Assembly (NCBI RefSeq): GCF_002234535.1 | Contig: NZ_CP022521.1 | Location: 2,852,001 to 2,916,000 of the forward strand | From: Actinoalloteichus hoggarensis | GTDB taxonomy: Bacteria > Actinomycetota > Actinomycetes > Mycobacteriales > Pseudonocardiaceae | Direction of reading: 5' to 3' | DNA length: 64,000 bases | Part shown: piece after piece, positions 1 through 64,000 of the stretch | How the letters are laid out: the number at the start of each line of letters is the position of its first letter | Numbering within the stretch: the stretch's first letter is position 1 | Translations under genes and position numbers: made by a program | The notes under the pieces: generated by a model | Databases searched by the model: none | Told to the model about the DNA's origin: nothing | What the model saw: only the letters and a program-made list of their open reading frames with translations

Positions 1-724
1 GTCGCAGGCCGGTGCCGGGGTCGGTCCCGAGTTCGCGGGACAGCGACTCCCGGGCCCGCGCGAAGACGGCGAGCGCCTCGTTGGGGCGTTCCTCGGCCCA
101 TCGGACGCGCATCAGGAGTTCATAGAGCGGTTCCCGCAGCGGATGCTCCGCGAGCAGGCCGCCCAGTTCGCGCGCCAGTCCCTCCATCTCGCCTGCCTCG
201 AGGTCCGCCGCGATCCGAGCCTCGAGTGCGGTGAGCCGTTCCTCTTGGAGACGTAGCCGGTTTCGCAGGACGAAGTCGCTCTCGCCCGCACCCGCGAGCG
301 GGTCGCCCCGCCATAGCCGGACCGCCGTGTGCAGCAGCGCCCGGCGACGTGGTCCGTGTTCGTTCTTCGCTCGGTCGAGCAGGGCACGGAACACGAACAG
401 ATCGACCGTCTCCTCCGGTGTGGTGAGTCGGTATCCCTCGGGGCGGGTCGCCAGGACGGCCGTCGTCCGACCGCTCAGTGCCCGGCGGAGGTTCGAGACG
501 TAGACCTGGATCGCCTTGCGTGCCGACGCGGGGGGATGCTCGCCCCATACGGCGTCGATGAGCTGTTCGACGGTGCGCGTGCGTCCGGGCTCCAACAGGA
601 GTGTGGCCAGCACGCAGCGTTGCTTCGGCGGCCCGAGCGGTATGTCCGCCATCCGAACGTCCACGGCACCCAGGAGCCGGAACATCGGCTCGCCGTCTTC
701 AGTCTTCACGTCGTTCGCACCCAT
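1..724 (-). CDS. SARP/AfsR-type transcriptional regulator (3' end beyond window)
   Basis: The first 241 residues are visible and the gene runs off the left edge. Residues about 14-100 form an OmpR-like winged helix typical of Streptomyces antibiotic regulatory proteins, containing PPKQRCVLATLLLEPGR, then EQLIDAVWGEHPP and the wing around YVSNLRRAL. A bacterial transcriptional activator domain (BTAD) follows from about residue 105, ending in the helical stretch LAREL..LYELLMRVRWAEERPNEAL. The ATG at 724 is preceded by GAGGGGA with about 6 nt spacing. Family members activate nearby secondary-metabolite or transport operons. Whether this is a short SARP or a longer AfsR type with an NB-ARC domain cannot be seen. 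The gene lies just upstream of, and divergent from, a decayed ABC exporter. Confidence 0.88.
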   Translation of the reverse strand, partial: MGANDVKTEDGEPMFRLLGAVDVRMADIPLGPPKQRCVLATLLLEPGRTRTVEQLIDAVWGEHPPASARKAIQVYVSNLRRALSGRTTAVLATRPEGYRLTTPEETVDLFVFRALLDRAKNEHGPRRRALLHTAVRLWRGDPLAGAGESDFVLRNRLRLQEERLTALEARIAADLEAGEMEGLARELGGLLAEHPLREPLYELLMRVRWAEERPNEALAVFARARESLSRELGTDPGTGLR

Positions 725-1009
725 CGAAGGTCCCCTCGTCGTGAATAGACCCCGTCACCGACGGCTCGGTTCCCTCCGGGTGCGGGTCATGACGTGATCC
801 GGATCGTTCATCCGCGGCGGTGGCGGGAGGGCGGCGTCGTCACCCGTACCCCGGGGCGAGCGAGGAAGACGAGATGACCATGAAACGAGTGTAGAACGTG
901 CTGGTCGGCGCGATGCGGCCGGCAAACGGCCGCTGAGATGGACTCCGGGTGACGGGGCGACTCCGGGGCGCACATCCGCGCCGGGCCCGGCGGGTTCGGC
1001 CGTCGCTCC

Positions 1010-1777
1010 GCTGTGGGCAGGCGGGCGTCGGCGACGCACTCGAGCGGGGCGCACACCGCCGTCGACGTTCCGGCGCGCCGAGGCGGACCGTCGTTGTGCG
1101 TCCGGGGCGTCACCTGCGGCCGCGGCGCCGATCGTCCGGGACCCCTCTCCATCGACCTCCGGCCCGGCGACCACCTCGCGGTCATCGGGTCCAGCGGCAT
1201 CGACGGTCGACCTGGCCGGTCCGGTGGTCGGGGGTCCGCGGCCCTCCCCGGGGACGGTCACACGCGGAGCGGAGCCCCTCGCGGCGCTGTCTCGGGCCGA
1301 CCGAGGCGAGCGGATCGTCCCCATCCCGCAGGAGACCCCCCGTCCGCGGGCACCGTTCGGGAGAATCCGGCGCCGACGGCCGACGAGTACGTCCTCCTCG
1401 CCGCCGGGACCGAGGTCGGCGCGGCCCAGCCTGTCCACGGGCCGGAGGCCTCGACGCAGCGCTGGGCCACGGCGACGGGACGTCTCCGCGGGCCAGGCGC
1501 ACCTCATCGCGTTGAGCCGGGCTCATGCCGCCGCGCCGATCGTCGTGCTCGACGAGGTCACCGCACACCGGGATCCGCGGGCCGAGACCGCCCTCGCGGC
1601 GCGAAGCGGCATCCTCGTGATCATCGCGCACCGGCTCAGCTCGGCCGTCCGTGCCGTCGAGCGCCGTTCATGGACGGCGCCCGAGTCCGCCTTGGCGCTC
1701 ATCGGGACCTGCTCGACTCCTCCGCGCCCTACGCCGACCGGGTGCGAGCGTGGTCGGTTCCCGACGGCACGGCGTGA
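1010..1777 (+). pseudogene. Decayed ABC exporter nucleotide-binding domain
   Basis: Pieces of one ABC exporter ATPase domain occur in the right order but in three reading frames. Around 1060-1200 a frame reads PLSIDLRPGDHLAVIGSSG, a Walker A region that breaks off where AGKST should follow. A Q-loop remnant (RIVPIPQE) lies near 1312 and GTVREN near 1350. GLDAALGHGDG lies near 1450 and the signature remnant SAGQAHLIALSRA near 1490. Walker B with D-loop (PIVVLDEVTAHRDP) follows near 1535 and the H-loop remnant VIIAHRLSSAVRA near 1620. The normal C-terminus (MDGARVRLGAHRDLL...) lies near 1670-1765. At least four frame changes and the Walker A break mean no functional ATPase can be made. The order and spacing argue against chance. 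Confidence 0.75.
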
Positions 1778-1840
1778 CCGGACGGTCGTCGGATCGACCG
1801 GTGCGGCGAGTCGACGAGACCCGCCCCGCCCGAGCGGCGG

Positions 1841-3199
1841 TCATCCCAGCGCCCACAGGGTGACCCACGCCAGCGTGGTGACCGCGATCGTCGAGCCGAG
1901 TCCGAGCAGCAGGGCACGCGGGCCGGTCCGCAGCAACGCCGCGACCCGCACCGTCGTGCCGAGACCGAACAACGCCGCCGCGAGCAGGACGGTGGTCAGC
2001 GTCGCGGCGTGATCCAGGACCACGTCGGGCAGCAGACCGCTGCTGCGCACGGCCACCGCGACGAGGAAGCCCGACACGAACAGCGGAATCATCGGCGGTC
2101 GTGTCCCCCGCGCATCCCGCGTCAACCGGTGCCGTCGCTCGGCGAGACCGATCGCCGCGATCATCGGTGCCAGCAGGACCACCCGGCTCAGCTTCACCAC
2201 CACGGCCTCGGTGACGGCGCCCTCGCCGACGGGCGACGCGGCGGCCACCACCTGGGCCACCTCGTGCACGCTGAGCCCGATCCACCGGCCCAGCTGCCCC
2301 TCGTCGAGTCCGATCGCCCCGCCCAGCAGCGGCAGCGCCGCCACCGACAGGCTGCCGTAAAGGGTGACCAGGGCGATCGCGGTCACGACGTCGCGTTCCT
2401 CGCGTCGGATCACGCTCTCGACGGCCGCGACCGCCGACGCGCCGCACACCGCGAATCCCGTGCCCACGCACAGCGACAGGCCGCGGGAGAGTCCCAGCAG
2501 CCTGCCGAGCCGAATCGTGATCAGGAAGGTCCCGGCCACGGTGAGCAGCACGGCGAGCAGCACGCCGGGGCCGACGCCGAGCAGCTGCGGAACCGACAGC
2601 CCGAGCCCGAGCAGCACCACACCGGTGCGCAGGAGTCTGCGGGTCGCCCAGGAGACGCCGACCGAGGCCGTGGCGGGCAGGACCGGCAGGTTGCCCGCCA
2701 GCACACCGAGGATCAGCGCGGCCGTCACCAGCCCGAGGGAGGGGAGCAGGGCGTGCAGCGAGGCCGCGAGCCCGACGGCGAGGGCCACGACGACGAGGCC
2801 GGGAACCAGGCGGAGGCCGGCGACCGGACGGGTGCGGACGGCGCGAAGCTCCCCGGGCCGGGCGCCCGGCGAATCCGGGTGCCGGGGCGGGTCGGCGTCC
2901 TCGGCGGCGGCGGTCGAACCGCCGCCCGCCGGGGCGGGGGTGCCGTCGTGACCGAGCCGGCCTGGCACGGCGTGGTCCGATCGGGACTCGTGGGCATGAG
3001 GAGCGAGGCCGGGGGAGCGTCCTTCGGCGTCGGCCGAGCGGTCTCCGTCGGTCGGGGCGCGTGCCGACCCGACACCGGCGCGAGCGCCGTGGGCCGTCGA
3101 CTCCGTGGTGCGGCGGGCGGTCTCGGCGGCCGTCGTCTTGGTCTCGTCACGGGCTCCCGCCCGTGCGTGGGGCGCTGCCGCGGGGTCGCCGGTTGTCAC
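1841..3199 (-). CDS. YeiH family membrane protein (putative sulfate exporter family)
   Basis: The core of about 340 residues is highly hydrophobic with about ten membrane helices and matches the YeiH/UPF0324 family. Typical stretches are LGVLAGNLP, TGVVLLGLGLS, GTGFAVCGASAV and LSVHEVAQVVAA. The biochemical role of the family is poorly defined; the sulfate-exporter name comes from annotation of relatives. The GTG at 3199 gives 452 residues, about 110 more than usual. The extra N-terminus is rich in Arg, Ala, Gly, Pro and Asp and looks disordered, so the true start may lie downstream. It is divergent from a LysR gene 74 bp away, the same arrangement as yeiH/yeiE in enterobacteria. Confidence 0.85.
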   Translation of the reverse strand: MTTGDPAAAPHARAGARDETKTTAAETARRTTESTAHGARAGVGSARAPTDGDRSADAEGRSPGLAPHAHESRSDHAVPGRLGHDGTPAPAGGGSTAAAEDADPPRHPDSPGARPGELRAVRTRPVAGLRLVPGLVVVALAVGLAASLHALLPSLGLVTAALILGVLAGNLPVLPATASVGVSWATRRLLRTGVVLLGLGLSVPQLLGVGPGVLLAVLLTVAGTFLITIRLGRLLGLSRGLSLCVGTGFAVCGASAVAAVESVIRREERDVVTAIALVTLYGSLSVAALPLLGGAIGLDEGQLGRWIGLSVHEVAQVVAAASPVGEGAVTEAVVVKLSRVVLLAPMIAAIGLAERRHRLTRDARGTRPPMIPLFVSGFLVAVAVRSSGLLPDVVLDHAATLTTVLLAAALFGLGTTVRVAALLRTGPRALLLGLGSTIAVTTLAWVTLWALG

Positions 3200-3272
3200 G
3201 ATGTCCCAGCATCCGGGAGAGCTCCGCAGGTCCGGTAGCCCCCGAAATCGACTGGGGACATAGCCTGAGGGC

Positions 3273-4211
3273 ATGACCGATGTCCCGGATCTCCGCTCCC
3301 TGCGGCTGCTCGTGGCGGTCGGCGAGCACGGCAGTCTCGGCCGAGCCGCGGCGCAGCTGCGCGTCAGCCAGCCGTCCGCCAGCAAGCGGCTCGCCCTGAT
3401 GGAGCGGCAGCTCGGGCTGGCGTTGGTGGACCGCACCCGACGCGGTTCGACGCTCACTCCCGGCGGCACGGTGGTCGTCGACTGGGCGCGCCGGGTGCTC
3501 GACGAGTTCGACGGGTTGATCACCGGGGCGCGGGCGCTGCGAGCCACGCATCGGGCGACGCTGCGAGTCGCGGCGAGCATGACCGTCGCAGAGCACCTGG
3601 CGCCCGGCTGGTTCGGCGAGCTGCGGACGGCGGCCCCGGATCTCTACGCGGGCCTGCGGGTCACGAACTCGGAGACGGTGGCGGAGCTGGTGCGCTCCGG
3701 CGGGGTCGACCTCGGCTTCGTCGAGTCGCCGTCGGCTCCGACGGGCCTGACCGCGCGCCGGGTGGGCGCCGATCGGCTGGCCGTGGTGGTCGCGCCGGGG
3801 CATCCGTGGGCCCGGCGACGTACACCGCTCGACGCCGGGGAACTGTCGGCCGCCCCGCTCGTGGTGCGGGAGGCGGGCTCCGGGACCCGGGAGACCTTGG
3901 ACCGCGCCCTGGCCAGGGCGGGCGCGGGCCCGGCGACGGTGCTGCTCGAACTCGGCTCGACCACGGCGGTGCGCAGCGCGGTCGTCGCCGGGGCAGGCCC
4001 CGCCGTGCTCAGCGTCCTCGCGGTCGCGGTGGATCTGCGGGAGGGGCGGCTGGTGGAGGTCGCGGTGACCGGTGTCGAGCTGCGTCGAACCCTGCGCGCC
4101 GTGTGGCCCGCGGGCCGTCGGCTCGTCGGACCGCCGGCCGATCTGCTGGCCATCGCGCTGCGGGCCGGGGCGCGGTCCGCGGGTCGCGCCGGGCTCTCGA
4201 CAGCCGACTGA
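3273..4211 (+). CDS. LysR family transcriptional regulator (YeiE-like)
   Basis: A 312-residue LysR-type regulator. Residues 1-65 hold the winged helix-turn-helix (LVAVGEHGSLGRAAAQLRVSQPSASKRLALME). The effector-binding domain follows from about residue 90 (LRVAASMTVAEHLAP...), with the second lobe around VLLELGSTTAVRSAVVAGAG. Length and layout are normal for the family. It is transcribed away from the YeiH-type gene, so by the usual LysR rule it probably controls that gene and itself from the shared 74-bp gap. The inducer is unknown; the best-studied relative is E. coli YeiE. Confidence 0.9.
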   Translation: MTDVPDLRSLRLLVAVGEHGSLGRAAAQLRVSQPSASKRLALMERQLGLALVDRTRRGSTLTPGGTVVVDWARRVLDEFDGLITGARALRATHRATLRVAASMTVAEHLAPGWFGELRTAAPDLYAGLRVTNSETVAELVRSGGVDLGFVESPSAPTGLTARRVGADRLAVVVAPGHPWARRRTPLDAGELSAAPLVVREAGSGTRETLDRALARAGAGPATVLLELGSTTAVRSAVVAGAGPAVLSVLAVAVDLREGRLVEVAVTGVELRRTLRAVWPAGRRLVGPPADLLAIALRAGARSAGRAGLSTAD

Positions 4212-4837
4212 GCACGGCATTCGACGGGCCGAGCCTCGTACATCGGTGCGCCGTCCGCCGTGCGCTCCAACAGGTGACGCCCGGCGTGGCGAACTGGGCA
4301 CACCCCGCTCGCGCGCGGCGGACGGCATGGCGGTCGTGCACACCGTGGCGAACGTCGGCGCACCCCTGATGACGGTCACGAGGCGCGGGGCCGACGCGGC
4401 TCACCCCTCGTCCGCACGGGGCGGACCCGTACTGGCGTCCAGATCGTTCAGCGGCGAACGGCTCACTCCGCTGCCGCGGGCCACGGACCTGGGATTCCTC
4501 GATCGTGCCGGGCCTGCGGCTCATCCCGCACGCGCCGGGTGGACCCTTGACGACCTGGGCGTCAACTGGTGCGCCATGCATTCGCGACACGAACTCGGAT
4601 GTGGTGCGTCCCGAGCGGAGGCCTCGGGTCGCGGGCGCGGCTCCGCGTCCCGAGAGGCGATCCGCGACGCACGTCATCGCGTCTGGCCGGATCCGCGTCG
4701 CGGCGGCGGTCGATCGCGCCTCCGCGTCGATCGCGCACGCGGGCCGTCAGCCCGCCGAGGCGGCAGGCGGGCTCCGGCGGGGACGTTCGGGCGTGCGAGC
4801 TGTGACACGTTCGGGCGGCCGCCGATGATCGAGAGCT
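4212..4837. other. Intergenic region, no gene recognised
   Basis: About 625 bp between the LysR gene and the iron box. Open frames occur on both strands, but their translations are Arg/Pro/Ala-rich, lack recognisable domains and have no good ribosome-binding site. I see no gene here. The right end carries the promoter region of the iron operon. Confidence 0.5.
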
Positions 4838-4856
4838 TTAGGCTAGCCTGACCTAA
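4838..4856 (+). promoter_or_regulatory. DtxR/IdeR iron box
   Basis: The 19-mer TTAGGCTAGCCTGACCTAA matches the actinobacterial iron box TTAGGTTAGGCTAACCTAA at 16 of 19 positions and keeps the palindrome. It lies 29 bp before the ATG of the siderophore-binding lipoprotein, where a bound repressor would block transcription. By analogy with known DtxR/IdeR sites it should repress the downstream iron operon when ferrous iron is plentiful. Confidence 0.85.
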
Positions 4857-4885
4857 CTCTTGTTCTTGCTGGTGAAGGGAAACTC

Positions 4886-5905
4886 ATGGCGCCGCACTCG
4901 TCCCCCCGGAATGTACGCCGGGTGGTCGTCGGCCTCACCGCCGCGCTCCTGTTCGTGTCGGCCTGCGGCACCGCCGACGAGGCCGCGGAACTGCCCGCCA
5001 CCGGATTCGACGGGGACAGCGGTGCGGGCAGCGCCTTCCCCGTGACCATCGAGCACCAGTACGGCGAGACCGAGATCACCGAACCGCCGCAGCGCATCGT
5101 CACGCTCGGGATCACCGACCACGACCCCTTGCTGGCGCTGGGTGTGACGCCGATGGCCGTGCACCCTTGGACAGGCCTGGACGGCGTGGGCCCGTGGGCC
5201 GAGGAGGCCTTGGGCGATGCCCGGCCGACCGTCCTGCCCGCCTCCTCCACACCGGAGCCGGAGGAGGTGCTGGCGCTCATGCCCGACCTGGTCCTCGCGG
5301 TGAACTACTCGATGGACGAGGCCGCCTACGACGCACTCTCCGAACTGGTGCCGACGGTCGTCCGCTCCGCGGACCACGCCGATTACGCGATCCCGTGGCA
5401 GGAGCACACCGAGGTGATCGGCCGCGCCGTCGGCAAGCCCGACGAGGCCGCCGCGCTGATCGAGGAGACCGAGACGCTGCTGGCCGACACCGCGGCCGGC
5501 CACCCCGAGCTCGCCGATCGGACGGGCGCCGCACTGCTGCCCAACCCCGACGGCGGGTACTGGCCCTTCACCGATCTCGATGCCCGAGGGCAGTTCATGA
5601 CCGCCATGGGACTGCGGCTGCCCGACGAGTTGGCCGCGCTCGACGACGGTGCCTTCTACATCGACCTCAGCGCCGAGCGGATGGACCTGTTGGAGTCCGA
5701 CGTGCTAGTGATCCTCGATCAGGGCGGTGACGAGGAGGCGGCGCAGGACGACGCGGTCTTCCAGGCGTTGGACGTCGTCGAGCGGGGGGACGTCATCTGG
5801 CTGGACACCGAGTATCTGGGCCTGGCCATGGCGCACAACACGGTGCTGAGCATCCCTTACACCATCGACGAACTCCTGCCGCTGATCGTGGAGAAGGCGG
5901 CCTGA
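4886..5905 (+). CDS. Iron-siderophore ABC transporter substrate-binding lipoprotein
   Basis: A 339-residue FecB/FepB-type binding protein. The N-terminus is a lipoprotein signal with a basic stretch, hydrophobic core and lipobox VSAC (Cys at about residue 31), so it should be anchored on the outer face of the membrane. The TroA/FepB fold starts around PPQRIVTLGITDHDPLLALG and has the typical two lobes joined by a long helix (EVIGRAVGKPDEAAALIEE). The ATG follows GAAGGGA by about 6 nt. It is the first gene of an iron-box-controlled operon with two permeases and an ATPase. The specific siderophore cannot be told from the sequence. Confidence 0.9.
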   Translation: MAPHSSPRNVRRVVVGLTAALLFVSACGTADEAAELPATGFDGDSGAGSAFPVTIEHQYGETEITEPPQRIVTLGITDHDPLLALGVTPMAVHPWTGLDGVGPWAEEALGDARPTVLPASSTPEPEEVLALMPDLVLAVNYSMDEAAYDALSELVPTVVRSADHADYAIPWQEHTEVIGRAVGKPDEAAALIEETETLLADTAAGHPELADRTGAALLPNPDGGYWPFTDLDARGQFMTAMGLRLPDELAALDDGAFYIDLSAERMDLLESDVLVILDQGGDEEAAQDDAVFQALDVVERGDVIWLDTEYLGLAMAHNTVLSIPYTIDELLPLIVEKAA

Positions 5906-6020
5906 CCGGGTCGTTCGGCGGGCGGCGGACGTCGACGGCACGAGGAGACGAGATGCGGAACGAAGGCGACGGCACTCGGCGCGGTGCGCGGCGGCGGCCG
6001 GGACGACGTGGGCGGCGGCC

Positions 6021-7178
6021 GTGACGATCCCCCGCTCCGCCGAATCGGAGCCCCGACGTGGGTCGGACTGCCCGAGGGGCGACGGTCCGGGCCCGACCGT
6101 GGCGGACTCGACGGCCGCCGCCGACCCGGCGACCACCGTCCCCGGCGGACGCCCGTCCCCGCGCCGCGCTCTCGGGCTCGGCGCGGGCCTGATCGGACTC
6201 GGGCTGGTGCTGCTGCTCGCGGTGCTCGCGGGCCTGGCCGTCGGCACCAGGCCGATCCCGCTCTCCGTGGTGTTGGAGGCGTTCTCGCACGACGGATTCT
6301 GGACCTTCGACCCGGCCGACGGTGACCACCTCGTCATTCACGAGATGCGGCTGCCCAGAACGCTCCTCGGGATACTGGCGGGTGTGGCCCTCGGCGTCGC
6401 GGGCGCGTTGATGCAGGGCGTGACCCGCAACCCGCTCGCCGATCCGGGCATCCTCGGCGTGAACGCGGGCGCCGCGTTCTTCGTGGTGACCGCGATCAGC
6501 GTCCTCGGAGTCACCAGCCTGACCGGATACGTGTGGTTCGGCTTCGCCGGTGCCGCCGCGAGCGTCCTCGTGATCTACGGCATCGCCGCGATGGGCCGCG
6601 AGGGCGCGACGCCGCTCAAGCTGGCGTTGGCGGGGGCGGCCATGAACGCCGCGCTGTCGTCGTTGACCACGGCGGTGCTGGTCACCGATGACGCCGCCTT
6701 CGACCGGTTTCGCTTCTGGCAGGTCGGCGCGCTGGCAGGCCGCGGCATGGACGTCGTGACGCAGGCGCTGATCTTCGTCTGCGCGGGTCTGCTGATCGCG
6801 CTGGTCTGCGGTCGGCTGCTCAACGCGCTCTCCCTCGGCGAGGACCTCGCGCGATCGCTGGGGCGCGACGTCGGTCGTGATCGACTGTTCGTCCTGATCG
6901 CCGTCATCGTGCTCTGCGGGACGGCCACCGCCGCGGCGGGTCCGATCGGCTTCGTCGGTCTCGCGGTCCCGCACGTCGCCCGGCTCATCACCGGCCCCGA
7001 CTACCGGTGGATACTCGCCTACTCGGCGCTGCTCGCCCCGATCCTGCTGCTGACCGCCGACGTCCTGGGGCGCGTCGTCGCCCACCCCGGAGAACTCCAG
7101 GTCGGGCTCGTCACGGCCGTGCTGGGGGCGCCGCTGTTCATCGCGTTGATCCGCCGACGTCGACTGGTGGAGCTGTGA
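6021..7178 (+). CDS. FecCD-type siderophore ABC permease 1
   Basis: A 385-residue integral membrane protein of the FecCD family with about nine or ten helices. Family hallmarks are RLPRTLLGILAGVALGVAGALMQG, TRNPLADPGILGVNAGAAF and a C-terminal block with GPIGFVGLAVPHVARLITG, the loop that contacts the ATPase. The first 55 or so residues are polar and not part of the family fold. The GTG at 6021 lacks a strong Shine-Dalgarno site and GTG 6099 is an alternative. It overlaps the next permease by a few bases, suggesting translational coupling and a permease heterodimer. It lies 115 bp after the binding-protein gene, in the same operon. Confidence 0.88.
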   Translation: MTIPRSAESEPRRGSDCPRGDGPGPTVADSTAAADPATTVPGGRPSPRRALGLGAGLIGLGLVLLLAVLAGLAVGTRPIPLSVVLEAFSHDGFWTFDPADGDHLVIHEMRLPRTLLGILAGVALGVAGALMQGVTRNPLADPGILGVNAGAAFFVVTAISVLGVTSLTGYVWFGFAGAAASVLVIYGIAAMGREGATPLKLALAGAAMNAALSSLTTAVLVTDDAAFDRFRFWQVGALAGRGMDVVTQALIFVCAGLLIALVCGRLLNALSLGEDLARSLGRDVGRDRLFVLIAVIVLCGTATAAAGPIGFVGLAVPHVARLITGPDYRWILAYSALLAPILLLTADVLGRVVAHPGELQVGLVTAVLGAPLFIALIRRRRLVEL

Positions 7179-8371
7179 TGCCGACGAACGGAGCGGGCGG
7201 CGTCCTCGACCGGGCAGGCGCGAACCGGGAACCGGTAGGACCGCCTACGATCGGACCCGTCCTCGGCGGGCCCTCGCGACGGGACTGGGGCGGCGACGGG
7301 CCCGATACGGGCCGGTCGCCTCGGCCGGCGGCGGTGAACGAGGACGCACGCCGCACCGTGGCCCGGGCGCGGCGCGGGCAGGGCCTGCGGAACACGGCGG
7401 TGACCCTGGGCCTGGCCGTGGCGGTGCCCGTCGTCCTCGTCGTGTCGCTGTCCCTCGGGGACTTCCCCATCCCGGCCTCCGAGGTGCTGGCCTGGTTCGT
7501 CGGCGGCGCGCAGCCCACGACCGATTTCATCGTCGGCGGTCTGCGTCTGCCCCGAGCCCTCACCGGACTGCTGGTCGGCATCGCGTTCGGCCTCTCGGGC
7601 GCGCTCTTCCAGAGCCTGCTGCGCAATCCGCTGGCCAGCCCCGACATCATCGGCATCACCTCCGGGGCGTCGGCCTCCGCCGTGATCTCCATGGCGGTCT
7701 TCGGCGCGAGCGGCGCGGCGGTGTCCGGTGCCGCGGTCCTCGGCGCCCTGATCACCGCGCTGGCGATCTACCTGTTGGCCTGGCGACACGGCGTGTCGGG
7801 CCAGCGGCTCGTGCTGGTGGGGATCGGAGTCGCGGCGACCCTGAGCGCGGTCGTCTCCTATGTGCTGACTCGATCCCACGTCGAGACCGCGGCGCAGGCC
7901 CTCGTCTGGCTTACCGGCAGCCTCCAGGCCAGGACCTGGGCCCATGCCACGCCGCTGCTGTGGTGCCTGGCGGTGCTGCTGCCGCTGGTGCTGGTGTTCT
8001 CCCGCCCGCTGCGTGCTCTGCAGCTGGGCGACGACTCGGCGGCAGGGCTCGGTGTCCGCGTGGAGCGGTCGCGGCTGGCTCTGATCATGATCGGCGTCGC
8101 CCTGGCGGCCGTGGCGACCGCCGCCGCCGGGCCGGTGGCCTTCGTCGCGCTCGTCTCCGCGCCGATCGCCAGGCGGATGACCTCGGGCGCGGGCCTGGCG
8201 CTGCTGCCTTCGGCCCTGATCGGCGGGCTCCTCGTCGTGACGGCCGACCTGATCGCGCTGCACCTGATCACCGGCGTCGACTTCCCGGTGGGCGTGATCA
8301 CCGGACTGGTGGGCGCGCCGTATCTACTGTGGCTGCTGGCCGTGTCCAACCGAGGAGGGCGTGGCGCATGA
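7178..8371 (+). CDS. FecCD-type siderophore ABC permease 2
   Basis: A second FecCD family permease of 397 residues, partner of the preceding one. Conserved blocks are GLRLPRALTGLLVGIAFGLSG, LLRNPLASPDIIGITSGASAS and AAGPVAFVALVSAPIARRM. About 65 polar residues precede the first helix. The ATG at 7178 shares a base with the upstream stop codon, which favours this start over earlier in-frame codons and indicates translational coupling. Two different FecCD subunits are normal for siderophore importers such as FepDG. Confidence 0.88.
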   Translation: MPTNGAGGVLDRAGANREPVGPPTIGPVLGGPSRRDWGGDGPDTGRSPRPAAVNEDARRTVARARRGQGLRNTAVTLGLAVAVPVVLVVSLSLGDFPIPASEVLAWFVGGAQPTTDFIVGGLRLPRALTGLLVGIAFGLSGALFQSLLRNPLASPDIIGITSGASASAVISMAVFGASGAAVSGAAVLGALITALAIYLLAWRHGVSGQRLVLVGIGVAATLSAVVSYVLTRSHVETAAQALVWLTGSLQARTWAHATPLLWCLAVLLPLVLVFSRPLRALQLGDDSAAGLGVRVERSRLALIMIGVALAAVATAAAGPVAFVALVSAPIARRMTSGAGLALLPSALIGGLLVVTADLIALHLITGVDFPVGVITGLVGAPYLLWLLAVSNRGGRGA

Positions 8372-8499
8372 CGGCGGGGGAGTCGGGGCCGGGTGCGGGC
8401 CGACCTCGGAGATCGCGGACCGACGGAATCGAGCCGCGGCGGAACGAGCCGCGACGCGCGGCGTGGCATGGACGCCGCACAGGCGATGAGGAGCGACGG

Positions 8500-9333
8500 A
8501 TGACCGACCGACACACGCTGAGCGCGGAGGATCTGCGCCTGTCCTACGGCAGCCGTGAGGTCGTCAAGGACCTGAGCGTGCAGATCCGACCGGGGAAGGT
8601 CACCGTGATCGTCGGGGCCAACGCCTGCGGGAAGTCGACGCTGCTCCGCGGGCTGGCCCGGCTGCTGGCCCCCGCCGCGGGCACCATCTATCTCGACGGC
8701 AGGGACATCAATTCGCAGTCGACCAAGGCGGTGGCGGCCGTCCTGGGGCTGCTCCCGCAGTCGCCGACCGCTCCGGAGGGCATCCGGGTCGCCGACCTCG
8801 TGGGCCGAGGCCGCTACCCGCACCAGGGGTGGTTCCGGCAGTGGAGCTCGGGGGACGACGACGCGGTGGCCGAGGCGTTACAGGCCACCGGCACCCTGGA
8901 GTTGGCCGCGCGGTCGATCGACGAGCTCTCCGGCGGCCAGCGTCAGCGCGTCTGGATCGCCATGGCACTGGCGCAGGGCACCGATCTGCTGCTTCTCGAC
9001 GAACCCACCACCTTCCTCGACGTCAGCCACCAGATCGAGGTGCTGGATCTGTTGACGGACCTGAACCGGCGTAAGGGCAGCACCGTGGTGCTGGTGCTCC
9101 ACGACCTGAATCTCGCCTGCCGGTATGCCGATCACCTGATCGCCATGAGACAGGGCTCCATCGTCGCGGAGGGAGCGCCTGCCGAGGTCGTGACCGAGGA
9201 GCTGGTGTCGGAGGTGTTCGGCATGGCCTCCCGGGTGGTGCCCTGTCCCGTCTCGGCCACGCCGATGGTCGTTCCCATCGGCAGGCACCACTCGGTCGGC
9301 ATCGAGACCGCCGTCCACTCCCTGTCGAGCTGA
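8500..9333 (+). CDS. Siderophore ABC transporter ATP-binding protein (FecE/FepC type)
   Basis: A 277-residue ABC ATPase driving the two permeases. Walker A is GANACGKST, with Cys where Gly or Ala is usual. The Q-loop is LLPQSPT, the signature LSGGQRQRVWIAMALAQ, Walker B LLLLDEPTTFLD, and the H-loop VLHDLNLACRYAD. All catalytic positions are present. The chosen ATG has GAGGAG about 7 nt upstream and begins a few residues before the conserved domain. An in-frame ATG at 8368 overlaps the previous stop codon and has its own GAGG; it would add 44 basic residues and cannot be excluded. Confidence 0.9.
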   Translation: MTDRHTLSAEDLRLSYGSREVVKDLSVQIRPGKVTVIVGANACGKSTLLRGLARLLAPAAGTIYLDGRDINSQSTKAVAAVLGLLPQSPTAPEGIRVADLVGRGRYPHQGWFRQWSSGDDDAVAEALQATGTLELAARSIDELSGGQRQRVWIAMALAQGTDLLLLDEPTTFLDVSHQIEVLDLLTDLNRRKGSTVVLVLHDLNLACRYADHLIAMRQGSIVAEGAPAEVVTEELVSEVFGMASRVVPCPVSATPMVVPIGRHHSVGIETAVHSLSS

Positions 9334-9336
9334 CGT

Positions 9337-11103
9337 ATGACTCCGGGGGGACTGCTCCGCCGTGCGGTGGGCAGGCATCGCCGTCGGGTCGCCGTCGGCA
9401 TCGCGGGACTCAGCACTCATCAGGCGGCCGAGACCATGGTTCCGGTGGCGATCGGCCTGGTCATCGACAGGGCCGTGGTGACCGGGGACGGCAGCCTGCT
9501 CAGCTGGTCCGTGCTGGCACTCGCCGGACTGTTCCTGACCTTGGCACTGGCCTGGCGGATCGGTGCACGCTCGTTGTTCGGCGCGATGCAGCAGGAGACG
9601 CACCTGCTGCGGGTCGAGATCGCGGGCCGTGCGATGGACCCGCGCGGCGCGGAGACCGACGCGCAGACCGGGGAGCTGCTCTCGGTGGCCACCGGCGACG
9701 CGGAGCGGTCCGCCGCGGTTCTCGACGTCGTGGCCCTGGTGGTGGCCGGCTCGGTGGCGATGATCGTCTCCGCGGTCGTGCTGCTGCGCATCGACGTGCC
9801 GCTCGGGCTCGGCGTGCTGATCGGCGTCCCGATCCTGGTGCTGCTGCTGCAGTTCGCCGCGCCGCTGCTCACCCGGCGCAGCGGCGCTCAACAGGCGGCG
9901 GTCGGCAGGCTCTCGGGGCTGGCGACGGACCTGATCCGGGGCCTGCACGCGCTGCGTGGTCTCGGTGCGGGCCACAACGCGGGGGAGCGGTACCGCCGGA
10001 GCAGCGCCGACGCGCTGCGCAGCACGCTACGGGCCGCCACTCCGATCGGCGTGTACCGGGGCTCGACGACGGCGGCGAGCGGTCTGCTGCTCGCGGCCGT
10101 GGCGGGCTTCGCGGGCTGGTTCGCCGTGGAGGGGCGCATCGGCATCGGGGAGCTGATCACCGTGGTGGGGCTCGCCCAGTTCATCGCCGAGCCCGTACAG
10201 CTCTTCGGCTTCTGCGGTCAGGCCTTCGCCGTGGCGAAGGCCTCGGCCGCCCGGCTGGTGGCGGTGATCGACACTCCGAACCGAGTGGAACCGGGCGACG
10301 CGGTGATCAGCGAGGCTCCCGTCCTGGCCCTGTCGGGGGTCGAGCACGGCTCCCTGCGCGGTCTGGACCTGCGGGTCGCCCCCGGCGAGTTCGTCGGCGT
10401 GGTCACCGAGGACGCGCGGGACGCCGAGGCGCTGCTGGAGCTGCTGTCCGGCCGGGTCGCCCGCGCCGCCGACGGCACCGCGAGCCACCGGGACACGGCG
10501 GTCTCCGGCGAACCGGGCGCGGGGCCTCCGGCGCTCGCCGCGGGCTCGGTCCTGCTGGGCGGAGTCCCGCTGGGAGAGTTGCGGCTGGCCGAGCTGCGCG
10601 CAACGCTCGTGGTGGAGCATCATCACGTCGATCTCTTCGAGGGCACGCTGCGTTCCGCCGTGCTCACCGGTCGCCCGTCGGCCCGCGCCGAGCAGGTGGC
10701 GGCGGCGCTGCGTGCCTCGGCGGCCGACGAGGTGGTGGCCGCGCACCCCGACGGCCTCGATCACGTCGTCGCCGACCGCGGCGCCACCCTCTCGGGCGGC
10801 CAGCGTCAGCGCATCGGGCTCACCCGCGCGCTCGTCGCCGACCCGCCGGTCCTCGTGCTGCACGATCCGACCACGGCCGTCGACGCCGTCACGGAGGAGT
10901 CGATCGCGGCAGGGCTGGCCGGGCTCCGGCACGGCGTCGACATGACGAACCCTCGTACCACGATCGTCCTGACCAGCAGCCCGGTGCTGCTGGCCCACAC
11001 CGACCGGGTCGTGGTGATCGCGGACGGGCGGGTGCGGTCCGAGGGAACCCACGCCGGGCTGGCGGCGATTGATGAGCGTTACCGGAGCGGAGTCCTGCGA
11101 TGA
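9337..11103 (+). CDS. ABC exporter-type half transporter with degenerate ATP site
   Basis: A 588-residue protein with six membrane helices (about residues 15-300) fused to an ABC domain. The domain has lost most catalytic residues. The Walker A position (about 353-367) reads VTEDARDAEALL with no P-loop Lys. Walker B (about 504) is VLVLHDPT, with His for Asp and Asp for the catalytic Glu. The switch His is replaced in VLTSSP (about 545). The signature LSGGQRQRIGLTRAL is intact. In heterodimeric exporters such a subunit still donates its signature to the partner's active site. It starts 3 bp after the siderophore ATPase stop and overlaps the next half transporter, so the pair probably exports or imports an iron-related molecule. 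No siderophore-interaction domain like that of IrtA is present. Confidence 0.85.
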   Translation: MTPGGLLRRAVGRHRRRVAVGIAGLSTHQAAETMVPVAIGLVIDRAVVTGDGSLLSWSVLALAGLFLTLALAWRIGARSLFGAMQQETHLLRVEIAGRAMDPRGAETDAQTGELLSVATGDAERSAAVLDVVALVVAGSVAMIVSAVVLLRIDVPLGLGVLIGVPILVLLLQFAAPLLTRRSGAQQAAVGRLSGLATDLIRGLHALRGLGAGHNAGERYRRSSADALRSTLRAATPIGVYRGSTTAASGLLLAAVAGFAGWFAVEGRIGIGELITVVGLAQFIAEPVQLFGFCGQAFAVAKASAARLVAVIDTPNRVEPGDAVISEAPVLALSGVEHGSLRGLDLRVAPGEFVGVVTEDARDAEALLELLSGRVARAADGTASHRDTAVSGEPGAGPPALAAGSVLLGGVPLGELRLAELRATLVVEHHHVDLFEGTLRSAVLTGRPSARAEQVAAALRASAADEVVAAHPDGLDHVVADRGATLSGGQRQRIGLTRALVADPPVLVLHDPTTAVDAVTEESIAAGLAGLRHGVDMTNPRTTIVLTSSPVLLAHTDRVVVIADGRVRSEGTHAGLAAIDERYRSGVLR

Positions 11104-13442
11104 CGCATTCGCCGACCGATCGAGCCGGGCGAGACCACTCAGCCGATCAGGCGGGGGAGTCCGGCCTGCCTGGCCCGCCTCGAAGCGCCGAAACCGCGAT
11201 CGCCGGCGCCTCGCCCGCCCACGAGACGGTGTCGCCGTGGTCGGCACCGGATTCCGCCGCGGCGGTGGCGGCCGCGGACCAGGCGGAGGTGCGGCCCGCC
11301 GAGTCGACGGCGGTGACGGCGGGCGGAACCGACGCGTCCCTGGGCTCGGGACACGATGACGGCGGCGCACGGTCGCCGGATGTCCGACGCGCCGCCTCGG
11401 CCGGGGGAGCGCCCGCCGTCTCGCGGGATGACTCCGTCGCCGACGCGGCGGCCCGTGACCTCCGTACCCCCGGCGCGGTTCGCGACGAACACGGCGGCCC
11501 GGAGCCGGACCCGACCCGAGGAACGGGTCCCCGCCGCCCCGGCCGACGTGCCCACCGGCCCGGCGGTTCGAGGCGGTCACGCGACTCCCGTTCCCGGCGG
11601 CGCCGCCGGGGCGAGGACACGACGGGACGGGTTCCCGGCTCGGCCCTCCCGATCGCCTCCGCACGTCGTACCTGGCGGGTGATGTGCGCCGAGTTGCGGA
11701 ACACCCCCGGTACGACGGCCGCGGCGTTGATCACCTGCGTGCTCGCCAATCTCTGCGGCCTCGTCGCTCCCTGGGCGCTGGGCAGACTGGTCGACGCGGT
11801 GACCCGCGGTGCGACCGGCGCCGACGTGTTCGAGGTGGTCCTGCTGATCGGCTGCGCCGCCCTGGCAGGCGGCGTCTTCACCGCCCTGGCCGGTGCGCTG
11901 ATGGTGCGGGCGGGGGAGACGATGCTGGCCAGACTGCGGGAGCGCGTGGTCGACCGAGCCCTCCATCTCCCGTCCGGCGTGCTGGAGCGGGCAGGCTCCG
12001 GCGATCTGCTCTCCCGCGTCGGCGACGACGTGGCGGTGGTCGGACGGGTGGTGGCAGGCGAGGCCGCCGTACTGGTCTCCTCGGTGCTGGCCCTGCTGCT
12101 GACCGTGGGCGGGCTGGTGGCGTTGGACTGGCGGCTGGGTCTGGCGGGCCTGCTCGCCATGCCGATCTACCTCCGTGCACTCTTCTGGTATCTGCCCAGG
12201 TCGGGGCCGGGATACGCGGCGGAGCGGGTGGCGATCGCCGAGCGGGCCGAGGTCATGATGAGCTCGCTGCACGGACGGGCCACCGTCGACTCCTATCGGC
12301 TGAACGCCCAGCGCGTCGAGATGATCAACGAGCGCTCTTCGGCCGCCAAGACGATCTCGATCCGGGTCTTCCGGCTGCTCACCCGCTTCGGCTCTCGGGT
12401 GAACGCGGGCGAGTTCGTCGGGCTGACCGCGATCATCGTCGTCGGGTTCCTGCTCGTCCGCGCCGATGCGGCCACGGTCGGCGCCACCACGGCGGCCGCC
12501 CTGTACTTCCATCGACTGTTCAATCCGCTGAGCGCCGTGATGCTGGGCTTCGACAAGATCCAGTCGGCCGGTGCGAGTCTGGCCCGGCTCGTCGGCGTCG
12601 CCGACATCCCGGCCGCCGACGAGCCCGCCGACCCGCCGAAGCCCGCCGACACCGGCTTGGAGATCCGCGCCGTCTCCCATCGCTACGCGACGCCGACGGC
12701 GCAGGAGACAGCAGGCGGGCAGGCCGCGACTGAACGTTCGGACGCCGCCGGGGCCGCCGGGCCGACGGTCCTCGACGACGTCACACTGCGCATCCGGCCG
12801 GGCGAACGGGTGGCCCTGGTCGGAGCCAGTGGAGCCGGGAAGACGACGCTGGCGGGGATCGCGGCGGGCGTCCTGGCCCCTACGGCGGGGTCGGTGCTGC
12901 TCGGCGGTGTGCCGATCGGCGAGCTGGGGCTGCGTGAGCTGCGCAGGCATGTCGCGTTGATCAGTCAGGACGTCCATGTCTTCTCGGGCCCGTTGATCGA
13001 CGACGTCCGGCTGACGGCGCCGGACGCGGCGGAGTCTCGGGTCGTGGCCGCGTTGGATCGAGTCGGGGCCCTCGACTGGGTCACCGCCCTGCCGGAGGGC
13101 GTGCACACGGTGGTGGGGGAGAACGCCCGCCGACTCACGGCGCCGCAGTCCCAGCAGCTGGCCCTGGCCAGGCTGGTGCTCGCCGATCCGCCGGTGGCGA
13201 TCCTCGACGAGGCCAGCGCGGAGGCGGGCAGCGCGGGGGCTCGCGAGCTGGAACGCGCCGCCGCCAGGGCCACCGAGGGCCGGACGACGCTGGTGGTGGC
13301 CCATCGCCTGCCCCAGGCCGTCACGGCGGATCGAGTGGTCGTGCTGGAGCACGGCCGGATCGTCGAGGTCGGGACGCATGACGAACTCGCCGCCTCGGGC
13401 GGCCGCTATGCGCGGCTCTGGGCGGCCTGGCAGGGCCGGTGA
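11100..13442 (+). CDS. ABC exporter-type half transporter, catalytic partner
   Basis: A 780-residue partner of the upstream half transporter, coupled to it by an ATGA overlap. The first 185 or so residues are polar, low-complexity and probably disordered. The six-helix exporter domain spans about residues 190-490. The ABC domain has intact Walker A (GASGAGKTT, about 574), Walker B plus catalytic Glu (VAILDEAS, about 698) and H-loop (VVAHRL, about 732). Its signature is ruined: LTAPQSQQLALARL instead of LSGGQ (about 678). This complements the upstream protein exactly, leaving one canonical and one dead ATP site in the heterodimer. Substrate unknown; an iron-siderophore role is inferred from the operon. 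Confidence 0.87.
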   Translation: MTHSPTDRAGRDHSADQAGESGLPGPPRSAETAIAGASPAHETVSPWSAPDSAAAVAAADQAEVRPAESTAVTAGGTDASLGSGHDDGGARSPDVRRAASAGGAPAVSRDDSVADAAARDLRTPGAVRDEHGGPEPDPTRGTGPRRPGRRAHRPGGSRRSRDSRSRRRRRGEDTTGRVPGSALPIASARRTWRVMCAELRNTPGTTAAALITCVLANLCGLVAPWALGRLVDAVTRGATGADVFEVVLLIGCAALAGGVFTALAGALMVRAGETMLARLRERVVDRALHLPSGVLERAGSGDLLSRVGDDVAVVGRVVAGEAAVLVSSVLALLLTVGGLVALDWRLGLAGLLAMPIYLRALFWYLPRSGPGYAAERVAIAERAEVMMSSLHGRATVDSYRLNAQRVEMINERSSAAKTISIRVFRLLTRFGSRVNAGEFVGLTAIIVVGFLLVRADAATVGATTAAALYFHRLFNPLSAVMLGFDKIQSAGASLARLVGVADIPAADEPADPPKPADTGLEIRAVSHRYATPTAQETAGGQAATERSDAAGAAGPTVLDDVTLRIRPGERVALVGASGAGKTTLAGIAAGVLAPTAGSVLLGGVPIGELGLRELRRHVALISQDVHVFSGPLIDDVRLTAPDAAESRVVAALDRVGALDWVTALPEGVHTVVGENARRLTAPQSQQLALARLVLADPPVAILDEASAEAGSAGARELERAAARATEGRTTLVVAHRLPQAVTADRVVVLEHGRIVEVGTHDELAASGGRYARLWAAWQGR

Positions 13443-13754
13443 CGACGGGGACGCCGTGACTCGGGACGCCCGGCAGCTCGACGGCGACCGTCGTGGTCAG
13501 TCGGCGGGTGCGTCGGCGCCCGCCGACGGGGCCGCCCCTCGACGCGCCGCGACAACCTGGGGACCGTCCACAGCGCGTCGACCACGAAGATCAGCGACCA
13601 GAGGCGGCCCATACCGTAGACGAGCTGCGCCACACCCGTGTGCGCCCCCGCCCTCGCGGATCAGGGCCGGAGATCTCGCCTGTGACGAGGTCGAAGGCCC
13701 ACGACAGGCCGAGCGGGATCGGGACGGCCTGGGCGGCGACGAAGATCAGGGCGC

Positions 13755-14078
13755 GTGGCCACCGAGGTCGATCAGATGGGCCTGGCGGTCTCGGGCTTCC
13801 TCGCCCCGGCCTCCGTGGCGTCGGCGTGGCGCCGTCGACGTCCGCCGATCACCTGCGGCGACCGACGCCTCGTCGAGTTCGGCAGGCAGGGCATCGAACT
13901 GCCGGCCCGATCCGGGGCGGTCGCCCGGAGCACGACCTGGCGGCATGCCCGTGACTTCCTCGCCCTGATCGAGGGACTGTCCGTTCAGACGGCGATGCGG
14001 CCGGACACCCTCGCTCCGGACGACATCCGGGCGACACTGCGTCACCGGCTCGACTCTCTGGCACTGCCTTCGCCCTGA
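13755..14078 (+). pseudogene. TetR-type regulator remnant (C-terminal part)
   Basis: The last 45 or so residues, ARDFLALIEGLSVQTAMRPD then LAPDDIRATLRHRLDSLA, look like the end of a TetR-family ligand domain, where a D-hhALIDGL block and a terminal helix are common. The preceding residues do not form a helix-turn-helix, so only a C-terminal relic remains. On the minus strand at about 13540-13745, two short hydrophobic pieces (ALIFVAAQAVPIPLG and MGRLWSLIFVVDALW) in different frames may be leftovers of a small membrane protein. The 13443-13754 stretch otherwise holds no intact gene. Confidence 0.4.
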
Positions 14079-14118
14079 CCTGCTCGCGGCCGGGTCGCAT
14101 GAGCGAGCGCACCGCCGG

Positions 14119-15375
14119 TCACGGCGCCTGCGCGGCGCCCGCGACGGCGGACGGGGACACCGGCTCCGGGCGGATCGCGGGCCTGCGCAGAACCGGCAGC
14201 GAGCAGATCCCGGCGCAGACGGCCAGGGCCGCCGCGGCCACGAGGAATCCGCCGCGTGAGCCGAAGTGCTCGACCACCGTCCCGCCCGCCATGTTGCCGA
14301 CGGCGCCGCCGACCCCGGTGGCGCTGGCCAGCCAGGCGAAGGCCTCCGTGGCCCGCGTCGCCGAGGCCCGGCGGGTCAGTCCGTCGTAGAGCATCGTCAG
14401 GGCAGGGGCGACCATGGTGCCGAACAGCAGCAGCAGGACCGCCAGCACCGCGGTGTTCGGCGCTGTCGAGAGCAGGACGGCCCCGAGGGCGACTCCGCCG
14501 GGAAAGAGCGCGAGCGCCGCACGGCCCTTGGCTCGTGCCCCGAACACCAGTCCGCCGACCCCGGAGCCCGCTGCCACGCAGGCGAGCATCACGGCCGAGG
14601 CCGTCGGCGCGTCGGGGCCGCCGGCCCCTGCGACGGCGGCCAGGTTCACCATCACCAGCCCCGCCAACAGAGCACTCGCCGCGCCCATCATCATGATGAA
14701 TCCGGGCCCCGCGAGCCTGCCCTTCGGCGGCCTGGGCGTGGATTCGGCTGCCGATCCTTCCGCGCCACTCCGGCGGCGGGGGACTCGCTGCGGCCTGCCC
14801 GCCTCGGCGGCACGCTGTCCGCAGTACAGGAGCGTCCCGATCAGCGTGAGCACCCCCGAGCCGATCAGCGCCGCCTGGGGCCCGGCGAGGGCGACGAGCA
14901 TCGTGGTGACCATCGGCCCGACGACCAGGACGATCTCCTGCAGGGTCGAGTCGAGCGAGAAGGCGGTCAGCCGCTGCTCCGGAGAGGTCAGGGCCGCGAC
15001 GGCGGCCCGCAGCGCCGCCATCACCGGCGGCGTCGTCGCGCCGCCCACCGTGGCGACCGCCGTCAGCAGGAGCGGCTCCGGGGGCAGCAGGGCGAGTGCG
15101 ACCAGGCTGCCCGTGTAGGTCACCGAGCAGACGAGCAGCACGAGCCGTCGCCCGACGCGATCGGCGAGGCGGGCCACGGCGGGGCCCGTCACCACCGAGC
15201 CGATCACCGAGGCGCCGGTGACGAGGCCGGCGACGTCGTAACCATGGTCCTGGGTGACGAGCAGCAGCATCGCGAGGCTGGTCATGCCGGTGAACGCGCG
15301 GGCGAGGATCGAGGAGCCGAGTAGTGTCCCGACGCCAGGGGCGGAGAGCAGGTCGCGGTAACGCGAGATCGACAC
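14119..15375 (-). CDS. MFS transporter
   Basis: A 418-residue major facilitator with about 12 helices. The loop 2-3 motif appears as GPAVARLADRVGRRLVLL, near residues 65-80. A polar central loop with RVPRRRSG-like sequence separates the two halves. The first helices start close to the ATG (GVGTLLGSSILARAFTGMTSLAMLL). The family is typical of drug or sugar efflux; the substrate cannot be deduced. The gene is monocistronic. A near-perfect LacI-type palindrome lies 22 bp before its start, which suggests control by a LacI/GalR-family repressor that is not encoded next to it. Confidence 0.85.
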   Translation of the reverse strand: MSISRYRDLLSAPGVGTLLGSSILARAFTGMTSLAMLLLVTQDHGYDVAGLVTGASVIGSVVTGPAVARLADRVGRRLVLLVCSVTYTGSLVALALLPPEPLLLTAVATVGGATTPPVMAALRAAVAALTSPEQRLTAFSLDSTLQEIVLVVGPMVTTMLVALAGPQAALIGSGVLTLIGTLLYCGQRAAEAGRPQRVPRRRSGAEGSAAESTPRPPKGRLAGPGFIMMMGAASALLAGLVMVNLAAVAGAGGPDAPTASAVMLACVAAGSGVGGLVFGARAKGRAALALFPGGVALGAVLLSTAPNTAVLAVLLLLFGTMVAPALTMLYDGLTRRASATRATEAFAWLASATGVGGAVGNMAGGTVVEHFGSRGGFLVAAAALAVCAGICSLPVLRRPAIRPEPVSPSAVAGAAQAP

Positions 15376-15396
15376 GATGCCTCACCGTAGCCGAGA

Positions 15397-15410
15397 GGAA
15401 AACGCTTTCC
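15397..15410. promoter_or_regulatory. LacI-type operator candidate upstream of MFS gene
   Basis: GGAAAACGCTTTCC is a 14-bp palindrome with one mismatch and the central CG typical of LacI/GalR-family operators. It lies 22 bp upstream of the MFS start. A perfect version, GGAAAGCGCTTTCC, occurs at 24584-24597. The regulator is not in the window. Confidence 0.45.
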
Positions 15411-15539
15411 AAGCGATGCCCGGCGCCGAATCGCGGCGAGTCGCCGGATCGAGGCGGCCCGTCCCGACATGCGACGAGCCCCGCGCCGAGGCCCGCCGCT
15501 CCTGCGACGGCGTCGATATCCTGTCGTCGGGTTCCACGA

Positions 15540-16440
15540 CCGGGAGTCCGGCGCGTCGCAGGAACTCCCGAGGCCTCGGCGTCGATGTCGAGCGAGGCGG
15601 CGGCCGGGACGAGCACCTGCGACCACTCCGGCTGTGAGCGCCGCGGTGGATGGGGGCGGTCCGGGCGGACCGTCGGGATACTGCGACCGCACCGGGCACA
15701 CCCGGTGCGGTGTCGGCGTAGTGGGCGGGGTCGTAGACCGGTGACACGGTGCCCGCAACGGTGGGAGCGCGGGGCAGGACCGACGTCGAGTGTCGGACGG
15801 GTCGACCCGAGGTGAGTCGCGGGCGTGTCGATCGCGGACCGGTGACAGTGGATGCTCGATCAGTCGACGGCCCGGCGGAACAGGACGGCGCCGAGCCGGC
15901 GGGGCCGATGAGGATGGCAACGTGCCGACCGGCGGGTGGCCGCGCCGGACGGCGCGGCGGTACCGGCGGCCCGCGGGTCGATGAGGTGGCGACATCGCAT
16001 CGCAGGCAGGCCCGCCGCGTCGGCGGGTTGGCACCGAGCCCGCGCGGTCGTCGGGGATCACCACGACCCGTTCCGGCCGCTCGGCGGTCGACGACATGGG
16101 TGGCACCAGGCCTGTGGAGGCGGTGCGGATCGCGACACAGGCCGGGTGCCGACGGACTCCCCGGACGGCATCGACCCTGCGGGTCGGCGTGGATCGCGAC
16201 GCACCACCGGAGAAGCCCCAGGCGAAGCCATGGCGGGGCCGACCCCGCTCGGCGGGGTCGGACCACCGTCGGCCCATGTTGTCGGGGGTCCGCCACACAG
16301 GGGTGGCAGTCGTCGCCGAGGGGACGATCGCGACGGCCGTCGGCCTCGGTGGCGCCTGGGCGGTGCCCGGGTCCGTCGAACCGCGAAGGGCGCCCGGGTG
16401 GTCCACCCGCGGGCGCGGGCGGTGCCCTGCCGACCGCCAC
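15540..16440 (+). repeat. Degenerate CRISPR-like repeat array
   Basis: A gene-free stretch with imperfect repeats of about 38 bp spaced mostly 57-74 bp apart, each ending in GGATCGCGAC-, GATGGCAAC- or CTGCGAC-like sequence. The clearest copies are 15884-15921, 15956-15993 (ends exactly 72 bp apart), 16026-16067 and 16099-16136. The last matches the intact repeat at 41681-41718 at 29 of 38 positions without gaps, including its first nine bases, GGTGGCACC. The first matches at 27 of 38, with 19 of its last 21. Weaker copies end near 15565, 15623, 15687, 16200, 16270, 16334, 16388 and 16440. The repeat length and 72-bp period equal those of the pair at 41.7 kb. I read it as an eroded CRISPR array; no cas gene is nearby. 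Confidence 0.5.
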
Positions 16441-16451
16441 ACGGCACTCGC

Positions 16452-17201
16452 TCAGCGGGAGTGTCTGGCGATCCACTCGTCGACGCGGGTGTTGAACCAG
16501 GCGGGATGCGCCAGCGGCAGCCCGTGTCCGGTTCCCGGGTGCACCTCCCACTCGCTGCCCGGCAGATCCGCGTGCAGTCGGGGCATCGCCCGCAACAGCG
16601 CGCGCGGCTCCTTGGAACCCGCGAGCAGGAGAGCCTGACCCGGGTAGTCACGCCAGGAGTCCGGCGTCCGGAACACCGCGTTCGCACGGGTGAGCGCGAC
16701 CAGGCTCTCCTTCGACAGCGCCGCCGAGGTGCGGAGGTAGTCGTCCAGCAGTTCGTCCGGGACGAAGAGGGACTTCGCCTGGAGCTTCGCGAAGCCGGGG
16801 CGCCGGGCGAGCGGGGCCGTGACACCGACGATCCAGTCGACGACACCGGGCAGGGGAGCGCCCTGTGTGAGCGCGCTGACCACCACGACACGGTCGACGA
16901 GGTCGGGATGGGCGGCGGCAAGCGCGATCGTGATCTGGGCGCCGAGGGAGAACCCGATCACGGTGACGTCGGTGCCGTCGGGCAGGGCACGCACTTCCTC
17001 GGCGAGGGCGGCGACGACGTCCGCGCTGGTCGTGAACTCCTCGTCGCTGCTCTTGTCATGGCCGGGCAGGTCGGGGACGAGGATGCGATAGCGCTGCTCG
17101 AAGTGCGTGATCTGCGAGCTCCACATCCACCCGGCCATCCCGCCGCCATGGATGAACAGCAGGACCGGAGCATCGAGGGGGCCCGTCGTCCTGACGTGCA
17201 T
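16452..17201 (-). CDS. Alpha/beta hydrolase
   Basis: A 249-residue alpha/beta hydrolase fold enzyme of the cytoplasmic lipase/haloperoxidase-like type. The oxyanion-hole motif HGGGMAG is near residue 19 and the nucleophile elbow GFSLG near residue 103. Acidic residues for the triad lie in the second half, and the catalytic His is in GTGHGLPL near the C-terminus. A cap segment (VDWIVGVTAPLARRPGF...) lies between strands 6 and 7. No signal peptide. It stands alone between the repeat region and a 367-bp gap, so its substrate (ester, lactone or similar) is unknown. Confidence 0.82.
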   Translation of the reverse strand: MHVRTTGPLDAPVLLFIHGGGMAGWMWSSQITHFEQRYRILVPDLPGHDKSSDEEFTTSADVVAALAEEVRALPDGTDVTVIGFSLGAQITIALAAAHPDLVDRVVVVSALTQGAPLPGVVDWIVGVTAPLARRPGFAKLQAKSLFVPDELLDDYLRTSAALSKESLVALTRANAVFRTPDSWRDYPGQALLLAGSKEPRALLRAMPRLHADLPGSEWEVHPGTGHGLPLAHPAWFNTRVDEWIARHSR

Positions 17202-17568
17202 GTCATGCTTCCTTTCGTCTGCCTGCCGCCGCGTCTTCGCTCACCGGTGGCTCCGGTCGTGACCCGTGTCGTTGCCCGATGCCGCCGCGTCGGAGTCCGG
17301 GACCGGTCATCGCGGACTGGGCGAACACGGGCGCGTCGACTCGGTCGAGGGCCGCCGACGCCCGCCGGCGCGAGTTCGACGACGGAGCCCCGTCCGCCTT
17401 CTGCCGGTGGGTGTTCGTGCGGCGTGGTGAGCAGCGGTGTCTGTCGCGGTAGATCTGATCACGAATCGTGCCTTCGGCGGCGGGAAAACCGGAAGTCCGC
17501 GCGGACGACGCCCGCCTCGACTCTGCTCCCGGCGACGCCCCGTCGCGCGCGGGTGCGCGGCGGCCTGC
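17202..17568. other. Intergenic region, nothing recognised
   Basis: About 370 bp between the hydrolase start and the stop codon of the W-repeat protein. I see no gene, strong promoter or clear hairpin here. It should contain the hydrolase promoter, since that gene is read away from it. Confidence 0.4.
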
Positions 17569-18540
17569 TCAGCGTTCGTCCTCGCCCAGCGCGCGCAGGA
17601 TCGAGGCCTGCTCGACGTCGACCCCGTCGGCTCGCATCGCGGCGGCCTCCTGGGGAGTGAAACCACCGCCCGCCCAGGCCGCCACCTCGTCGATCGGGAC
17701 ACCGGACCGCCACCAGTCGGTCATCATCGAGGCGCCGTCCTCGCCGGCACGCAGTCGCCGCGCGCCCTCGGACGGAGTGAGCCCGAGTGTCGCGAAGATC
17801 GAGGCGTCCGTCGGCGGAACGGCTCGGCGAGCCCAGGGGAGCGCCGTCTCGCCGGACCATCCCGCGTCGACGAACCCGCGAGCCGCCGCGGCCGTGATGC
17901 CCGCCCGTAGCAGCTCGCGCATCGCCGCCGACCTCCGGCGTCGGAGGTCGACGTCCGCGGCCTCGTCCACCCGCGGGGATGCGCCCGGTCCGGAAGCGCC
18001 CACGTCGCCGGGCCCGTCGACGAATCGCACCGGTCGAGAAGGGAAGACGCGGTTCCACCACCTTCGCGGATGCGGGCTCTCCCCGGCCAGGTGCCGTTCG
18101 GCGGCATCCTGGGCCGCATAGCCGAGTTCCCGCCAGCGCACGGCATCCCTCGGCGTCATCCCCGCCCGCAGCGCGCCGTCCACGGTGTAGGGGGTCAGCC
18201 CGGCCGACCGCCACTCCCGCGCCGACTCCGGAGTGTAGATCCCGGACCGTCGCCACCGTGCGGCGTCGGACGCGGTGAAACCGCCGGAGATCCAGCGGCG
18301 TGCCTCGCCGATGGTGCAGCCGGACTCCAGCCACTCGTGCAGCGCCTCCGGGCGGAGATCCTCCACGTCGCCCGTGCCCCAGGTGGCGGCCGGGTCCGCC
18401 GGGCCTTCGCCGGTCGACCCGCTCCCGTCCGATCGACGCGCCGACGCGGAGTCGGCCCTCCCCGCGCCCGCACGCCCCGGGTTCGGGTCGCCGTCGGACT
18501 CGCGCGGGTCCTCCGGTTGCTCGGGGAACGCGATGGTCAT
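17569..18540 (-). CDS. Protein with tandem W-x3-G repeats, in MoxR/VWA operon
   Basis: A 323-residue protein of unknown function. After a polar first 55 residues, a short motif recurs every 13-14 residues: W-x3-G, a hydrophobic residue, T/S, x2, E/D, A. Trp lies at about residues 70, 83, 96, 110 and 136, with a Leu-type copy at 124. After a linker (about 155-200) further copies occur at about 211, 277 and 289. This looks like a solenoid of short helices, which often serves protein binding. It is the last gene of a cluster coupled by ATGA overlaps behind a VWA protein and a MoxR ATPase. It may therefore be an adaptor or client of that complex (inference). No membrane segment or enzyme motif is seen. 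Confidence 0.8.
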   Translation of the reverse strand: MTIAFPEQPEDPRESDGDPNPGRAGAGRADSASARRSDGSGSTGEGPADPAATWGTGDVEDLRPEALHEWLESGCTIGEARRWISGGFTASDAARWRRSGIYTPESAREWRSAGLTPYTVDGALRAGMTPRDAVRWRELGYAAQDAAERHLAGESPHPRRWWNRVFPSRPVRFVDGPGDVGASGPGASPRVDEAADVDLRRRRSAAMRELLRAGITAAAARGFVDAGWSGETALPWARRAVPPTDASIFATLGLTPSEGARRLRAGEDGASMMTDWWRSGVPIDEVAAWAGGGFTPQEAAAMRADGVDVEQASILRALGEDER

Positions 18541-19823
18541 GTCTGCTCCTCGGGTATGCGTACGGTGTGTGCCCAGTCGGGAGCGGCGCCGTCCTCGCCG
18601 ATCAGACAGACGAGCAGCGGAACGGCGGGCCGTCGATCGGGCCACGGGGTCTCGCCGTCGGTGAGCACGATGATCAGGTCCGGCCGTGGGCGAAGCGTGG
18701 TCGCCTCGGCGATCCCGGCCCGCATGTCCGTTCCGCCGCCGCCGAGCAGCACCACGTCCTCGGCACGGGTGATCACCTGGACGGGATGCGGGACGGCATC
18801 GCAGCAGAGCACCCGCAGCCTGCGCCCGCTTCCGCCGATGCCGTGCAGGATCGCGTCGACCTCGCCGATCAGTCGCCGGAGCCGGTCGGAGGTGACGCTG
18901 CCCGAGGTGTCGACCACCACGACGACGCCGGGCACCGGCCGTACCGTCGCCGCCGGCACGATCTCCGGGCAGGCGGCTGCCCGTCGGGACGGGCGTCGAC
19001 GGCTGAAGTCGACGCGCCCGCCGGTCAGCTCGTGGCCGCGCCGAATCAGGGCGGCCAGACGTGCTCGCCAGTTCACCTTCGGTGCCAGTCGCGCCTCGGC
19101 CCATCGTCGCCAGCCGAGCGGCACCGCGCTTCCGACGGAGACTCGATCCTGTATCCCGGCGGCCAGTGATCGCTCCAGCAGCTCGCGTTCCAGCTCGTCG
19201 GGGCCGCCGCCGGATTCGGGCAGCTCGCGATCACGTGGCACGCCGTCGGCCGCGCTGCCGCAGTCGACGAGCTCCGCGGCCTCGCGACCGCCTCGACCGA
19301 CCGCGTCGGCGAGCACATCGAGCAGCGGCAGATACTCCTCCGCCGTCAGGTGCGGGGGAAGTCCGAGCTCGGCGGGCGAGATCACTCCGTCCGGGGCAGG
19401 AAGCCCGTCGGCGGCGAGATCGTCGTTGATCTCCGCGTCGGCGGCCTGATTCCACCGCCGTGCCTCGGTGTCGCCTGCCGCGGCCGGATCGGCACGGACC
19501 GGTGATCGAGCGGCATGCGCCCGTACCAGGTGTCCGATGTGGTGCAGCAGCCACCAGCCGATCTCGGGCACCGGCGTGGCCAGCGCCGTGCCGGTCTCCA
19601 GGTACACCCGCCAGCGCGTGTCCACGGGGAACGCACGGAACTCCGGATCGGGAACGGGACTGCTCGTCGACTCGTCGAGCAGCGGCGGCAGCACGACCGG
19701 GTGCAGGGCGAAGACGGCGCCTGCCAGGTACGGCGCGTGATGCGCCGCCCAGAGCCGGGCGGAGGAGAATCGGGCGAGCACCTGGTCGGCGGCCGCCGTA
19801 TCCGCCGAGGCCTCACCACTCAT
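18537..19823 (-). CDS. VWA domain protein of the DUF2201 type
   Basis: A 428-residue protein. The N-terminal half resembles the DUF2201 metallopeptidase-like domain, but the HExxH position reads HHIGH (His94, His95, His98), followed by His103; the catalytic Glu is missing. The C-terminal half is a von Willebrand A domain with a complete MIDAS: DTSGS (Asp305, Ser307, Ser309), Thr365 in GGGGTD and Asp389 in LTDGE. A basic linker (about 270-285) joins the halves. The gene overlaps both neighbours by ATGA, so MoxR, VWA and W-repeat protein should be made together. MoxR/VWA pairs such as RavA-ViaA act as chaperone-like machines; the target here is unknown. Confidence 0.88.
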   Translation of the reverse strand: MSGEASADTAAADQVLARFSSARLWAAHHAPYLAGAVFALHPVVLPPLLDESTSSPVPDPEFRAFPVDTRWRVYLETGTALATPVPEIGWWLLHHIGHLVRAHAARSPVRADPAAAGDTEARRWNQAADAEINDDLAADGLPAPDGVISPAELGLPPHLTAEEYLPLLDVLADAVGRGGREAAELVDCGSAADGVPRDRELPESGGGPDELERELLERSLAAGIQDRVSVGSAVPLGWRRWAEARLAPKVNWRARLAALIRRGHELTGGRVDFSRRRPSRRAAACPEIVPAATVRPVPGVVVVVDTSGSVTSDRLRRLIGEVDAILHGIGGSGRRLRVLCCDAVPHPVQVITRAEDVVLLGGGGTDMRAGIAEATTLRPRPDLIIVLTDGETPWPDRRPAVPLLVCLIGEDGAAPDWAHTVRIPEEQT

Positions 19824-20908
19824 CGCAACAGCCCGGCCGCGCGCAGGACGGGTGCCAGCCCTCGCATCGTCGCGGGGAGGGCAGCCCCTGCCGGCCGCGC
19901 CTGGGCCAGCTTCCGCGCCGCACCGGCCGCGACGTCCGGTGCTCCCCGCGCCGCATTGGCCACCACCGCCCAGGCCGCCTCCCAGGCGGACGGCCCGCCA
20001 TCGGCCGTCACATGGGCGACGACGGCGCCGAGCACCGCGTAGAGCCGATCCGCGCGGTCCGGCAGTGGGGTGTCCGGAGCCGCCAGAAGTGCCTCCGGGT
20101 CGGGGAGATCGAGGTTGCGCAGCCAGGAGATCAACTCGAAGCCTGCGGCCTCTCCGACGGCACCGAGGACGAGTTCCGCACGCACCTCCTCGGCGGCGTC
20201 CCCCGCCGTGCAGGCGGCGAGGATCGTCGCCGCCGCATCCCAGGTCCTCGGGCTCGGCCAGGCCCGCCCGGCCCTGGCCGGATCGTCGGGCACGGCGAGC
20301 ACGAGTTCGGGACGGACGCGCAGGAATGCGCCGATCAGGGAGCGGGCCGCGGCGATCCCGGCGGCGCCCGGCGAGACGAGGCGATCCGCGGCGGGCACGG
20401 GGAAGCCTGCCATGAAGCCTTCGGCGATGTCGGCGGCCTCGACTCGCCAGTCCAGATGAACGAGCCGGTTCGCCAGCGGAGCGGACAGCTCCCACCCGTC
20501 GGCGGCGGACTCCGGCGGGTTGGCGGCGGCGACGATCCGTACACCGGCGGGCAGTTCCAGGTCGCCGACGGTGCGTTCCAACACGACGCGCAGCATCGCG
20601 GCCTGCACCGACGGCGGCGCCGTGGTCAGTTCGTCGAGGAACAGCAGGCCGGCGCCCGCCTCGGCGAGCCGTTGTGCCCACCGGGGCGGCGCGAACCAGG
20701 TGCGGCCGTCCCGGATCACCGGCAGGCCCGAGAAGTCGCTCGGTTCGCGGATCGAGCCGACGACGACCTCGACCGGCAGGTCCAGGGCGGCGCCCAGACT
20801 GAGTACGGCGGACGTCTTCCCCGTGCCGGGAGCGCCCCAGAGCAGGACCGGAAGGTCGGCGGTCACCGCGACGCCGACGGCGGCCCGTACGACGGACGTA
20901 GAACTCAT
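19820..20908 (-). CDS. MoxR-type AAA+ ATPase
   Basis: A 362-residue AAA+ ATPase of the MoxR group. Walker A is WGAPGTGKT (about 24-32), Walker B LLFLDELTT (about 89-97) and sensor 1 VAAANPPE (about 126-133). The characteristic SIREPSDFSGLPVIRDG segment, which in family members forms the MoxR-specific insert, follows Walker A. The C-terminal half is helical. The ATG at 20908 begins 9 residues before the first strand; GTG 20920 is an in-frame alternative and AGGAGA precedes both. The stop overlaps the VWA start. It probably uses ATP to remodel a target chosen by the VWA partner. Confidence 0.9.
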   Translation of the reverse strand: MSSTSVVRAAVGVAVTADLPVLLWGAPGTGKTSAVLSLGAALDLPVEVVVGSIREPSDFSGLPVIRDGRTWFAPPRWAQRLAEAGAGLLFLDELTTAPPSVQAAMLRVVLERTVGDLELPAGVRIVAAANPPESAADGWELSAPLANRLVHLDWRVEAADIAEGFMAGFPVPAADRLVSPGAAGIAAARSLIGAFLRVRPELVLAVPDDPARAGRAWPSPRTWDAAATILAACTAGDAAEEVRAELVLGAVGEAAGFELISWLRNLDLPDPEALLAAPDTPLPDRADRLYAVLGAVVAHVTADGGPSAWEAAWAVVANAARGAPDVAAGAARKLAQARPAGAALPATMRGLAPVLRAAGLLR

Positions 20909-20916
20909 CTCCCTGG

Positions 20917-21351
20917 TCACTCTCCTGATCGGGCTGGACGACGAGACGGCGTGGAGTCGGCGCCGGGGCGGCAGGCGAGGGCCTCCGCCGCACCTCGGCG
21001 GTGAGACGGGAGGGACCGACGGTGTGGTTCGTGCTTCGCGAGAGGTGACCGTCGGCGACCGGCCGTCGCGGGGACGACGGCTCGCACGCCTGGCCGTCGG
21101 TCCCTCGAGGCCGAGCCGACATCGGGTTCGGCGTCGGTCCGGAGTGGCCCCCTCGCCGGCAGGAAGGGGAGAACCTGAGTTCCGCGACCGGGCCGTAGGC
21201 CGACGGCCCGGAAGGCGGCGACCGTGCGCCGGGTCCGCCCGGCGATCCGCGCGGCCTGGGCCGCGGACGGTGCCCACGTCGGTGGCGAGACCGTCGCGAG
21301 GTCACCCGGTTCGACCGTGTCGGTCCGGTGTTGCTCGGGGTCGTTCCTCAT
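20917..21351 (-). CDS. Hypothetical protein, possibly leaderless first gene of MoxR cluster
   Basis: An open frame of 144 residues from ATG 21351 (GTG 21360 also in frame), ending 9 bp before the MoxR start. The first 60 residues include WAPSAAQAARIAGRTRRTVA, faintly like a helix-turn-helix. The second half is Arg/Pro/Ser-rich and looks unlike a folded protein, so the frame may have decayed or been shifted. The support comes from a TTGACA promoter whose -10 places the start of transcription almost at the ATG. I do not recognise a family. Confidence 0.35.
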   Translation of the reverse strand: MRNDPEQHRTDTVEPGDLATVSPPTWAPSAAQAARIAGRTRRTVAAFRAVGLRPGRGTQVLPFLPARGPLRTDAEPDVGSASRDRRPGVRAVVPATAGRRRSPLAKHEPHRRSLPSHRRGAAEALACRPGADSTPSRRPARSGE

Positions 21352-21363
21352 GTCTGTCACCCT

Positions 21364-21402
21364 AAGTTGACGAGCAGCTCCGTGTCAACTTTGGTTGACG
21401 AA
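21364..21402 (-). promoter_or_regulatory. Sigma70-type promoter with GTTGAC inverted repeats
   Basis: Read on the minus strand, a -35 TTGACA is followed after 18 bp by TAGGGT, fitting the actinobacterial TAnnnT -10. Transcription would start about 7-8 nt later, at or next to the ATG at 21351, implying a leaderless mRNA. Three GTTGAC half-sites overlap it, two of them forming the palindrome GTCAACCAAAGTTGAC across the -35 and the third in the spacer. This looks like an operator for a dimeric repressor. It should drive the MoxR/VWA/W-repeat genes. Confidence 0.55.
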
Positions 21403-22259
21403 GTGGGGATCGGGTTCGTGCTCCGGCGGGGGACCTGATCGTTTCCCCCGGGGTGCCTTCTCGGGTCCCCCCGGTCACGTCGTCGGTGTGGCCTGTCGGA
21501 GATGCCGCCCTGCGCGGCCGTCGTCCACCGTCGCCATCAAGCCGTTCGCGCGGCGACCTGACCACCGCGGGTGATGCCGAGGATTCGCTCCGCGGGCGAG
21601 TCCGGCGGCACCGCCGACCTCGGCCGTCGAGACTCGCGAGGCCCGGGGCGACGAGGACGCGGGGTCGGGACCACGGCGTTGGCGGCGATGCCGAGCAGCT
21701 CCTCCAGCGTGGCCTCGCCCGCCACCCGACCGCCCGACTCCCGCAGGATGCCGCCCACCCCGCGGCGACCACCACGAAGAACCCGCGCCGCACCGGCCAC
21801 ACCACCCGACCACCGGACACATGGCTTGGACCGTCTCGGGGGAGAGTCCACGCGGGTGACGTCGGTGTCATGACGTCGCTACGACAGCTGTCGTCAACCG
21901 CTATGACGACTGCCATGAGCTGCGGGGTGAAGCGCCGTGCGCGGCTCGCAGGCCGGTCACCGTGAGTGCATGATCCTGACTCCGCCTGCCGCGCTGCCGT
22001 TCCGTCGGGTCCGCTCCGGCTGACGGGCCCACCGATACCCGCTGCCGTTCCTCCTCCGTCCGACCGGTCGCGAGCGTCCACCGCCGCACCTTCGTCGTAT
22101 CCCCGCCGTGCCTGTCCGCCGCCGCCCGCCCCGACGCCCGACGAGCTTCGTCGGCTCGCCGAGGTCGGGCATGGTCGTGGCGGACGTGACGGCCCGCGGC
22201 CACTGTCCGGCGCCCGAAGGGGGCGCGTTGCCCGCCGGCCCGCGGAGCCCACCGGCGGG
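21403..22259. other. Gene-poor region with a 14-bp palindrome
   Basis: About 860 bp without a convincing gene. A perfect palindrome, ACGACAGCTGTCGT, lies at 21881-21894. Its half-site ACGACA also occurs in the operator-like repeat at 38659-38695. A minus-strand fragment near 21570-21790 contains VAGEATLEELLGIAANAV, which could be a worn CBS-like piece, but support is too weak to name it. Confidence 0.35.
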
Positions 22260-23501
22260 TCAGGGAGCGGTGCGACTCTCCTGCTCCGCCGCCTTGGCGG
22301 CCTGCTCGTCTGGATGGTCCTGGAACGGCGCGGCCAGCGTGGGCAGCAGATGTCTGCGGTGGTAGACGAAGGCGCCGAGCGCGAGGGCCGCGTAGACGCC
22401 GCTGAGGACGTATCGGGCCTCCTGACCGGGGAAGACGAACTGCACCGCGAAGAGTCCGAGCAGCGTCCAAGCCGCCCAGCGCGGGAAGCGCAGGGCAAGC
22501 AGCGCGGCGATGCCCAGCAGGGTCTGCGTCGCGGTCAGGAGGAACTCCTCGACCTGCCTGCCGTCCAGGTGCAGCGCGACGCCGCCGCCACCCAGCAGGT
22601 AGGCCACCGGCAGGCTGCCGACCAGCAGCGTCCACTGGTTGACCTTGGCCGAGATCAGCATGCCGATCGCGGCCGCGCCGTTGCCTCGCAGGGCGAACAG
22701 GATCGCGATGATGAACTCGGGTGCCTCCGACGCCAACGGGGCCAGCCATTGGACCAGCAGGAACTCGTCGATGCCCAGTTGGGCGCCCGTCTCGATCAGC
22801 GCGTCGGCGAAGGGTTCGGCGCAGGCCAGGATCACCAGGGCGGAGCCGATGAACAGCGAGACCACCAGTACTCGCCGTTGCCGTCTCGGCAGAGCTCCGA
22901 TCGTCGCGGCGGGCCCGACGAGGTCCGGCTCCTCGGTGTCGCCGCGTGAGACCTTCCACAGGTAGAACCCGAAGAAGGCGAGCAGTCCGACACCCAGCGC
23001 CACGTGGATCTGCGCGCTGACCGGAATGGCGAAGGCGATGACGGACGCTATGGCGAGGAAGCCCAGCTCCACCCGGTGCCCGGAGTCCAACGTCAGCGCA
23101 CGGATCGACTTCCCGGTACGCCGCTTGGCGACCGCCAACGCGATCAACACGACCAGCGACCAGCCGAGGCCGAGCAGCAGTCTGTTCGAGCCGGTCATGT
23201 TGGCGGCGGCGTAGGCGACGTACTCCGGCCTGCTTCCGGCGGTGAAGGCGAAATACAGGTCCACCGCGTACTCCGGCAGCACCGCGATGACGGCGAGGAT
23301 CGCGATGGCCAGTCCGCCGGAGATGTCCACCTGAGCGGCTTCCGCCGCCCAGGCCAGCACGAACGACGCGGACACGACGCCTGTCCCGAACACCGCCAGC
23401 AAGATCAAGGGGTCCGACTCGATGCCGCTCAACCGGAATACCAGCGCTGGAAGCGCCAGTATCAGGCACAGCCCCAATGGTCGGATCAACCTGGCGAACA
23501 T
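22260..23501 (-). CDS. CaCA superfamily cation exchanger (sodium/calcium exchanger type)
   Basis: A 413-residue membrane protein with about 11 helices and the two inverted alpha-repeats of the CaCA superfamily. Repeat 1 contains VLPEYAVDLYFAF and NMTGSNRLLLGLG; repeat 2 contains ASEAPEFIIAILFALRGN and ISAKVNQWTLLVG. The acidic residues of both repeats (PEY, PEF) are kept, but repeat 2 departs from the usual GSNIFN. The ATG at 23501 follows GGAAAGGTG by 5 nt. It is divergent from an ArsR-type metal sensor 285 bp away, so the transported ion may be a transition metal such as zinc, cobalt or nickel rather than calcium (inference). Confidence 0.85.
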   Translation of the reverse strand: MFARLIRPLGLCLILALPALVFRLSGIESDPLILLAVFGTGVVSASFVLAWAAEAAQVDISGGLAIAILAVIAVLPEYAVDLYFAFTAGSRPEYVAYAAANMTGSNRLLLGLGWSLVVLIALAVAKRRTGKSIRALTLDSGHRVELGFLAIASVIAFAIPVSAQIHVALGVGLLAFFGFYLWKVSRGDTEEPDLVGPAATIGALPRRQRRVLVVSLFIGSALVILACAEPFADALIETGAQLGIDEFLLVQWLAPLASEAPEFIIAILFALRGNGAAAIGMLISAKVNQWTLLVGSLPVAYLLGGGGVALHLDGRQVEEFLLTATQTLLGIAALLALRFPRWAAWTLLGLFAVQFVFPGQEARYVLSGVYAALALGAFVYHRRHLLPTLAAPFQDHPDEQAAKAAEQESRTAP

Positions 23502-23704
23502 GAGCACCTTTCCCGGACGGCACATGCCAGGACGGGGACGTCGGAACGACCTCGGCCAGGCGATGGCGGCTGGCCGAAGGTCTCGCCCACCCGCCCTGCA
23601 CGGGCCGGGCCCCATCGCCGGAGATCGATGTCGAACTCAGCGTGTCGAACGATGGGCTTGCGGGCTACTCCCCTTCGGTACGAGCTCATGCTGCCACATC
23701 GTTC

Positions 23705-23730
23705 GTCAGTTTCGCAATCGACGAAATGAC
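23705..23730. promoter_or_regulatory. Operator candidate between CaCA exchanger and ArsR gene
   Basis: An imperfect inverted repeat, GTCAGTTTCG then, 7 bp later, CGAAATGAC, lies in the divergent promoter region. The position suits autoregulation and control of the exchanger by the ArsR protein. The arms do not obviously match the classical SmtB 12-2-12 site, so this is a suggestion. Confidence 0.35.
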
Positions 23731-23785
23731 AAAATGGAGGCGACGTGCGACATCGACTCGCGTCGACGCAGGTCGGTAGGCGAGA

Positions 23786-24172
23786 ATGAAGATCGCCATG
23801 ACCAGTCCCGAAGTGTCGCCCGCCGGGTCTCGTGCCCACTCCTGTTCCGCTCCCGAGCCGACCTCTGTGCAGCTCAGCGCCGCTGCCGCGACCTTCGCGC
23901 TGCTTTCCAACGGCCCTCGACTGCATCTGGTGTGGCTGCTCGCGCACGGCTCGCACGACGTGGGCACGCTGGCCGGTCGAGTCGGGGTGAGCATCGCGAC
24001 GGTGAGTCAGCACCTGGGCAAGCTGCGGCTGGCAGGCGTCGTCTCCGCACGTCGGGAGGGGCGCCAGCACTTCTACACGGTGGACGATCCGCACGTCGTG
24101 GCGTTGGTCGATCAGATCTTCGAGCACATCGCGCCGGATGGCGGCCTGGCCCCGGATCCGCCGTTGAGCTGA
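23786..24172 (+). CDS. ArsR/SmtB family metal-sensing repressor
   Basis: A 128-residue ArsR-type winged helix protein. The recognition region is LAGRVGVSIATVSQHLGKLRLAGVV (about 62-86), followed by the wing RREGRQHFYTV. The last helix carries D101-x-H103-x10-H114, the spacing of the alpha5 metal site of SmtB and NmtR (D-x-H-x10-H-x2-E/H). The fourth ligand position is Pro117, with Asp118 next to it, so ligand four may differ. No alpha3 Cys pair (CVC) is present. This predicts sensing of Zn, Ni or Co rather than arsenic. It is divergent from the CaCA exchanger, its likely target. The first ATG is used here; ATG 23798 is also possible. Confidence 0.85.
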   Translation: MKIAMTSPEVSPAGSRAHSCSAPEPTSVQLSAAAATFALLSNGPRLHLVWLLAHGSHDVGTLAGRVGVSIATVSQHLGKLRLAGVVSARREGRQHFYTVDDPHVVALVDQIFEHIAPDGGLAPDPPLS

Positions 24173-24583
24173 TCGTGGCCGGTGTGCCGAACGCTGCTGT
24201 CCTGCCTCGATGCCCGGCCTCCTCTGCTGAACCGATCGTTCGGCGGCCGTCGTCGGATCGGCGTGCGGCGGAGGAGGTCGGGAGAAGGTGACGGGCGGGA
24301 CTGCCCATGGGGATGCGAGACGCGGCGGCCGAGTGCCGCGCCGCGCGGAACAAGGCAGGACGGAAGGTCTGGGCAGGGAGAGTGTCGGAGTGGACCGCGC
24401 GGCTCGATGACGATCCGGCACGCGTGGCGTCGTCGCGGGAGCACCGGCCTCGCGACGTGTGGTGCGTGATCCACGCTCTCGGCGGCGGGCGGGATCGCGA
24501 AGGGGCTCAGGCGTGGTCTCGATGGCGGACCAGGGGGCGACGTCCGGCTGATCGGCAGGTGCCCGGACCGGCCATGACGTGAA

Positions 24584-24597
24584 GGAAAGCGCTTTCC
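24584..24597. promoter_or_regulatory. Perfect LacI-type palindrome
   Basis: GGAAAGCGCTTTCC is a perfect 14-bp palindrome of the LacI/GalR operator kind and differs by one base from the site before the MFS gene at 15.4 kb. No recognised gene starts directly downstream on either strand, so it could be an orphan site or serve a small gene I could not identify. Confidence 0.4.
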
Positions 24598-24748
24598 GGT
24601 TCGTGGTGGGCTCTCCTTGCGGATGGCGCCCGACGGAGAAGGGCGGACGCGATGTGGAGACCGTGCGACGGCGACGGGGTCTCGGAGGCGTCGCGGTGCT
24701 GATCCCGGTGGCGTCGGGTCGGCTGTCGGGTCCGCCGGGGTGGGGACC

Positions 24749-24832
24749 GCGGCCGAGCCGCGTGGTGTCTCCGCGGCCGAGCCGCGTGGTGTCTCCGCGG
24801 CCGAGCCGCGCGGGGTCTCCGCGGCCGAGCCG
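24749..24832 (+). repeat. 24-bp tandem repeat, about 3.5 copies
   Basis: Unit GCGGCCGAGCCGCGTGGTGT followed by CTCC. Copies 1 and 2 (24749-24772, 24773-24796) are identical, copy 3 (24797-24820) differs at two positions, and a half copy follows to 24832. In one plus frame it encodes repeats of AAEPRGVS. The internal GCGGCCGAGCCGC can fold back. No gene is clearly assigned here. Confidence 0.85.
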
Positions 24833-25069
24833 TCTGCCGCGGAGCCGCACCGTGTGCCCGTAGTGAAGCCGGGTATGGAGGCTCCGCCGAGGAGGACGGG
24901 CTGATCGTCGTCGCACCCGGTGGCGACGATGCGAATCCGGGGACGATCGACAAGCCGCCGGGCGGGTCTCGGCGTGCGGTGCGAGCCGAGCGACGTGATC
25001 GCGCTGCGCGGCGGCGCCTCTGTCCGGCAGGCATCGGCGCCGCACTTCGCGGCGTCGGCGTGGGTCGGA

Positions 25070-25630
25070 TCAGTGCGCCGCCCTGGGCGGCCCGAGTACG
25101 CCCAGCGCGGCGACGATGCGTTCGTTCAAGGTCTGGTCGCCGTGCTCGCCCCAGTCCAGAAGCGCGACGCGCAGTGCCGCCAGGCAGGCGGCGGTGGCGG
25201 TCGAGGCGGTGAGCGGATCGGCTGCCTGCTCGATCAGCCGGTCGACGATGCATCGTTCGGTCGCCTGGAGGTGTGCGGAGAACCGATCGCGCAACGCCGG
25301 TTCGCAGGCCGCCAGCCGAATGCGCTCTCTCGTCTGGGCGACAGCCCATTCCGGGAGCTCCGTCGCCGAGTCGAGCAGACCCAGTCGCACACGTTCCAGT
25401 ACCGGCAGTCCGAGCGGTTGAGCTGCGATCAGATCGGCGATGACGGGGTTGAACGGGTCCTCCAGCACGACGTCTTCCTTGGTGGGGAAGTGACGGAAGA
25501 ACGTCATATGGGAGACGCCTGCCGCAGCGGCGATGTCGACGACGCGAGTGGCCGCATAGCCGTTGCGGGCGAACAGCTTCAGCGCGCATTCCTGGATGCG
25601 CGCCCTCGTCTCGGCGGATCGATTCGGCAC
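25070..25630 (-). CDS. TetR family transcriptional regulator
   Basis: A 186-residue TetR regulator. The helix-turn-helix is ATRVVDIAAAAGVSHMTFFRHFPTKEDVV in two overlapping blocks near residues 28-56, preceded by RARIQECALKLFARNGY. The ligand-binding domain is helical (LDSATELPEWAVAQTRERIRL...). I chose GTG 25630 rather than the upstream in-frame ATG 25678. TAACCT stands 7 nt before it as a -10, implying a leaderless message, and the inverted repeat ACACCGTTCGGTGT at 25651-25664 sits in the promoter where the longer start would make it coding. It is probably autoregulated; other targets are unknown. Confidence 0.87.
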   Translation of the reverse strand: MPNRSAETRARIQECALKLFARNGYAATRVVDIAAAAGVSHMTFFRHFPTKEDVVLEDPFNPVIADLIAAQPLGLPVLERVRLGLLDSATELPEWAVAQTRERIRLAACEPALRDRFSAHLQATERCIVDRLIEQAADPLTASTATAACLAALRVALLDWGEHGDQTLNERIVAALGVLGPPRAAH

Positions 25631-25637
25631 AGCGGCC

Positions 25638-25664
25638 AGGTTAGTCGGTAACACCGTTCGGTGT
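25638..25664 (-). promoter_or_regulatory. TetR gene promoter and operator
   Basis: On the minus strand a -10 TAACCT (25638-25643) lies 7 nt before the GTG start. Just upstream is the palindrome ACACCGTTCGGTGT (25651-25664), a 6-2-6 inverted repeat well placed for autorepression by the TetR protein. Confidence 0.45.
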
Positions 25665-25799
25665 GACCCGAGTCGCATCGTCGGGCCGTGCGTGTCGGCG
25701 ACGGCGGGGTCTTCGACGGGAACCCGCCGGGCGGTCGCGAGCCCGGCCGGCTTCGGCCGAGACCCGTGTGTAGCGGAGGCGGCTGGGCGTCGTGTTCCG

Positions 25800-25900
25800 A
25801 GGTCGCGTCGGCGGGCCGGTGTTCATGGCGATGCACGGCATGACAGAGCCGTCCGCGATCAGAGTGTGATCGGTGATTCGGCCTTCGACGCGACTGCGGG
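25800..25900 (-). pseudogene. GMC oxidoreductase C-terminal remnant
   Basis: One minus-strand frame reads DSRSRVEGRITDHTLIADGS then VMPCIAMNT. This matches the conserved end of GMC (choline/alcohol dehydrogenase) flavoenzymes, where R-V-x-G, then L-x-V/I-A-D-A/G-S-V-M-P, is near invariant. No FAD-binding N-terminus or other part of the enzyme is nearby, and the following residues diverge. I take it as a short relic. The rest of 25680-26200 holds no recognisable gene. Confidence 0.42.
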
Positions 25901-26200
25901 AGTCGGGTGGCTCCGCGGTGCGGGCGGGCGCAACGACGGCGATATTCCGTTCGCGGTCGACGTCTGATCGCGCCGTTCCTGTCGGCCGCCCGGCCGCGTC
26001 GGACCCGCAGGCCCGCCGAACACGCCGAGCCCGTCGATCCCGCCAGATCCGCCGCACCCATCGGATGACGGGTTCGTCGGACTCGCCGAGCCCGGCCGAT
26101 CGGATCGTCGGCTGGATCGAGGCTCCCGCGTCCACCTGTTCACCGTCTGTCGCGGCCGTCCCGACCCGAAGGTGCACGGGCGAACACCCCGCGCGACACG

Positions 26201-26252
26201 AATAATTAATTAGTATTTTTTCTTGACCTGGGTGGCGAGCGCTGCTGATACT
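26201..26252 (+). promoter_or_regulatory. Promoter and AT-rich operator of the sugar locus
   Basis: A strikingly AT-rich imperfect palindrome, AATAATTAATTAGTATT (26201-26217), stands out in this GC-rich sequence. Just downstream are TTGACC (26223-26228) and GATACT (26247-26252) with an 18-bp spacer, a good sigma70-type promoter, 52 bp before the first gene of the sugar operon. AT-rich palindromes next to sugar importers are often bound by ROK or GntR repressors. The GntR gene inside the locus (33364) is a candidate regulator (inference). Confidence 0.6.
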
Positions 26253-26304
26253 TCCCTCCAACATCGCCCCGTGGGGGTCAGCCGGTTGGTTCGAAGGAGA
26301 GCCG

Positions 26305-27303
26305 ATGTCGAGGATCGCGAGAGGTCGCCGCCGGGCGGTGGTCGCCATGACCACGCTGCTCGTCGCCGCGCTCGCCGTAGCAGGCTGCGGCGCGCCCATC
26401 GGCGAGGGCGGCCGTTTCGGCGTCGTCTACATGGACGCCCAGGGCTACTACGCGGGCGTCCGCAAGGGAATGCAGGACGAGGCCGCCGAGATGGGCCGCA
26501 ACGTCCAGCTGCTCGAGCTCAACGCGCAGGGCGACGCCTCGCGGGAGAGCTCCTTCGTCGACACCGTCAGCTCCGCCGACGTCGACGCGCTGGTGCTCTC
26601 GCCGGTCTCCGAGACCGCGTCCATCCCGGCGATCCGTCTCGCGCACCGCAGCGGCGTCCCGGTGATCTGTTACAACACCTGCATCGCCGAGGAGGCCGCC
26701 CGCGAGTACGTCGAGGCCTTCATCCTGGGCGACCCGCTGGAGTTCGGCAGGCTGCTGGGCGACGCCGCCGCCGACTACTTCATCGCCGAGGGCATCGAGG
26801 CGCCGCAGATCGGCGTCGTCAACTGTGAGCAGGTCGAGGTCTGCGTGCAGCGCAGGCTCGGTTTCGAGGAGGCCCTGTTCGCCAGGGTGCCCGCCGCCGA
26901 GATCGTCGCCAATCAGCAGGGCTCGACGATCGACGAGGCCGTGGACGTCGCCGAGCGCATCCTCACCGCGCATCCCGACCTGGACGCCTTCTTCGGTCAG
27001 GCGGGCGGCGCCACCCTCGGTTCCATTCGCGCGGTGCAGGCCAGGAACAAGGTCGGCCAGACGGTCGTGTTCGGCGGCGACATGTCCACCGAGGCCGCCA
27101 ACGCCCTGGTGGACCACAGCGTGCTCAAGGGCAACGTCGACATCTCCGGGGTCACCGTCGGCCGGATGGCGGCCGAGACCGCGCAGGCCGTGCTCGCGGG
27201 GAATCCGCCCGAGGAGTTCATCCTTCCCGCGCCCGTCGAGATCTACACGACCCCTGAGAACGGCCGGACGTGGCTGGCGGAGCACCCGGACGGCCTGCCG
27301 TGA
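26305..27303 (+). CDS. Sugar ABC transporter substrate-binding lipoprotein (RbsB/MglB type)
   Basis: A 332-residue periplasmic-binding-protein type I lipoprotein. The signal has an Arg-rich start (MSRIARGRRRAVV), a hydrophobic core and lipobox VAGC at about residue 31. The fold shows the usual pattern of family 4 sugar binders: FGVVYMDAQGYYAGVRKGMQDEA, VDALVLSPVSE, then NQQGSTIDEAVDVAERILTAHPDLDAFF in the second lobe. GAAGGAGAG precedes the ATG by 5 nt. It is the first gene of the sugar locus. Downstream enzymes suggest galactose or a galactose-derived sugar acid as ligand, but this is inference. Confidence 0.88.
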   Translation: MSRIARGRRRAVVAMTTLLVAALAVAGCGAPIGEGGRFGVVYMDAQGYYAGVRKGMQDEAAEMGRNVQLLELNAQGDASRESSFVDTVSSADVDALVLSPVSETASIPAIRLAHRSGVPVICYNTCIAEEAAREYVEAFILGDPLEFGRLLGDAAADYFIAEGIEAPQIGVVNCEQVEVCVQRRLGFEEALFARVPAAEIVANQQGSTIDEAVDVAERILTAHPDLDAFFGQAGGATLGSIRAVQARNKVGQTVVFGGDMSTEAANALVDHSVLKGNVDISGVTVGRMAAETAQAVLAGNPPEEFILPAPVEIYTTPENGRTWLAEHPDGLP

Positions 27304-27412
27304 CCGGGCCGGTGCGTCGAGCAGTCGATGGCGAGGTGTGCCCCGCGGCGCACCCGACGCGGCCGGACGAGTGCGACGGCCAGGGACTTTCGGGAGAGGG
27401 TGGAGTGACGTG

Positions 27413-28915
27413 GTGACCGACGACGAGGTCTTCGCCGCCAGCGCACGGGATGTGACGAAGGCGTACCCGGGAGTGGTGGCGCTGGCGGGCGCCGACTTCC
27501 AGCTCCGCCCTGGTGAGGTGCGGGCACTGCTCGGCCGCAACGGCGCGGGCAAGTCCACCCTCATCCGGATGATCGCCGGGGTGGACCGCCCCGACTCGGG
27601 TGAGGTCCGCATCGGCGGGACTCCGCTGGGCGACGGCGGCGTACGACGTGCCGCCGAGCTGGGCGTCGCCACCGTGTACCAGGAGTTGAGCCTGGTGCCG
27701 TGGCTCAGCGTCGCCGAGAACATGTTCCTCGGCGGCTGGCCCCGGAGCGGACCGCGGATCGACTACGAGCGCATGCGGCGCGAATCGGCCGAGGTCCTGG
27801 CCGAACTGGGCCTGCGCATCGACCCGGAACGGGCCGTCGCGTCCCTGTCCCTGGCCGAGCAGCAGCTCGTGGAGATCGCCCGCGCGGTCCGCCAGAGCCC
27901 CCGGGTCCTCATCCTGGACGAGCCGACCTCGGCGCTCGCCGCGAGCGAGGTGGCGATGGTCCTGGAGGTCGTCGGCCGGATCGCGGCCTCCGGCGTCGCC
28001 GTGATCTACGTGAGTCACCGACTCGACGAGATCCGCCAGGTCGCCGACAGCATCACCGTGATGCGGGACGGCCGCACCGTGGAGACGGTGCCGGCCGGGG
28101 ACACGACGACCCGCGAGATCGTCGAACTGATGCTGGGCGGGGAGAGCGAGGCCGCCGAGCAGGTCGTCCCCGCGGCGATCGAACGCACCGGCACCCCGCT
28201 GCTGACGGTGCGCGACCTCGCCGTCCCGCCGAAGATCACCGGCGTCTCCTTCGAGCTGTATCCCGGCGAGGTGCTGGGTCTCGGCGGCCTGTTGGGCTCC
28301 GGACGCACCGAGCTGCTTCGGGCGATCGCGGGCTTCGACCCGATCGTCGCGGGCGCCGTCGAGGTCGACGGCGCACGAGTCGAGAATCCGACGCCCGCGC
28401 GGATGAAGCGGCTCGGCGTCGGTCTGACTCCGGAGAACCGCAAGGCCGAGGGCATCGTGCCCATGCTGGGCGTCGACGAGAACATGGTGATCTCGGACTT
28501 CGGCCGGGTCTCCGCCGGACCGTCGATCTCCACCGGTCGGGTGCACCGGGCCGCCGCGGCGCTGGTACGCAGGCTCGGCATCAAGACGGCGCGGACGCAG
28601 ACGCCGATCGCCGATCTGTCGGGCGGCAACCAGCAGAAGGCCGTCATCGGCCGGTGGCTGCACGCCGACAGCCGGATCCTGCTGCTCGACGAGCCGACGC
28701 GCGGCGTGGACGTCGAGGCCAAGGCTCAGATCTATCGGCTGGTCCGCGAACTCGCCGCGGCGGGCGCGGGCGTGCTTTTCGTCTCCGGCGAGCTCGAGGA
28801 GCTGCCGCTGGTCTGCGACCGCGTCCTCAGCCTCCACGCGGGCGGCATCCGCTCCGAGCTGCGCGGCGCCGAGATCACCGTCGACAACATCCTGGCCGCC
28901 ACGATGGCCGTCTGA
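27413..28915 (+). CDS. Sugar ABC transporter ATP-binding protein with two ABC domains (RbsA/MglA type)
   Basis: A 500-residue double ATPase, normal length for RbsA/MglA/XylG. Domain 1 has Walker A GRNGAGKST, signature LSLAEQQLVEIARA and Walker B VLILDEPTSAL. Domain 2 has a degenerate Walker A (GGLLGSGRTEL), signature LSGGNQQKAVIGRWL and Walker B ILLLDEPTRGVD. The atypical second P-loop is normal for this family. The start is GTG with GGAG 7 nt upstream; GTG 27410 is directly adjacent. It follows the binding protein after 109 bp and precedes the permease by 15 bp. Confidence 0.9.
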   Translation: MTDDEVFAASARDVTKAYPGVVALAGADFQLRPGEVRALLGRNGAGKSTLIRMIAGVDRPDSGEVRIGGTPLGDGGVRRAAELGVATVYQELSLVPWLSVAENMFLGGWPRSGPRIDYERMRRESAEVLAELGLRIDPERAVASLSLAEQQLVEIARAVRQSPRVLILDEPTSALAASEVAMVLEVVGRIAASGVAVIYVSHRLDEIRQVADSITVMRDGRTVETVPAGDTTTREIVELMLGGESEAAEQVVPAAIERTGTPLLTVRDLAVPPKITGVSFELYPGEVLGLGGLLGSGRTELLRAIAGFDPIVAGAVEVDGARVENPTPARMKRLGVGLTPENRKAEGIVPMLGVDENMVISDFGRVSAGPSISTGRVHRAAAALVRRLGIKTARTQTPIADLSGGNQQKAVIGRWLHADSRILLLDEPTRGVDVEAKAQIYRLVRELAAAGAGVLFVSGELEELPLVCDRVLSLHAGGIRSELRGAEITVDNILAATMAV

Positions 28916-28930
28916 ATCGTGAGGAAACCG

Positions 28931-29977
28931 ATGAGCAACTCTTCGCACCAGACCGGTCCGGTCTCTCCGACGGCGTCGTCCCAGGCGTCGCAGACGTCCC
29001 CGTCCACCCCGACCGCCACCAGATCCACCAGGACCAGACGACTGAACGAGATCGGGCTGCTCGCTGCGATCCTCCTGCTCTACATCATCCTGGGCAGCAC
29101 CGCCTCCGGCTTCCTGTCGCTGGACAACCAGCTCGGGATGCTGCGGGACGCCGCGACCATCGGCATCGCGGCCTGGGGCGTGACACTCGTGATCATCGCG
29201 GGCGAGATCGACATCAGCATCGGCCCCGCGGTGGCCTTCTCGTCGGTGCTGGTCGCCAAGGGCGTCGGCGCCTGGGGCCTGGGCACCTGGGGCGGCATCC
29301 TCGCGACGCTCGCGCTCGGCGTGGCCTGGGGGGCGCTGGCGGGCTGGCTGGTGGCCCGGTTCACCGTGCCCTCCTTCATCGCGACACTGGGCCTGTGGAG
29401 CGTGCTGGGCGGCCTCGGCCTCTACATCACCGACGCGCTGCCGGTCGCGCTGCCGGACAACGGGACGTTCCGTCTGCTGGGCGGCAGCATCCTGGGCATT
29501 CCCACCTCGGCGGTGGTGATGCTGGTGCTGTTCGCGATCTTCGCCTACGTGGCGCGGTACACCGCCTACGGCCGCTCCGTCTACGCGACCGGCGGCAACG
29601 CGGCGGCGGCCAGGCTGGCGGGCATCGACACGGGACGGATCAAGGTGATCCTGTTCGCCACCACCGGGCTGCTCGCCGCCATCACCGGCGTCCTGCTGGC
29701 CGCCCGGCTCGGCTCCGGAAACGGCGGTGCGGCGGCGGGCCTGGAGTTCGACGTCATCGCCGCCGTCGTCATCGGCGGCACGCTGCTCGCGGGCGGCCGG
29801 GGCAGCCTGCTGGGCACCCTGCTCGGCGTCGCGTTCATCACCGTGATCGCCAACGGCCTGGTGCTGCTGGGCGTCGACTCGTTCTTCCAGAACGTGGTGC
29901 GCGGCGTGATCATCGTCGGTGCCGTCCTGGTGAACGTGGCGATCAGCAGGCGTGAGCGCGCCGTGCGCACGGTCTGA
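28931..29977 (+). CDS. Sugar ABC transporter permease (RbsC/MglC type)
   Basis: A 348-residue membrane permease with about ten helices, BPD_transp_2 family. Hallmarks are VIIAGEIDISIGPAVAFSSV near residue 85, VARFTVPSFIATLGLWSVLGGLGLY, and GRSVYATGGNAAAARLAGI, the loop that meets the ATPase. The last third has VIGGTLLAGGRGSLLGTLLG. The first 35 residues are polar. The ATG is preceded by AGGAAA with 5 nt spacing. Only one permease gene is present, so it should act as a homodimer with the double ATPase, as in ribose and galactose importers. Confidence 0.9.
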   Translation: MSNSSHQTGPVSPTASSQASQTSPSTPTATRSTRTRRLNEIGLLAAILLLYIILGSTASGFLSLDNQLGMLRDAATIGIAAWGVTLVIIAGEIDISIGPAVAFSSVLVAKGVGAWGLGTWGGILATLALGVAWGALAGWLVARFTVPSFIATLGLWSVLGGLGLYITDALPVALPDNGTFRLLGGSILGIPTSAVVMLVLFAIFAYVARYTAYGRSVYATGGNAAAARLAGIDTGRIKVILFATTGLLAAITGVLLAARLGSGNGGAAAGLEFDVIAAVVIGGTLLAGGRGSLLGTLLGVAFITVIANGLVLLGVDSFFQNVVRGVIIVGAVLVNVAISRRERAVRTV

Positions 29978-30022
29978 CGCGGCAGCCCGAAACTCGAGAC
30001 GAGGCGTAAGGAGACCAGGTTC

Positions 30023-31108
30023 ATGAGCGGCACCGCCGTCCCGGCCACGATGCGTGGCGTCTACCTCCCCGGCGACTCCACCGCCGTGATCAAGGAGATC
30101 CCGGTGCCGGAGCCGGGCCCGGGCCAGCTGCTGCTGCGCGTCGGGGCCTCCGGGATCTGCGGCAGCGACATCGGCTACATCTACCGCGAGCACAAGACCC
30201 ATCGCGGCGTCGACGGCCCGGCCTACCGAGGCGTGGTCACCGGACACGAGCCCAGCGGGGTCGTCGTCGCGGCCGGACCGGGCTGCCGGGAGTACGGGGT
30301 CGGCGACCGCGTCATCGTCTACCACATCGCGGGCTGTATGACCTGCGACAACTGTCGCCGCGGCTACCAGATCAGCTGTACGGGGGCCGCGAGGGCCGCC
30401 TACGGCTGGCAGCGGGACGGCGGCAACGCCGACTACATCCTCGTCGAGGAGACCACCTGCGTCCGGCTGCCGGACGAGCTGTCCTACGTCGACGGTGCGC
30501 TGATCGCCTGCGGCTTCGGCACCGCCTACGAGGGACTGCGTCGGGTGGCCGTCAGCGGTGAGGACGACCTGCTGGTCGTCGGGCTGGGTCCGGTCGGCCT
30601 GGCCGCCGCGATGATCGGCCGGGGCATGGGGGCCCGCCGGATCATCGGCGTGGAGCCCTCCGCGCGGCGGCGTGCCTGGGCCGACGGGCTGGATCTCTTC
30701 GATGCGACGGTCGGCGTCGACGCGCCGGGCGAGGCGATCGCGGAGCTCACCGCCGGTCGGGGCACGAGCACCGCCATCGACTGCTCGGGCAGCCGTGCGG
30801 GCCGCGGTACCGCCGTGGAGAACACGGCCGAATGGGGCCGGGTCTCGCTGGTCGGCGAGGGCGGCACGCTGGAGACCGAGGTGTCGGACACGCTGCTGCA
30901 CAAGCAGCTCACCCTGCACGCCTCCTGGGTGACCTCGGTCCCCGCGATGGCGCGGCTTGCCGGGAACCTGGTCCGCTGGGGCGTCCGGCCGGAGGTCGTG
31001 GTCAGCGAGCGGCTGCCGCTGGCCGAGGCCGACGCCGCTTACCGGCTGGCGGCAGGCGCGGGCACCGGCAAGGTCTGCCTGGTCGCCGACGACATGGCGG
31101 GCTCGTGA
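30023..31108 (+). CDS. Zinc-dependent MDR alcohol/sugar dehydrogenase
   Basis: A 361-residue medium-chain dehydrogenase. The catalytic zinc site is suggested by SGICGSDIGY and the GHEPSGVV block. The structural zinc lobe has the four-Cys segment GCMTCDNCRRGYQISC. The Rossmann motif is VVGLGPVGLAAAM near residue 190. AAGGAGA precedes the ATG by about 8 nt. In this locus it could oxidise galactose (C1) to the lactone as first step of the De Ley-Doudoroff route, or act on another polyol or sugar. Its stop overlaps the start of the DUF4380 gene. Confidence 0.87.
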   Translation: MSGTAVPATMRGVYLPGDSTAVIKEIPVPEPGPGQLLLRVGASGICGSDIGYIYREHKTHRGVDGPAYRGVVTGHEPSGVVVAAGPGCREYGVGDRVIVYHIAGCMTCDNCRRGYQISCTGAARAAYGWQRDGGNADYILVEETTCVRLPDELSYVDGALIACGFGTAYEGLRRVAVSGEDDLLVVGLGPVGLAAAMIGRGMGARRIIGVEPSARRRAWADGLDLFDATVGVDAPGEAIAELTAGRGTSTAIDCSGSRAGRGTAVENTAEWGRVSLVGEGGTLETEVSDTLLHKQLTLHASWVTSVPAMARLAGNLVRWGVRPEVVVSERLPLAEADAAYRLAAGAGTGKVCLVADDMAGS

Positions 31109-32454
31109 CCGCCGACGTGCTCCCGGCCGAGGCCGGGGGGCGCGTGTCGATCACGCGGGACGACAGCGGACCCTACGAGGTCTTCCATCTCGACAACGGC
31201 CTGGTCCGGCTCGGGGTGGTGCCCGCGCTCGGCGGCCGGGTGCTGTCGGCGGTGTTCGCGGGCCGGGAATACCTGTACCGGAATCCTCGGCTGCTGGACG
31301 ACCGGCTCCACCCGGTGGACGGTCGTCGTCCGCTGCCGACGAGCGGCCCGATGTCGGCGTGGCTGAACTTCGGCGGCGACAAGACCTGGCCTGCCCCGCA
31401 GGGCTGGGACGGCCCGGATCAGTGGGCCGGGCCGCCGGACCCGGTGCTCGACTCGGGTGCGTACCAGGCACGTCCCGTGGTCACCGACACGGCCGCCGAG
31501 ATCACCATGATCAGCGGCGACGACCCCCGTACGGGACTGCGGACGGTGCGGACCGTGCGGCTGGCCGAGGGGGAGAGCCGCTACACCCTGGAGGTCGGCT
31601 TCCGCAACGTCACGTCGCGCCCGGTCCGGTGGGCGTTGTGGAACGTCACGCAGCTCGCGGGCGAGTCGCCCGAGGAGGCCGGCCCGCACGCGGGCGTCTA
31701 CGTCGGACTCCGCGGGTCGGGTCTGCCCAGGTCGGTCGAGCTGATCACGGCGGGCCCCGCTCCGGCGGTCACCGACACCGGCGGCCCGGTCGTCCGGGTC
31801 GCCGCGCAGGACGTCGTCGGCAAGGTCGGCTTCCCGGATGCGTCGGGCTGGCTCGCCGACGTCGGCGCGCAGGGCACGCTGACCCAGACGTTCCCGATCG
31901 ACGAGGCCGCGGAGTATCCCGACGAGGGCTCCCGAGTGGAGGTCTGGCTCGAGCATCCGCTGGCCGAGCCGATCGCCGCGCTGGGCGACCTGCTGCCCCG
32001 GGACCGCGTGGTGGAGTGCGAGGCGCTGGGGCCGCTCACCACCCTGGCGCCGGGCGAGCACGTCACCCTGCCCGTCGTCTTCGGCTTCGGGGTGACCTCC
32101 GCCGTCGTCGGTGCCGCCACCGCCGTCGGGTACTGGACCGAGCCGCCCGCCGAGGCCAGGGCCGCCGACGGCTCCGGCGTGCTGCGCGGCGTGTTCGTCC
32201 CCGCGACGGGCGGACTGCTGCGGGCCGAGTTCCTCGACGGAGACGGCGAATCGCTCGACGCCGTCGAGCTCATCGAACTCACCCCCGGTCGACCGTGCGC
32301 GTTGCCGGTCGACCGGGTGGTGCCCCACGCCGCTGCCGCCGTGAGCTTCACTGTGGGTGGCGAACCGGCGGGAGCGCTCACCCGACCGGTGTATGACGGA
32401 CCGACGGGACAGGCGAAGATCGACGTTATGGACGAGCAGGGACGGGATCGATGA
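31105..32454 (+). CDS. DUF4380 domain protein (mutarotase-like fold)
   Basis: A 449-residue protein matching DUF4380, recognised by the segments LGVVPALGGRVLSAVFAGREY and NFGGDKTWPAPQGWDGPDQW, and an overall beta-rich sequence like galactose mutarotases. Members are found in sugar-utilisation loci; a role in epimerising or binding a carbohydrate is plausible but unproven. No signal peptide is seen. GTG start, coupled by a GTGA overlap to the dehydrogenase upstream and by ATGA to the SDR downstream. The C-terminal 100 residues form another beta-rich region. Confidence 0.78.
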   Translation: MTADVLPAEAGGRVSITRDDSGPYEVFHLDNGLVRLGVVPALGGRVLSAVFAGREYLYRNPRLLDDRLHPVDGRRPLPTSGPMSAWLNFGGDKTWPAPQGWDGPDQWAGPPDPVLDSGAYQARPVVTDTAAEITMISGDDPRTGLRTVRTVRLAEGESRYTLEVGFRNVTSRPVRWALWNVTQLAGESPEEAGPHAGVYVGLRGSGLPRSVELITAGPAPAVTDTGGPVVRVAAQDVVGKVGFPDASGWLADVGAQGTLTQTFPIDEAAEYPDEGSRVEVWLEHPLAEPIAALGDLLPRDRVVECEALGPLTTLAPGEHVTLPVVFGFGVTSAVVGAATAVGYWTEPPAEARAADGSGVLRGVFVPATGGLLRAEFLDGDGESLDAVELIELTPGRPCALPVDRVVPHAAAAVSFTVGGEPAGALTRPVYDGPTGQAKIDVMDEQGRDR

Positions 32455-33212
32455 GCGGCGTACCGACACGCTTCACCGGCCGCACCGCGGTGGTGACCGG
32501 GGCGGCGGGCGGCATCGGCGCGGCCACCGCTCGCCGACTCGCCGAGGAGGGCGCCGCCGTCGCGCTCCTGGACCTCGATCCGCGGGTGCACGAGGTGGCC
32601 GAGGAACTGCGTCGTGAGCACGGCCGGGCTTCCTCCCATGTCTGCGACGTCGCCGACGAGGACTCCTGGGCGGCGGTGACCGAGGCCGTCCGGGGCGAGT
32701 TCGGGCCGATCGGCGTACTGGTCAGCAACGCCTACGTCGTCGACGTCCGCCCCGCGCACGAGATGAGCAGGCGGTCCTGGGACCAGCAGCTCGCGGTCAA
32801 TCTCACCGGGGCCTTCCTCGGGGTGCGGGCCTGCCTGGCGGATCTGCGCGCGGTGTCGGGCTCGGTGGTGTTGACGTCCTCGGTGCACGCCCTGATCGGG
32901 CTGCCCGGCCGTCCCGCCTATGCCGCCACCAAGGGCGGGCTCACGGCGATGGGCAGGCAGCTGGCCGTCGAGTACGCCCCCGAGGTGCGGGTGAACTGGG
33001 TGCTGCCCGGGCCGATTCTCACCGCCGCCTGGGACGACGTCGGGGAGGCGGATCGGGAGCAGAGCATCCGGCAGACCGTCGCTCGCCGCTTCGGCACTCC
33101 GGAGGAGGTGGCGGCGGGAATCGCGTTCCTCGCCTCGCCGGACGCCTCGTATGTGACCGGAACCGGCCTGGTGATCGACGGCGGATGGAGCGCTTACAAG
33201 GAGTCGACCTGA
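32451..33212 (+). CDS. SDR family oxidoreductase
   Basis: A 253-residue classical short-chain dehydrogenase. The nucleotide motif is TGAAGGIGAAT (about 17-27), DLDPR after beta2 favours NAD, the active-site Ser is in LTSSVH and the catalytic pair is YAATK (Y..K). The last part, ASYVTGTGLVIDGGWSA, is typical of the family. One feature is off: the usual N-N-A-G motif is SNAYV here. In this operon it could be the galactose/galactono-dehydrogenase step or oxidise a related sugar. Translationally coupled to the DUF4380 gene. Confidence 0.87.
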   Translation: MSGVPTRFTGRTAVVTGAAGGIGAATARRLAEEGAAVALLDLDPRVHEVAEELRREHGRASSHVCDVADEDSWAAVTEAVRGEFGPIGVLVSNAYVVDVRPAHEMSRRSWDQQLAVNLTGAFLGVRACLADLRAVSGSVVLTSSVHALIGLPGRPAYAATKGGLTAMGRQLAVEYAPEVRVNWVLPGPILTAAWDDVGEADREQSIRQTVARRFGTPEEVAAGIAFLASPDASYVTGTGLVIDGGWSAYKEST

Positions 33213-33363
33213 GATCGTCGGTGCGGTGACGATCGCGGGCGCGTGCCTCGTGGCGCGGCGGACACCGGCCGAGGAGGACTCGGCCGCCGTCGTACGGCCG
33301 GGGCCGCCCTCGGCGGGACGGACGGGCAGAGTGCCGAGGATTCGAGCGGAGGGGACGAAGCGG

Positions 33364-34389
33364 ATGGCCGCCTACATCGGCCGGGGCGTGCACGGCAACA
33401 CCGTGGAGCTGCTCGGCGCGCGGATCGTCTCCGGCGCGGTCGGGGAGGGTGAGACGCTCGACCTCGCGGCGCTCAGCGCCGAACTCGACCTCAGCATCAC
33501 CGCCCTGCGCGAGGCGATCAAGGTGTTGACCGCGAAGGGCCTGGTCGACGCCCGCCAACGGCGGGGGACCTTCGTCCGGCCCCGCGCCACCTGGAACCTG
33601 CTCGACGTCGACGTGATCCGCTGGCAGTTCGCGGCGGGGGCGGCGGACGGCTTCCTGCGTGACCTCGCCGAGGTCCGTGCCGTGATCGAGCCCGCCGCCG
33701 CCCGGTACGCCGCCGCCCGCCGTACCGAGGACGACCTCCGCGCCCTGGACGAGGCATTGGCCGCGATGGGGCGTGCCGTCGGCGGCGACCCTGCCGCCGC
33801 GGCCGACGCCGACCTGGCCTGGCACCGCGCGCTCCTGGTCGCCACCCACAACGAGATGCTGGTCCGAATGGAGATCTTCATCGAGCCCGGTCTGTCCGAG
33901 CGAGACCGGCTGGTCCACCGGTCGGGTGATGACGATCCCGTGCCCAGCCATCAGGCGGTGCTGGACGCCGTCCGTGCCGCCGACGCCGACGCGGCCGGGG
34001 CCGCGATGCTGGCGCTGCTGGCCAAGTCGGACTCCGACCTGCGCCGTGTCACGGCGGGAGAGACCCCCGCGGCCCGCCCACAGGACGGCTCCGCCGCCGA
34101 CCGGACCGGAACCGAGGCGCGGCAGCCGTCGCCGAGCGGCGGGACGCCGGCCGCGGAGTCCGTGACGGCGTCGAGGCCGACGGCCCGACCGACGGCGTCG
34201 GGACCTCCGGCGGGCGACCCCGCGGCCGGCTCGGGGCCCGAGGTCGTCACGAATCGCTTAGCGGCGGGCGACGCCACGGGCCGTTCGGCCGTGGACCTCG
34301 GCGCGGCCCGCCCCGAGAACGCCACATCCCGGCAGGAGGCGGAGGCGTCCGCCTCCGGGATCGAGTCGAACGAGAGGAAGTCACCGTGA
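33364..34389 (+). CDS. GntR/FadR family transcriptional regulator with long C-terminal tail
   Basis: A 341-residue regulator. Residues about 8-75 form the winged helix (LDLAALSAELDLSITALREAIKVLTAKGLV, then wing RQRRGTFV). Residues about 90-230 form an FCD ligand domain with conserved acidic and His positions in ADLAWHRALL and VPSHQAVLDAV, where metal and sugar acid usually bind. The last 105 residues are rich in Ala, Pro, Ser and Gly and look disordered, which is unusual. GGAGGGG lies 9 nt before the ATG. Its stop overlaps the GTG of galactonate dehydratase, so it is probably the local regulator of the pathway (DgoR-like in role). Confidence 0.88.
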   Translation: MAAYIGRGVHGNTVELLGARIVSGAVGEGETLDLAALSAELDLSITALREAIKVLTAKGLVDARQRRGTFVRPRATWNLLDVDVIRWQFAAGAADGFLRDLAEVRAVIEPAAARYAAARRTEDDLRALDEALAAMGRAVGGDPAAAADADLAWHRALLVATHNEMLVRMEIFIEPGLSERDRLVHRSGDDDPVPSHQAVLDAVRAADADAAGAAMLALLAKSDSDLRRVTAGETPAARPQDGSAADRTGTEARQPSPSGGTPAAESVTASRPTARPTASGPPAGDPAAGSGPEVVTNRLAAGDATGRSAVDLGAARPENATSRQEAEASASGIESNERKSP

Positions 34390-35531
34390 AGATCACTCGG
34401 GTCGAGACGTTCCTGGTCGCGCCGCGTTGGCTGTTCTGCCGCATCGAGACCGACGACGGCCTGGTCGGCTGGGGCGAACCGGTGGTCGAGGGCCGGGCGC
34501 TGACGGTCCGGGCGGCCGTGCACGAACTGGCCGAGCTGCTGATCGGCGCGGACCCGCTGCGGGTCGAGGACCATTGGCAGCGGCTGACCAAGGGCTCGTT
34601 CTACCGCGGCGGACCGGTGCTGTCCAGCGCCGTCGCCGGCCTGGACCAGGCCCTGTGGGACATCGCGGGCAAGGCACTCGACGCGCCCGTCCACCAGCTG
34701 TTGGGCGGCCCGGTCCGGGACCGGGTCCGGGTGTACGGCTGGATCGCGGGCGACGAGCCCGCCGAGGTCGCCGACGCCGTCACCGCCCAGGTCGAGGCCG
34801 GGCTGACCGCCGTGAAGATGAACGCCTCCGGACGGATGAGCAGGCTGGCCGGCGTCGCGGAGATCGACGGGGTGCTCGACCGGCTCGCCGCCGCGCGGGA
34901 GGCGCTGGGGCCGCATCGCGACGTCGCCCTGGACTTCCACGGTCGCTTCACCGCCGCCAATGCCCGCCGGATCATCCCGCTCTTGGCGGACGCCCGACCG
35001 ATGTTCGTCGAGGAGCCGGTGCTGCCCGAGTACAGCCACCTGATCGGCGACGTGGTGCGCGCGAGTCCGGTGCCGATCGCCTGCGGGGAGCGGCTCTACT
35101 CGCGTGGCGAGTTCCTCCCGGTCCTCCAGGCGGGCATCGCCGTCGCACAGCCGGACCTCTCGCACGCGGGCGGCATCTCCGAGGTGCGCCGGATCGGCGC
35201 GCTCGCCGAGACCTTCGACGTGCCGCTGGCGCCGCACTGCCCGCTGGGCCCGATCTCGCTGGCCGCGAGCCTCCAGATCGCCTTCAGCACGCCGAACTTC
35301 CTGATCCAGGAGCAGAGCCTCGGCATCCACTACAACGCCGGGGCCGACCTGCTCGACTACGTCCTGGATCGGGAGATGTTCCGCTTCCACGACGGGCATC
35401 TGCTGCGCCCGACCGGCCCGGGGCTCGGGGTCACCATCGACGAGGCCGCCGTCCGCAAGGCCGACGAGACGGGCCATGACTGGCACTCGCCGATCTGGCG
35501 GCACGACGACGGGTCCCTGGCCGAGTGGTGA
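34386..35531 (+). CDS. dgoD: D-galactonate dehydratase
   Basis: A 381-residue member of the mandelate racemase/enolase superfamily, very close in sequence pattern to E. coli DgoD. Shared stretches include FYRGGPVLSSAVAGLDQALW, the first metal ligand in LDFHGRF, FVEEPVLPE, GERLYSR, the catalytic region QPDLSHAGGI, APHCPLGPI and QEQSLGIHYN, then the C-terminal WRHDDGSLAEW. It converts D-galactonate to 2-keto-3-deoxy-D-galactonate in the cytoplasm. GTG start overlaps the GntR stop codon. This gene gives the locus its best-supported function. Confidence 0.93.
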   Translation: MKITRVETFLVAPRWLFCRIETDDGLVGWGEPVVEGRALTVRAAVHELAELLIGADPLRVEDHWQRLTKGSFYRGGPVLSSAVAGLDQALWDIAGKALDAPVHQLLGGPVRDRVRVYGWIAGDEPAEVADAVTAQVEAGLTAVKMNASGRMSRLAGVAEIDGVLDRLAAAREALGPHRDVALDFHGRFTAANARRIIPLLADARPMFVEEPVLPEYSHLIGDVVRASPVPIACGERLYSRGEFLPVLQAGIAVAQPDLSHAGGISEVRRIGALAETFDVPLAPHCPLGPISLAASLQIAFSTPNFLIQEQSLGIHYNAGADLLDYVLDREMFRFHDGHLLRPTGPGLGVTIDEAAVRKADETGHDWHSPIWRHDDGSLAEW

Positions 35532-36082
35532 GCGTGCCGGGCCGCCTGCTCGCCGGGCGTCGTCGTCCTCGCCGGATACGAGGGGCACCCCTGTCACGGC
35601 GCGGCGGCCCGGTCCGCAGGCAGGGTTCGCTCCCCGGCTGGGCGGGTGCCCGATCGGCTCCGCGCTGCGCGTCGTGATCGGCGGGGCGAAGGTGGTGGTC
35701 ATGAGCGCGGCGATCGACGGCGTGCCCCGCGCGCCGGATATGCGGGCGGCCTCGGCAGGGCGGGCCGTCACCGCGCCGACGGTGTGCGTCGCCGCGGCGA
35801 TTCGCGTCGACGCCCGCAGGCGGCGTCGCGAGCGGGCGCGGTCGGTTCGGCCGCGTGCGGCGCGCTGCGGTCGGCGGCCTGCGCGGGTCTCGGCGGGCGT
35901 CCCCACCGGTCGTGCGGCGGGCGTCCGTCGGCGACGACCGGATCGCCCCGTGGTCCCGGCGGGCGGGGGACGGCGACGGGCCCGCACCGTCCCCGGTTCG
36001 TCACGTCCGTCTCGGTCGCCCGGCTCACCGGACGACCGAACCCTCGCGTACTGGCATCGAGTCGATCTCTGGAGTGTGCACG
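35532..36082. other. Gap between dehydratase and aldolase, no gene recognised
   Basis: About 550 bp. Frames are open but the translations are Arg-rich and lack domains. It may contain a second promoter for the aldolase and kinase genes, though no clear -10/-35 pair stands out. Such a long gap inside a pathway operon could be the scar of a lost gene. Confidence 0.4.
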
Positions 36083-36760
36083 ATGAACCTGTCCCAACGC
36101 CTGGCCGAGGAGCGGATCGTCGCGATCGTCCGAGGCAGGGATGCCGAGGCCGCGTTCCGGGCGGTGCTGGCGCTGTGGGAGGAGGGCATCCATCTCGTGG
36201 AGGTGTCCCTGACCGGAGCCGATGCGCTCCGCCTCATCGGCAGGCTGGCCGAGGAGCGTTCCGGCGCGGCCGCGCTCGGCGCGGGCACCGTCCTCTCCGC
36301 GCAGGACGCCGCGGACGTGCAGGCGGCGGGCGCGACCTTCGCCGTGACCCCGGCCATCGGCCCGGGAACCCACACCGCGATCGAGCGCGGGCTGCCGACC
36401 CTCGTCGGCGCGCTCACCCCCACCGAGGTCTACTCCGCCCACACGGCGGGCGCGACCGCGGTGAAGCTGTTTCCCGCCTCGCACGGCGGCGGTCCCGACT
36501 ATCTCAAGGCCCTGCGCGATCCCTTCCCGGCCGTGCCGTTCGTCCCGGTCGGGGGCGTCGACGCCGAGGCGGCCCGGCGCTATCTCCAGCTGGGGGCGGT
36601 CGCCGTGGGCGTGGGGTCGCCGCTGCTGGCGGGCGCGGCCGACGGTGCCGACCTCGCCGGACTGCGGGAGCGGGCCCGCCGCTTCCGCGCGGTCGCGGCG
36701 GAGTTCCCGGCAGCGGTCGGAACCGCGGCGGGCGCGAGCGGATCGGGGCGGAGCCGATGA
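36083..36760 (+). CDS. 2-dehydro-3-deoxy-6-phosphogalactonate/gluconate aldolase
   Basis: A 225-residue class I aldolase of the KDPG/KDPGal family. Conserved elements are RIVAIVRG, the Glu in LVEVSLTGADAL, LGAGTVLS, the Schiff-base Lys in AVKLFPAS and PVGGVDAEAA near the end. It cleaves the phosphorylated keto-deoxy sugar acid into pyruvate and glyceraldehyde 3-phosphate. Next to DgoD the galacto substrate is the likely one, but specificity cannot be read with certainty. The ATG follows a weak GGAG and its stop overlaps the kinase ATG. Confidence 0.9.
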   Translation: MNLSQRLAEERIVAIVRGRDAEAAFRAVLALWEEGIHLVEVSLTGADALRLIGRLAEERSGAAALGAGTVLSAQDAADVQAAGATFAVTPAIGPGTHTAIERGLPTLVGALTPTEVYSAHTAGATAVKLFPASHGGGPDYLKALRDPFPAVPFVPVGGVDAEAARRYLQLGAVAVGVGSPLLAGAADGADLAGLRERARRFRAVAAEFPAAVGTAAGASGSGRSR

Positions 36761-37701
36761 TCGAGGTGATCACCCTCGGCGAGAGCATGGCCGCGCTGCG
36801 GGGCCACGGGCCGATGCGGCTCGGCGGCGAGCTGAGCCTGTCGGTGGCGGGCGCCGAGTCGAACGTGGCGATCGGCCTGTCGCGACTGGGGCACCGGGTG
36901 TCCTGGATCGGCCGGGTCGGCGCCGATCAGCCCGGCGAGCTGATCAGCCGCACCCTGCGTGCCGAGGGGGTGGACGTCAGCGGCGTGGCGGTCGACCCCG
37001 CACGGCCGACCGGGCTGATCCTCTTCGAGAAGCGGGTCGCCGACCTCATTCGGGTCCGCTATTACCGCACGGATTCGGCGGGATCGCGGCTGCATCCCGA
37101 CGACCTCGCGGGCGTCCTGGCGGGCGGGGCCAGGCTGCTGCACGTCACCGGCATCACGCCTGCGTTGGGACCCGGCCCGAGGGCCGCCGTGCTCGCCGCG
37201 GTAGACCATGCCAAGGCACAGGGCTGGACCGTGTCGCTGGACGTCAATCACCGCTCGATGCTGTGGCCCGCCGAGGCGGCGGCCGAGGTGCTGGGCCCGC
37301 TCGCCAGACGGGCCGACGTGGTGATCGCCTCCCCCGAGGAGCTGGCGATCGTCGAACCCGAGGGCTACGACGACCTCGCGCGGGCGGACCGTCTGCTGAC
37401 CGCGGGCGTCGCCGAGGTGGTCGTGAAGCTGGGCGCCGACGGCGCTCGGGTGCATCACGGGGCGGGCGTCGAGCAGGTCGAGTCGGTGCGGGTACCGGTC
37501 CTGGACACGGTCGGCGCGGGCGACGCCTTCTCCGCGGGTTATCTCTCCGCGCTGCTCGACGGTGAGCCGACGGGCGAACGGCTTCGCCGCGGCACGGTGC
37601 TGGGCGCGTTCGCCGTCGCCTCCGACGGTGACTGGGAGGGGCTGCCCACGCGGGAGGAACTGCCGCTGCTCAGTCTGGAGCCGGGGACGACGATCCGTTG
37701 A
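36757..37701 (+). CDS. 2-keto-3-deoxy sugar acid kinase (PfkB family)
   Basis: A 314-residue PfkB/ribokinase family kinase. The N-terminal signature is ITLGESMAAL and GAESNVAIGLSRLGHRVSWIGRVG. The C-terminal signature DTVGAGDAFSAGYL holds the catalytic Asp and anion hole. It should phosphorylate 2-keto-3-deoxygalactonate (or gluconate) to feed the coupled aldolase. ATGA overlap with the aldolase, and a hairpin follows the stop, so this is the end of the operon. Confidence 0.9.
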   Translation: MIEVITLGESMAALRGHGPMRLGGELSLSVAGAESNVAIGLSRLGHRVSWIGRVGADQPGELISRTLRAEGVDVSGVAVDPARPTGLILFEKRVADLIRVRYYRTDSAGSRLHPDDLAGVLAGGARLLHVTGITPALGPGPRAAVLAAVDHAKAQGWTVSLDVNHRSMLWPAEAAAEVLGPLARRADVVIASPEELAIVEPEGYDDLARADRLLTAGVAEVVVKLGADGARVHHGAGVEQVESVRVPVLDTVGAGDAFSAGYLSALLDGEPTGERLRRGTVLGAFAVASDGDWEGLPTREELPLLSLEPGTTIR

Positions 37702-37707
37702 GGTGAA

Positions 37708-37738
37708 CCGGCCGCCGGGGGAGCCCGTCCGCGGCCGG
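37708..37738 (+). terminator. Hairpin after the sugar operon
   Basis: CCGGCCGC and GCGGCCGG form a perfect 8-bp stem with a 15-nt loop, 6 bp after the kinase stop. There is no T-tract, as is usual for actinomycete terminators. Confidence 0.55.
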
Positions 37739-37955
37739 GTCCGCATCGATTCCGAGCCGCGCGCCGCCTGCCTCTCTGCGGCGTTCCCGCGGCGGGACCG
37801 TGCCGACCATCACGACGAGGGCGGCGAGCCGTCGCGGTCGGTACGACTTCATGGCTCGTGAGCGGCCGGTGTTCCCAGCTCACGCCGCCCCGGCGTGACC
37901 TGGAGCGCGTGGCGGCGCGGCTCACCGGCCGTCGCGCCGTGGCGCTCGTCGGTCA

Positions 37956-38585
37956 TCACGGCCGCGCCGCGGCGGCCGGATAGTCCAGGCCCTCGGCCAG
38001 GAGATCGAACGCCTGGGCGGCCAGGACCGAGGTCGGAGTGTCCGGCCGGACCGCCTGCCAGGCGTCGACGGTGGTGCGCACGGCGCACAGGACGACGGAG
38101 GCCACCAGGTGCGGCCGAGGGTCCTCGGCGGGTGTGACTCCCATGCGGGTGCCCACGAGGGCGGCGAGTTCCTCCAGTCGCGCGGTGCTCTGCTCCAGGC
38201 AGTACGCCTTCAACGTCGGGTTGCGGACGAGCAGGGTCTGCATCGCACGATGACGCTGCTGCTCCTCGCCCGCCGTGCCGTCCTCGTAGGAGTGGACGAT
38301 CTCGACCACGGCCCGCCGCAGTGCGGTGATCACCGATTCGTCGGCCGGGCGGGCCGCGAATCCGCGCAGCACCGCGTCGACCTGGGCGCCTAGTGGCGCG
38401 AGAGCGACATCCTCCTTGGACGCGAAGTATCGGAAGAAGGTCCGGGAGGAGACGTCCACTGCCTCCGCGATCTCGTCGATCGTCGTCGCGTCGAAGCCCT
38501 TGCGCAGGAACGACGTGTAGGCGGCCGCGGTGAGGGCTTCCTTCGTCCGCTGCTTCTTCCGTTCGCGCAGGCCCGGCGTGCTCAT
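37956..38585 (-). CDS. TetR family transcriptional regulator
   Basis: A 209-residue TetR regulator. The DNA-binding part is RKKQRTKEALTAAAYTSFLRKGF then TTIDEIAEAVDVSSRTFFRYF (about 8-52). The rest is a helical ligand domain (MftR-like C-terminus). It is divergent from a deazaflavin-dependent nitroreductase family gene, with a long inverted repeat in the 110-bp gap, so it probably represses that gene and itself. ATG 38585 is chosen because earlier in-frame codons would extend into the operator region. Confidence 0.87.
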   Translation of the reverse strand: MSTPGLRERKKQRTKEALTAAAYTSFLRKGFDATTIDEIAEAVDVSSRTFFRYFASKEDVALAPLGAQVDAVLRGFAARPADESVITALRRAVVEIVHSYEDGTAGEEQQRHRAMQTLLVRNPTLKAYCLEQSTARLEELAALVGTRMGVTPAEDPRPHLVASVVLCAVRTTVDAWQAVRPDTPTSVLAAQAFDLLAEGLDYPAAAARP

Positions 38586-38658
38586 GTCGGCATGGTATCC
38601 CCTCGAACGCGAAAATGTGTCACTCTGTGACCTGAGTCGTAGAACGACGATAGTCCGT

Positions 38659-38695
38659 TGACGACAAATGTCATGAACTGACAGCATTGTCGTCA
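38659..38695. promoter_or_regulatory. TetR operator overlapping the nitroreductase start
   Basis: TGACGACA (38659-38666) and TGTCGTCA (38688-38695) are perfect inverted arms, with a nested TGTCA/TGACA pair between them. The right arm ends on the A of the ATG of the downstream gene. A repressor bound here would block initiation directly. No Shine-Dalgarno precedes that ATG, so its mRNA may be leaderless. Confidence 0.6.
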
Positions 38696-39141
38696 TGAAA
38701 CCTCCTCGTCCCGACTCCCCATACTGGGTGCTGCACCGTCAGATGGCCCGGTTCAACAAATGGCTGTTCCGCAGAACGAAAGGACGGCGGGGCGGCACGT
38801 TCCTCGGTGCCCCGGTGTTGCTGCTGGACCACGTCGGTCGGCGCACCGGACAGGCACGCACCAACCCGCTGATCTATCTCGACGACGCGCCGAACCTCGT
38901 GCTCGTCGCGTCCAAGGGCGGCATCGACGTGAATCCGGCCTGGTTCCACAACCTCATGGCGATGTCGACCACCGAGGTCGAGCTGCCCGGAGGTGTCCGT
39001 CGACGGGTCAGGCCGAGGGTCGCCGAGGGTGAGGAGCGCGCCGCGTTGTGGGAGCGCGTGATCGTGCTCTATCCGCCGTACGCCGATTACGCGAAACGTA
39101 CGGAACGGCTGATCCCCGTGATCGTCCTCGAACCCGCCTGA
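38695..39141 (+). CDS. Deazaflavin (F420)-dependent nitroreductase family protein
   Basis: A 148-residue protein of the Ddn/FDOR-B type split-barrel family. Typical blocks are LLLDHVGRRTGQARTNPLIYL, LVLVASKGGIDVNPAWFHNL and the C-terminal YPPYADYAKRTERLIPVIVLE. Relatives in mycobacteria use cofactor F420 to reduce quinones or nitro compounds. Substrate unknown. Controlled, by position, by the divergent TetR gene. Confidence 0.87.
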   Translation: MKPPRPDSPYWVLHRQMARFNKWLFRRTKGRRGGTFLGAPVLLLDHVGRRTGQARTNPLIYLDDAPNLVLVASKGGIDVNPAWFHNLMAMSTTEVELPGGVRRRVRPRVAEGEERAALWERVIVLYPPYADYAKRTERLIPVIVLEPA

Positions 39142-39307
39142 CGCGCGAGGGTCGTCGACCGGAGTTCCATTCCGTCGACCGGTCGGCAGCGGACGACGAT
39201 GCCCGGCGCGTACCGGTCGCGGCTCGATGCCTGCGTGTCCGGGCCGCCGAGCGGTCGGCGCCCCGTTCCTCTCCCGAGGACGTCGGGCCGTGTGATGATC
39301 ACGCACG

Positions 39308-40201
39308 ATGACGATCACCGACCCGCTGTCCCGATCACTGGTCTCCCTGCGCGGTCTCGCGCTCGGCGATGCGCTCGGCTCCCAGTTCTTCGTCCCCGAC
39401 AACCGCCCTTACCTCGACGAACATCGTCCGCCGCCCGGTCCGTGGCAGTGGACCGACGACACCGAGATGGCCTGCTCGGTCGTCGCCGTCCTCGCCGAGC
39501 ACGGTCGGATCGATCAGGACGCTCTGGCGGAGGGCTTCGCCGTCCGACACGACTTCGATCGCGGCTACGGGCCGTCGACCAACCGTCTGCTGCGGCTGGT
39601 CAGGGAAGGCGGTTCGTGGCGCGACCTGGTGACGGCCGCCTTCGACGGGCGCGGCTCCTGGGGCAACGGCGCGGCGATGCGCATCCCGCCGCTCGGCGCC
39701 TGGTACGCCGGTGATCCGCGGCGAGCGGCGCGGGAGGCGGCACGGTCCGCCGAGGTCACCCACGCACACCCCGAGGGCATCGCGGGCGCGGTGGCCGTGG
39801 CGGTCGCCGCGTCTCTGGTCGCGGACACCGGCCAGACCGACCCCGCCGATCTGATCTCGGCCGTGCTCGAGCTGACCCCGCTGGGACAGGTCCACGACGG
39901 CATCGCCGCGGCACGGGAACTACTGACCGTCGACTCGGCGGACGTCGTCGCCCGGCAGCTCGGCAACGGCTCCCGGACCAGCGCCCAGGACACCGTCCCC
40001 TTCGCACTGTGGGCGGCGCTCACCCGGCGTGACGACTTCCGCACGGCGTTCTGGACCACCGCGAGCGTGGGCGGCGACGTCGACACCACCTGCGCGATCG
40101 TCGGCGGCATCGTGGCGGCAGGCGGCGCGGAGCCGCCGCGCTCCTGGAGCGAGTGCCGTGAACCGCTGCCGGACTGGAGCCCGGACGACGTGGAGACCTG
40201 A
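39308..40201 (+). CDS. ADP-ribosylglycohydrolase family protein
   Basis: A 297-residue all-helical protein of the ARH/DraG family. The dimetal site residues appear as GDALGSQF near the N-terminus, WTDDTEM (about 56) and GGDVDTTCAIVGGIV near residue 255. RGSWGNGAAMRI and the segment around HAHPEGIAGA also match. Such enzymes remove ADP-ribose from Arg or Ser side chains or from nucleic acids. It stands alone and no ADP-ribosyltransferase is nearby, so its substrate is open. Confidence 0.9.
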   Translation: MTITDPLSRSLVSLRGLALGDALGSQFFVPDNRPYLDEHRPPPGPWQWTDDTEMACSVVAVLAEHGRIDQDALAEGFAVRHDFDRGYGPSTNRLLRLVREGGSWRDLVTAAFDGRGSWGNGAAMRIPPLGAWYAGDPRRAAREAARSAEVTHAHPEGIAGAVAVAVAASLVADTGQTDPADLISAVLELTPLGQVHDGIAAARELLTVDSADVVARQLGNGSRTSAQDTVPFALWAALTRRDDFRTAFWTTASVGGDVDTTCAIVGGIVAAGGAEPPRSWSECREPLPDWSPDDVET

Positions 40202-40586
40202 GTGAGGCGGCTCCGGAGGGGCGGCGTGTCGAGCGACGGCGAGGCCGAGCGCGCCGGGTGGACGCCGTCTCCCATCGACGCCGAGCGGGGGCGCGGGCCG
40301 GTGCGGACCTCGCACGGCGCCGCGTCGCCGCGCCTCTCGGGCGACCCGGACCGCTCCGATCATCGCTCGGAGCGATCCGGCGCGGTGTCACCGATCGACG
40401 CCGCACGACCGGCGTCGGCGGCCGGGATCGTCCGACGTCCGAGTCCCATGTTCCTGCCCGGCGGCGTCGACCGCGGTCGACGCCGCCGTCGAGCGCCGCA
40501 TGGAGACCTCGGGCCGGTCCGGCTTCGGCAGCCGGTCCGCGCCCCCGACGACGACGAGCGTCGAGCGGGCGATCCGATCCTCCTTC
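40202..40586. other. Intergenic region, nothing recognised
   Basis: About 385 bp downstream of the glycohydrolase and beyond the 3' end of the permease relic. No gene or strong hairpin was identified. Confidence 0.4.
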
Positions 40587-40589
40587 GGC

Positions 40590-41343
40590 TTACGCGGTGA
40601 GCACGAGCGCCGCCACGCTCGCGCCCGTCGCGCACCCGGCGAGGACGAGTCCGGTGAGCACGAGCCGCCGCAGCGGCACCACGAGTCCGTTCGCGCGGCA
40701 GGACTCCAGGCACAGCAGCGTGGCCAGGGACGCCCACGGCGTGACGACCGCGCCGACGTTGGTTCCGATCAGCAGTGCCAGGAGTTGATCGGTGTTCGCG
40801 GGCGGCACGACGGCCTCGCCTGCGGTGTAGGCGGGCAGACTGGTGAACACGTTGGACAGTCCCGCGCCCGCCGGCGCCGCCCGGAAGGCGCCGACGACGT
40901 AATCGGACGTGCCGATCAACGCCGTCATGCCTCGGCGAGGCCGTGGCGGCTCAGCGTGGGGATGACCAGGAACAGTCCGGTGACCAGGATGTGTCGAGAG
41001 TGGGGAGGACGGTCGTCACCGAGGCGAAGCCGACGCACAGCGGGAACGGCGCCAGGTAGCTTCCGCCGCCGATGGTCGCGAGCCTGGTCGCGATCACGTC
41101 GAAGACCCTGGCACGCATCGCCGGCTTCGGGAGCACGATCACGTTGCGGAGGAACGACAGCAGCGGCGCGATCCGGACGATGCTCTCAGCGGCTTCGTCG
41201 GTGGGCGGCGCTCCGGTGAGTCCGAAGACCACGGCGAGGACGGGCGGACCGATTCGGGCCTGGTGGAGCAGGCACGGACGACGCGGGCGGCGGGACGGCG
41301 GCGAGGAGATGACGCGCTCATCCTGCCCGGTCACGGTCGTCAT
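40590..41343 (-). pseudogene. ArsB/NhaD-type permease pseudogene
   Basis: Two parts of one ion permease lie in order but in different frames, with the middle missing. The N-terminal part, from ATG 41343, reads VVFGLTGAPPTDEAAESIV then RIAPLLSFL and LATIGGGSYL. A frame change occurs near 40990 (FLVIPTLSRHGLAEA). The C-terminal part, 40590-40928, contains ALIGTSDYVVGAF and GLSNVFTSLPAY, then TPWASLATLLCLESCRANGL. This matches the ArsB family end, where N-N-L-P-A-Y and TPWASLATLL are conserved. About half of the normal 420 residues are gone, so it cannot be functional. Arsenite or another anion was the likely substrate. Confidence 0.7.
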
Positions 41344-42373
41344 CGGTCCGACGAGCCGGTGCCGCCCGCGACTCCGTGGAGGACCCCACCGTGACGGGAT
41401 GATCACAGCCCCCTTCAGCCCCAGAGGGCCGATGTCACCCGGGGCGCGCCACCAAGGGCAGACCGCGTGCGAGTCGAATCGACAGCCGCCTTCGGTAGGC
41501 GCGGCTCTTCCGCGTCCGTTGCGAGCACACCCGCGAGCACGGCGCGGCGAGGGCGGTCGCGGCGTGGGAAACCGGAGCGTCATGAGACACGCCGAGTCCT
41601 TCCGAAGTGCCTCGCGGGCGTGTCGGTGACGAACCGGTAACTTGGGTGCGATCGACAACGCCATGCCCCTGGGAGAACAGGGTGGCACCGGTTCTCCGGG
41701 GCCGGTGAGGATCGCAACCAGGCCGATCGGGCGGCCGACTACCTCGGGATCCGGTGGCACCGGTTCTCCGGGGCCGGTGAGGATCGCAACGCAGGCTCTT
41801 TGCCGACACGCTGGCAGGTCGACACGGTGTTCCGGCCAGCCGCGAGGTCCGGCGCCTGGCGGGGTGCGGCCGCCGAGCGCCGGCTGCGAGCATCCGAGGA
41901 CGGTCGACTCCACCGGCCACCGTCCCGGTCTCGCGAGATCAGCCGAGGGCGAATCGGCCGTGGCGGCGACGGCAGTGCCGGTGATCACGCGCCGACCATG
42001 CCGACGAACTGCCGATCCATGGCACGATCGGGCGGCGACGGGGGAGCACCCGACGACGCGCACCCGCACTCGGCGGCCCGAATCGCCGCGGCCGGATCGG
42101 GCGGACGGCGCGTGCGGGCTCGCCATCGGGGCAGCTCGTCCGTCGCGCGACCCAGGTGGTCGCCGGCCGGCCCACGCGCCACGACGCGACGGGGACGGCC
42201 GCGGCCGCCGGGTCGGGACGTGACCGTGGAGTGGACGGCCGCCGAGGCCGCCCGATTCCGAGGCCGTCCCGTCGACGTCCGGTGACGGGCGTCTGGGGCA
42301 ATGACCGTGCCGAGGTCGAGACCCGCCGAACGCGGCGGACCGCGATCCGGCCGACGCTGATCGGAGCAGCACT
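41344..42373. other. Gene-poor region containing CRISPR-like repeats
   Basis: About 1 kb between the permease relic and the aldehyde dehydrogenase. Apart from the two perfect 38-bp repeats at 41681-41790 and weak flanking copies, no gene is seen. Arg-rich frames on both strands have no domains. Confidence 0.5.
41681..41790 (+). CRISPR. Two-repeat CRISPR-like remnant
   Basis: Two identical 38-bp repeats (41681-41718 and 41753-41790) begin GGTGGCACCGGTTCTCC and end GGTGAGGATCGCAAC. They enclose one 34-bp unique sequence (41719-41752), so the unit is 72 bp. The terminal GATCGCAAC resembles the conserved 3' ends of many CRISPR repeats. Weaker copies flank it: about 41625-41659 on the left and 41817-41857 on the right, which suits decay toward the trailer. 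The same repeat family occurs in worn form at 15.5-16.4 kb. No cas genes are in the window, so the locus may be orphan or served in trans. Confidence 0.6.
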
Positions 42374-43810
42374 GTGACGACTCCCGCACCCACCCTGGAC
42401 GGCGTCCTCGCCTCGGCGGAGGGGGCTGCCAGGACTCTCACCCTCTCCAGCCCCGTCGAGCGGGCGGGCTGGCTGTCGGCCCTCGCCGACGCGCTCGACG
42501 CGGCGGGTCCCGAGCTGATCGCGACCGCCCAGGCGGAGACGAACCTGCCCACGGGGCGGCTCACCGGGGAGCTGGCGCGCACCACCTTCCAGGCCCGGCT
42601 CTTCGCCGAGCGGCTCCGGGACGGCAGCCTGCTGGAGGCGCGGATCGACCACGCCGACCCCGACTGGCCGATGGGTCCGAGGCCGGACATCCGTCGGGCG
42701 CTGCGTCCGCTGGGCGTCGTGGTCGTGTTCGCGGCGAGCAACTTCCCCTTCGCGTTCAGCGTCGCGGGCGGTGACACCGTGTCCGCGCTGGCCGCGGGCT
42801 GCCCGGTGGTGCTCAAGGCCCATCCCGGTCATCCGCGACTCTCCCGGGAGACCGCGGCCGTCGTGGTCGCCGCGTTGGAGTCCGCGGGCGCCCCCGCAGG
42901 CGTGTTCTCGCTGATCGAGGGCTTCGAGGACGGCATCGCGGCGGTCCGGGACCCTCGGGTGTCCGCGGTCGGGTTCACCGGCTCCGTCTCCGGCGGCCGG
43001 GCGCTGTTCGACGTCGCGGTCGGCAGGCCGGTGCCCATCCCCTTCTACGGCGAACTGGGCAGCACCAACCCCGTCTTCGTGACCCCGCGCGGCTGGCAGG
43101 ACCGGGGCGCCGAGATCGTCGAGGGCTTCGCCGGGTCGATGACCCTCGGCTCGGGCCAGTTCTGCACCAAGCCGGGCATCGTCCTGGTGCCCGACGTCGA
43201 CGGGTTCATCGAACACCTGCCCGAGCTGACCGCCGGGCCGATGCTGAACGAGCGCATCCAGACCGGCTTCCTCACCGCGACGGGCGGCCTGGCCGACTGC
43301 GACGGCGTCGAGACCGTTCCGACGGTCGCCGGAGCCGACAGCGCGGTGGCCCCGGTGCTGCTGCGCACCACCGCCGAGCGGGTGCTCGCCGATCCCGAGC
43401 TGCTGGGCATGGAGTGCTTCGGCCCGGCCGCGCTGCTCGTCTCCTACTCCTCCATTGAGGAGCTGCTGGCGGTGGCTCGGACGTCCCACGGCCAGCTGAC
43501 CGCCACCATTCAGGGCAGCGAGGCTGGGGACGACGTGGCCGCCGCCCTCGTCGAGCCGCTGTCGGACTTCGCGGGCCGGGTCATCTGGAACCAGTGGCCG
43601 ACCGGCGTGACGGTGAGCGACGCCCAGCACCACGGCGGTCCCTACCCGGCGACCACCGCGCCCACGACCACCTCGGTGGGCACGGCGGCGGTGGCCCGGT
43701 GGCTGCGGCCGGTCGCCTATCAGAACCTGCCCGCCGCGCTGCTGCCCGCCGCCGTCGGCGAGACCGCGCCCGAGGGGGTGCGGCAGGTGATCGACGGCAG
43801 ACAGTCCTGA
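42374..43810 (+). CDS. Aldehyde dehydrogenase, 2-ketoglutarate semialdehyde type
   Basis: A 478-residue aldehyde dehydrogenase. The stretch FAASNFPFAFSVAGGDTVSA and LAAGCPVVLKAHPGHP is characteristic of 2,5-dioxovalerate (alpha-ketoglutaric semialdehyde) dehydrogenases. The nucleotide-binding turn is GFTGSVSGGRAL, the general base Glu is in ELGSTNPVF and the catalytic Cys is in GSGQFCTKPG. Such enzymes end the oxidative, non-phosphorylating routes for pentoses and sugar acids. The GTG start follows GGAG by 7 nt. It is close to but not part of the galactonate locus and converges on a MarR gene. Confidence 0.88.
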   Translation: MTTPAPTLDGVLASAEGAARTLTLSSPVERAGWLSALADALDAAGPELIATAQAETNLPTGRLTGELARTTFQARLFAERLRDGSLLEARIDHADPDWPMGPRPDIRRALRPLGVVVVFAASNFPFAFSVAGGDTVSALAAGCPVVLKAHPGHPRLSRETAAVVVAALESAGAPAGVFSLIEGFEDGIAAVRDPRVSAVGFTGSVSGGRALFDVAVGRPVPIPFYGELGSTNPVFVTPRGWQDRGAEIVEGFAGSMTLGSGQFCTKPGIVLVPDVDGFIEHLPELTAGPMLNERIQTGFLTATGGLADCDGVETVPTVAGADSAVAPVLLRTTAERVLADPELLGMECFGPAALLVSYSSIEELLAVARTSHGQLTATIQGSEAGDDVAAALVEPLSDFAGRVIWNQWPTGVTVSDAQHHGGPYPATTAPTTTSVGTAAVARWLRPVAYQNLPAALLPAAVGETAPEGVRQVIDGRQS

Positions 43811-43818
43811 GCGTCGCC

Positions 43819-44325
43819 TCAGCCTGAGCGTGCGACCGACGGGCGCGCGGCGGGCGCGGTGCTGATCGAGCGTTCCAGGCGTTCGAGCAGGGACAGCAGC
43901 TCCGCCCGCTCGGCACCCGACAGCCCCGCGACGGTCTGCTCTTCGAGTTCGGCCCACACCCCGTGCAGGCGGTCGAGGAGCCCGCTGCCCGCCTCGGTCA
44001 GTTCGACCAGCATCACGCGGGCGTCCCGGCTGGAGCGCGTGCGGCAGATGAAGCCCGCGCGTTCCAGCCGCTGCACCGTCTTGGTGACGGTGGAGGGGTG
44101 GATGCCGAGCCTGTTCACCAGGTCCCGTTGCGAGGTCGAGCCGCTCTCGGCGAGCAGCATGAGCACGATCTCCTGGCCGGGGTAGAGACCCAGCCTGGTC
44201 AACAGCGAGCCCGCGAGCAGCTTGTGTGCGCGGGCGACTCGGACGATCGCCGAGCTGACCGGGCCCTGCTCGATGCCGAGCATCGATGCCGTGACGGCAC
44301 AGACCTCGTCGGTCTCGTCGTGCAT
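43819..44325 (-). CDS. MarR family transcriptional regulator
   Basis: A 168-residue MarR-type winged helix dimer protein. The recognition region is SQRDLVNRLGIHPSTVTKTV then QRLERAGF, with wing RTRSSRDARVMLVELTEAG. N- and C-terminal helices for dimerisation are present. AGGGA precedes the ATG at 44325. It is divergent from a deazaflavin-family gene, and a palindrome lies between them, so it probably controls both genes in response to a phenolic or similar ligand (family habit, not seen here). Confidence 0.9.
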   Translation of the reverse strand: MHDETDEVCAVTASMLGIEQGPVSSAIVRVARAHKLLAGSLLTRLGLYPGQEIVLMLLAESGSTSQRDLVNRLGIHPSTVTKTVQRLERAGFICRTRSSRDARVMLVELTEAGSGLLDRLHGVWAELEEQTVAGLSGAERAELLSLLERLERSISTAPAARPSVARSG

Positions 44326-44364
44326 GACGTCTTCCCTACTGGATCGCCGCTCTACCGCGGGAAT

Positions 44365-44386
44365 TAGTTGGTCGACCATGTATTCT
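44365..44386. promoter_or_regulatory. MarR operator and promoter region
   Basis: TGGTCGACCA (44369-44378) is a perfect 10-bp palindrome extended by partly symmetric TTAGT/TGTAT flanks. TATTCT at 44381-44386 could be a -10 for the plus-strand gene. The site lies between the MarR gene and its divergent neighbour. Confidence 0.5.
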
Positions 44387-44413
44387 CGTCGCAGCCCTCG
44401 AGGAGGAGACCGC

Positions 44414-44839
44414 ATGTCCAGTTTCAATGAGGATGTCATCGCCGAGTTCCGGGCGAACGAAGGCCGGGTCGGCGGCCCGTTCGACGGCGTTCCGCTGCTG
44501 TTGTTGACCACCACCGGTCGGCGCAGCGGACTGCCCCGCACCCTGCCGCTGGGCACCATCACCGACGGTGACTCGTTCGTGATCGCCGCCTCCGACTCGG
44601 GCGCGGACAAGCCCCCGCTGTGGTTGGCCAATCTCGAGGCGGACCCGCGCGCGACCATCGAGGTGGGCACCCGCACCATGTCGGTCCGCGCGAGAATCGA
44701 GGCATCCGGTCCGGAGCGCGACCGACTCTACGCGGCCCTGGTGAAGGCGATGCCCCCCTTCGCCGATTACGAGGCCAAGACCACGCGGCTGATCTCGGTC
44801 GTGGTGCTGACGGAGACGGCGGACGCCGAGAACGCCTGA
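44414..44839 (+). CDS. Deazaflavin (F420)-dependent nitroreductase family protein
   Basis: A 141-residue split-barrel protein of the Ddn/FDOR-B family, the second in the window. Matching blocks are LLLLTTTGRRSGLPRTLPLG, FVIAASDSGADKPPLWLANL and FADYEAKTTRLISVVVL. GAGGAGGAGA lies just before the ATG. Predicted cofactor F420, cytoplasmic or membrane-associated quinone reductase-like role. Divergent from MarR, which probably regulates it. Confidence 0.88.
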   Translation: MSSFNEDVIAEFRANEGRVGGPFDGVPLLLLTTTGRRSGLPRTLPLGTITDGDSFVIAASDSGADKPPLWLANLEADPRATIEVGTRTMSVRARIEASGPERDRLYAALVKAMPPFADYEAKTTRLISVVVLTETADAENA

Positions 44840-45310
44840 GCCCGTCTCAGCCGCGGGATGGTCAGCCGATCCCGCCACGAGCGCGGCCGCGGGCCGTCGC
44901 TCTCCCGCGGCGCACCCGAACCGGACGTCGCGGGTCGGACGGCCCCCGGCTCCCGACCGCGCGCCGGCACGCGAGACGTCGAGCGGGACGGCCCCGCACG
45001 GCGTCGACACGCCGGCCCGGTGTCGCACGATCCGGCCGACGATCTTCTCGTCGGTGAAGGCGTACGGAGCCAGGCGGACACTTCGACGTCCTCACCCCGA
45101 CGGCTGCCCGGACACCCTGCCGGCGGGCGGTCGACCCCAACGCACCTCCGGCCGTGATCAGCGGCACAGCGCAGGTCGAATCGATCCCGACGAATCGGGT
45201 TGACGCCCGACGAGACCCGCCAGAGACTCGCTGCGAGCGACGACGAGCCCCTCGGCCTCGGCCGCAGGTCCCGCCCCGATGTTGCTCGACGAGCGGAAGG
45301 CACCTCGACG
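44840..45310. other. Intergenic region, nothing recognised
   Basis: About 470 bp upstream of the MFS gene. No domain-bearing frame was found. It should contain the MFS promoter, but I could not assign it. Confidence 0.4.
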
Positions 45311-46660
45311 ATGAGCGCGCAGGCGACACCGGGTCCACGGGCGCCGGTCACGCTGCGCTCCCTCATTCCCGCCGTCTTCCTGCCCGCCACCCTGTACGGC
45401 CTGGGACAGGGCGCGGCGGCCCCGCTGATCGCCATCACGGCCAGGGAGCTGGGCGCCTCCTTCTCCCTGGCCGGCGTCATCGTCGCCGTGCTCAGCGTCG
45501 GCCAGGTCGTCGGCAACCTGCCCGCCGGGCGACTCGTCGGAGTGCTCGGCGAGCGCGGTGCCCTGCTGGCGGCCTCAGTGCTGGCCGTGCTCGCGGCGGT
45601 GGGCTGCGCGCTGGCGTCGAATCTGCCGACGTTGGCAGCCTCCGTGCTGGTGGCCGGGCTGGCGAACTCGGTCTGGGGCCTGGCGAGACAGACCTTCCTC
45701 ACCGAGGTCGTCCCGCTGCGCCTGCGGGCCAGGGCCATGTCGACCCTGGGCGGCGTGGTGCGCATCGGGTCGTTCGCCGGGCCGCTGATCGGAGCGGGCG
45801 CGCTGCTGCTGCTCGGGCCGCGCGGCGGCTACTGGGTTCAGGTGCTCGCGATCCTCGCGGCGGGGACGATCGTGCTCGTGCTCCCCGACGTCGAACGGCG
45901 CCGCACTCGCGCGGGGGCGGGCGCCCCGGCCCGTCCGCTGCGCATGTTCGTCGAACACCGCAGGCTGTTCGCCACCCTGGGCACGTCGGCGGTCCTGGTC
46001 GGGGCGATCCGAGCCTCGCGCCAGGTCGTCGTCCCGCTGTGGGGGGATCATCTCGGCCTCGATCCGGCCGTCACCAGCCTGATCTACGGCGTCTCCGGCG
46101 CGCTGGACATGCTGTTGTTCTATCCCGCCGGTCGGGTGATGGACCTCTACGGTCGCCGGTTCGTGGCCGTGCCCTCCATGCTGGTCCTCGGCGTGTCCTG
46201 CCTGCTGCTGCCGCTGGCCGGTGGTCCGGTCAGCCTACTGCTCGTCGCGGCGCTGATGGGCGTCGGAAACGGCATGGGCAGCGGGATCATGATGACGCTG
46301 GGCGCCGACCTGGCGCCGCCCGACCGGCGCCCCGCGTTCCTGGCCGCCTGGCGGCTGTGCGTGGACACGGGCGGCAGCACAGGACCGCTGCTGATCGGCG
46401 CGGGCGCCGCCCTCTCGCTGGGCTTCGCGATCGCGGGAATGGGCGTGATCGGCCTGCTCGCGGCGGCCGGCCTGGGCCGGTGGATCGTCGAGCCCGACCG
46501 GGCGGACCTCGCGGCGGGGGGCCGCGGCCGCGTCGCCGGCGCCGATCTACCCGTCGGGGGGCCGGCGATCGTGCTGTCCCGGGACGAGTCCGGCCGGACG
46601 CGGCAGGCGGTCCCGTCGGCCGTGAGCGGCCCGAAGCAGCCGGACGGCGGGAGTCGGTGA
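45311..46660 (+). CDS. MFS transporter
   Basis: A 449-residue major facilitator with 12 predicted helices. Motif A appears as NLPAGRLVGVLGERG between helices 2 and 3 and the second half has AGRVMDLYGRRFVAVPSM. The C-terminal 60 residues are polar. The start ATG has GGAAGG about 11 nt upstream. Resembles drug-efflux or small-molecule exporters; the substrate is unknown. Its stop overlaps the start of a TSUP-type exporter, so the two are co-translated. Confidence 0.87.
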   Translation: MSAQATPGPRAPVTLRSLIPAVFLPATLYGLGQGAAAPLIAITARELGASFSLAGVIVAVLSVGQVVGNLPAGRLVGVLGERGALLAASVLAVLAAVGCALASNLPTLAASVLVAGLANSVWGLARQTFLTEVVPLRLRARAMSTLGGVVRIGSFAGPLIGAGALLLLGPRGGYWVQVLAILAAGTIVLVLPDVERRRTRAGAGAPARPLRMFVEHRRLFATLGTSAVLVGAIRASRQVVVPLWGDHLGLDPAVTSLIYGVSGALDMLLFYPAGRVMDLYGRRFVAVPSMLVLGVSCLLLPLAGGPVSLLLVAALMGVGNGMGSGIMMTLGADLAPPDRRPAFLAAWRLCVDTGGSTGPLLIGAGAALSLGFAIAGMGVIGLLAAAGLGRWIVEPDRADLAAGGRGRVAGADLPVGGPAIVLSRDESGRTRQAVPSAVSGPKQPDGGSR

Positions 46661-47373
46661 GCGGCGTCGAGTTCGTCATCGCGGGTCTGGCCGTCCTCGT
46701 CGGCGCCGCGTTGCAGGGCACGATCGGCCTCGGGCTGGGCATGCTGGCCGGGCCGATCCTCGCGCTGCTCGACCCGACGCTCGTACCGGGGCCGCTGCTG
46801 ATGCTGGCCACCGTGCTGACCCTCGTCGTCGTGCTGCGGGAACGCGCGGCGCTGGACCTCGCGGGCACCGGCTGGGCGCTGGCAGGCCGCGTCCCCGGCA
46901 CCGCGGCGGGTGCGCTGCTCGTCGCGGTGCTCTCGCCGGACGCCGTCACCGTGGTCCTCGCCGCGGTGGTGCTGCTGGGCACCGTGATCAGCGCCCTCGG
47001 CTGGACGCCGCACCCCACTCGGCCCGCGCTGCTGCTCGCGGGGGCGGCCTCCGGGGTGATGGGCACCGCCACCTCGATCGGCGGGCCGCCGATGGCGCTG
47101 GTCTGGCAACGACTCTCCGGGGCGAGGCTGCGCGCGATGATGAGCGCGTTCTTCCTGGTCGGTTGTCTGCTCTCCCTCACGGCGTTGGCGATCGTCGGCG
47201 AACTCACGGTGGACGGGATCGCCGCCGCGGCTCCGCTGATCCCCTTCGTGCTCCTCGGCTACCTGGGATCACGACTGCTGGGCCGCGCCCTGGACCACGG
47301 TCGCCTGCGTGTCCTCGCGCTGAGCGTCTGCGCGGCGAGCGCCCTGATCCTGCTCGCCGGCCACCTCTTCTGA
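46657..47373 (+). CDS. TSUP family permease (TauE/SafE type)
   Basis: A 238-residue membrane protein with about eight helices of the TauE/SafE (DUF81) family. Typical repeats are ALQGTIGLGLGMLAGPILALL near the N-terminus and GVMGTATSIGGPPMALVWQ in the second half. Such proteins move sulfonates, sulfite or other organic anions across the membrane. GTG start coupled by GTGA to the upstream MFS gene. Substrate unknown. Confidence 0.88.
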   Translation: MSGVEFVIAGLAVLVGAALQGTIGLGLGMLAGPILALLDPTLVPGPLLMLATVLTLVVVLRERAALDLAGTGWALAGRVPGTAAGALLVAVLSPDAVTVVLAAVVLLGTVISALGWTPHPTRPALLLAGAASGVMGTATSIGGPPMALVWQRLSGARLRAMMSAFFLVGCLLSLTALAIVGELTVDGIAAAAPLIPFVLLGYLGSRLLGRALDHGRLRVLALSVCAASALILLAGHLF

Positions 47374-48048
47374 GGAGCGGGACGGCGGACCGCCGCACGG
47401 GACCTTCGCCACCCGGCGTCCCGGTCGGACGCCGTCGGCGGCGTGGACACGTCCGGCGGTGCCGACGGCCGCCTGCTGCTCGGTGCCGCATCGTGAGCGG
47501 CGTCGAGGCGGACGGACGGGATCTGCGACGAAGACCGACCGCGGCCCTCAACCCGGTCGACGGAACGGGCAGGGGCGGTGAAGTCGGTTTCGACGCCGCG
47601 CGTCGCTGAGGCGTCGGCGGGCCGGCGCGGCCGCATGAGGCAGGGCGACACCCGCGTGGCGGGGCCGCCGCGACGGCCACAGCATGGCGAATGGCGAGAC
47701 CGGCCGCTGCCCGCCCGTCCCTGCGGCCGCCGAGTCCCGCCGCGGGATCGAGCCGCATCGGCCAGCGCGCCGAGCAGCCCGCGCCGCGGGTGTCGGCGCC
47801 TGGCCCGCCGGGTCGATCGCGGCTACGCCGACCGAAGTCCGACGAGCGGCCTGCCGACGCGTCCGGAGCCGCACGCTCGACCGCCTCGCCGCTTGTTCCG
47901 GCGCGCACCGGAACGAGACCGAGGATCGGCTCATGACCGGGCGCGAAGAGCGGGCCACCGCACGGCGCGGTGGCGGCGAGCCTCGGGCGATCACCGCGGG
48001 TGCCCGCCCGATGTGTCCACCGCGCCGGCCGCCCAGGCGACGCCGCCC
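47374..48048. other. Intergenic region, nothing recognised
   Basis: About 675 bp between convergent genes. Open frames on both strands are Arg/Ala-rich with no recognised domain. A short symmetric CGGCGG-A-CCGCCG lies just after the TSUP stop but is too tight to be a clear terminator. Confidence 0.4.
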
Positions 48049-48894
48049 TCAGTCTCCCGAGGGCAGGATCGTGCGGAGCACCCCCCTGGGCAGGCCACGG
48101 GGTCGCCACTCCCGGGGGTAGCCCAGCGACACCTCTTCGAATCGGACGCCGTCCTCGTAGGTGGTGCGGGGGATGTGCAGGTGCCCGTAGACCACGGCCG
48201 TCGCGTTGAAACGAACGTGCCAGTCCGCGGTGAGCTCGGTGCCACACCACAGCGCGAACTCCGGATACCGCAGGATGCGCGTCGGCTGGCGTGTCATCGG
48301 CCAGTGGTTGATCAGCACCGTCGACGTGCCGGGCGGCAGCGCGGCGAGGCGTTGCTCGGTCTCGGCGACGCGCGCCCGGCCCCAGGCGTCCAGACTCGGG
48401 TACGGGTCGGGATGCAGCAGGTACTCGTCGGTGCAGACCACGCCCGCGTCCATGGCCGCAGCCAGCGCGGTCTCCTTGGTGGTCGTGCCCGCCGGCCGGA
48501 AGGAGTAGTCGTAGAGCAGGAACAACGGGGCCACCGTGACCGGGCCGCCTGAACCCGACCAGACGGGATAGGCGTCCTCCGGGGTGTGCACGTCGAGCTT
48601 CCGGCAGGACTCCACCAGAAGTCGGTAGCGGGCCTCGCCACGCAGGGTCACCGGATCGCCGGGCGTCGTCCACAGATCGTGGTTGCCCGGCGTCCAGATC
48701 ACCTCGGCGAACCGGTCCTTCAACAGGCGCAGCGTCGACTCGACGTCCTCGATGCTGTCGGCCACGTCCCCGGCGACGATCAGCCAGTCGTCCGGGTGAT
48801 TCGGGCGGACGGCCTCGACGATCTCGCGGTTCTCGGCGTGGGTCACATGCAGGTCGCTGGTGGCCAGCAGGCTGCCGCCCGAGGAGACGGTCAT
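48049..48894 (-). CDS. Calcineurin-like metallophosphoesterase
   Basis: A 281-residue phosphoesterase. The metal-binding motifs are all present: ATSDLHV (D-x-H) near residue 12, VAGDVAD (G-D) near 40, TPGNHDLW (G-N-H-D) near 69, INHWPM near 200 and the final GHLHIP near 240. This set predicts a two-metal hydrolase acting on phosphomono- or diesters. No signal peptide, so cytoplasmic. The ATG at 48894 gives a natural N-terminus just before the first strand. Related genes often sit beside phosphopantetheinyl transferases, but none is seen here. Confidence 0.87.
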   Translation of the reverse strand: MTVSSGGSLLATSDLHVTHAENREIVEAVRPNHPDDWLIVAGDVADSIEDVESTLRLLKDRFAEVIWTPGNHDLWTTPGDPVTLRGEARYRLLVESCRKLDVHTPEDAYPVWSGSGGPVTVAPLFLLYDYSFRPAGTTTKETALAAAMDAGVVCTDEYLLHPDPYPSLDAWGRARVAETEQRLAALPPGTSTVLINHWPMTRQPTRILRYPEFALWCGTELTADWHVRFNATAVVYGHLHIPRTTYEDGVRFEEVSLGYPREWRPRGLPRGVLRTILPSGD

Positions 48895-49140
48895 CCGGCG
48901 ACGGGAGCGGTCGCGGTGGACCCGGCCCGCCGGGATCGCACACGTTCGGCGCCGTCGCGCCGGTTTCCTCGGGTCATCACAGTTCACCTTCCCTGGCGGG
49001 CCTGGGGTCGTCACGGTCGCCGGGCGAGCATGTCACCCGGCGCGCCCTCCGTCCACTGTGGCTGGCCGGCTCGGTGGTGCGGCGCCCCCGTCGGTGTCGG
49101 GCATGCCGTCGTCGTCTCGCGAAGCCCGAGGGTCCGGCGG

Positions 49141-50349
49141 TCAGCGTACGGCCCGGTCGGACAGCTCCCGGCGTCCGAGGGAACGGAGATGGACCTCGTC
49201 CGGCCCGTCGGCCAGTCGCAGCGACCGGGCGATCGCCCAGAACCGGGCCAGCGGCAGGTCCTGACTGACGCCCGCGGCTCCGTGCAACTGCACCGCCTTG
49301 TCCAGGATCCACTCGACGGCGCGGGGGACGGCGATCTTGATCGCCTGGATCTCGGTGTGCGCGGCGCGGTTTCCGACGGTGTCCATCAGCCACGCCGTCT
49401 TCAACACCAGCAGCCGGGCCTGCTCGATGCGCACGCGCGACTCGGCGGCCCATTCCCGCACGACGCCCTGATCGGCCAGCGGCCCGCCGAACGCGGTTCG
49501 ACTCGCGGCGCGGTCGCGCACCAGGTCCATGGCCCGTTCCGCCATGCCGAGCAGCCGCATGCAGTGATGAATCCGGCCAGGACCGAGCCGGGCCTGCGCG
49601 ATGGCGAAACCGGACCCCGGCTCGCCGAGCAGATTGCCGAGGGGCACCGCCACGTCGGTGAAGGTGATCTCGGCGTGTCCGCCGTGATCGTCGTCGGCAT
49701 AGCCGAACTGGCTCATGCCTCGGCGGATCGAGACGCCGGGGGTGTCGACGGGAATCAGGATCATGCTCTGCCGCTCCCGCACAGGGCCGTCCTCGGCGGT
49801 GCGGCCCATCACGATGAGCAGCCTGCACTCCGGGTCCATCGCGCCGGAGACGAACCACTTGCGTCCGGTCACGATCCATTCGTCGCCGCGCCGCGTGATG
49901 CTGGTGGCGATGTTGGTGGCGTCCGAGGAGGCGACGTCCGGTTCGGTCATGGCGAACGCCGAGCGGATCTCGGCCGACAGCAGCGGGGCGAGCCAGCGTC
50001 GCCGCTGCTCCTCGTCGCCCGCCAGCGCCAGGATCTCCATGTTCCCGGTGTCCGGCGCGGCGCAGTTCAGCGCCTCCGGAGCGAGCCGGGGGCTCCGACC
50101 CGTGATCTCGGCGAGCGGCGCGTACTGAAGGTTGGTCAGGCCCGCGCCGTGCTCGCCCGGCAGGAACAGGTTCCACAGGCCTCGCCGTCTCGCCTCGGCC
50201 TGGAGTTCGCGCAGCACGGGCGGTCTCGCCCATCTCGTCTCGGCCGGGGTCTGCTCCGTCGCCGGCTCGGCCGGGTAGACGAACTCGTCCATGAACGCGA
50301 GCAGCGTCGCTCGCAGCTCCTCGGTGCGCTGATCGTGCGCGAAGTCCAC
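49141..50349 (-). CDS. Acyl-CoA dehydrogenase, ACAD10/11-like
   Basis: A 402-residue flavoprotein of the acyl-CoA dehydrogenase fold. The sequence pattern is that of the ACAD10/11 branch: LNCAAPDTGNMEILA, FAMTEPDVASSDATN (FAD-binding region), GRKWFVSGAMDPECRLLIVMG, FGYADDDHGGHAEITF and GRIHHCMRLLGMAERAMD, then VQLHGAAGVSQD. In animals ACAD10/11, and in bacteria LvaC-like enzymes, work with an APH-type kinase to convert 4-hydroxyacyl-CoA through a 4-phospho intermediate. An APH-type kinase of exactly that kind lies at 53323. Co-directional with two SDR genes. Confidence 0.88.
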   Translation of the reverse strand: MDFAHDQRTEELRATLLAFMDEFVYPAEPATEQTPAETRWARPPVLRELQAEARRRGLWNLFLPGEHGAGLTNLQYAPLAEITGRSPRLAPEALNCAAPDTGNMEILALAGDEEQRRRWLAPLLSAEIRSAFAMTEPDVASSDATNIATSITRRGDEWIVTGRKWFVSGAMDPECRLLIVMGRTAEDGPVRERQSMILIPVDTPGVSIRRGMSQFGYADDDHGGHAEITFTDVAVPLGNLLGEPGSGFAIAQARLGPGRIHHCMRLLGMAERAMDLVRDRAASRTAFGGPLADQGVVREWAAESRVRIEQARLLVLKTAWLMDTVGNRAAHTEIQAIKIAVPRAVEWILDKAVQLHGAAGVSQDLPLARFWAIARSLRLADGPDEVHLRSLGRRELSDRAVR

Positions 50350-50482
50350 GGTGGTCTCCTGGCCTCTCGTCTCGACGGCGGTGGAGGAACGGGGCTGTGG
50401 CGGTCCCGGCAGGCGGCGTCTCGAACTCCGTGACCGCGGACCGGGACGGCCGCGCCCGGATCGCGTTCTCCCGGGAAGAGGG

Positions 50483-51262
50483 TCAGTGCAGGGTCACCCC
50501 GCCGTCGACCACGAGGGTCTGACCGGTGATCCACGACGACTCCTCCGACGCGAGGAACGCGGCGGCGTCGGCCACGTCGGCGGGCACCCCGAGCCTGCCG
50601 AGGGGATAACCGGCGGCCACCTGCGACTCGCGACCCTCGTAGAGGGCGGCGGCGAATCGGGTCTTGACCACGGCCGGGGCGAGCGCGTTCACCCGGATTC
50701 TCGGGGCGAGCTCGACGGCGAGCTGTTCGGTGAGCCGGATCAACGCGGCCTTGGACGCGCCGTACACGCCGATGGCGGGTGCGGGCCCCAGCCCGGAGAC
50801 CGAGGAGACGCAGACGATCCGGCCGCCGTGCTCGCCCAACCAGGCCCGGTGCGCCTCCTGAACCCAGCCGAGGACCGCGAAGACGTTGACCTCGAAAGTC
50901 TTGCGCACCGACGCCGGGTCCGCGTCCAGCAACGGCCCGTGCACCGGATTGGTGCCGGCGTTGTTCACCAGGACGTCGAGCCTGCCGAAGGTCTCGACGG
51001 TCGCGGCCACGGCCGCCGCCCGATGCGCCGCGTCGTCGCTGCGGCCGGCTATCCCGAGGGCGTGCGTCGGCCCGCCGAGCCCCGTCACCGCCTCGTCGAG
51101 CGACGCGGCGTCGCGCCCGGTGAGACACACCCGCGCGCCCTCCGCGACGAGTCGGCGCGCGATGCCCAGGCCGATGCCCCGGCTCGCGCCGGTGACGAGG
51201 GCGACCTGGCCTGCGAAGCGCCGGGCCTGTGCGGGGGTGCCGTTCACTGTCCTCGAGTTCAT
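50483..51262 (-). CDS. SDR family oxidoreductase
   Basis: A 259-residue classical SDR. The motifs are TGASRGIGLGIA (about 24-35), NNAGTNP, Ser in VSSVSGLG, YGASK with Tyr-Lys and the C-terminal ITGQTLVVDGGV. The first 15 residues are polar. FabG-like in length. In this cluster it may oxidise a hydroxyacyl-CoA or reduce a ketoacyl-CoA intermediate; the direction is not predictable. It lies 133 bp upstream of the acyl-CoA dehydrogenase gene on the same strand. Confidence 0.9.
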   Translation of the reverse strand: MNSRTVNGTPAQARRFAGQVALVTGASRGIGLGIARRLVAEGARVCLTGRDAASLDEAVTGLGGPTHALGIAGRSDDAAHRAAAVAATVETFGRLDVLVNNAGTNPVHGPLLDADPASVRKTFEVNVFAVLGWVQEAHRAWLGEHGGRIVCVSSVSGLGPAPAIGVYGASKAALIRLTEQLAVELAPRIRVNALAPAVVKTRFAAALYEGRESQVAAGYPLGRLGVPADVADAAAFLASEESSWITGQTLVVDGGVTLH

Positions 51263-51436
51263 CGCCGCTCCTCGACCATCGAATGCTCACCGTCCGGGTC
51301 TGGCGTCGGGCCGTGGATGCCACGACGCCGTTCGCCGTCATCGCCGACCCTGCCGGCTTCGGCGGTCGACGTCTCCTGTCCTGCTCCGGGGCCCCACCGG
51401 CGTCGGACTCGGCCGCCAGGGGCTCGAACCCCACCG

Positions 51437-51479
51437 GTCCCGCCTGCGGCAGGGCACGACGGCCCCGCAGGCGCGGGAC
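51437..51479. terminator. Strong hairpin between two SDR genes
   Basis: GTCCCGCCTGCGG pairs with CCGCAGG plus CGGGAC around a 2-nt bulge, giving 13 base pairs with a 15-nt loop. It lies 65 bp beyond the stop of the SDR at 51545 on its 3' side and could end that transcript, or be a structured leader of the next gene. No T-tract. Confidence 0.5.
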
Positions 51480-51544
51480 TGTCTGGGCGAGGGTGTGCGC
51501 GGCCGTCTTGGTCGGGACGCGAGCCCGGGATCCACATCGAACGC

Positions 51545-52387
51545 TCAGGACCGGCCGGCCGGCCTCGGCGTACCGGAGTCCCCGGTCACCTCCGCCGCCC
51601 GGTCCCCCTGCCGACTCCGGGCCCGTCGCATCGCTCCCAGCCACCGGTCCCGGTCGGCGGCACGCCTGCGCTCGTACTCGGCGACCTTCGGGTGCGGCAG
51701 GATCAGGAACGTGCCGCTGCGCAGGGCCGTGATCACGTCCTCGGCGACCCGCTCCGATCCGAGGACCGCGCCGGCGGCCAGGGTGGCGGAGTCCGGGCCC
51801 GCCCCGGCCAGCATCGGGGTCCGGACCCCCTGCGGACAGAGGCATGACACGGCGACGCCCTCGGCAGGGCACGTGATGGCCAGCCATTCCGCCAGCGCCA
51901 CGGTCCCGTGCTTCGTGACGCTGTACGGGGCGGAGTCGACGTTGGTCAGCAGCCCGGCGGCCGAGGCCGTGAGCACGAGCCTGCCGCTGTCCCTGGCCAC
52001 CATCCTGGGCAGCACGTGTGTGGCGGCGTGGACGTGGGCCAGCACGTGCACCTCCCATGATGCGGCCCAGTCGGCGACGTCGCCGAGTCCCCGGCCGCGG
52101 GCGACGCCCGCGTTGGAGCACCACACGTCGATCGGCCCGAGGTCGGACTCGATGCGTGCCACGGCGGCCCCGACCGCGTCGGCGTCGGTGACGTCCACCT
52201 CCAACGCGACCCCGACGCCGCCGGGCAGCGCCTCGGCCGTCTCGGCCGCCGCGGCACCGGCCAGATCGGCGACGACGACGGTGCGCGCGCCCTCGGTGGC
52301 GAGCGCGCGGGCCAGGGCGGCCCCGATTCCGGAGGCACCCCCGGTCACGACCGCGAGGCGGTCCTGGATCGAATACGGAGTCGACAT
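51545..52387 (-). CDS. SDR family oxidoreductase
   Basis: A 280-residue short-chain dehydrogenase. The cofactor motif is TGGASGIGAALA (about 15-26), then SNAGVARG, active-site Ser in LTASAAGLL and the YSVTK pair. The C-terminus lacks the usual D-G-G end and instead has an extended basic tail (YERRRAADRDRWLGAMRRARSR). This is the cP2/cis-diol-like group often annotated as hydroxysteroid or acyl-type dehydrogenases. It is on the same strand as the other SDR and the ACAD gene, separated by a hairpin. A role in acyl-CoA side-chain oxidation fits the neighbourhood. Confidence 0.87.
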   Translation of the reverse strand: MSTPYSIQDRLAVVTGGASGIGAALARALATEGARTVVVADLAGAAAAETAEALPGGVGVALEVDVTDADAVGAAVARIESDLGPIDVWCSNAGVARGRGLGDVADWAASWEVHVLAHVHAATHVLPRMVARDSGRLVLTASAAGLLTNVDSAPYSVTKHGTVALAEWLAITCPAEGVAVSCLCPQGVRTPMLAGAGPDSATLAAGAVLGSERVAEDVITALRSGTFLILPHPKVAEYERRRAADRDRWLGAMRRARSRQGDRAAEVTGDSGTPRPAGRS

Positions 52388-53322
52388 CGTCTCGCGCGTC
52401 CCTCGCCTTCCGTCGTCCGTCCGGGACACCGGACGGCCTGCCGCCGCGCGTCGCCCCGCGGCCGTCGAGTCCGGCGGCCGTCGCCCGTCCGAGCCCGTCC
52501 GTCTCCGTCCGCGGCCGCTCCGGGCGGGGACGAGACCGGCCCCTCGGCACGGCGTCGGCGCGGCACCGACACCGCCGCCGGTCCGTCCGGTGCGCCCGGC
52601 GGGGCCTGCCCACCCGTCGGCGTTCCGTGTCCTGTGGTGATCCCGTGCCGGAGAGTAGACACGGTTCGACGGCCGCGTCTGCCCCCGTCGTCGCGGAGCT
52701 CGATCGGAGGCGGACCCGCGACTCCGGCCTGTCGAGCGACGTCGACGCTGGTCGGAGGCCTGACGGCTCGGGGCGGCCTGCGCGTGGCGGCCGGGTGCCG
52801 ACGGCGTGAGAGGGGGCGCCCGCCCAACTTCGGCCGCTCGCCGCTGTGCGCGGTCCCCGCCGTCCGCCGTGGATCCGAAGCAGCCGTGACCCAGGCCGAC
52901 GGCGTCGACGCGGACACGGTGGCGTCGGATTGATCGGCGCGGGGCGAGTCACCGGTGGCGAGCGGCTTTCCTTGACTCGGTGGCCGGGTCGAGTCCGGGA
53001 CGGGGTCCCACAGGATGCCGGGACGGCCGCCTGACGCGGCCACGCGTGTTCCCCGGCGATCAGTCGACGTCGACTCCGCTGCCGCCCACCTGTCTCGCTG
53101 CCGCCCCCTGTCCTGGCCGCCGCCAACCGGCCTCGCTCCACTCGTTCGACTCGCTGCCACCCACCTGCTTCGCCGACGTCGACGGCCGCCGTCCACGACG
53201 GCCGCCGTCCACGACGCGACGGCGTCCGTGCCCGCCGGCAACCGCACCGCGACCCCGCCAGTTCCGCGAGGCCACACCGGACATCGGCGCCGCCAGGCGG
53301 GGCGCCGCCCGCCGTGTGTCGA
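52388..53322. other. Gene-poor region with short direct repeats
   Basis: About 930 bp on the 5' side of the SDR and the 3' side of the phosphotransferase. A 16-bp direct repeat, ACGGCCGCCGTCCACG, occurs twice in tandem at 53182-53213, and CGCTGCCGCCCACCTG-like pieces recur nearby with about 63 bp spacing. No gene was recognised. Confidence 0.45.
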
Positions 53323-54414
53323 TCACGTCTCCTCGTGCAGCGCGGCGCGGCCGGCCGATGCCAGCGGCTCCACCAGATCGCCGATGCCGTCGAAGCCGCT
53401 GCCCGCCGTCTGACCGAGCTGATGACGGAGGTGGATTCCCTCCATGATCACCGCGAGTTTGAAGAAGCCGAGCGCCACATACCAGGGGAGGCCGTCGACG
53501 TCGCGGCCCGACGCGGCGGCGTAGGACTCGACGAGTTCAGCCTCGTCGGGGAAGCCGGGGACGGTCGCGGAGTTGACCGGCGCGTGGCCGTCCAGCGGTG
53601 CCCGCCTGCCGTAGACCAGGAGCATTCCCAGGTCGGTGAGCGGATCGCCCACCGTGGCCATCTCCCAGTCGAGGATCGCCCGCATCCGTCGATCCACACC
53701 GAAGATCGTGTTGTCCACCCGATAGTCACCGTGCACGACGGTGGGCGCCTGCGAGCGGGGCAGTCCGCGACCCAGCTCGGCGTGCAGCGCGTCCAGCGTG
53801 TCCGTCGGCCTGCTGCGAGACGACTCCAGCTGGGTCCGCCAACGACGCAGCTGCCGCTCCAGGAAGCCCGCGGGCCGACCGAAGTCACCGAGGCCCACGC
53901 GCTCCGGATCGACGGCGTGCAGGGTCACGAGCCGGTCCACCAGTTCCCGGCCGACCAGCGCCGCCCCGGCCCGCCCCATGGCGGCCAGCTCCGGCACGTC
54001 CAGTGTCGCCAGCCCGTCGACGAACTCCATGACGAAGAACGGCGCGCCGACGACGTCGACGTCCTGACACAGCAGCAGCGCCTCGGGCACCGGCACCGGA
54101 GTCGGTCGCAGCGCGCTGATCACGCGGAACTCCCGACTCATGTCGTGCGCGGTCGGCAGCACGTGACCGAGCGGCGGTCTGCGGACCGCCCAGCGCCCCG
54201 CCGCCTCGTCCGACACCTCGTAGGTGAGGTTGGACCGTCCGCCAGGCAGCAGCCGCGCCGTCAGCGCGCCCGTGACCCCGCCCGGCACCGCGCCCACCAG
54301 CCGATCGCGCAGCCGTGCCAGGTTCAGTCCGGGCGGATCGGCGGTGCCCGCGGGCACGGGGGCCTCGAAGGACGCGGCCCGGCGTCTCGCGGCGTCTCGC
54401 TCGTTCTCGTTCAC
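53323..54414 (-). CDS. APH-type phosphotransferase, ACAD10/11 N-domain-like
   Basis: A 363-residue kinase of the aminoglycoside phosphotransferase fold. The nucleotide region starts LLPGGRSNLTYEVSD. The catalytic loop VVHGDYRVDNTIF holds Asp and Asn, and the metal Asp is in ILDWEMATVGDPLTDLG. This exact style (HGDYRxDN ... LDWE) is that of the ACAD10/11 N-terminal domain and of bacterial LvaA, which phosphorylate 4-hydroxyacyl-CoA, rather than of antibiotic kinases. GTG 54414 is chosen as start; a good Shine-Dalgarno lies too far upstream, so the start is uncertain by some residues. Divergent from the Liv-type importer. Confidence 0.85.
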   Translation of the reverse strand: MNENERDAARRRAASFEAPVPAGTADPPGLNLARLRDRLVGAVPGGVTGALTARLLPGGRSNLTYEVSDEAAGRWAVRRPPLGHVLPTAHDMSREFRVISALRPTPVPVPEALLLCQDVDVVGAPFFVMEFVDGLATLDVPELAAMGRAGAALVGRELVDRLVTLHAVDPERVGLGDFGRPAGFLERQLRRWRTQLESSRSRPTDTLDALHAELGRGLPRSQAPTVVHGDYRVDNTIFGVDRRMRAILDWEMATVGDPLTDLGMLLVYGRRAPLDGHAPVNSATVPGFPDEAELVESYAAASGRDVDGLPWYVALGFFKLAVIMEGIHLRHQLGQTAGSGFDGIGDLVEPLASAGRAALHEET

Positions 54415-55184
54415 CGTGTCGATGATGTTCCCTCCCCGGTCGATGGGCCACCCTGCCTCGGCGATCTCATCGTGCGATCGTTCGTCTTCTCGACGATTCG
54501 CCCGTGTCGCGACGGGCCGCCGTGTCGGGCTCGGCCCGCGTCGTCGGAACCGCGAGCCCACGGTGGCGGATGCCGTCTGCCCGCCCGAGCACGCGGGCAG
54601 GCCGACACCCCGGCATCGCCACCCGCTCGGCAAGCCGAGGCTCGCAGGCGCGCCGCCGCGGCCGATGCCGTCTCGGTCACCGTCGAGGCCGGATTCGCCG
54701 CCGTCCCGGGACACCGCGGCTCCGACGTGCCCGAGGCTCGCCGCGTGCGACCCTCGCGTGTCGAGTGTCGTCGCACGCCGGGGCCCATGACGCGATCCTG
54801 TGCCCGCGCACACGGCGGCGGGCGGCTTCCTGGGCGACTGCCCCGATCTCCCCGGCAGCCCTGGAACGCCGGTGCATCGCGTGTTGTCGTGGTCACACCG
54901 ACCGCGCCGATCACCTCGGGGCCGACCCGTCCGCGGGGCCAGGCCCGATGCGATCCGCGTCGGCCGGTCGGGCGGCGGATCTCCCCGGTCGTGAGGCAGG
55001 CGATCCGCGGACCCGCATCCGTGACCGGCGACCGTCGGAGGGTGAGGCAGTGCACACCACGGTGCTCGATGCTCCGGCCGTGACCCGTAGCCGTCGGCAG
55101 GCCCGAGACGAGACAGGACCCCGGTGCACAGGTCTTCCGGGGGCGGGACATCCAGGGGCGGGACGTCCGAGGAGGGGAGACGAC
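54415..55184. other. Divergent intergenic region, no gene recognised
   Basis: About 770 bp between the phosphotransferase and the importer operon, expected to hold both promoters. Open frames are present but Arg/Ser-rich and without domains. No clear operator was found. Confidence 0.4.
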
Positions 55185-56126
55185 GTGAGCGCGACGGCAG
55201 ACCCGGCCCTGCCCGGCGACACGGCGCTGCTGCGGGTGGACGGCCTGGACGTCACCTACGGCCGCGCGGTGCGGGCGGTCCGCTCGGTGAGCGTCGAGGT
55301 CGCGCGGGCCGGGATCGTGGCCGTGCTCGGTGCCAACGGCGCGGGCAAGACCTCGTTGCTGCGCGCCGTCTCGGGCACGCTGCCGCTGCACGGCGGCACC
55401 GTCGACGGCGGTCGCATCACCGTCGACGGGGCGCCGTTGACCGGCCGCGATCCGGCGGCCGCCGTACGAGCCGGCGTCGTGCAGGTCCCGGAGGGACGGC
55501 GGGTCTTCGCCGGACTCAGCGTCGCGGAGAACCTGCGCGCAGGCACCCTGGGCCTGCGCGGGCCCGGCCGGTCGGCGCGGATCTCGGCGTCGCTGGACCG
55601 GGTTCTCGCCCTGTTCCCGGTGCTGGCCGAGCGACGCGGGCAGCGCGCCGGTCTCCTCTCCGGCGGCGAGCAGCAGATGCTCGCCCTCGGCCGTGCCCTG
55701 ATGGCCGAGCCGAGGCTGCTGCTGCTCGACGAGCCGTCGCTGGGCCTGGCGCCTCGGATGGTCGCACTGATCGCCGAGGTGATCACGGAGATCCACCGCC
55801 AGGGCGTCGGGGTGCTGCTCGTCGAACAGAATGCCGCGACCGCCCTGCGGCTGGCGGACCACGCCTACGTGCTGGACGTCGGCCGGGTTCGGCTGGCCGG
55901 GTCCGCCGAGCGACTCGCCGCCACCGACGAGGTCCGCAGGCTCTATCTCGGTGAGGCCGTGGGACCGGCGGACCTCGGCGCACCCGGTGAACCCCGCTCG
56001 CCCGTGGAGCCGGGCACCAACCGGGAGACCGACACCGCCGGGGGACTCGACGTACCGGCGCCGGTCCGGGCCCACGGGAGCGAGGTGGGCAGGCAGGCCC
56101 GCACCCTCCGGCGGTGGCGGCGATGA
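55185..56126 (+). CDS. Branched-chain-type ABC transporter ATPase (LivF type)
   Basis: A 313-residue ABC ATPase. Walker A is GANGAGKTS, the Q-loop is VVQVPEGRRVFAGLSV, typical of LivF, signature LSGGEQQMLALGRAL, Walker B LLLLDEPSLGLAP, H-loop VLLVEQN where the H position is Gln-Asn as usual for LivF. The last 55 residues are a polar extension not found in most members. The GTG has GGAGGGGA 7 nt upstream. First gene of the importer operon; the order LivF-LivG-LivH-LivM-binding protein is the reverse of the E. coli layout. Confidence 0.9.
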   Translation: MSATADPALPGDTALLRVDGLDVTYGRAVRAVRSVSVEVARAGIVAVLGANGAGKTSLLRAVSGTLPLHGGTVDGGRITVDGAPLTGRDPAAAVRAGVVQVPEGRRVFAGLSVAENLRAGTLGLRGPGRSARISASLDRVLALFPVLAERRGQRAGLLSGGEQQMLALGRALMAEPRLLLLDEPSLGLAPRMVALIAEVITEIHRQGVGVLLVEQNAATALRLADHAYVLDVGRVRLAGSAERLAATDEVRRLYLGEAVGPADLGAPGEPRSPVEPGTNRETDTAGGLDVPAPVRAHGSEVGRQARTLRRWRR

Positions 56127-57085
56127 ACCAGAATCCGCCCGCCCACGACCGGCCCACACCGGACCCGTCCGCCTGCGTCCCGAAGCCCGACGCCGAAGCG
56201 CCTCGACTCGTCGCCCGCGCCGTGACCGTGCGGTTCGCGGGCCTGGTCGCGCTGGACCGCGTCGACCTCACCGTGGCCCCCGGCACCGTGCACGCGCTCA
56301 TCGGACCGAACGGCGCCGGGAAGTCGACGTTCTTCAACGTCCTCTCCGGCGTGCGCAGGCCCGACTCGGGGGCCGTCCTCTTCGACGGGCGAGAGCTGAC
56401 CGGCCGCCCGCCGCACCGGATCGCGGCGACGGGCGTGGCTCGCACGTTCCAGAACATCGTGCTCACCAGAGGCACGGTCGCCGACAACCTGATGCTCGGA
56501 CGGCACCTGCTGACCAGGGCGGGCTTCACGGCCACGGCGTTCGGACTGCCCGGCGTGGCCCGAGAACAGCGGACACACCGGGAACGCGCCAGGGAGATCG
56601 CCGAGTTCGTCGACATCGGCCGACTGTTCGACACGCCGGTCGACCTGCTGTCCTACGGCGACCGCAAGCGGGTCGAGCTGGCCAGGGCGCTGTGCATGGA
56701 GCCGAGGCTGCTGCTGCTCGACGAGCCCGTGGCGGGGATGAACACCGTGGAGCGGCGGCGCATGGCCGAGACCATCGCCGAGGTGCGGGCCGCACTGGGC
56801 CTGTCCGTCCTCGTCGTGGAGCACGACATGGGGCTGATCATGCGGATCGCCGACGAGGTCACGGTGCTCGACTTCGGCAGGCGGATCGCCTGCGGCCCGC
56901 CCCGGCAGGTCCAGCGCGATCCCGAGGTGATCCGCGCCTACCTCGGGTCCACTCCCGACGTGCCCTCGGTCGCCGACGTGCCGACGCCGGTGGTGCCGTC
57001 GGACGACCGCCGCGCCGAAGGGCACCGCGGGTTCCCGCCGCGCCCGGCCCGGCGGCCCGACGTCGAGGGTGGTGAGCGCCGATGA
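56123..57085 (+). CDS. Branched-chain-type ABC transporter ATPase (LivG type)
   Basis: A 320-residue ABC ATPase. Walker A GPNGAGKST, then GVARTFQNIVLTRGTVADNLMLG, a LivG hallmark. The signature is worn to LLSYGDRKRVELARAL, normal for LivG, followed by Walker B LLLLDEPVAGMN and the H-loop VLVVEHDM. Polar tails of about 30 and 50 residues flank the domain. ATG overlaps the upstream stop; GTG 56114 is an alternative. Works with the LivF subunit on the two permeases. Confidence 0.9.
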   Translation: MNQNPPAHDRPTPDPSACVPKPDAEAPRLVARAVTVRFAGLVALDRVDLTVAPGTVHALIGPNGAGKSTFFNVLSGVRRPDSGAVLFDGRELTGRPPHRIAATGVARTFQNIVLTRGTVADNLMLGRHLLTRAGFTATAFGLPGVAREQRTHRERAREIAEFVDIGRLFDTPVDLLSYGDRKRVELARALCMEPRLLLLDEPVAGMNTVERRRMAETIAEVRAALGLSVLVVEHDMGLIMRIADEVTVLDFGRRIACGPPRQVQRDPEVIRAYLGSTPDVPSVADVPTPVVPSDDRRAEGHRGFPPRPARRPDVEGGERR

Positions 57086-57969
57086 CCACCCTGGTGGAGG
57101 TCCTGCTCACCGGACTGTCCCTCGGCTCGGTGTACGCGCTGATCGCGGTCGGTTTCGTGGTGATCTTCCGCGCCTGCGGGGTGATGAACTTCGCCCACGG
57201 CTCGCTGCTGCTGTTCGGCGGCTACCTGACCGCCGTGCTGCACGAGCCGCTCGGCTTCCTCGCCGCGCTGGCCGCGGCGGTCCTCGCCGCCGCCGCGCTG
57301 GCGGGGCTGATCGAGCTGCTGCTGATGCGACGGCGACCGACCGAGACCCACGTGCTGGCCATCGTCACCATCGGAGTCGACATCCTGCTGTTGACCGAGC
57401 TGGCCCGACGGATCGGGCCCGACGTGCTCGACCTCGGCGATCCGTGGGGCGCGGGAGTGGTGTCGGCGGGCGGCGTCACCGTCGCGCAGTCCAGGGTGGC
57501 CTCCGTCGTGGTCGCCGCCGCGCTGGTGTCCCTGTTGTTCGCCGCCTTCCGCTGGTCGCGGTGGGGGCTGGCGATGCGGGCCGCGGCCGCCGACCGCGAG
57601 GCCGCGTCGCTGATGGGACTGCGCCTGGGCCGCGTCCGCCTGATCGCCTGGTGCGTGGCCGGAGCGCTGGCCGCCGTGGCCGCCGTGTTCCTGGCCGCCT
57701 TCCCGACGCCGGGGCTGGACCGGGCGACCGGGGAGATCGCGTTGCGGGCCTTCCCGGCCGCCGTGCTCGGCGGCATGGACTCCGTCCCCGGAGCCCTGGT
57801 GGGCAGCGTCCTGATCGGCGTCACGCAGGCCGCGGCCGCCGGGTATCAGCGCAGCCTCGGGACGCTCGGTGAGGGACTCTCCGACGTCGCCCCGTACCTG
57901 GTGATGATCATCGTCCTGTTGATCCGCCCTCGGGGTCTGTTCGGCACGAGGGAGGCCGTCCGTGTCTGA
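57082..57969 (+). CDS. Branched-chain-type ABC permease (LivH type)
   Basis: A 295-residue membrane protein with about eight helices. LivH hallmarks are LTGLSLGSVYALIAVGFVVIF, GVMNFAHGSLLLFGGYL near the N-terminus and the ATPase contact loop MRAAAADREAASLMGLRLGRVRL. The second half has AAVLGGMDSVPGALVGSVLIG. ATGA overlap with the LivG gene and an 8-bp overlap with the LivM gene. These importers carry branched amino acids, but also short acids, urea, aromatic acids and terpenoid acids, so the ligand need not be an amino acid. Confidence 0.9.
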   Translation: MTTLVEVLLTGLSLGSVYALIAVGFVVIFRACGVMNFAHGSLLLFGGYLTAVLHEPLGFLAALAAAVLAAAALAGLIELLLMRRRPTETHVLAIVTIGVDILLLTELARRIGPDVLDLGDPWGAGVVSAGGVTVAQSRVASVVVAAALVSLLFAAFRWSRWGLAMRAAAADREAASLMGLRLGRVRLIAWCVAGALAAVAAVFLAAFPTPGLDRATGEIALRAFPAAVLGGMDSVPGALVGSVLIGVTQAAAAGYQRSLGTLGEGLSDVAPYLVMIIVLLIRPRGLFGTREAVRV

Positions 57970-59212
57970 GCGCCGCGATCCGCCGCCGGGCACCCGCCGG
58001 GCCGTCTCGAACCCTGCTCGGGGGATTCCGGCCGGGCCTACGCCGCGGCGTTCCCCGCGCCGACGGCCCGGGCCGGTCGGCGCGGCCCTCGGCATCCTGG
58101 TCACGGCGGCGGCGCCGTTCCTGCTGCCCTCGTCCTGGCTGCAGACCGGACTGTTCGCGATGGCGGCGGCGATCGGCGCGATCGGCCTGACCCTGCTGTC
58201 CGGCACGGCGGGGCAACTGTCGCTGGGCCACTCCTTCTTCCTGGCGGTGGGCGCCTACGGCTACGTCTGGGCCGCGGCGGAGCCCGGGCCCGACGCGGCG
58301 GGGCTCGGCCTGCCGCCGCTCGCCGCGATGCTGGTCGGCGTGCTGCTCGCCGGGGCGGCGGGCGGGATGTTCAGCCCGATCTCCGGCAGGCTGCGCGGGA
58401 TGTACCTCGGCGTGGCGACGCTGGCCCTGGTGTTCATCGGCCACCACGTCCTGCTGCGCATGGACCCGGTCACCGGCGGTTACAACGGACGGTCGGTGCC
58501 CCCGATGGAGATCGCGGGCTTCGGTTTCACCGCCGACGACCCGACGGGCCTGCTCGTCCTCGGCAGACCCTTCGGCGCGGTGGAACGGCTCTGGTATCTC
58601 GGCCTCGCACTGGTGATCCTGGCCTGGCTCGTCGCCCGCAACCTCCAGCGTGGCAGGCCGGGACGGGCCATGGGTGCGGTACGGGACAGCGAGATCGCGG
58701 CGTCGGTGCTGGGCGTCCCCGTCGCGGCCCACCGCTCGGCCGCCTTCGTGGTGTCCTCGATGTACGCGGGACTGGCGGGCGTGCTCATCGCGCTGGCCTT
58801 CCGGCGGATCGTGCCGGACTACTTCGGACTCCCGCTGGCCGTGGACTACCTCGCGATGATCGTCATCGGCGGGCTCGGCTCGGTGGGCGGCGCCGTGCTG
58901 GGCGCGGTGTTCGTCACGATGCTCCCCCAGTTGATCACGCAGTATGCCGAGGTGCTGCCGCTGGTGGTGCCGCCCGGCGTCGTGGCGCCTGGTGTGACGC
59001 CCGCCGAGCTGTCCCGCTACCTCTACGGCGCCGCGATCGTCCTCGTCCTGCTCTTCGCCAGGGACGGACTGAGCGGTCTCCTCCGCGGACCGCGCGGACG
59101 CCCGCCCATCAGCGGCGAGGTCGGCGCCGCCCGCGTCGCCGAGCACCGCCCGCCGCCCGGCACACCGGATCGGAACGCCTCCACCGCCGTCTCGAAGGAG
59201 TCCACGCCGTGA
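57962..59212 (+). CDS. Branched-chain-type ABC permease (LivM type)
   Basis: A 416-residue membrane protein with about ten helices. LivM signature segments are LTLLSGTAGQLSLGHSFFLAVGAY, MGAVRDSEIAASVLGVPVAAHR (the ATPase contact) and MIVIGGLGSVGGAVLGAVF. About 40 polar residues at each end extend the usual core. GTG start inside the LivH gene. Completes the heterodimeric channel. Confidence 0.9.
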   Translation: MSERRDPPPGTRRAVSNPARGIPAGPTPRRSPRRRPGPVGAALGILVTAAAPFLLPSSWLQTGLFAMAAAIGAIGLTLLSGTAGQLSLGHSFFLAVGAYGYVWAAAEPGPDAAGLGLPPLAAMLVGVLLAGAAGGMFSPISGRLRGMYLGVATLALVFIGHHVLLRMDPVTGGYNGRSVPPMEIAGFGFTADDPTGLLVLGRPFGAVERLWYLGLALVILAWLVARNLQRGRPGRAMGAVRDSEIAASVLGVPVAAHRSAAFVVSSMYAGLAGVLIALAFRRIVPDYFGLPLAVDYLAMIVIGGLGSVGGAVLGAVFVTMLPQLITQYAEVLPLVVPPGVVAPGVTPAELSRYLYGAAIVLVLLFARDGLSGLLRGPRGRPPISGEVGAARVAEHRPPPGTPDRNASTAVSKESTP

Positions 59213-60468
59213 GACCACTCGCACCACGCAGGACCACCGCGCTGCTGGCCGGGCTCGGACTGCTGCTGACCGCCGCGTGCAGCACCGCGGGCGAGGGCAC
59301 CGACCGGACGGAGCCCGGCCTGACCAGCGGACCCGGCATCACCGAGACCACCATCTCGCTCGGAGCGCTCACCGACCTCACCGGCCCCTACGCCGCGTTG
59401 AGCACGAGCGTCGTCAACGCCCAGCAGCTCGCCGTCGACCAGATCAACGCCGACGGCGGAATCTGCGGCAGGACACTGGAGATCATCGTCCGCGACCACG
59501 GCTACGACGTGCAGCAGGCCCTCGGCGCCTACACCGAGATCGCCCCGTCCGTCGCCGCCATGCCCCAGCTCCTCGGCTCGCCCATGCTCGCGGCACTGCT
59601 GGACGACCTCGCCGCCGACGAGATGCTGACCTTCCCGCAGAGCTGGGACTCCACGCTGCTCGGCCGCCCGGAGATCCAGATCCCCGGCAACACCTACGAC
59701 GTCGACATGATCAACGCCGTCGACTACCTGTCGCGGAACTCGCTGGTCGCCGACGGCGACGTGATCGGCCACGTCGTCTTCGAGAACGAGTACGGGGCGA
59801 ACGCCCTGCGCGGTTCGACGTTCGCCGCCGAACGCGCGGGCCTGCGCGTCGTCGAGCAGCGGATCATGCCCACCGATCAGGACATGAGCGCCCAGGTCGC
59901 GGCGTTGCGCGATGCCGACGTCACCGCCGTGCTGTTCAGCGCGGGGCCCGCGCAGACCGCCTCCTTCGTGGGGGTGGCCTCGGCGGGCGGCTGGGACGTC
60001 CCGGTGATCGGCTCCACGCCGGCCTACGCCTCCCAGCTGTTGGAGACCGCCGCCGCACCGGCCCTGGAGGAGATGTTCGTCATGGTCAGCGGCGCCCCGG
60101 CGGCCTCCAGCGACCTTCCCGGCGTCCGTGCCCTGGTCGAGTCCTATCAGACCGCGTATCCGGACGAGTCCATCGACGGCGGCGTCCTCTCCGGCCACGG
60201 CGTCATCGAATTCCTCGCCGAGGCCCTGCGCATCGCCTGCGACCAGGGCGATCTCAGCCGGGCGGGCATCGTCGCGGCCCATCGCACCCAGGGACTCGTC
60301 GAGGGCGACCTGGGCATGGCCATGGACTTCTCCGATCCGGACCTGCCGCCGTCCGTCGACTCCTACCTGCTGCGACCGCAGGTCGGCGCCGACGGCGGAC
60401 TCGTCGAGATCGAGACGGCGAGTCGGGCGCCCGCCGTCGCGGACTACACCTTCCCGACGTCCGGCTGA
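59209..60468 (+). CDS. Branched-chain-type ABC substrate-binding lipoprotein
   Basis: A 419-residue type I periplasmic binding protein (LivK/Peripla_BP_6 type). The signal is short (RPLAPRRTTALLAGLGLLLT) with lipobox TAAC at about residue 24. The mature part has the typical order: ISLGALTDLTGPYAAL, VDQINADGGICGRTLEIIVR, then IGHVVFENEYGANALRG and VPVIGSTPAYASQLL. GTG start overlaps the LivM stop codon. Last subunit gene of the importer, followed after 60 bp by acyl-CoA catabolic genes, which suggests that a carboxylic acid is taken up. Confidence 0.9.
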   Translation: MRPLAPRRTTALLAGLGLLLTAACSTAGEGTDRTEPGLTSGPGITETTISLGALTDLTGPYAALSTSVVNAQQLAVDQINADGGICGRTLEIIVRDHGYDVQQALGAYTEIAPSVAAMPQLLGSPMLAALLDDLAADEMLTFPQSWDSTLLGRPEIQIPGNTYDVDMINAVDYLSRNSLVADGDVIGHVVFENEYGANALRGSTFAAERAGLRVVEQRIMPTDQDMSAQVAALRDADVTAVLFSAGPAQTASFVGVASAGGWDVPVIGSTPAYASQLLETAAAPALEEMFVMVSGAPAASSDLPGVRALVESYQTAYPDESIDGGVLSGHGVIEFLAEALRIACDQGDLSRAGIVAAHRTQGLVEGDLGMAMDFSDPDLPPSVDSYLLRPQVGADGGLVEIETASRAPAVADYTFPTSG

Positions 60469-60528
60469 TCACCGGCGACCCGCCGTGTCGCCCGCCGCGT
60501 CGACCCACCGTCAGGAACCGGAGTATCG

Positions 60529-61698
60529 ATGGACTTCTCGCTCACCGACGAACAGCAGGCGATCCGTGACACGGTCCGCGCCTTCATGACCAAGGAGGTC
60601 ATGCCGCTGGAGCAGCAGGCGCTGCGCCGCGAACGGCGTGGCCTGTCCGCGCTGGAACGCGACGAGCTGCGGGCACTCCAGCTCAAGGCCAAGGAGTTCG
60701 GCTTCTGGGGTCTGTCGACGCCGCAGCACTTCGGCGGCATGGACCTGCCCGCCGTCACCCAGTCGCTGATCTGGACCGAGACCGGCCGCTCCCACGTCCC
60801 GTTCCGCTTCGGGGGCGAGGCCGACAACATCCTCTACCACGGCACCGAGTCGCAGCAGGCGGAGTTCCTGCTGCCCACCATCGCGGGCGAGCGGCTCTCC
60901 TGCTTCGCGATCACCGAGCCCGCCGCGGGCTCGGACGCGGCCAACATCAGGATGACCGCCCGCCGGGACGGTGACGACTGGATCCTGCGTGGCGAGAAGG
61001 TCTTCATCACCGGCGGCAACGAGGCCGACTTCGCGATCGTCGTGGCCGTCACCGACCCCGAACTGGGCGCCAGGGGCGGGTCCACGGCCTTCCTCGTCGA
61101 CCGGGCGATGGGCTGGCGATCGGAGTACATCGACACGATGGGCGAGGGCGGCCCCGCCGCGCTGGTCTTCGACGACGTCCGGGTGCCCGGCCGCAACGTC
61201 CTCGGCGAGGTCGGTCAGGGCTTCACCCTGGCCATGCAGTGGATCGGCAAGGGCCGGTACGCGATCCCGTCGCAGGCGATCGGCATCGCCGAGCGGGCGC
61301 TGGGGATGGCGGTGGACTACGCCAACACCAGGGAGACCTTCGGGCGGACCATCGGCTCCAACCAGGCCGTCCAGTGGATGATCGCGGACTCCGAGGTGGA
61401 GCTGGAGGCGGCCAGGGCGCTCGTGCTGCGCGCCGCCTGGGTCGTCGACGAGGGCGGCGACCCCCGGCACACCTCGGCACAGGCCAAGCTGTTCGGGGCG
61501 GCCATGGTGAACCGAGTCGTGGACAGGGTGATGCAGATTCACGGCGGCATCGGATACACCCGCGAGCTGCCCATCGAGCGGTGGTACCGGCAGGTCCGAC
61601 TCTTCCGCATCTTCGAGGGCACCGACGAGATGCTGCGCCTGATCATCTCCCGGGATCTGCTGCGCGGGCACACCAAGATCGGCGGCCACCTCGGCTGA
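60529..61698 (+). CDS. Acyl-CoA dehydrogenase
   Basis: A 389-residue acyl-CoA dehydrogenase starting MDFSLTDEQQAIRDTVRAFM. The FAD/substrate motifs are CFAITEPAAGSDAANIRMTA, GEKVFITGGNEADFAIVVA, and RYAIPSQAIGIAERALGMAVDYA. The C-terminal domain has QIHGGIGYTRELPIERWYRQVRLFRIFEGTDEM in pieces, where the Glu of FEGTDE is the usual catalytic base position. Predicted to introduce an alpha-beta double bond in an imported, CoA-activated acid. In the same operon as the importer and the CoA ligase. Confidence 0.9.
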   Translation: MDFSLTDEQQAIRDTVRAFMTKEVMPLEQQALRRERRGLSALERDELRALQLKAKEFGFWGLSTPQHFGGMDLPAVTQSLIWTETGRSHVPFRFGGEADNILYHGTESQQAEFLLPTIAGERLSCFAITEPAAGSDAANIRMTARRDGDDWILRGEKVFITGGNEADFAIVVAVTDPELGARGGSTAFLVDRAMGWRSEYIDTMGEGGPAALVFDDVRVPGRNVLGEVGQGFTLAMQWIGKGRYAIPSQAIGIAERALGMAVDYANTRETFGRTIGSNQAVQWMIADSEVELEAARALVLRAAWVVDEGGDPRHTSAQAKLFGAAMVNRVVDRVMQIHGGIGYTRELPIERWYRQVRLFRIFEGTDEMLRLIISRDLLRGHTKIGGHLG

Positions 61699-61734
61699 GG
61701 TGACCTTCGTCGACGACGAGTTTCTGGAGGGTCC

Positions 61735-63351
61735 ATGTCACTGTCGCTGGCCTGCGTCCTGGCCGAGGCCGCCCGCGCCCACCCCGATCGGGTGGCCGTG
61801 ATCGACGACGCCGTCCGCCTCACCTACGTCGAGTTGTGGGCCGAGGTCCGCGCGCTGGCCGCCGGGCTGGTCGAGCTCGGTGTCCGGCCCGGGGATCGGG
61901 TCGCGTTGATGGCGGCCAACTCGGCCGACTTCCCCCGCGCCTACTTCGCGGTGCTGACCGCCGGGGCCGTCGTCGTCCCGGTCCACCTGCTGCTCGCCCC
62001 GCAGGAGATCGCGCACGTGCTGCGGGACAGCGGGTCGACGCTGCTGCTCTGCGACGAGACCCTCGCCGCGGCGGCCGTGCGCGGTGGCGAGGCCCTCGAC
62101 CTGCCGGTGGTCGTCCTCGGCTCCGGCGACGGGGACGGCGACGGACCGCCTCGGCTGGCGGACGTCGCGGCACGAGTGGACCCGCTGGCCACTCTGCGCA
62201 CCAGATCGGCGGAGGACCCCGCCGTGATCCTCTACACCAGCGGAACCACCGGGACGCCCAAGGGCGCGGTGCTCAGCCAGCTCAACCTGCTCATGAACGC
62301 CACGGTCAACGCCTACGACGCGAACGACACGCGGCAGGTCGACGTCGTCATGGGCTGCCTGCCGCTCTTCCACGCCTTCGGGCAGACGGTGGCGATGAAC
62401 ACCGCCTTCCGGGTCGGCGCCACACTCGTGCTGATGCGGCGGTTCGAACCGGCCGCGGCGCTGGCGGCGATGGCCGAGCACCGCGTCACGATCTTCCACG
62501 GCGTCCCGACGATGTACGTCGCGCTGCTGGAGGCGGCTCGCGAGCTGCCGCGAGCCGACCTGCCGTCGCTGCGGCTGTGCGTGTCCGGCGGCGCCTCGCT
62601 GCCGTCGGCGGTGCTGGAGCGGTTCGAGCAGCGGTTCGAGACCACGATCTACGAGGGCTACGGGCTGTCCGAGACCTCGCCGACCGCCACCGCCAACCAG
62701 CCGAGGATGGGCACTCGGCCGGGCACCGTCGGACATCCGATCTGGGGTGTGGAGGTGGAGATCGCGCGGCACGACGTGCTCGAGAGCATCGAGCTGCTGC
62801 CGACCGGCGAGCTGGGGGAGATCGTGATCCGGGGGCACAACGTGTTCCTGGGCTATCACAATCGGCCCGAGGCGACGGCGGAGGCGATCGTCGACGGCTG
62901 GTTCCGCAGCGGTGACCTGGGCGTCAAGGACGCCGACGGCTTCATCACGGTGGTCGATCGGACGAAGGACGTCATCATCCGAGGCGGCTTCAACGTCTAC
63001 CCCAGCGAGGTGGAGGACGTGCTGATGCGGCATCCGGGCATTCGACAGGTCGCGGTGATCGGCGTGCCGCACCCCCGGCACGGCGAGGAGGTGTGCGCGG
63101 TCGTGGTCGCCGCCGATCCCGCCGATCCGCCTACCGCCGCGCGGCTCGTGGAGTGGGCGACCGACCGCATCGGCCGACACAAGTATCCCCGGCTGGTGGA
63201 GCTGGTCACCGAGCTGCCGCTCGGCCCGAGCGGCAAGGTCCTCAAACGGGAGCTGCGGCGTCGGTATCGAAGCCGGGGGGAGCGCTCGGAACAGGCGGTG
63301 GGGGAGGACGTCGTCGCCGTGCGCGAGGCGACCGCGCCCGAGGGCGCGTGA
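61735..63351 (+). CDS. Acyl-CoA synthetase (AMP-binding)
   Basis: A 538-residue adenylate-forming ligase. The AMP motif is ILYTSGTTGTPKGAVLSQ (about residues 163-180), followed by YGLSETSP, the GWFRSGDLGVKDADGF hinge region with Asp, and the C-terminal catalytic Lys in LPLGPSGKVLKREL. TGGAGG lies just before the ATG. It should activate the imported acid as CoA thioester for the neighbouring dehydrogenases. Medium-chain or branched acids fit the size, but specificity is not readable. Confidence 0.92.
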   Translation: MSLSLACVLAEAARAHPDRVAVIDDAVRLTYVELWAEVRALAAGLVELGVRPGDRVALMAANSADFPRAYFAVLTAGAVVVPVHLLLAPQEIAHVLRDSGSTLLLCDETLAAAAVRGGEALDLPVVVLGSGDGDGDGPPRLADVAARVDPLATLRTRSAEDPAVILYTSGTTGTPKGAVLSQLNLLMNATVNAYDANDTRQVDVVMGCLPLFHAFGQTVAMNTAFRVGATLVLMRRFEPAAALAAMAEHRVTIFHGVPTMYVALLEAARELPRADLPSLRLCVSGGASLPSAVLERFEQRFETTIYEGYGLSETSPTATANQPRMGTRPGTVGHPIWGVEVEIARHDVLESIELLPTGELGEIVIRGHNVFLGYHNRPEATAEAIVDGWFRSGDLGVKDADGFITVVDRTKDVIIRGGFNVYPSEVEDVLMRHPGIRQVAVIGVPHPRHGEEVCAVVVAADPADPPTAARLVEWATDRIGRHKYPRLVELVTELPLGPSGKVLKRELRRRYRSRGERSEQAVGEDVVAVREATAPEGA

Positions 63352-63475
63352 CCGGATGCCGGTGCGGCGCGGCGTCGTCGGCACCGACCGGGCGGGCGTG
63401 CCCGCCCGGACAGCGTTGCAGAGCCGTGGGGCGGACCCCGTGCGTGGCGCCCCGCCTCGTGATGAAGGAGGACTC

Positions 63476-64000
63476 GTGCGGGTCTGGCAGGTCCACGAAC
63501 CCGGTGAGCCGGGTGCCGTGCTCACCAGGGCGGACGTCGAGATCCCGGTGGTCGGGCCGGGTCAGGTGCTGGTACGGGTGCTCGCCGCCGCCGTCAACTT
63601 CGCCGACGTGCTGCTCTGCCGGGGGCGGTACCAGGTGCGGCCGCCGCTGCCCTTCACCCCCGGTGTGGAGCTGTGCGGCGAGGTCGTCGAGCTCGGGCCG
63701 GAGGCGTTCGGCCCGGTGGTCGGCGACCGGGTGATCGGTTTGTCCGTGCTGCCGCACGGGGCGTTCGGCGAGTACACCGTGATGGCCGCCGACGCCGTCC
63801 TGCCCGCGCCGCGGGCGCTCAGCGACGCGGAGGCCTCCGCGTTGTGCATCGGATATCAGACGGGCTGGTTCGGGCTGCATCGGCGGGCCGGGCTGCGGGC
63901 GGGCGAGGTCCTGCTCGTGCACGCCGCCGCGGGCGGGGTGGGCAGCGCCGCCGTCCAGCTCGGCGCGGCGGCGGGCGCCACGGTCGTCGGGGTCGTCGGC
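63476..64000 (+). CDS. NADPH:quinone oxidoreductase-like MDR protein (3' end beyond window)
   Basis: 175 residues are visible before the right edge. The start RVWQVHEPGEPGAVLTRADV and the lack of Cys zinc ligands place it in the zinc-free quinone oxidoreductase/enoyl reductase branch of the MDR family. NFADVLLCRGRYQ, TPGVELCGEVVELG and the cofactor region VLLVHAAAGGVGSAAVQLG are typical. GTG has AAGGAGG 4-5 nt upstream. Last visible gene of the importer/acyl-CoA operon; it may act as an enoyl-CoA or quinone reductase. Confidence 0.88.
   Translation, partial: MRVWQVHEPGEPGAVLTRADVEIPVVGPGQVLVRVLAAAVNFADVLLCRGRYQVRPPLPFTPGVELCGEVVELGPEAFGPVVGDRVIGLSVLPHGAFGEYTVMAADAVLPAPRALSDAEASALCIGYQTGWFGLHRRAGLRAGEVLLVHAAAGGVGSAAVQLGAAAGATVVGVVG

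Follow-up and report, generated by a model that had tools for sequence, protein, structure and literature searches.

A very probably dead type I-C CRISPR array, recognised through its decayed leader, among eleven dispersed arrays of Actinoalloteichus hoggarensis

Type I-C CRISPR systems have the gene order cas3-cas5c-cas8c-cas7-cas4-cas1c-cas2 and operate with arrays that are transcribed from their leader, which also defines the point of insertion. New spacers are inserted at the leader end by Cas1, Cas2 and Cas4, the first repeat being copied, and the repeat at the leader end is normally the freshest. Cas5c is the nuclease that cleaves the repeat at its hairpin, so that a handle of 11 nt is left, which for the repeat considered here we take to be AGGATCGCAAC; the crRNA is carried by Cas8c, Cas7 and Cas5, and the target is destroyed by Cas3. 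A chromosome may hold many dispersed arrays with one common leader and repeat, as in Methanocaldococcus jannaschii, which is archaeal and has another subtype. Multi-array CRISPR genomes are already known: PMC12814883 reports that a single cas locus may be accompanied by as many as around 10 arrays, with a maximum of 23, and similar acquisition rates for arrays with the same repeat whatever their distance, the acquisition analysis being limited to genomes with 2-4 arrays.

For Actinoalloteichus hoggarensis, the corresponding passage of the review PMC12231136 counts eight systems (five I-E, one I-B, one I-C and one III-D), and the genome set beside this count here contains an I-B-like Cas1, three Cas1 genes beside arrays with a period of 60-62 bp, RAMP genes and an I-C effector operon. 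The same passage is silent on dispersed or decayed arrays, and a literature search that covered few subscription journals turned up no account of such I-C arrays in Actinoalloteichus.

The DNA analysed, referred to as the window, is a stretch of 64,000 nucleotides (positions 2852001-2916000) of the A. hoggarensis genome, a single contig of 6,606,717 bases that was searched with array A and locus B of the window as queries. Locus B, at window positions 15783-16136 on the plus strand, is very probably a dead type I-C CRISPR array composed of a decayed leader and four degenerate repeats. The leader (15783-15884), identified by cmsearch, by nhmmer and by blastn matches to arrays A, D and E, retains the GGGCGTGTCG half-site, and the CCGATAACCT box of other leaders has become CCGGTGACAG. 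The 37-bp repeats begin at 15885, 15957, 16028 and 16100, in steps of 72, 71 and 72 bp. Scored as 38-mers against the intact repeat, repeat 1 (15885-15921) agrees at 28 of 38 positions, repeat 3 (16028-16064) at 25 and repeat 4 (16100-16136) at 29; repeat 2 (15957-15993) is weak, with 21 of 38, and its position is set by phase. It agrees with the copy at 15884 at 18 of 38 positions and is hardly recognisable in isolation. The phased repeats enclose three former spacer positions, at 15922-15956 (35 bp), 15994-16027 (34 bp) and 16065-16099 (35 bp), the first of which falls inside the 34-40 bp range of 103 spacers from related arrays. In predicted folds, an intact-like stem is seen in repeat 4 only, where the CACC/GGUG stem is kept. 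The first repeat of B has decayed as much as the others, and the leader is changed at conserved positions.

The decayed leader is the strongest single evidence for locus B. A profile of leader plus first repeat, built from 21 arrays in three genomes of one genus with B and K left out, matched 15798-15921 at E=2.9e-11 in an nhmmer search of the window. In the ranking of this search, the match was preceded by array A, a training member, and followed by the second repeat of A and by 16098-16136 (E=0.0045), and the profile returned nothing at E<=10 from 50 dinucleotide-shuffled windows and the reversed window. Additionally, the covariance model of leader and repeat (R1, cmsearch) matched 15783-15921 with 35.1 bits (E=3.4e-6 for the window, 3.6e-4 genome-wide), and blastn linked B with arrays A, D and E, and array A with B. 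The phase of the repeats was assessed with a softened repeat matrix chained from the first repeat of B at steps of 70-77 bp, which led to 15957, 16028 and 16100. None of 500 shuffles, nor any of the 2,061 anchors set at other points of the window, reached the score of this three-repeat chain; the score of repeat 2 by itself was equalled in 17 of 500 shuffles. Since the chain gained no score, or lost score, past 16136, B is counted as four repeats. A possible fifth remnant (16164-16200, plus strand; nhmmer E=0.39; 21 of 38 positions) is out of phase and uncertain, and it does not rise above two noise matches near 41.4 kb (E=0.14 and 0.64).

These results bear on the explanation that GC-rich intergenic DNA merely happens to resemble the repeat. 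The GC bias is strong, and of the 127,926 38-mers that the two strands of the window yield, 313 agree with the repeat at 20 positions or more. The closest of all, after the two intact copies, are those at 16099 (29 of 38), 15884 (28) and 16027 (25), all within B and on one strand, the same as that of the intact pair; the profile match with its empty shuffle control and the phased score, absent from shuffles and anchors alike, argue against chance, which is given next to no credence. The preliminary description of this DNA had proposed an eroded array sharing repeat, strand and period with an intact pair at 41.6 kb, which is borne out with the leader as a further common part, and had held GC bias to be insufficient, with which the same shuffle controls agree. 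Exact recounts reproduce its identical 38-mers at 41681 and 41753, 72 bp apart, the equal distance from 15884 to 15956, the 29 of 38 matches of 16099-16136 to the intact repeat and the 19 of 21 matches of 15901-15921 to its last 21 bases. Its estimate of about a dozen units shrinks to four phased repeats and a marginal fifth, and its start at 15540 lies too far to the left, 15557-15751 being other DNA.

This other DNA, upstream of B and outside the array, comprises two abutting fragments, recognised by similarity to other, mutually unrelated genes and with no strand assigned. The first has 151 bp and shares 83% identity with the beginning of an ORF at 3230830-3230983; the second has 44 bp and shares 95% identity with a portion of an ORF at 3177365-3177407. 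Judged by eye, the parent genes may be coiled-coil-like and GGDEF-like. Both parents are present in G002, a genome of the same genus; for the joined form, no match was listed. The left neighbour of B is a transporter-like gene (14119-15375, minus strand) with weak MFS-type matches, all below cut-off, and the right neighbour an alpha/beta-hydrolase-like gene (16452-17201, minus strand) with matches likewise below cut-offs; each has a DNA match in G002. A protein-coding gene over B was considered and rejected, as the six ORFs crossing the locus (163-574 aa) had no Pfam match at E<=1. The search of the window against Rfam gave no match. Elsewhere in the window, a tandem repeat with a 24-bp unit occupies 24747-24832 (3.6 copies, 96% matches).

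The intact form of the locus is represented by array A on the plus strand of the window, with a leader at 41577-41681 (detected by the profile and by the covariance model, A being in both training sets), 37-bp repeats at 41682-41718 and 41754-41790, and a 35-bp spacer at 41719-41753. The leader of this intact pair (41681-41790) is the same as that of B. In the genome as a whole, an upstream part of about 100-130 bp and the repeat occur at eleven dispersed chromosomal places, named A to K, which carry 1 to 6 recognisable repeats each, with steps of 72-75 bp where intact. The relatedness of the two loci in the window, as first described, stands, but two is not the number of loci sharing the repeat. 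Near-identical leader-end repeats are kept in seven members of the family (A, C, D, E, F, G and H), a single intact repeat survives in array I, and the remaining three, B, J and K, have decayed. Beside the first repeat, the leader is found in 21 arrays of three genomes, and in a decayed version in B; among its features are an inverted pair CGACACGCC ... GGCGTGTCG and the CCGATAACCT box, and CCCCTG...CAGG adjoins the first repeat. A twelfth leader-like place was observed at 4070735-4070857 on the minus strand (E=8e-5), followed by decaying repeats of the GTCGCACCCGGCCTTCACGGCCGGGCCTCATTGCGGC type.

In this genome the repeat variant is mostly specific to the array, with one variant common to E and F. 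When only repeats scoring 38 or more were compared, a selection that contains none from B, J or K, repeats agreed at 36.4 of 37 positions within arrays and at 33.6 between arrays in three genomes (431 and 6,709 pairs), and at 35.7 and 32.4, respectively, in the genome of A. hoggarensis. The nine-pair (9-bp) hairpin of the repeat was examined for covariation in 17 hand-picked repeat variants, which gave 11 two-sided cells compared with 2.6 in shuffles and 0 in slid controls; counted as hairpin pairs with two-sided change, there were 3 compared with 1.8 in shuffles, a value reached by 94 of 500 shuffles. With the multi-array genomes described in PMC12814883, the family has in common one repeat class and arrays far from cas genes; it differs from them in that the repeat variants are mostly the array's own and that dead and intact arrays stand side by side.

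The repeat was also sought beside cas genes in relatives, as the preliminary description had suggested; it flanks type I-C cas genes in G002 and G021, and does not do so in the A. hoggarensis genome. In G021, two family arrays enclose the genes for Cas3, Cas8c/Csd1 (217.4 bits, cut-off 218.65), Cas1c (397.5 bits, cut-off 385) and Cas2, and in G002 two family arrays bracket those for Cas3, Cas8c (237.1 bits), Cas7 (271.4), Cas4 (90.2, cut-off 65) and Cas1c (359.7, under 385). From sequence linkage of this kind, the repeat class of B is assigned to type I-C. The likeness to type I-C systems, such as that of Bifidobacterium breve in PMC12231136, extends over the repeat hairpin, the 34-40-bp spacers, the proteins at or near NCBIfam cut-offs (Cas8c, Cas7, Cas4, Cas3 and Cas1c in G002; Cas8c, Cas1c, Cas2 and Cas3 in G021) and the Cas5c and Cas7 of A. 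hoggarensis, which lie above theirs. Unlike a typical type I-C system, A. hoggarensis has scattered arrays, none beside I-C genes, no Cas1c and a broken cas8c, and B is degenerate.

Across 120 genomes, DNA of the leader and repeat was found in 14 and Cas8c in 13, with both in 9; Cas8c is thus present in 9 of 14 repeat-bearing genomes and in 4 of the 106 others (Fisher p about 1e-7). The repeat occurs without Cas8c in G003, G011, G048, G058 and G086, and Cas8c without the repeat in G024, G040, G052 and G085; because of the former five genomes, the repeat is not everywhere tied to type I-C. The covariance model, run over 60 genomes, gave weak matches in G024 and G085, a clear one in G014 and none in G086. 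A pattern scan of a named species collection returned 15 stretches. Amycolatopsis thailandensis, Actinokineospora enzanensis and Saccharopolyspora shandongensis are among the species with more than one repeat apiece, several in each case, and other and unrelated taxa are represented by single matches.

These distributions are relevant to the explanation that B belongs to another CRISPR type (I-B, I-E, III or I-G). In G003, the repeat is accompanied by no Cas8c and by a Cas1 in a 596-aa frame, the length of which suggests a Cas4-Cas1 fusion, possibly an indication of type I-G. The other arrays read in the A. hoggarensis genome, however, have different repeats with periods of 60-62 or about 66 bp, and the repeat flanks I-C genes in G002, within the genus, so that another type is considered highly unlikely. 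It was observed that G003 and G011 have a related leader and repeat with no Cas8c match, array C18 110864 of G003 comprising 13 diverged repeat-like units; another CRISPR type may serve the arrays of these two genomes. A separate observation concerns G031, in which nine leader copies are dispersed and lack the hairpin repeat. In the five copies inspected, the leader precedes another repeat, GGCAAYCACCTCATCGGCCCGMAAGGGATCGCAAC with its variants, and the array beside the I-C cas1 has the hairpin repeat, so that one leader motif precedes two repeats in one genome. These two repeats are clearly different, with little in common beyond the GGATCGCAAC end.

A total of 103 spacers (98 distinct, 34-40 bp) were read in 19 arrays of three genomes, and no 15-mer was common to spacers of different arrays. 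Five spacers occur twice, as blocks within two arrays of G001, where duplicated blocks of three and two spacers were seen (L168 9820 onward and L146 9300-10220); growth of the G001 arrays by recombination instead of acquisition is possible. When five arrays and locus B were compared with 50,697 phage records, without a shuffled-array control, matches at E values of 1e-3 to 0.4 were obtained, among which there was no convincing protospacer for any spacer of the family. Those to phage Heffalump (E 2e-3 to 0.1) coincide with repeats, and many of the pieces point to one place. In the search with B itself, a single match lay below E=0.01, namely window 16176-16222 at E=1e-3. This segment is 85% identical over 47 bp to a holin gene of Mycobacterium phage SheaKeira, and it is not read as a spacer because it straddles the doubtful fifth repeat. 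That the spacers of B would record old invaders, as the preliminary description proposed, is thus not borne out by a clean protospacer. With no convincing phage match, the immune role of the family rests on its form and on the cas linkage in relatives.

The lack of protospacer matches, the failure to find a cas gene near any copy in the A. hoggarensis genome, and the eleven dispersed copies with a common 100-130-bp upstream part would also suit a transposable or regulatory hairpin element that only resembles CRISPR. Such an element would not account for unique 34-40-bp spacers in arrays of up to 14 repeats, for arrays that bracket I-C cas genes in relatives or for the covarying hairpin, and it is judged very improbable, more so than a CRISPR system of another type.

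The I-C operon of A. hoggarensis lies at 2961905-2967375, 46 kb to the right of the window end, in the order cas5c, cas8c, cas7, cas3. Cas5c scores 108 bits (cut-off 85) and Cas7/Csd2 246 (182); in Cas3, the HD domain reaches 66 bits (43) and the helicase 92, under its cut-off of 102. The cas8c gene is broken: it is split into two overlapping frames, the profile match skips from 121 to 284 over about 75 bases, and the middle of the profile is missing (positions about 122-283, or 133-330 in the NCBIfam profile). There is no cas1 in the operon, and cas2 and cas4 are not among the ORFs called beside it. G001 has DNA 75-76% identical to this operon in the same order, with a Cas8c match from 16 to 559 and no stop. 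The best Cas1c match in the A. hoggarensis genome is the I-B-like Cas1 with 145 bits, compared with 359 bits in G002; a Cas1c of the G002 strength is absent here, and G001 has none at E<=1e-20. Cas1 genes number four in this genome: one is closest to I-B, and the others, three weak matches, lie beside arrays with a period of 60-62 bp and are taken as I-E from that period. Ordinary CRISPR arrays, with a period of 60-62 bp or of about 66 bp, were seen at 3.69, 4.64-4.76 and 5.57-5.59 Mb near other cas1 and RAMP genes. In genome-wide searches for Cas1, Cas1c, RAMP and Cas8c genes, no family array was found within 24 kb of a Cas1, RAMP or Cas8c gene, the closest being H, about 25 kb from a Cas1, and none adjoins the I-C operon of its own genome.

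The cas damage invites the explanation, advanced in the preliminary description, that B died through loss of the I-C cas genes, upon which repeat homogenisation stopped. The damage itself stands, with no Cas1c and a broken cas8c, but decay as its simple consequence does not agree with seven of the eleven arrays in the same genome having near-identical leader-end repeats. Likewise, G001 has no Cas1c match and yet an array of 11 near-identical repeats. Death of B through cas loss is therefore regarded as unlikely. As leader-end repeats are near-identical in seven arrays, I retains one intact repeat, and three (B, J and K) have decayed, B appears to have died separately, probably earlier.

Comparison with G002 indicates how array sites differ within the genus. 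The gene pair that surrounds B flanks a different sequence in G002, without an array; the sequence at that site has no blastn similarity to B at E<=1 and no repeat-like 37-mers, so that an intact counterpart of B was not seen. G002 has no array at the sites of A, D, I or K either, and neither an insertion boundary nor a target duplication can be read at these four sites or at that of B, the intergenic sequence being too different. Sites C and G were also located in G002, which has nine leader loci according to the covariance model. At 2478908, the G002 counterpart of J has five intact repeats, whereas J is decayed, and beyond the first repeat the two have 12-mers in common only within repeats. 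The neighbourhoods of F/H and E match those of G002 arrays at 4171-4174 kb and 4206 kb, with a common segment several kb wide in the case of E. No spacer is common to J, F/H or E and their G002 counterparts. Most of the leader tree of 21 arrays is without support, 1 of its 18 inner branches being starred, and it only hints at a grouping of H, F and E with the G002 arrays at 4171, 4173 and 4206 and of J with that at 2478. These differences in presence and in spacers suggest that array loci are gained or lost between species and that old ones change their spacers.

In the working model, one I-C operon would act in trans on arrays distant from cas genes, both filling and using them. The I-C operon of G002, which has adaptation genes, probably fills and uses distant arrays in this manner, which agrees with the distance-independent acquisition that PMC12814883 describes for arrays with the same repeat. 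In A. hoggarensis, with no Cas1c and a broken cas8c, the arrays are probably a fading archive. Since both the leader and the first repeat of B are decayed and its seven sisters look fresh, B was probably out of use before the operon broke; it would have lost function first, and its repeats would then have drifted. A further and rather doubtful idea is that the leader (100-130 bp) together with one repeat is a proliferating unit that seeds I-C-type arrays at new sites, where the seeds would acquire their own spacers in trans, homogenise their own variant and die, with B, J and K as late stages. Given that one leader motif precedes two repeats in G031, the leader and not the repeat would then be the part that is propagated and recognised.

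A degenerate array may thus be recognised through its leader once its repeats have blended into the surrounding DNA, which is useful for annotation. In a single genome, arrays of one repeat class and with a common leader range here from those that look alive through half-dead ones to dead ones, alongside a sister species that has I-C adaptation and effector genes, and the multiplication of arrays within a chromosome and the rate at which they die after loss of acquisition or interference would thereby become testable by comparison.
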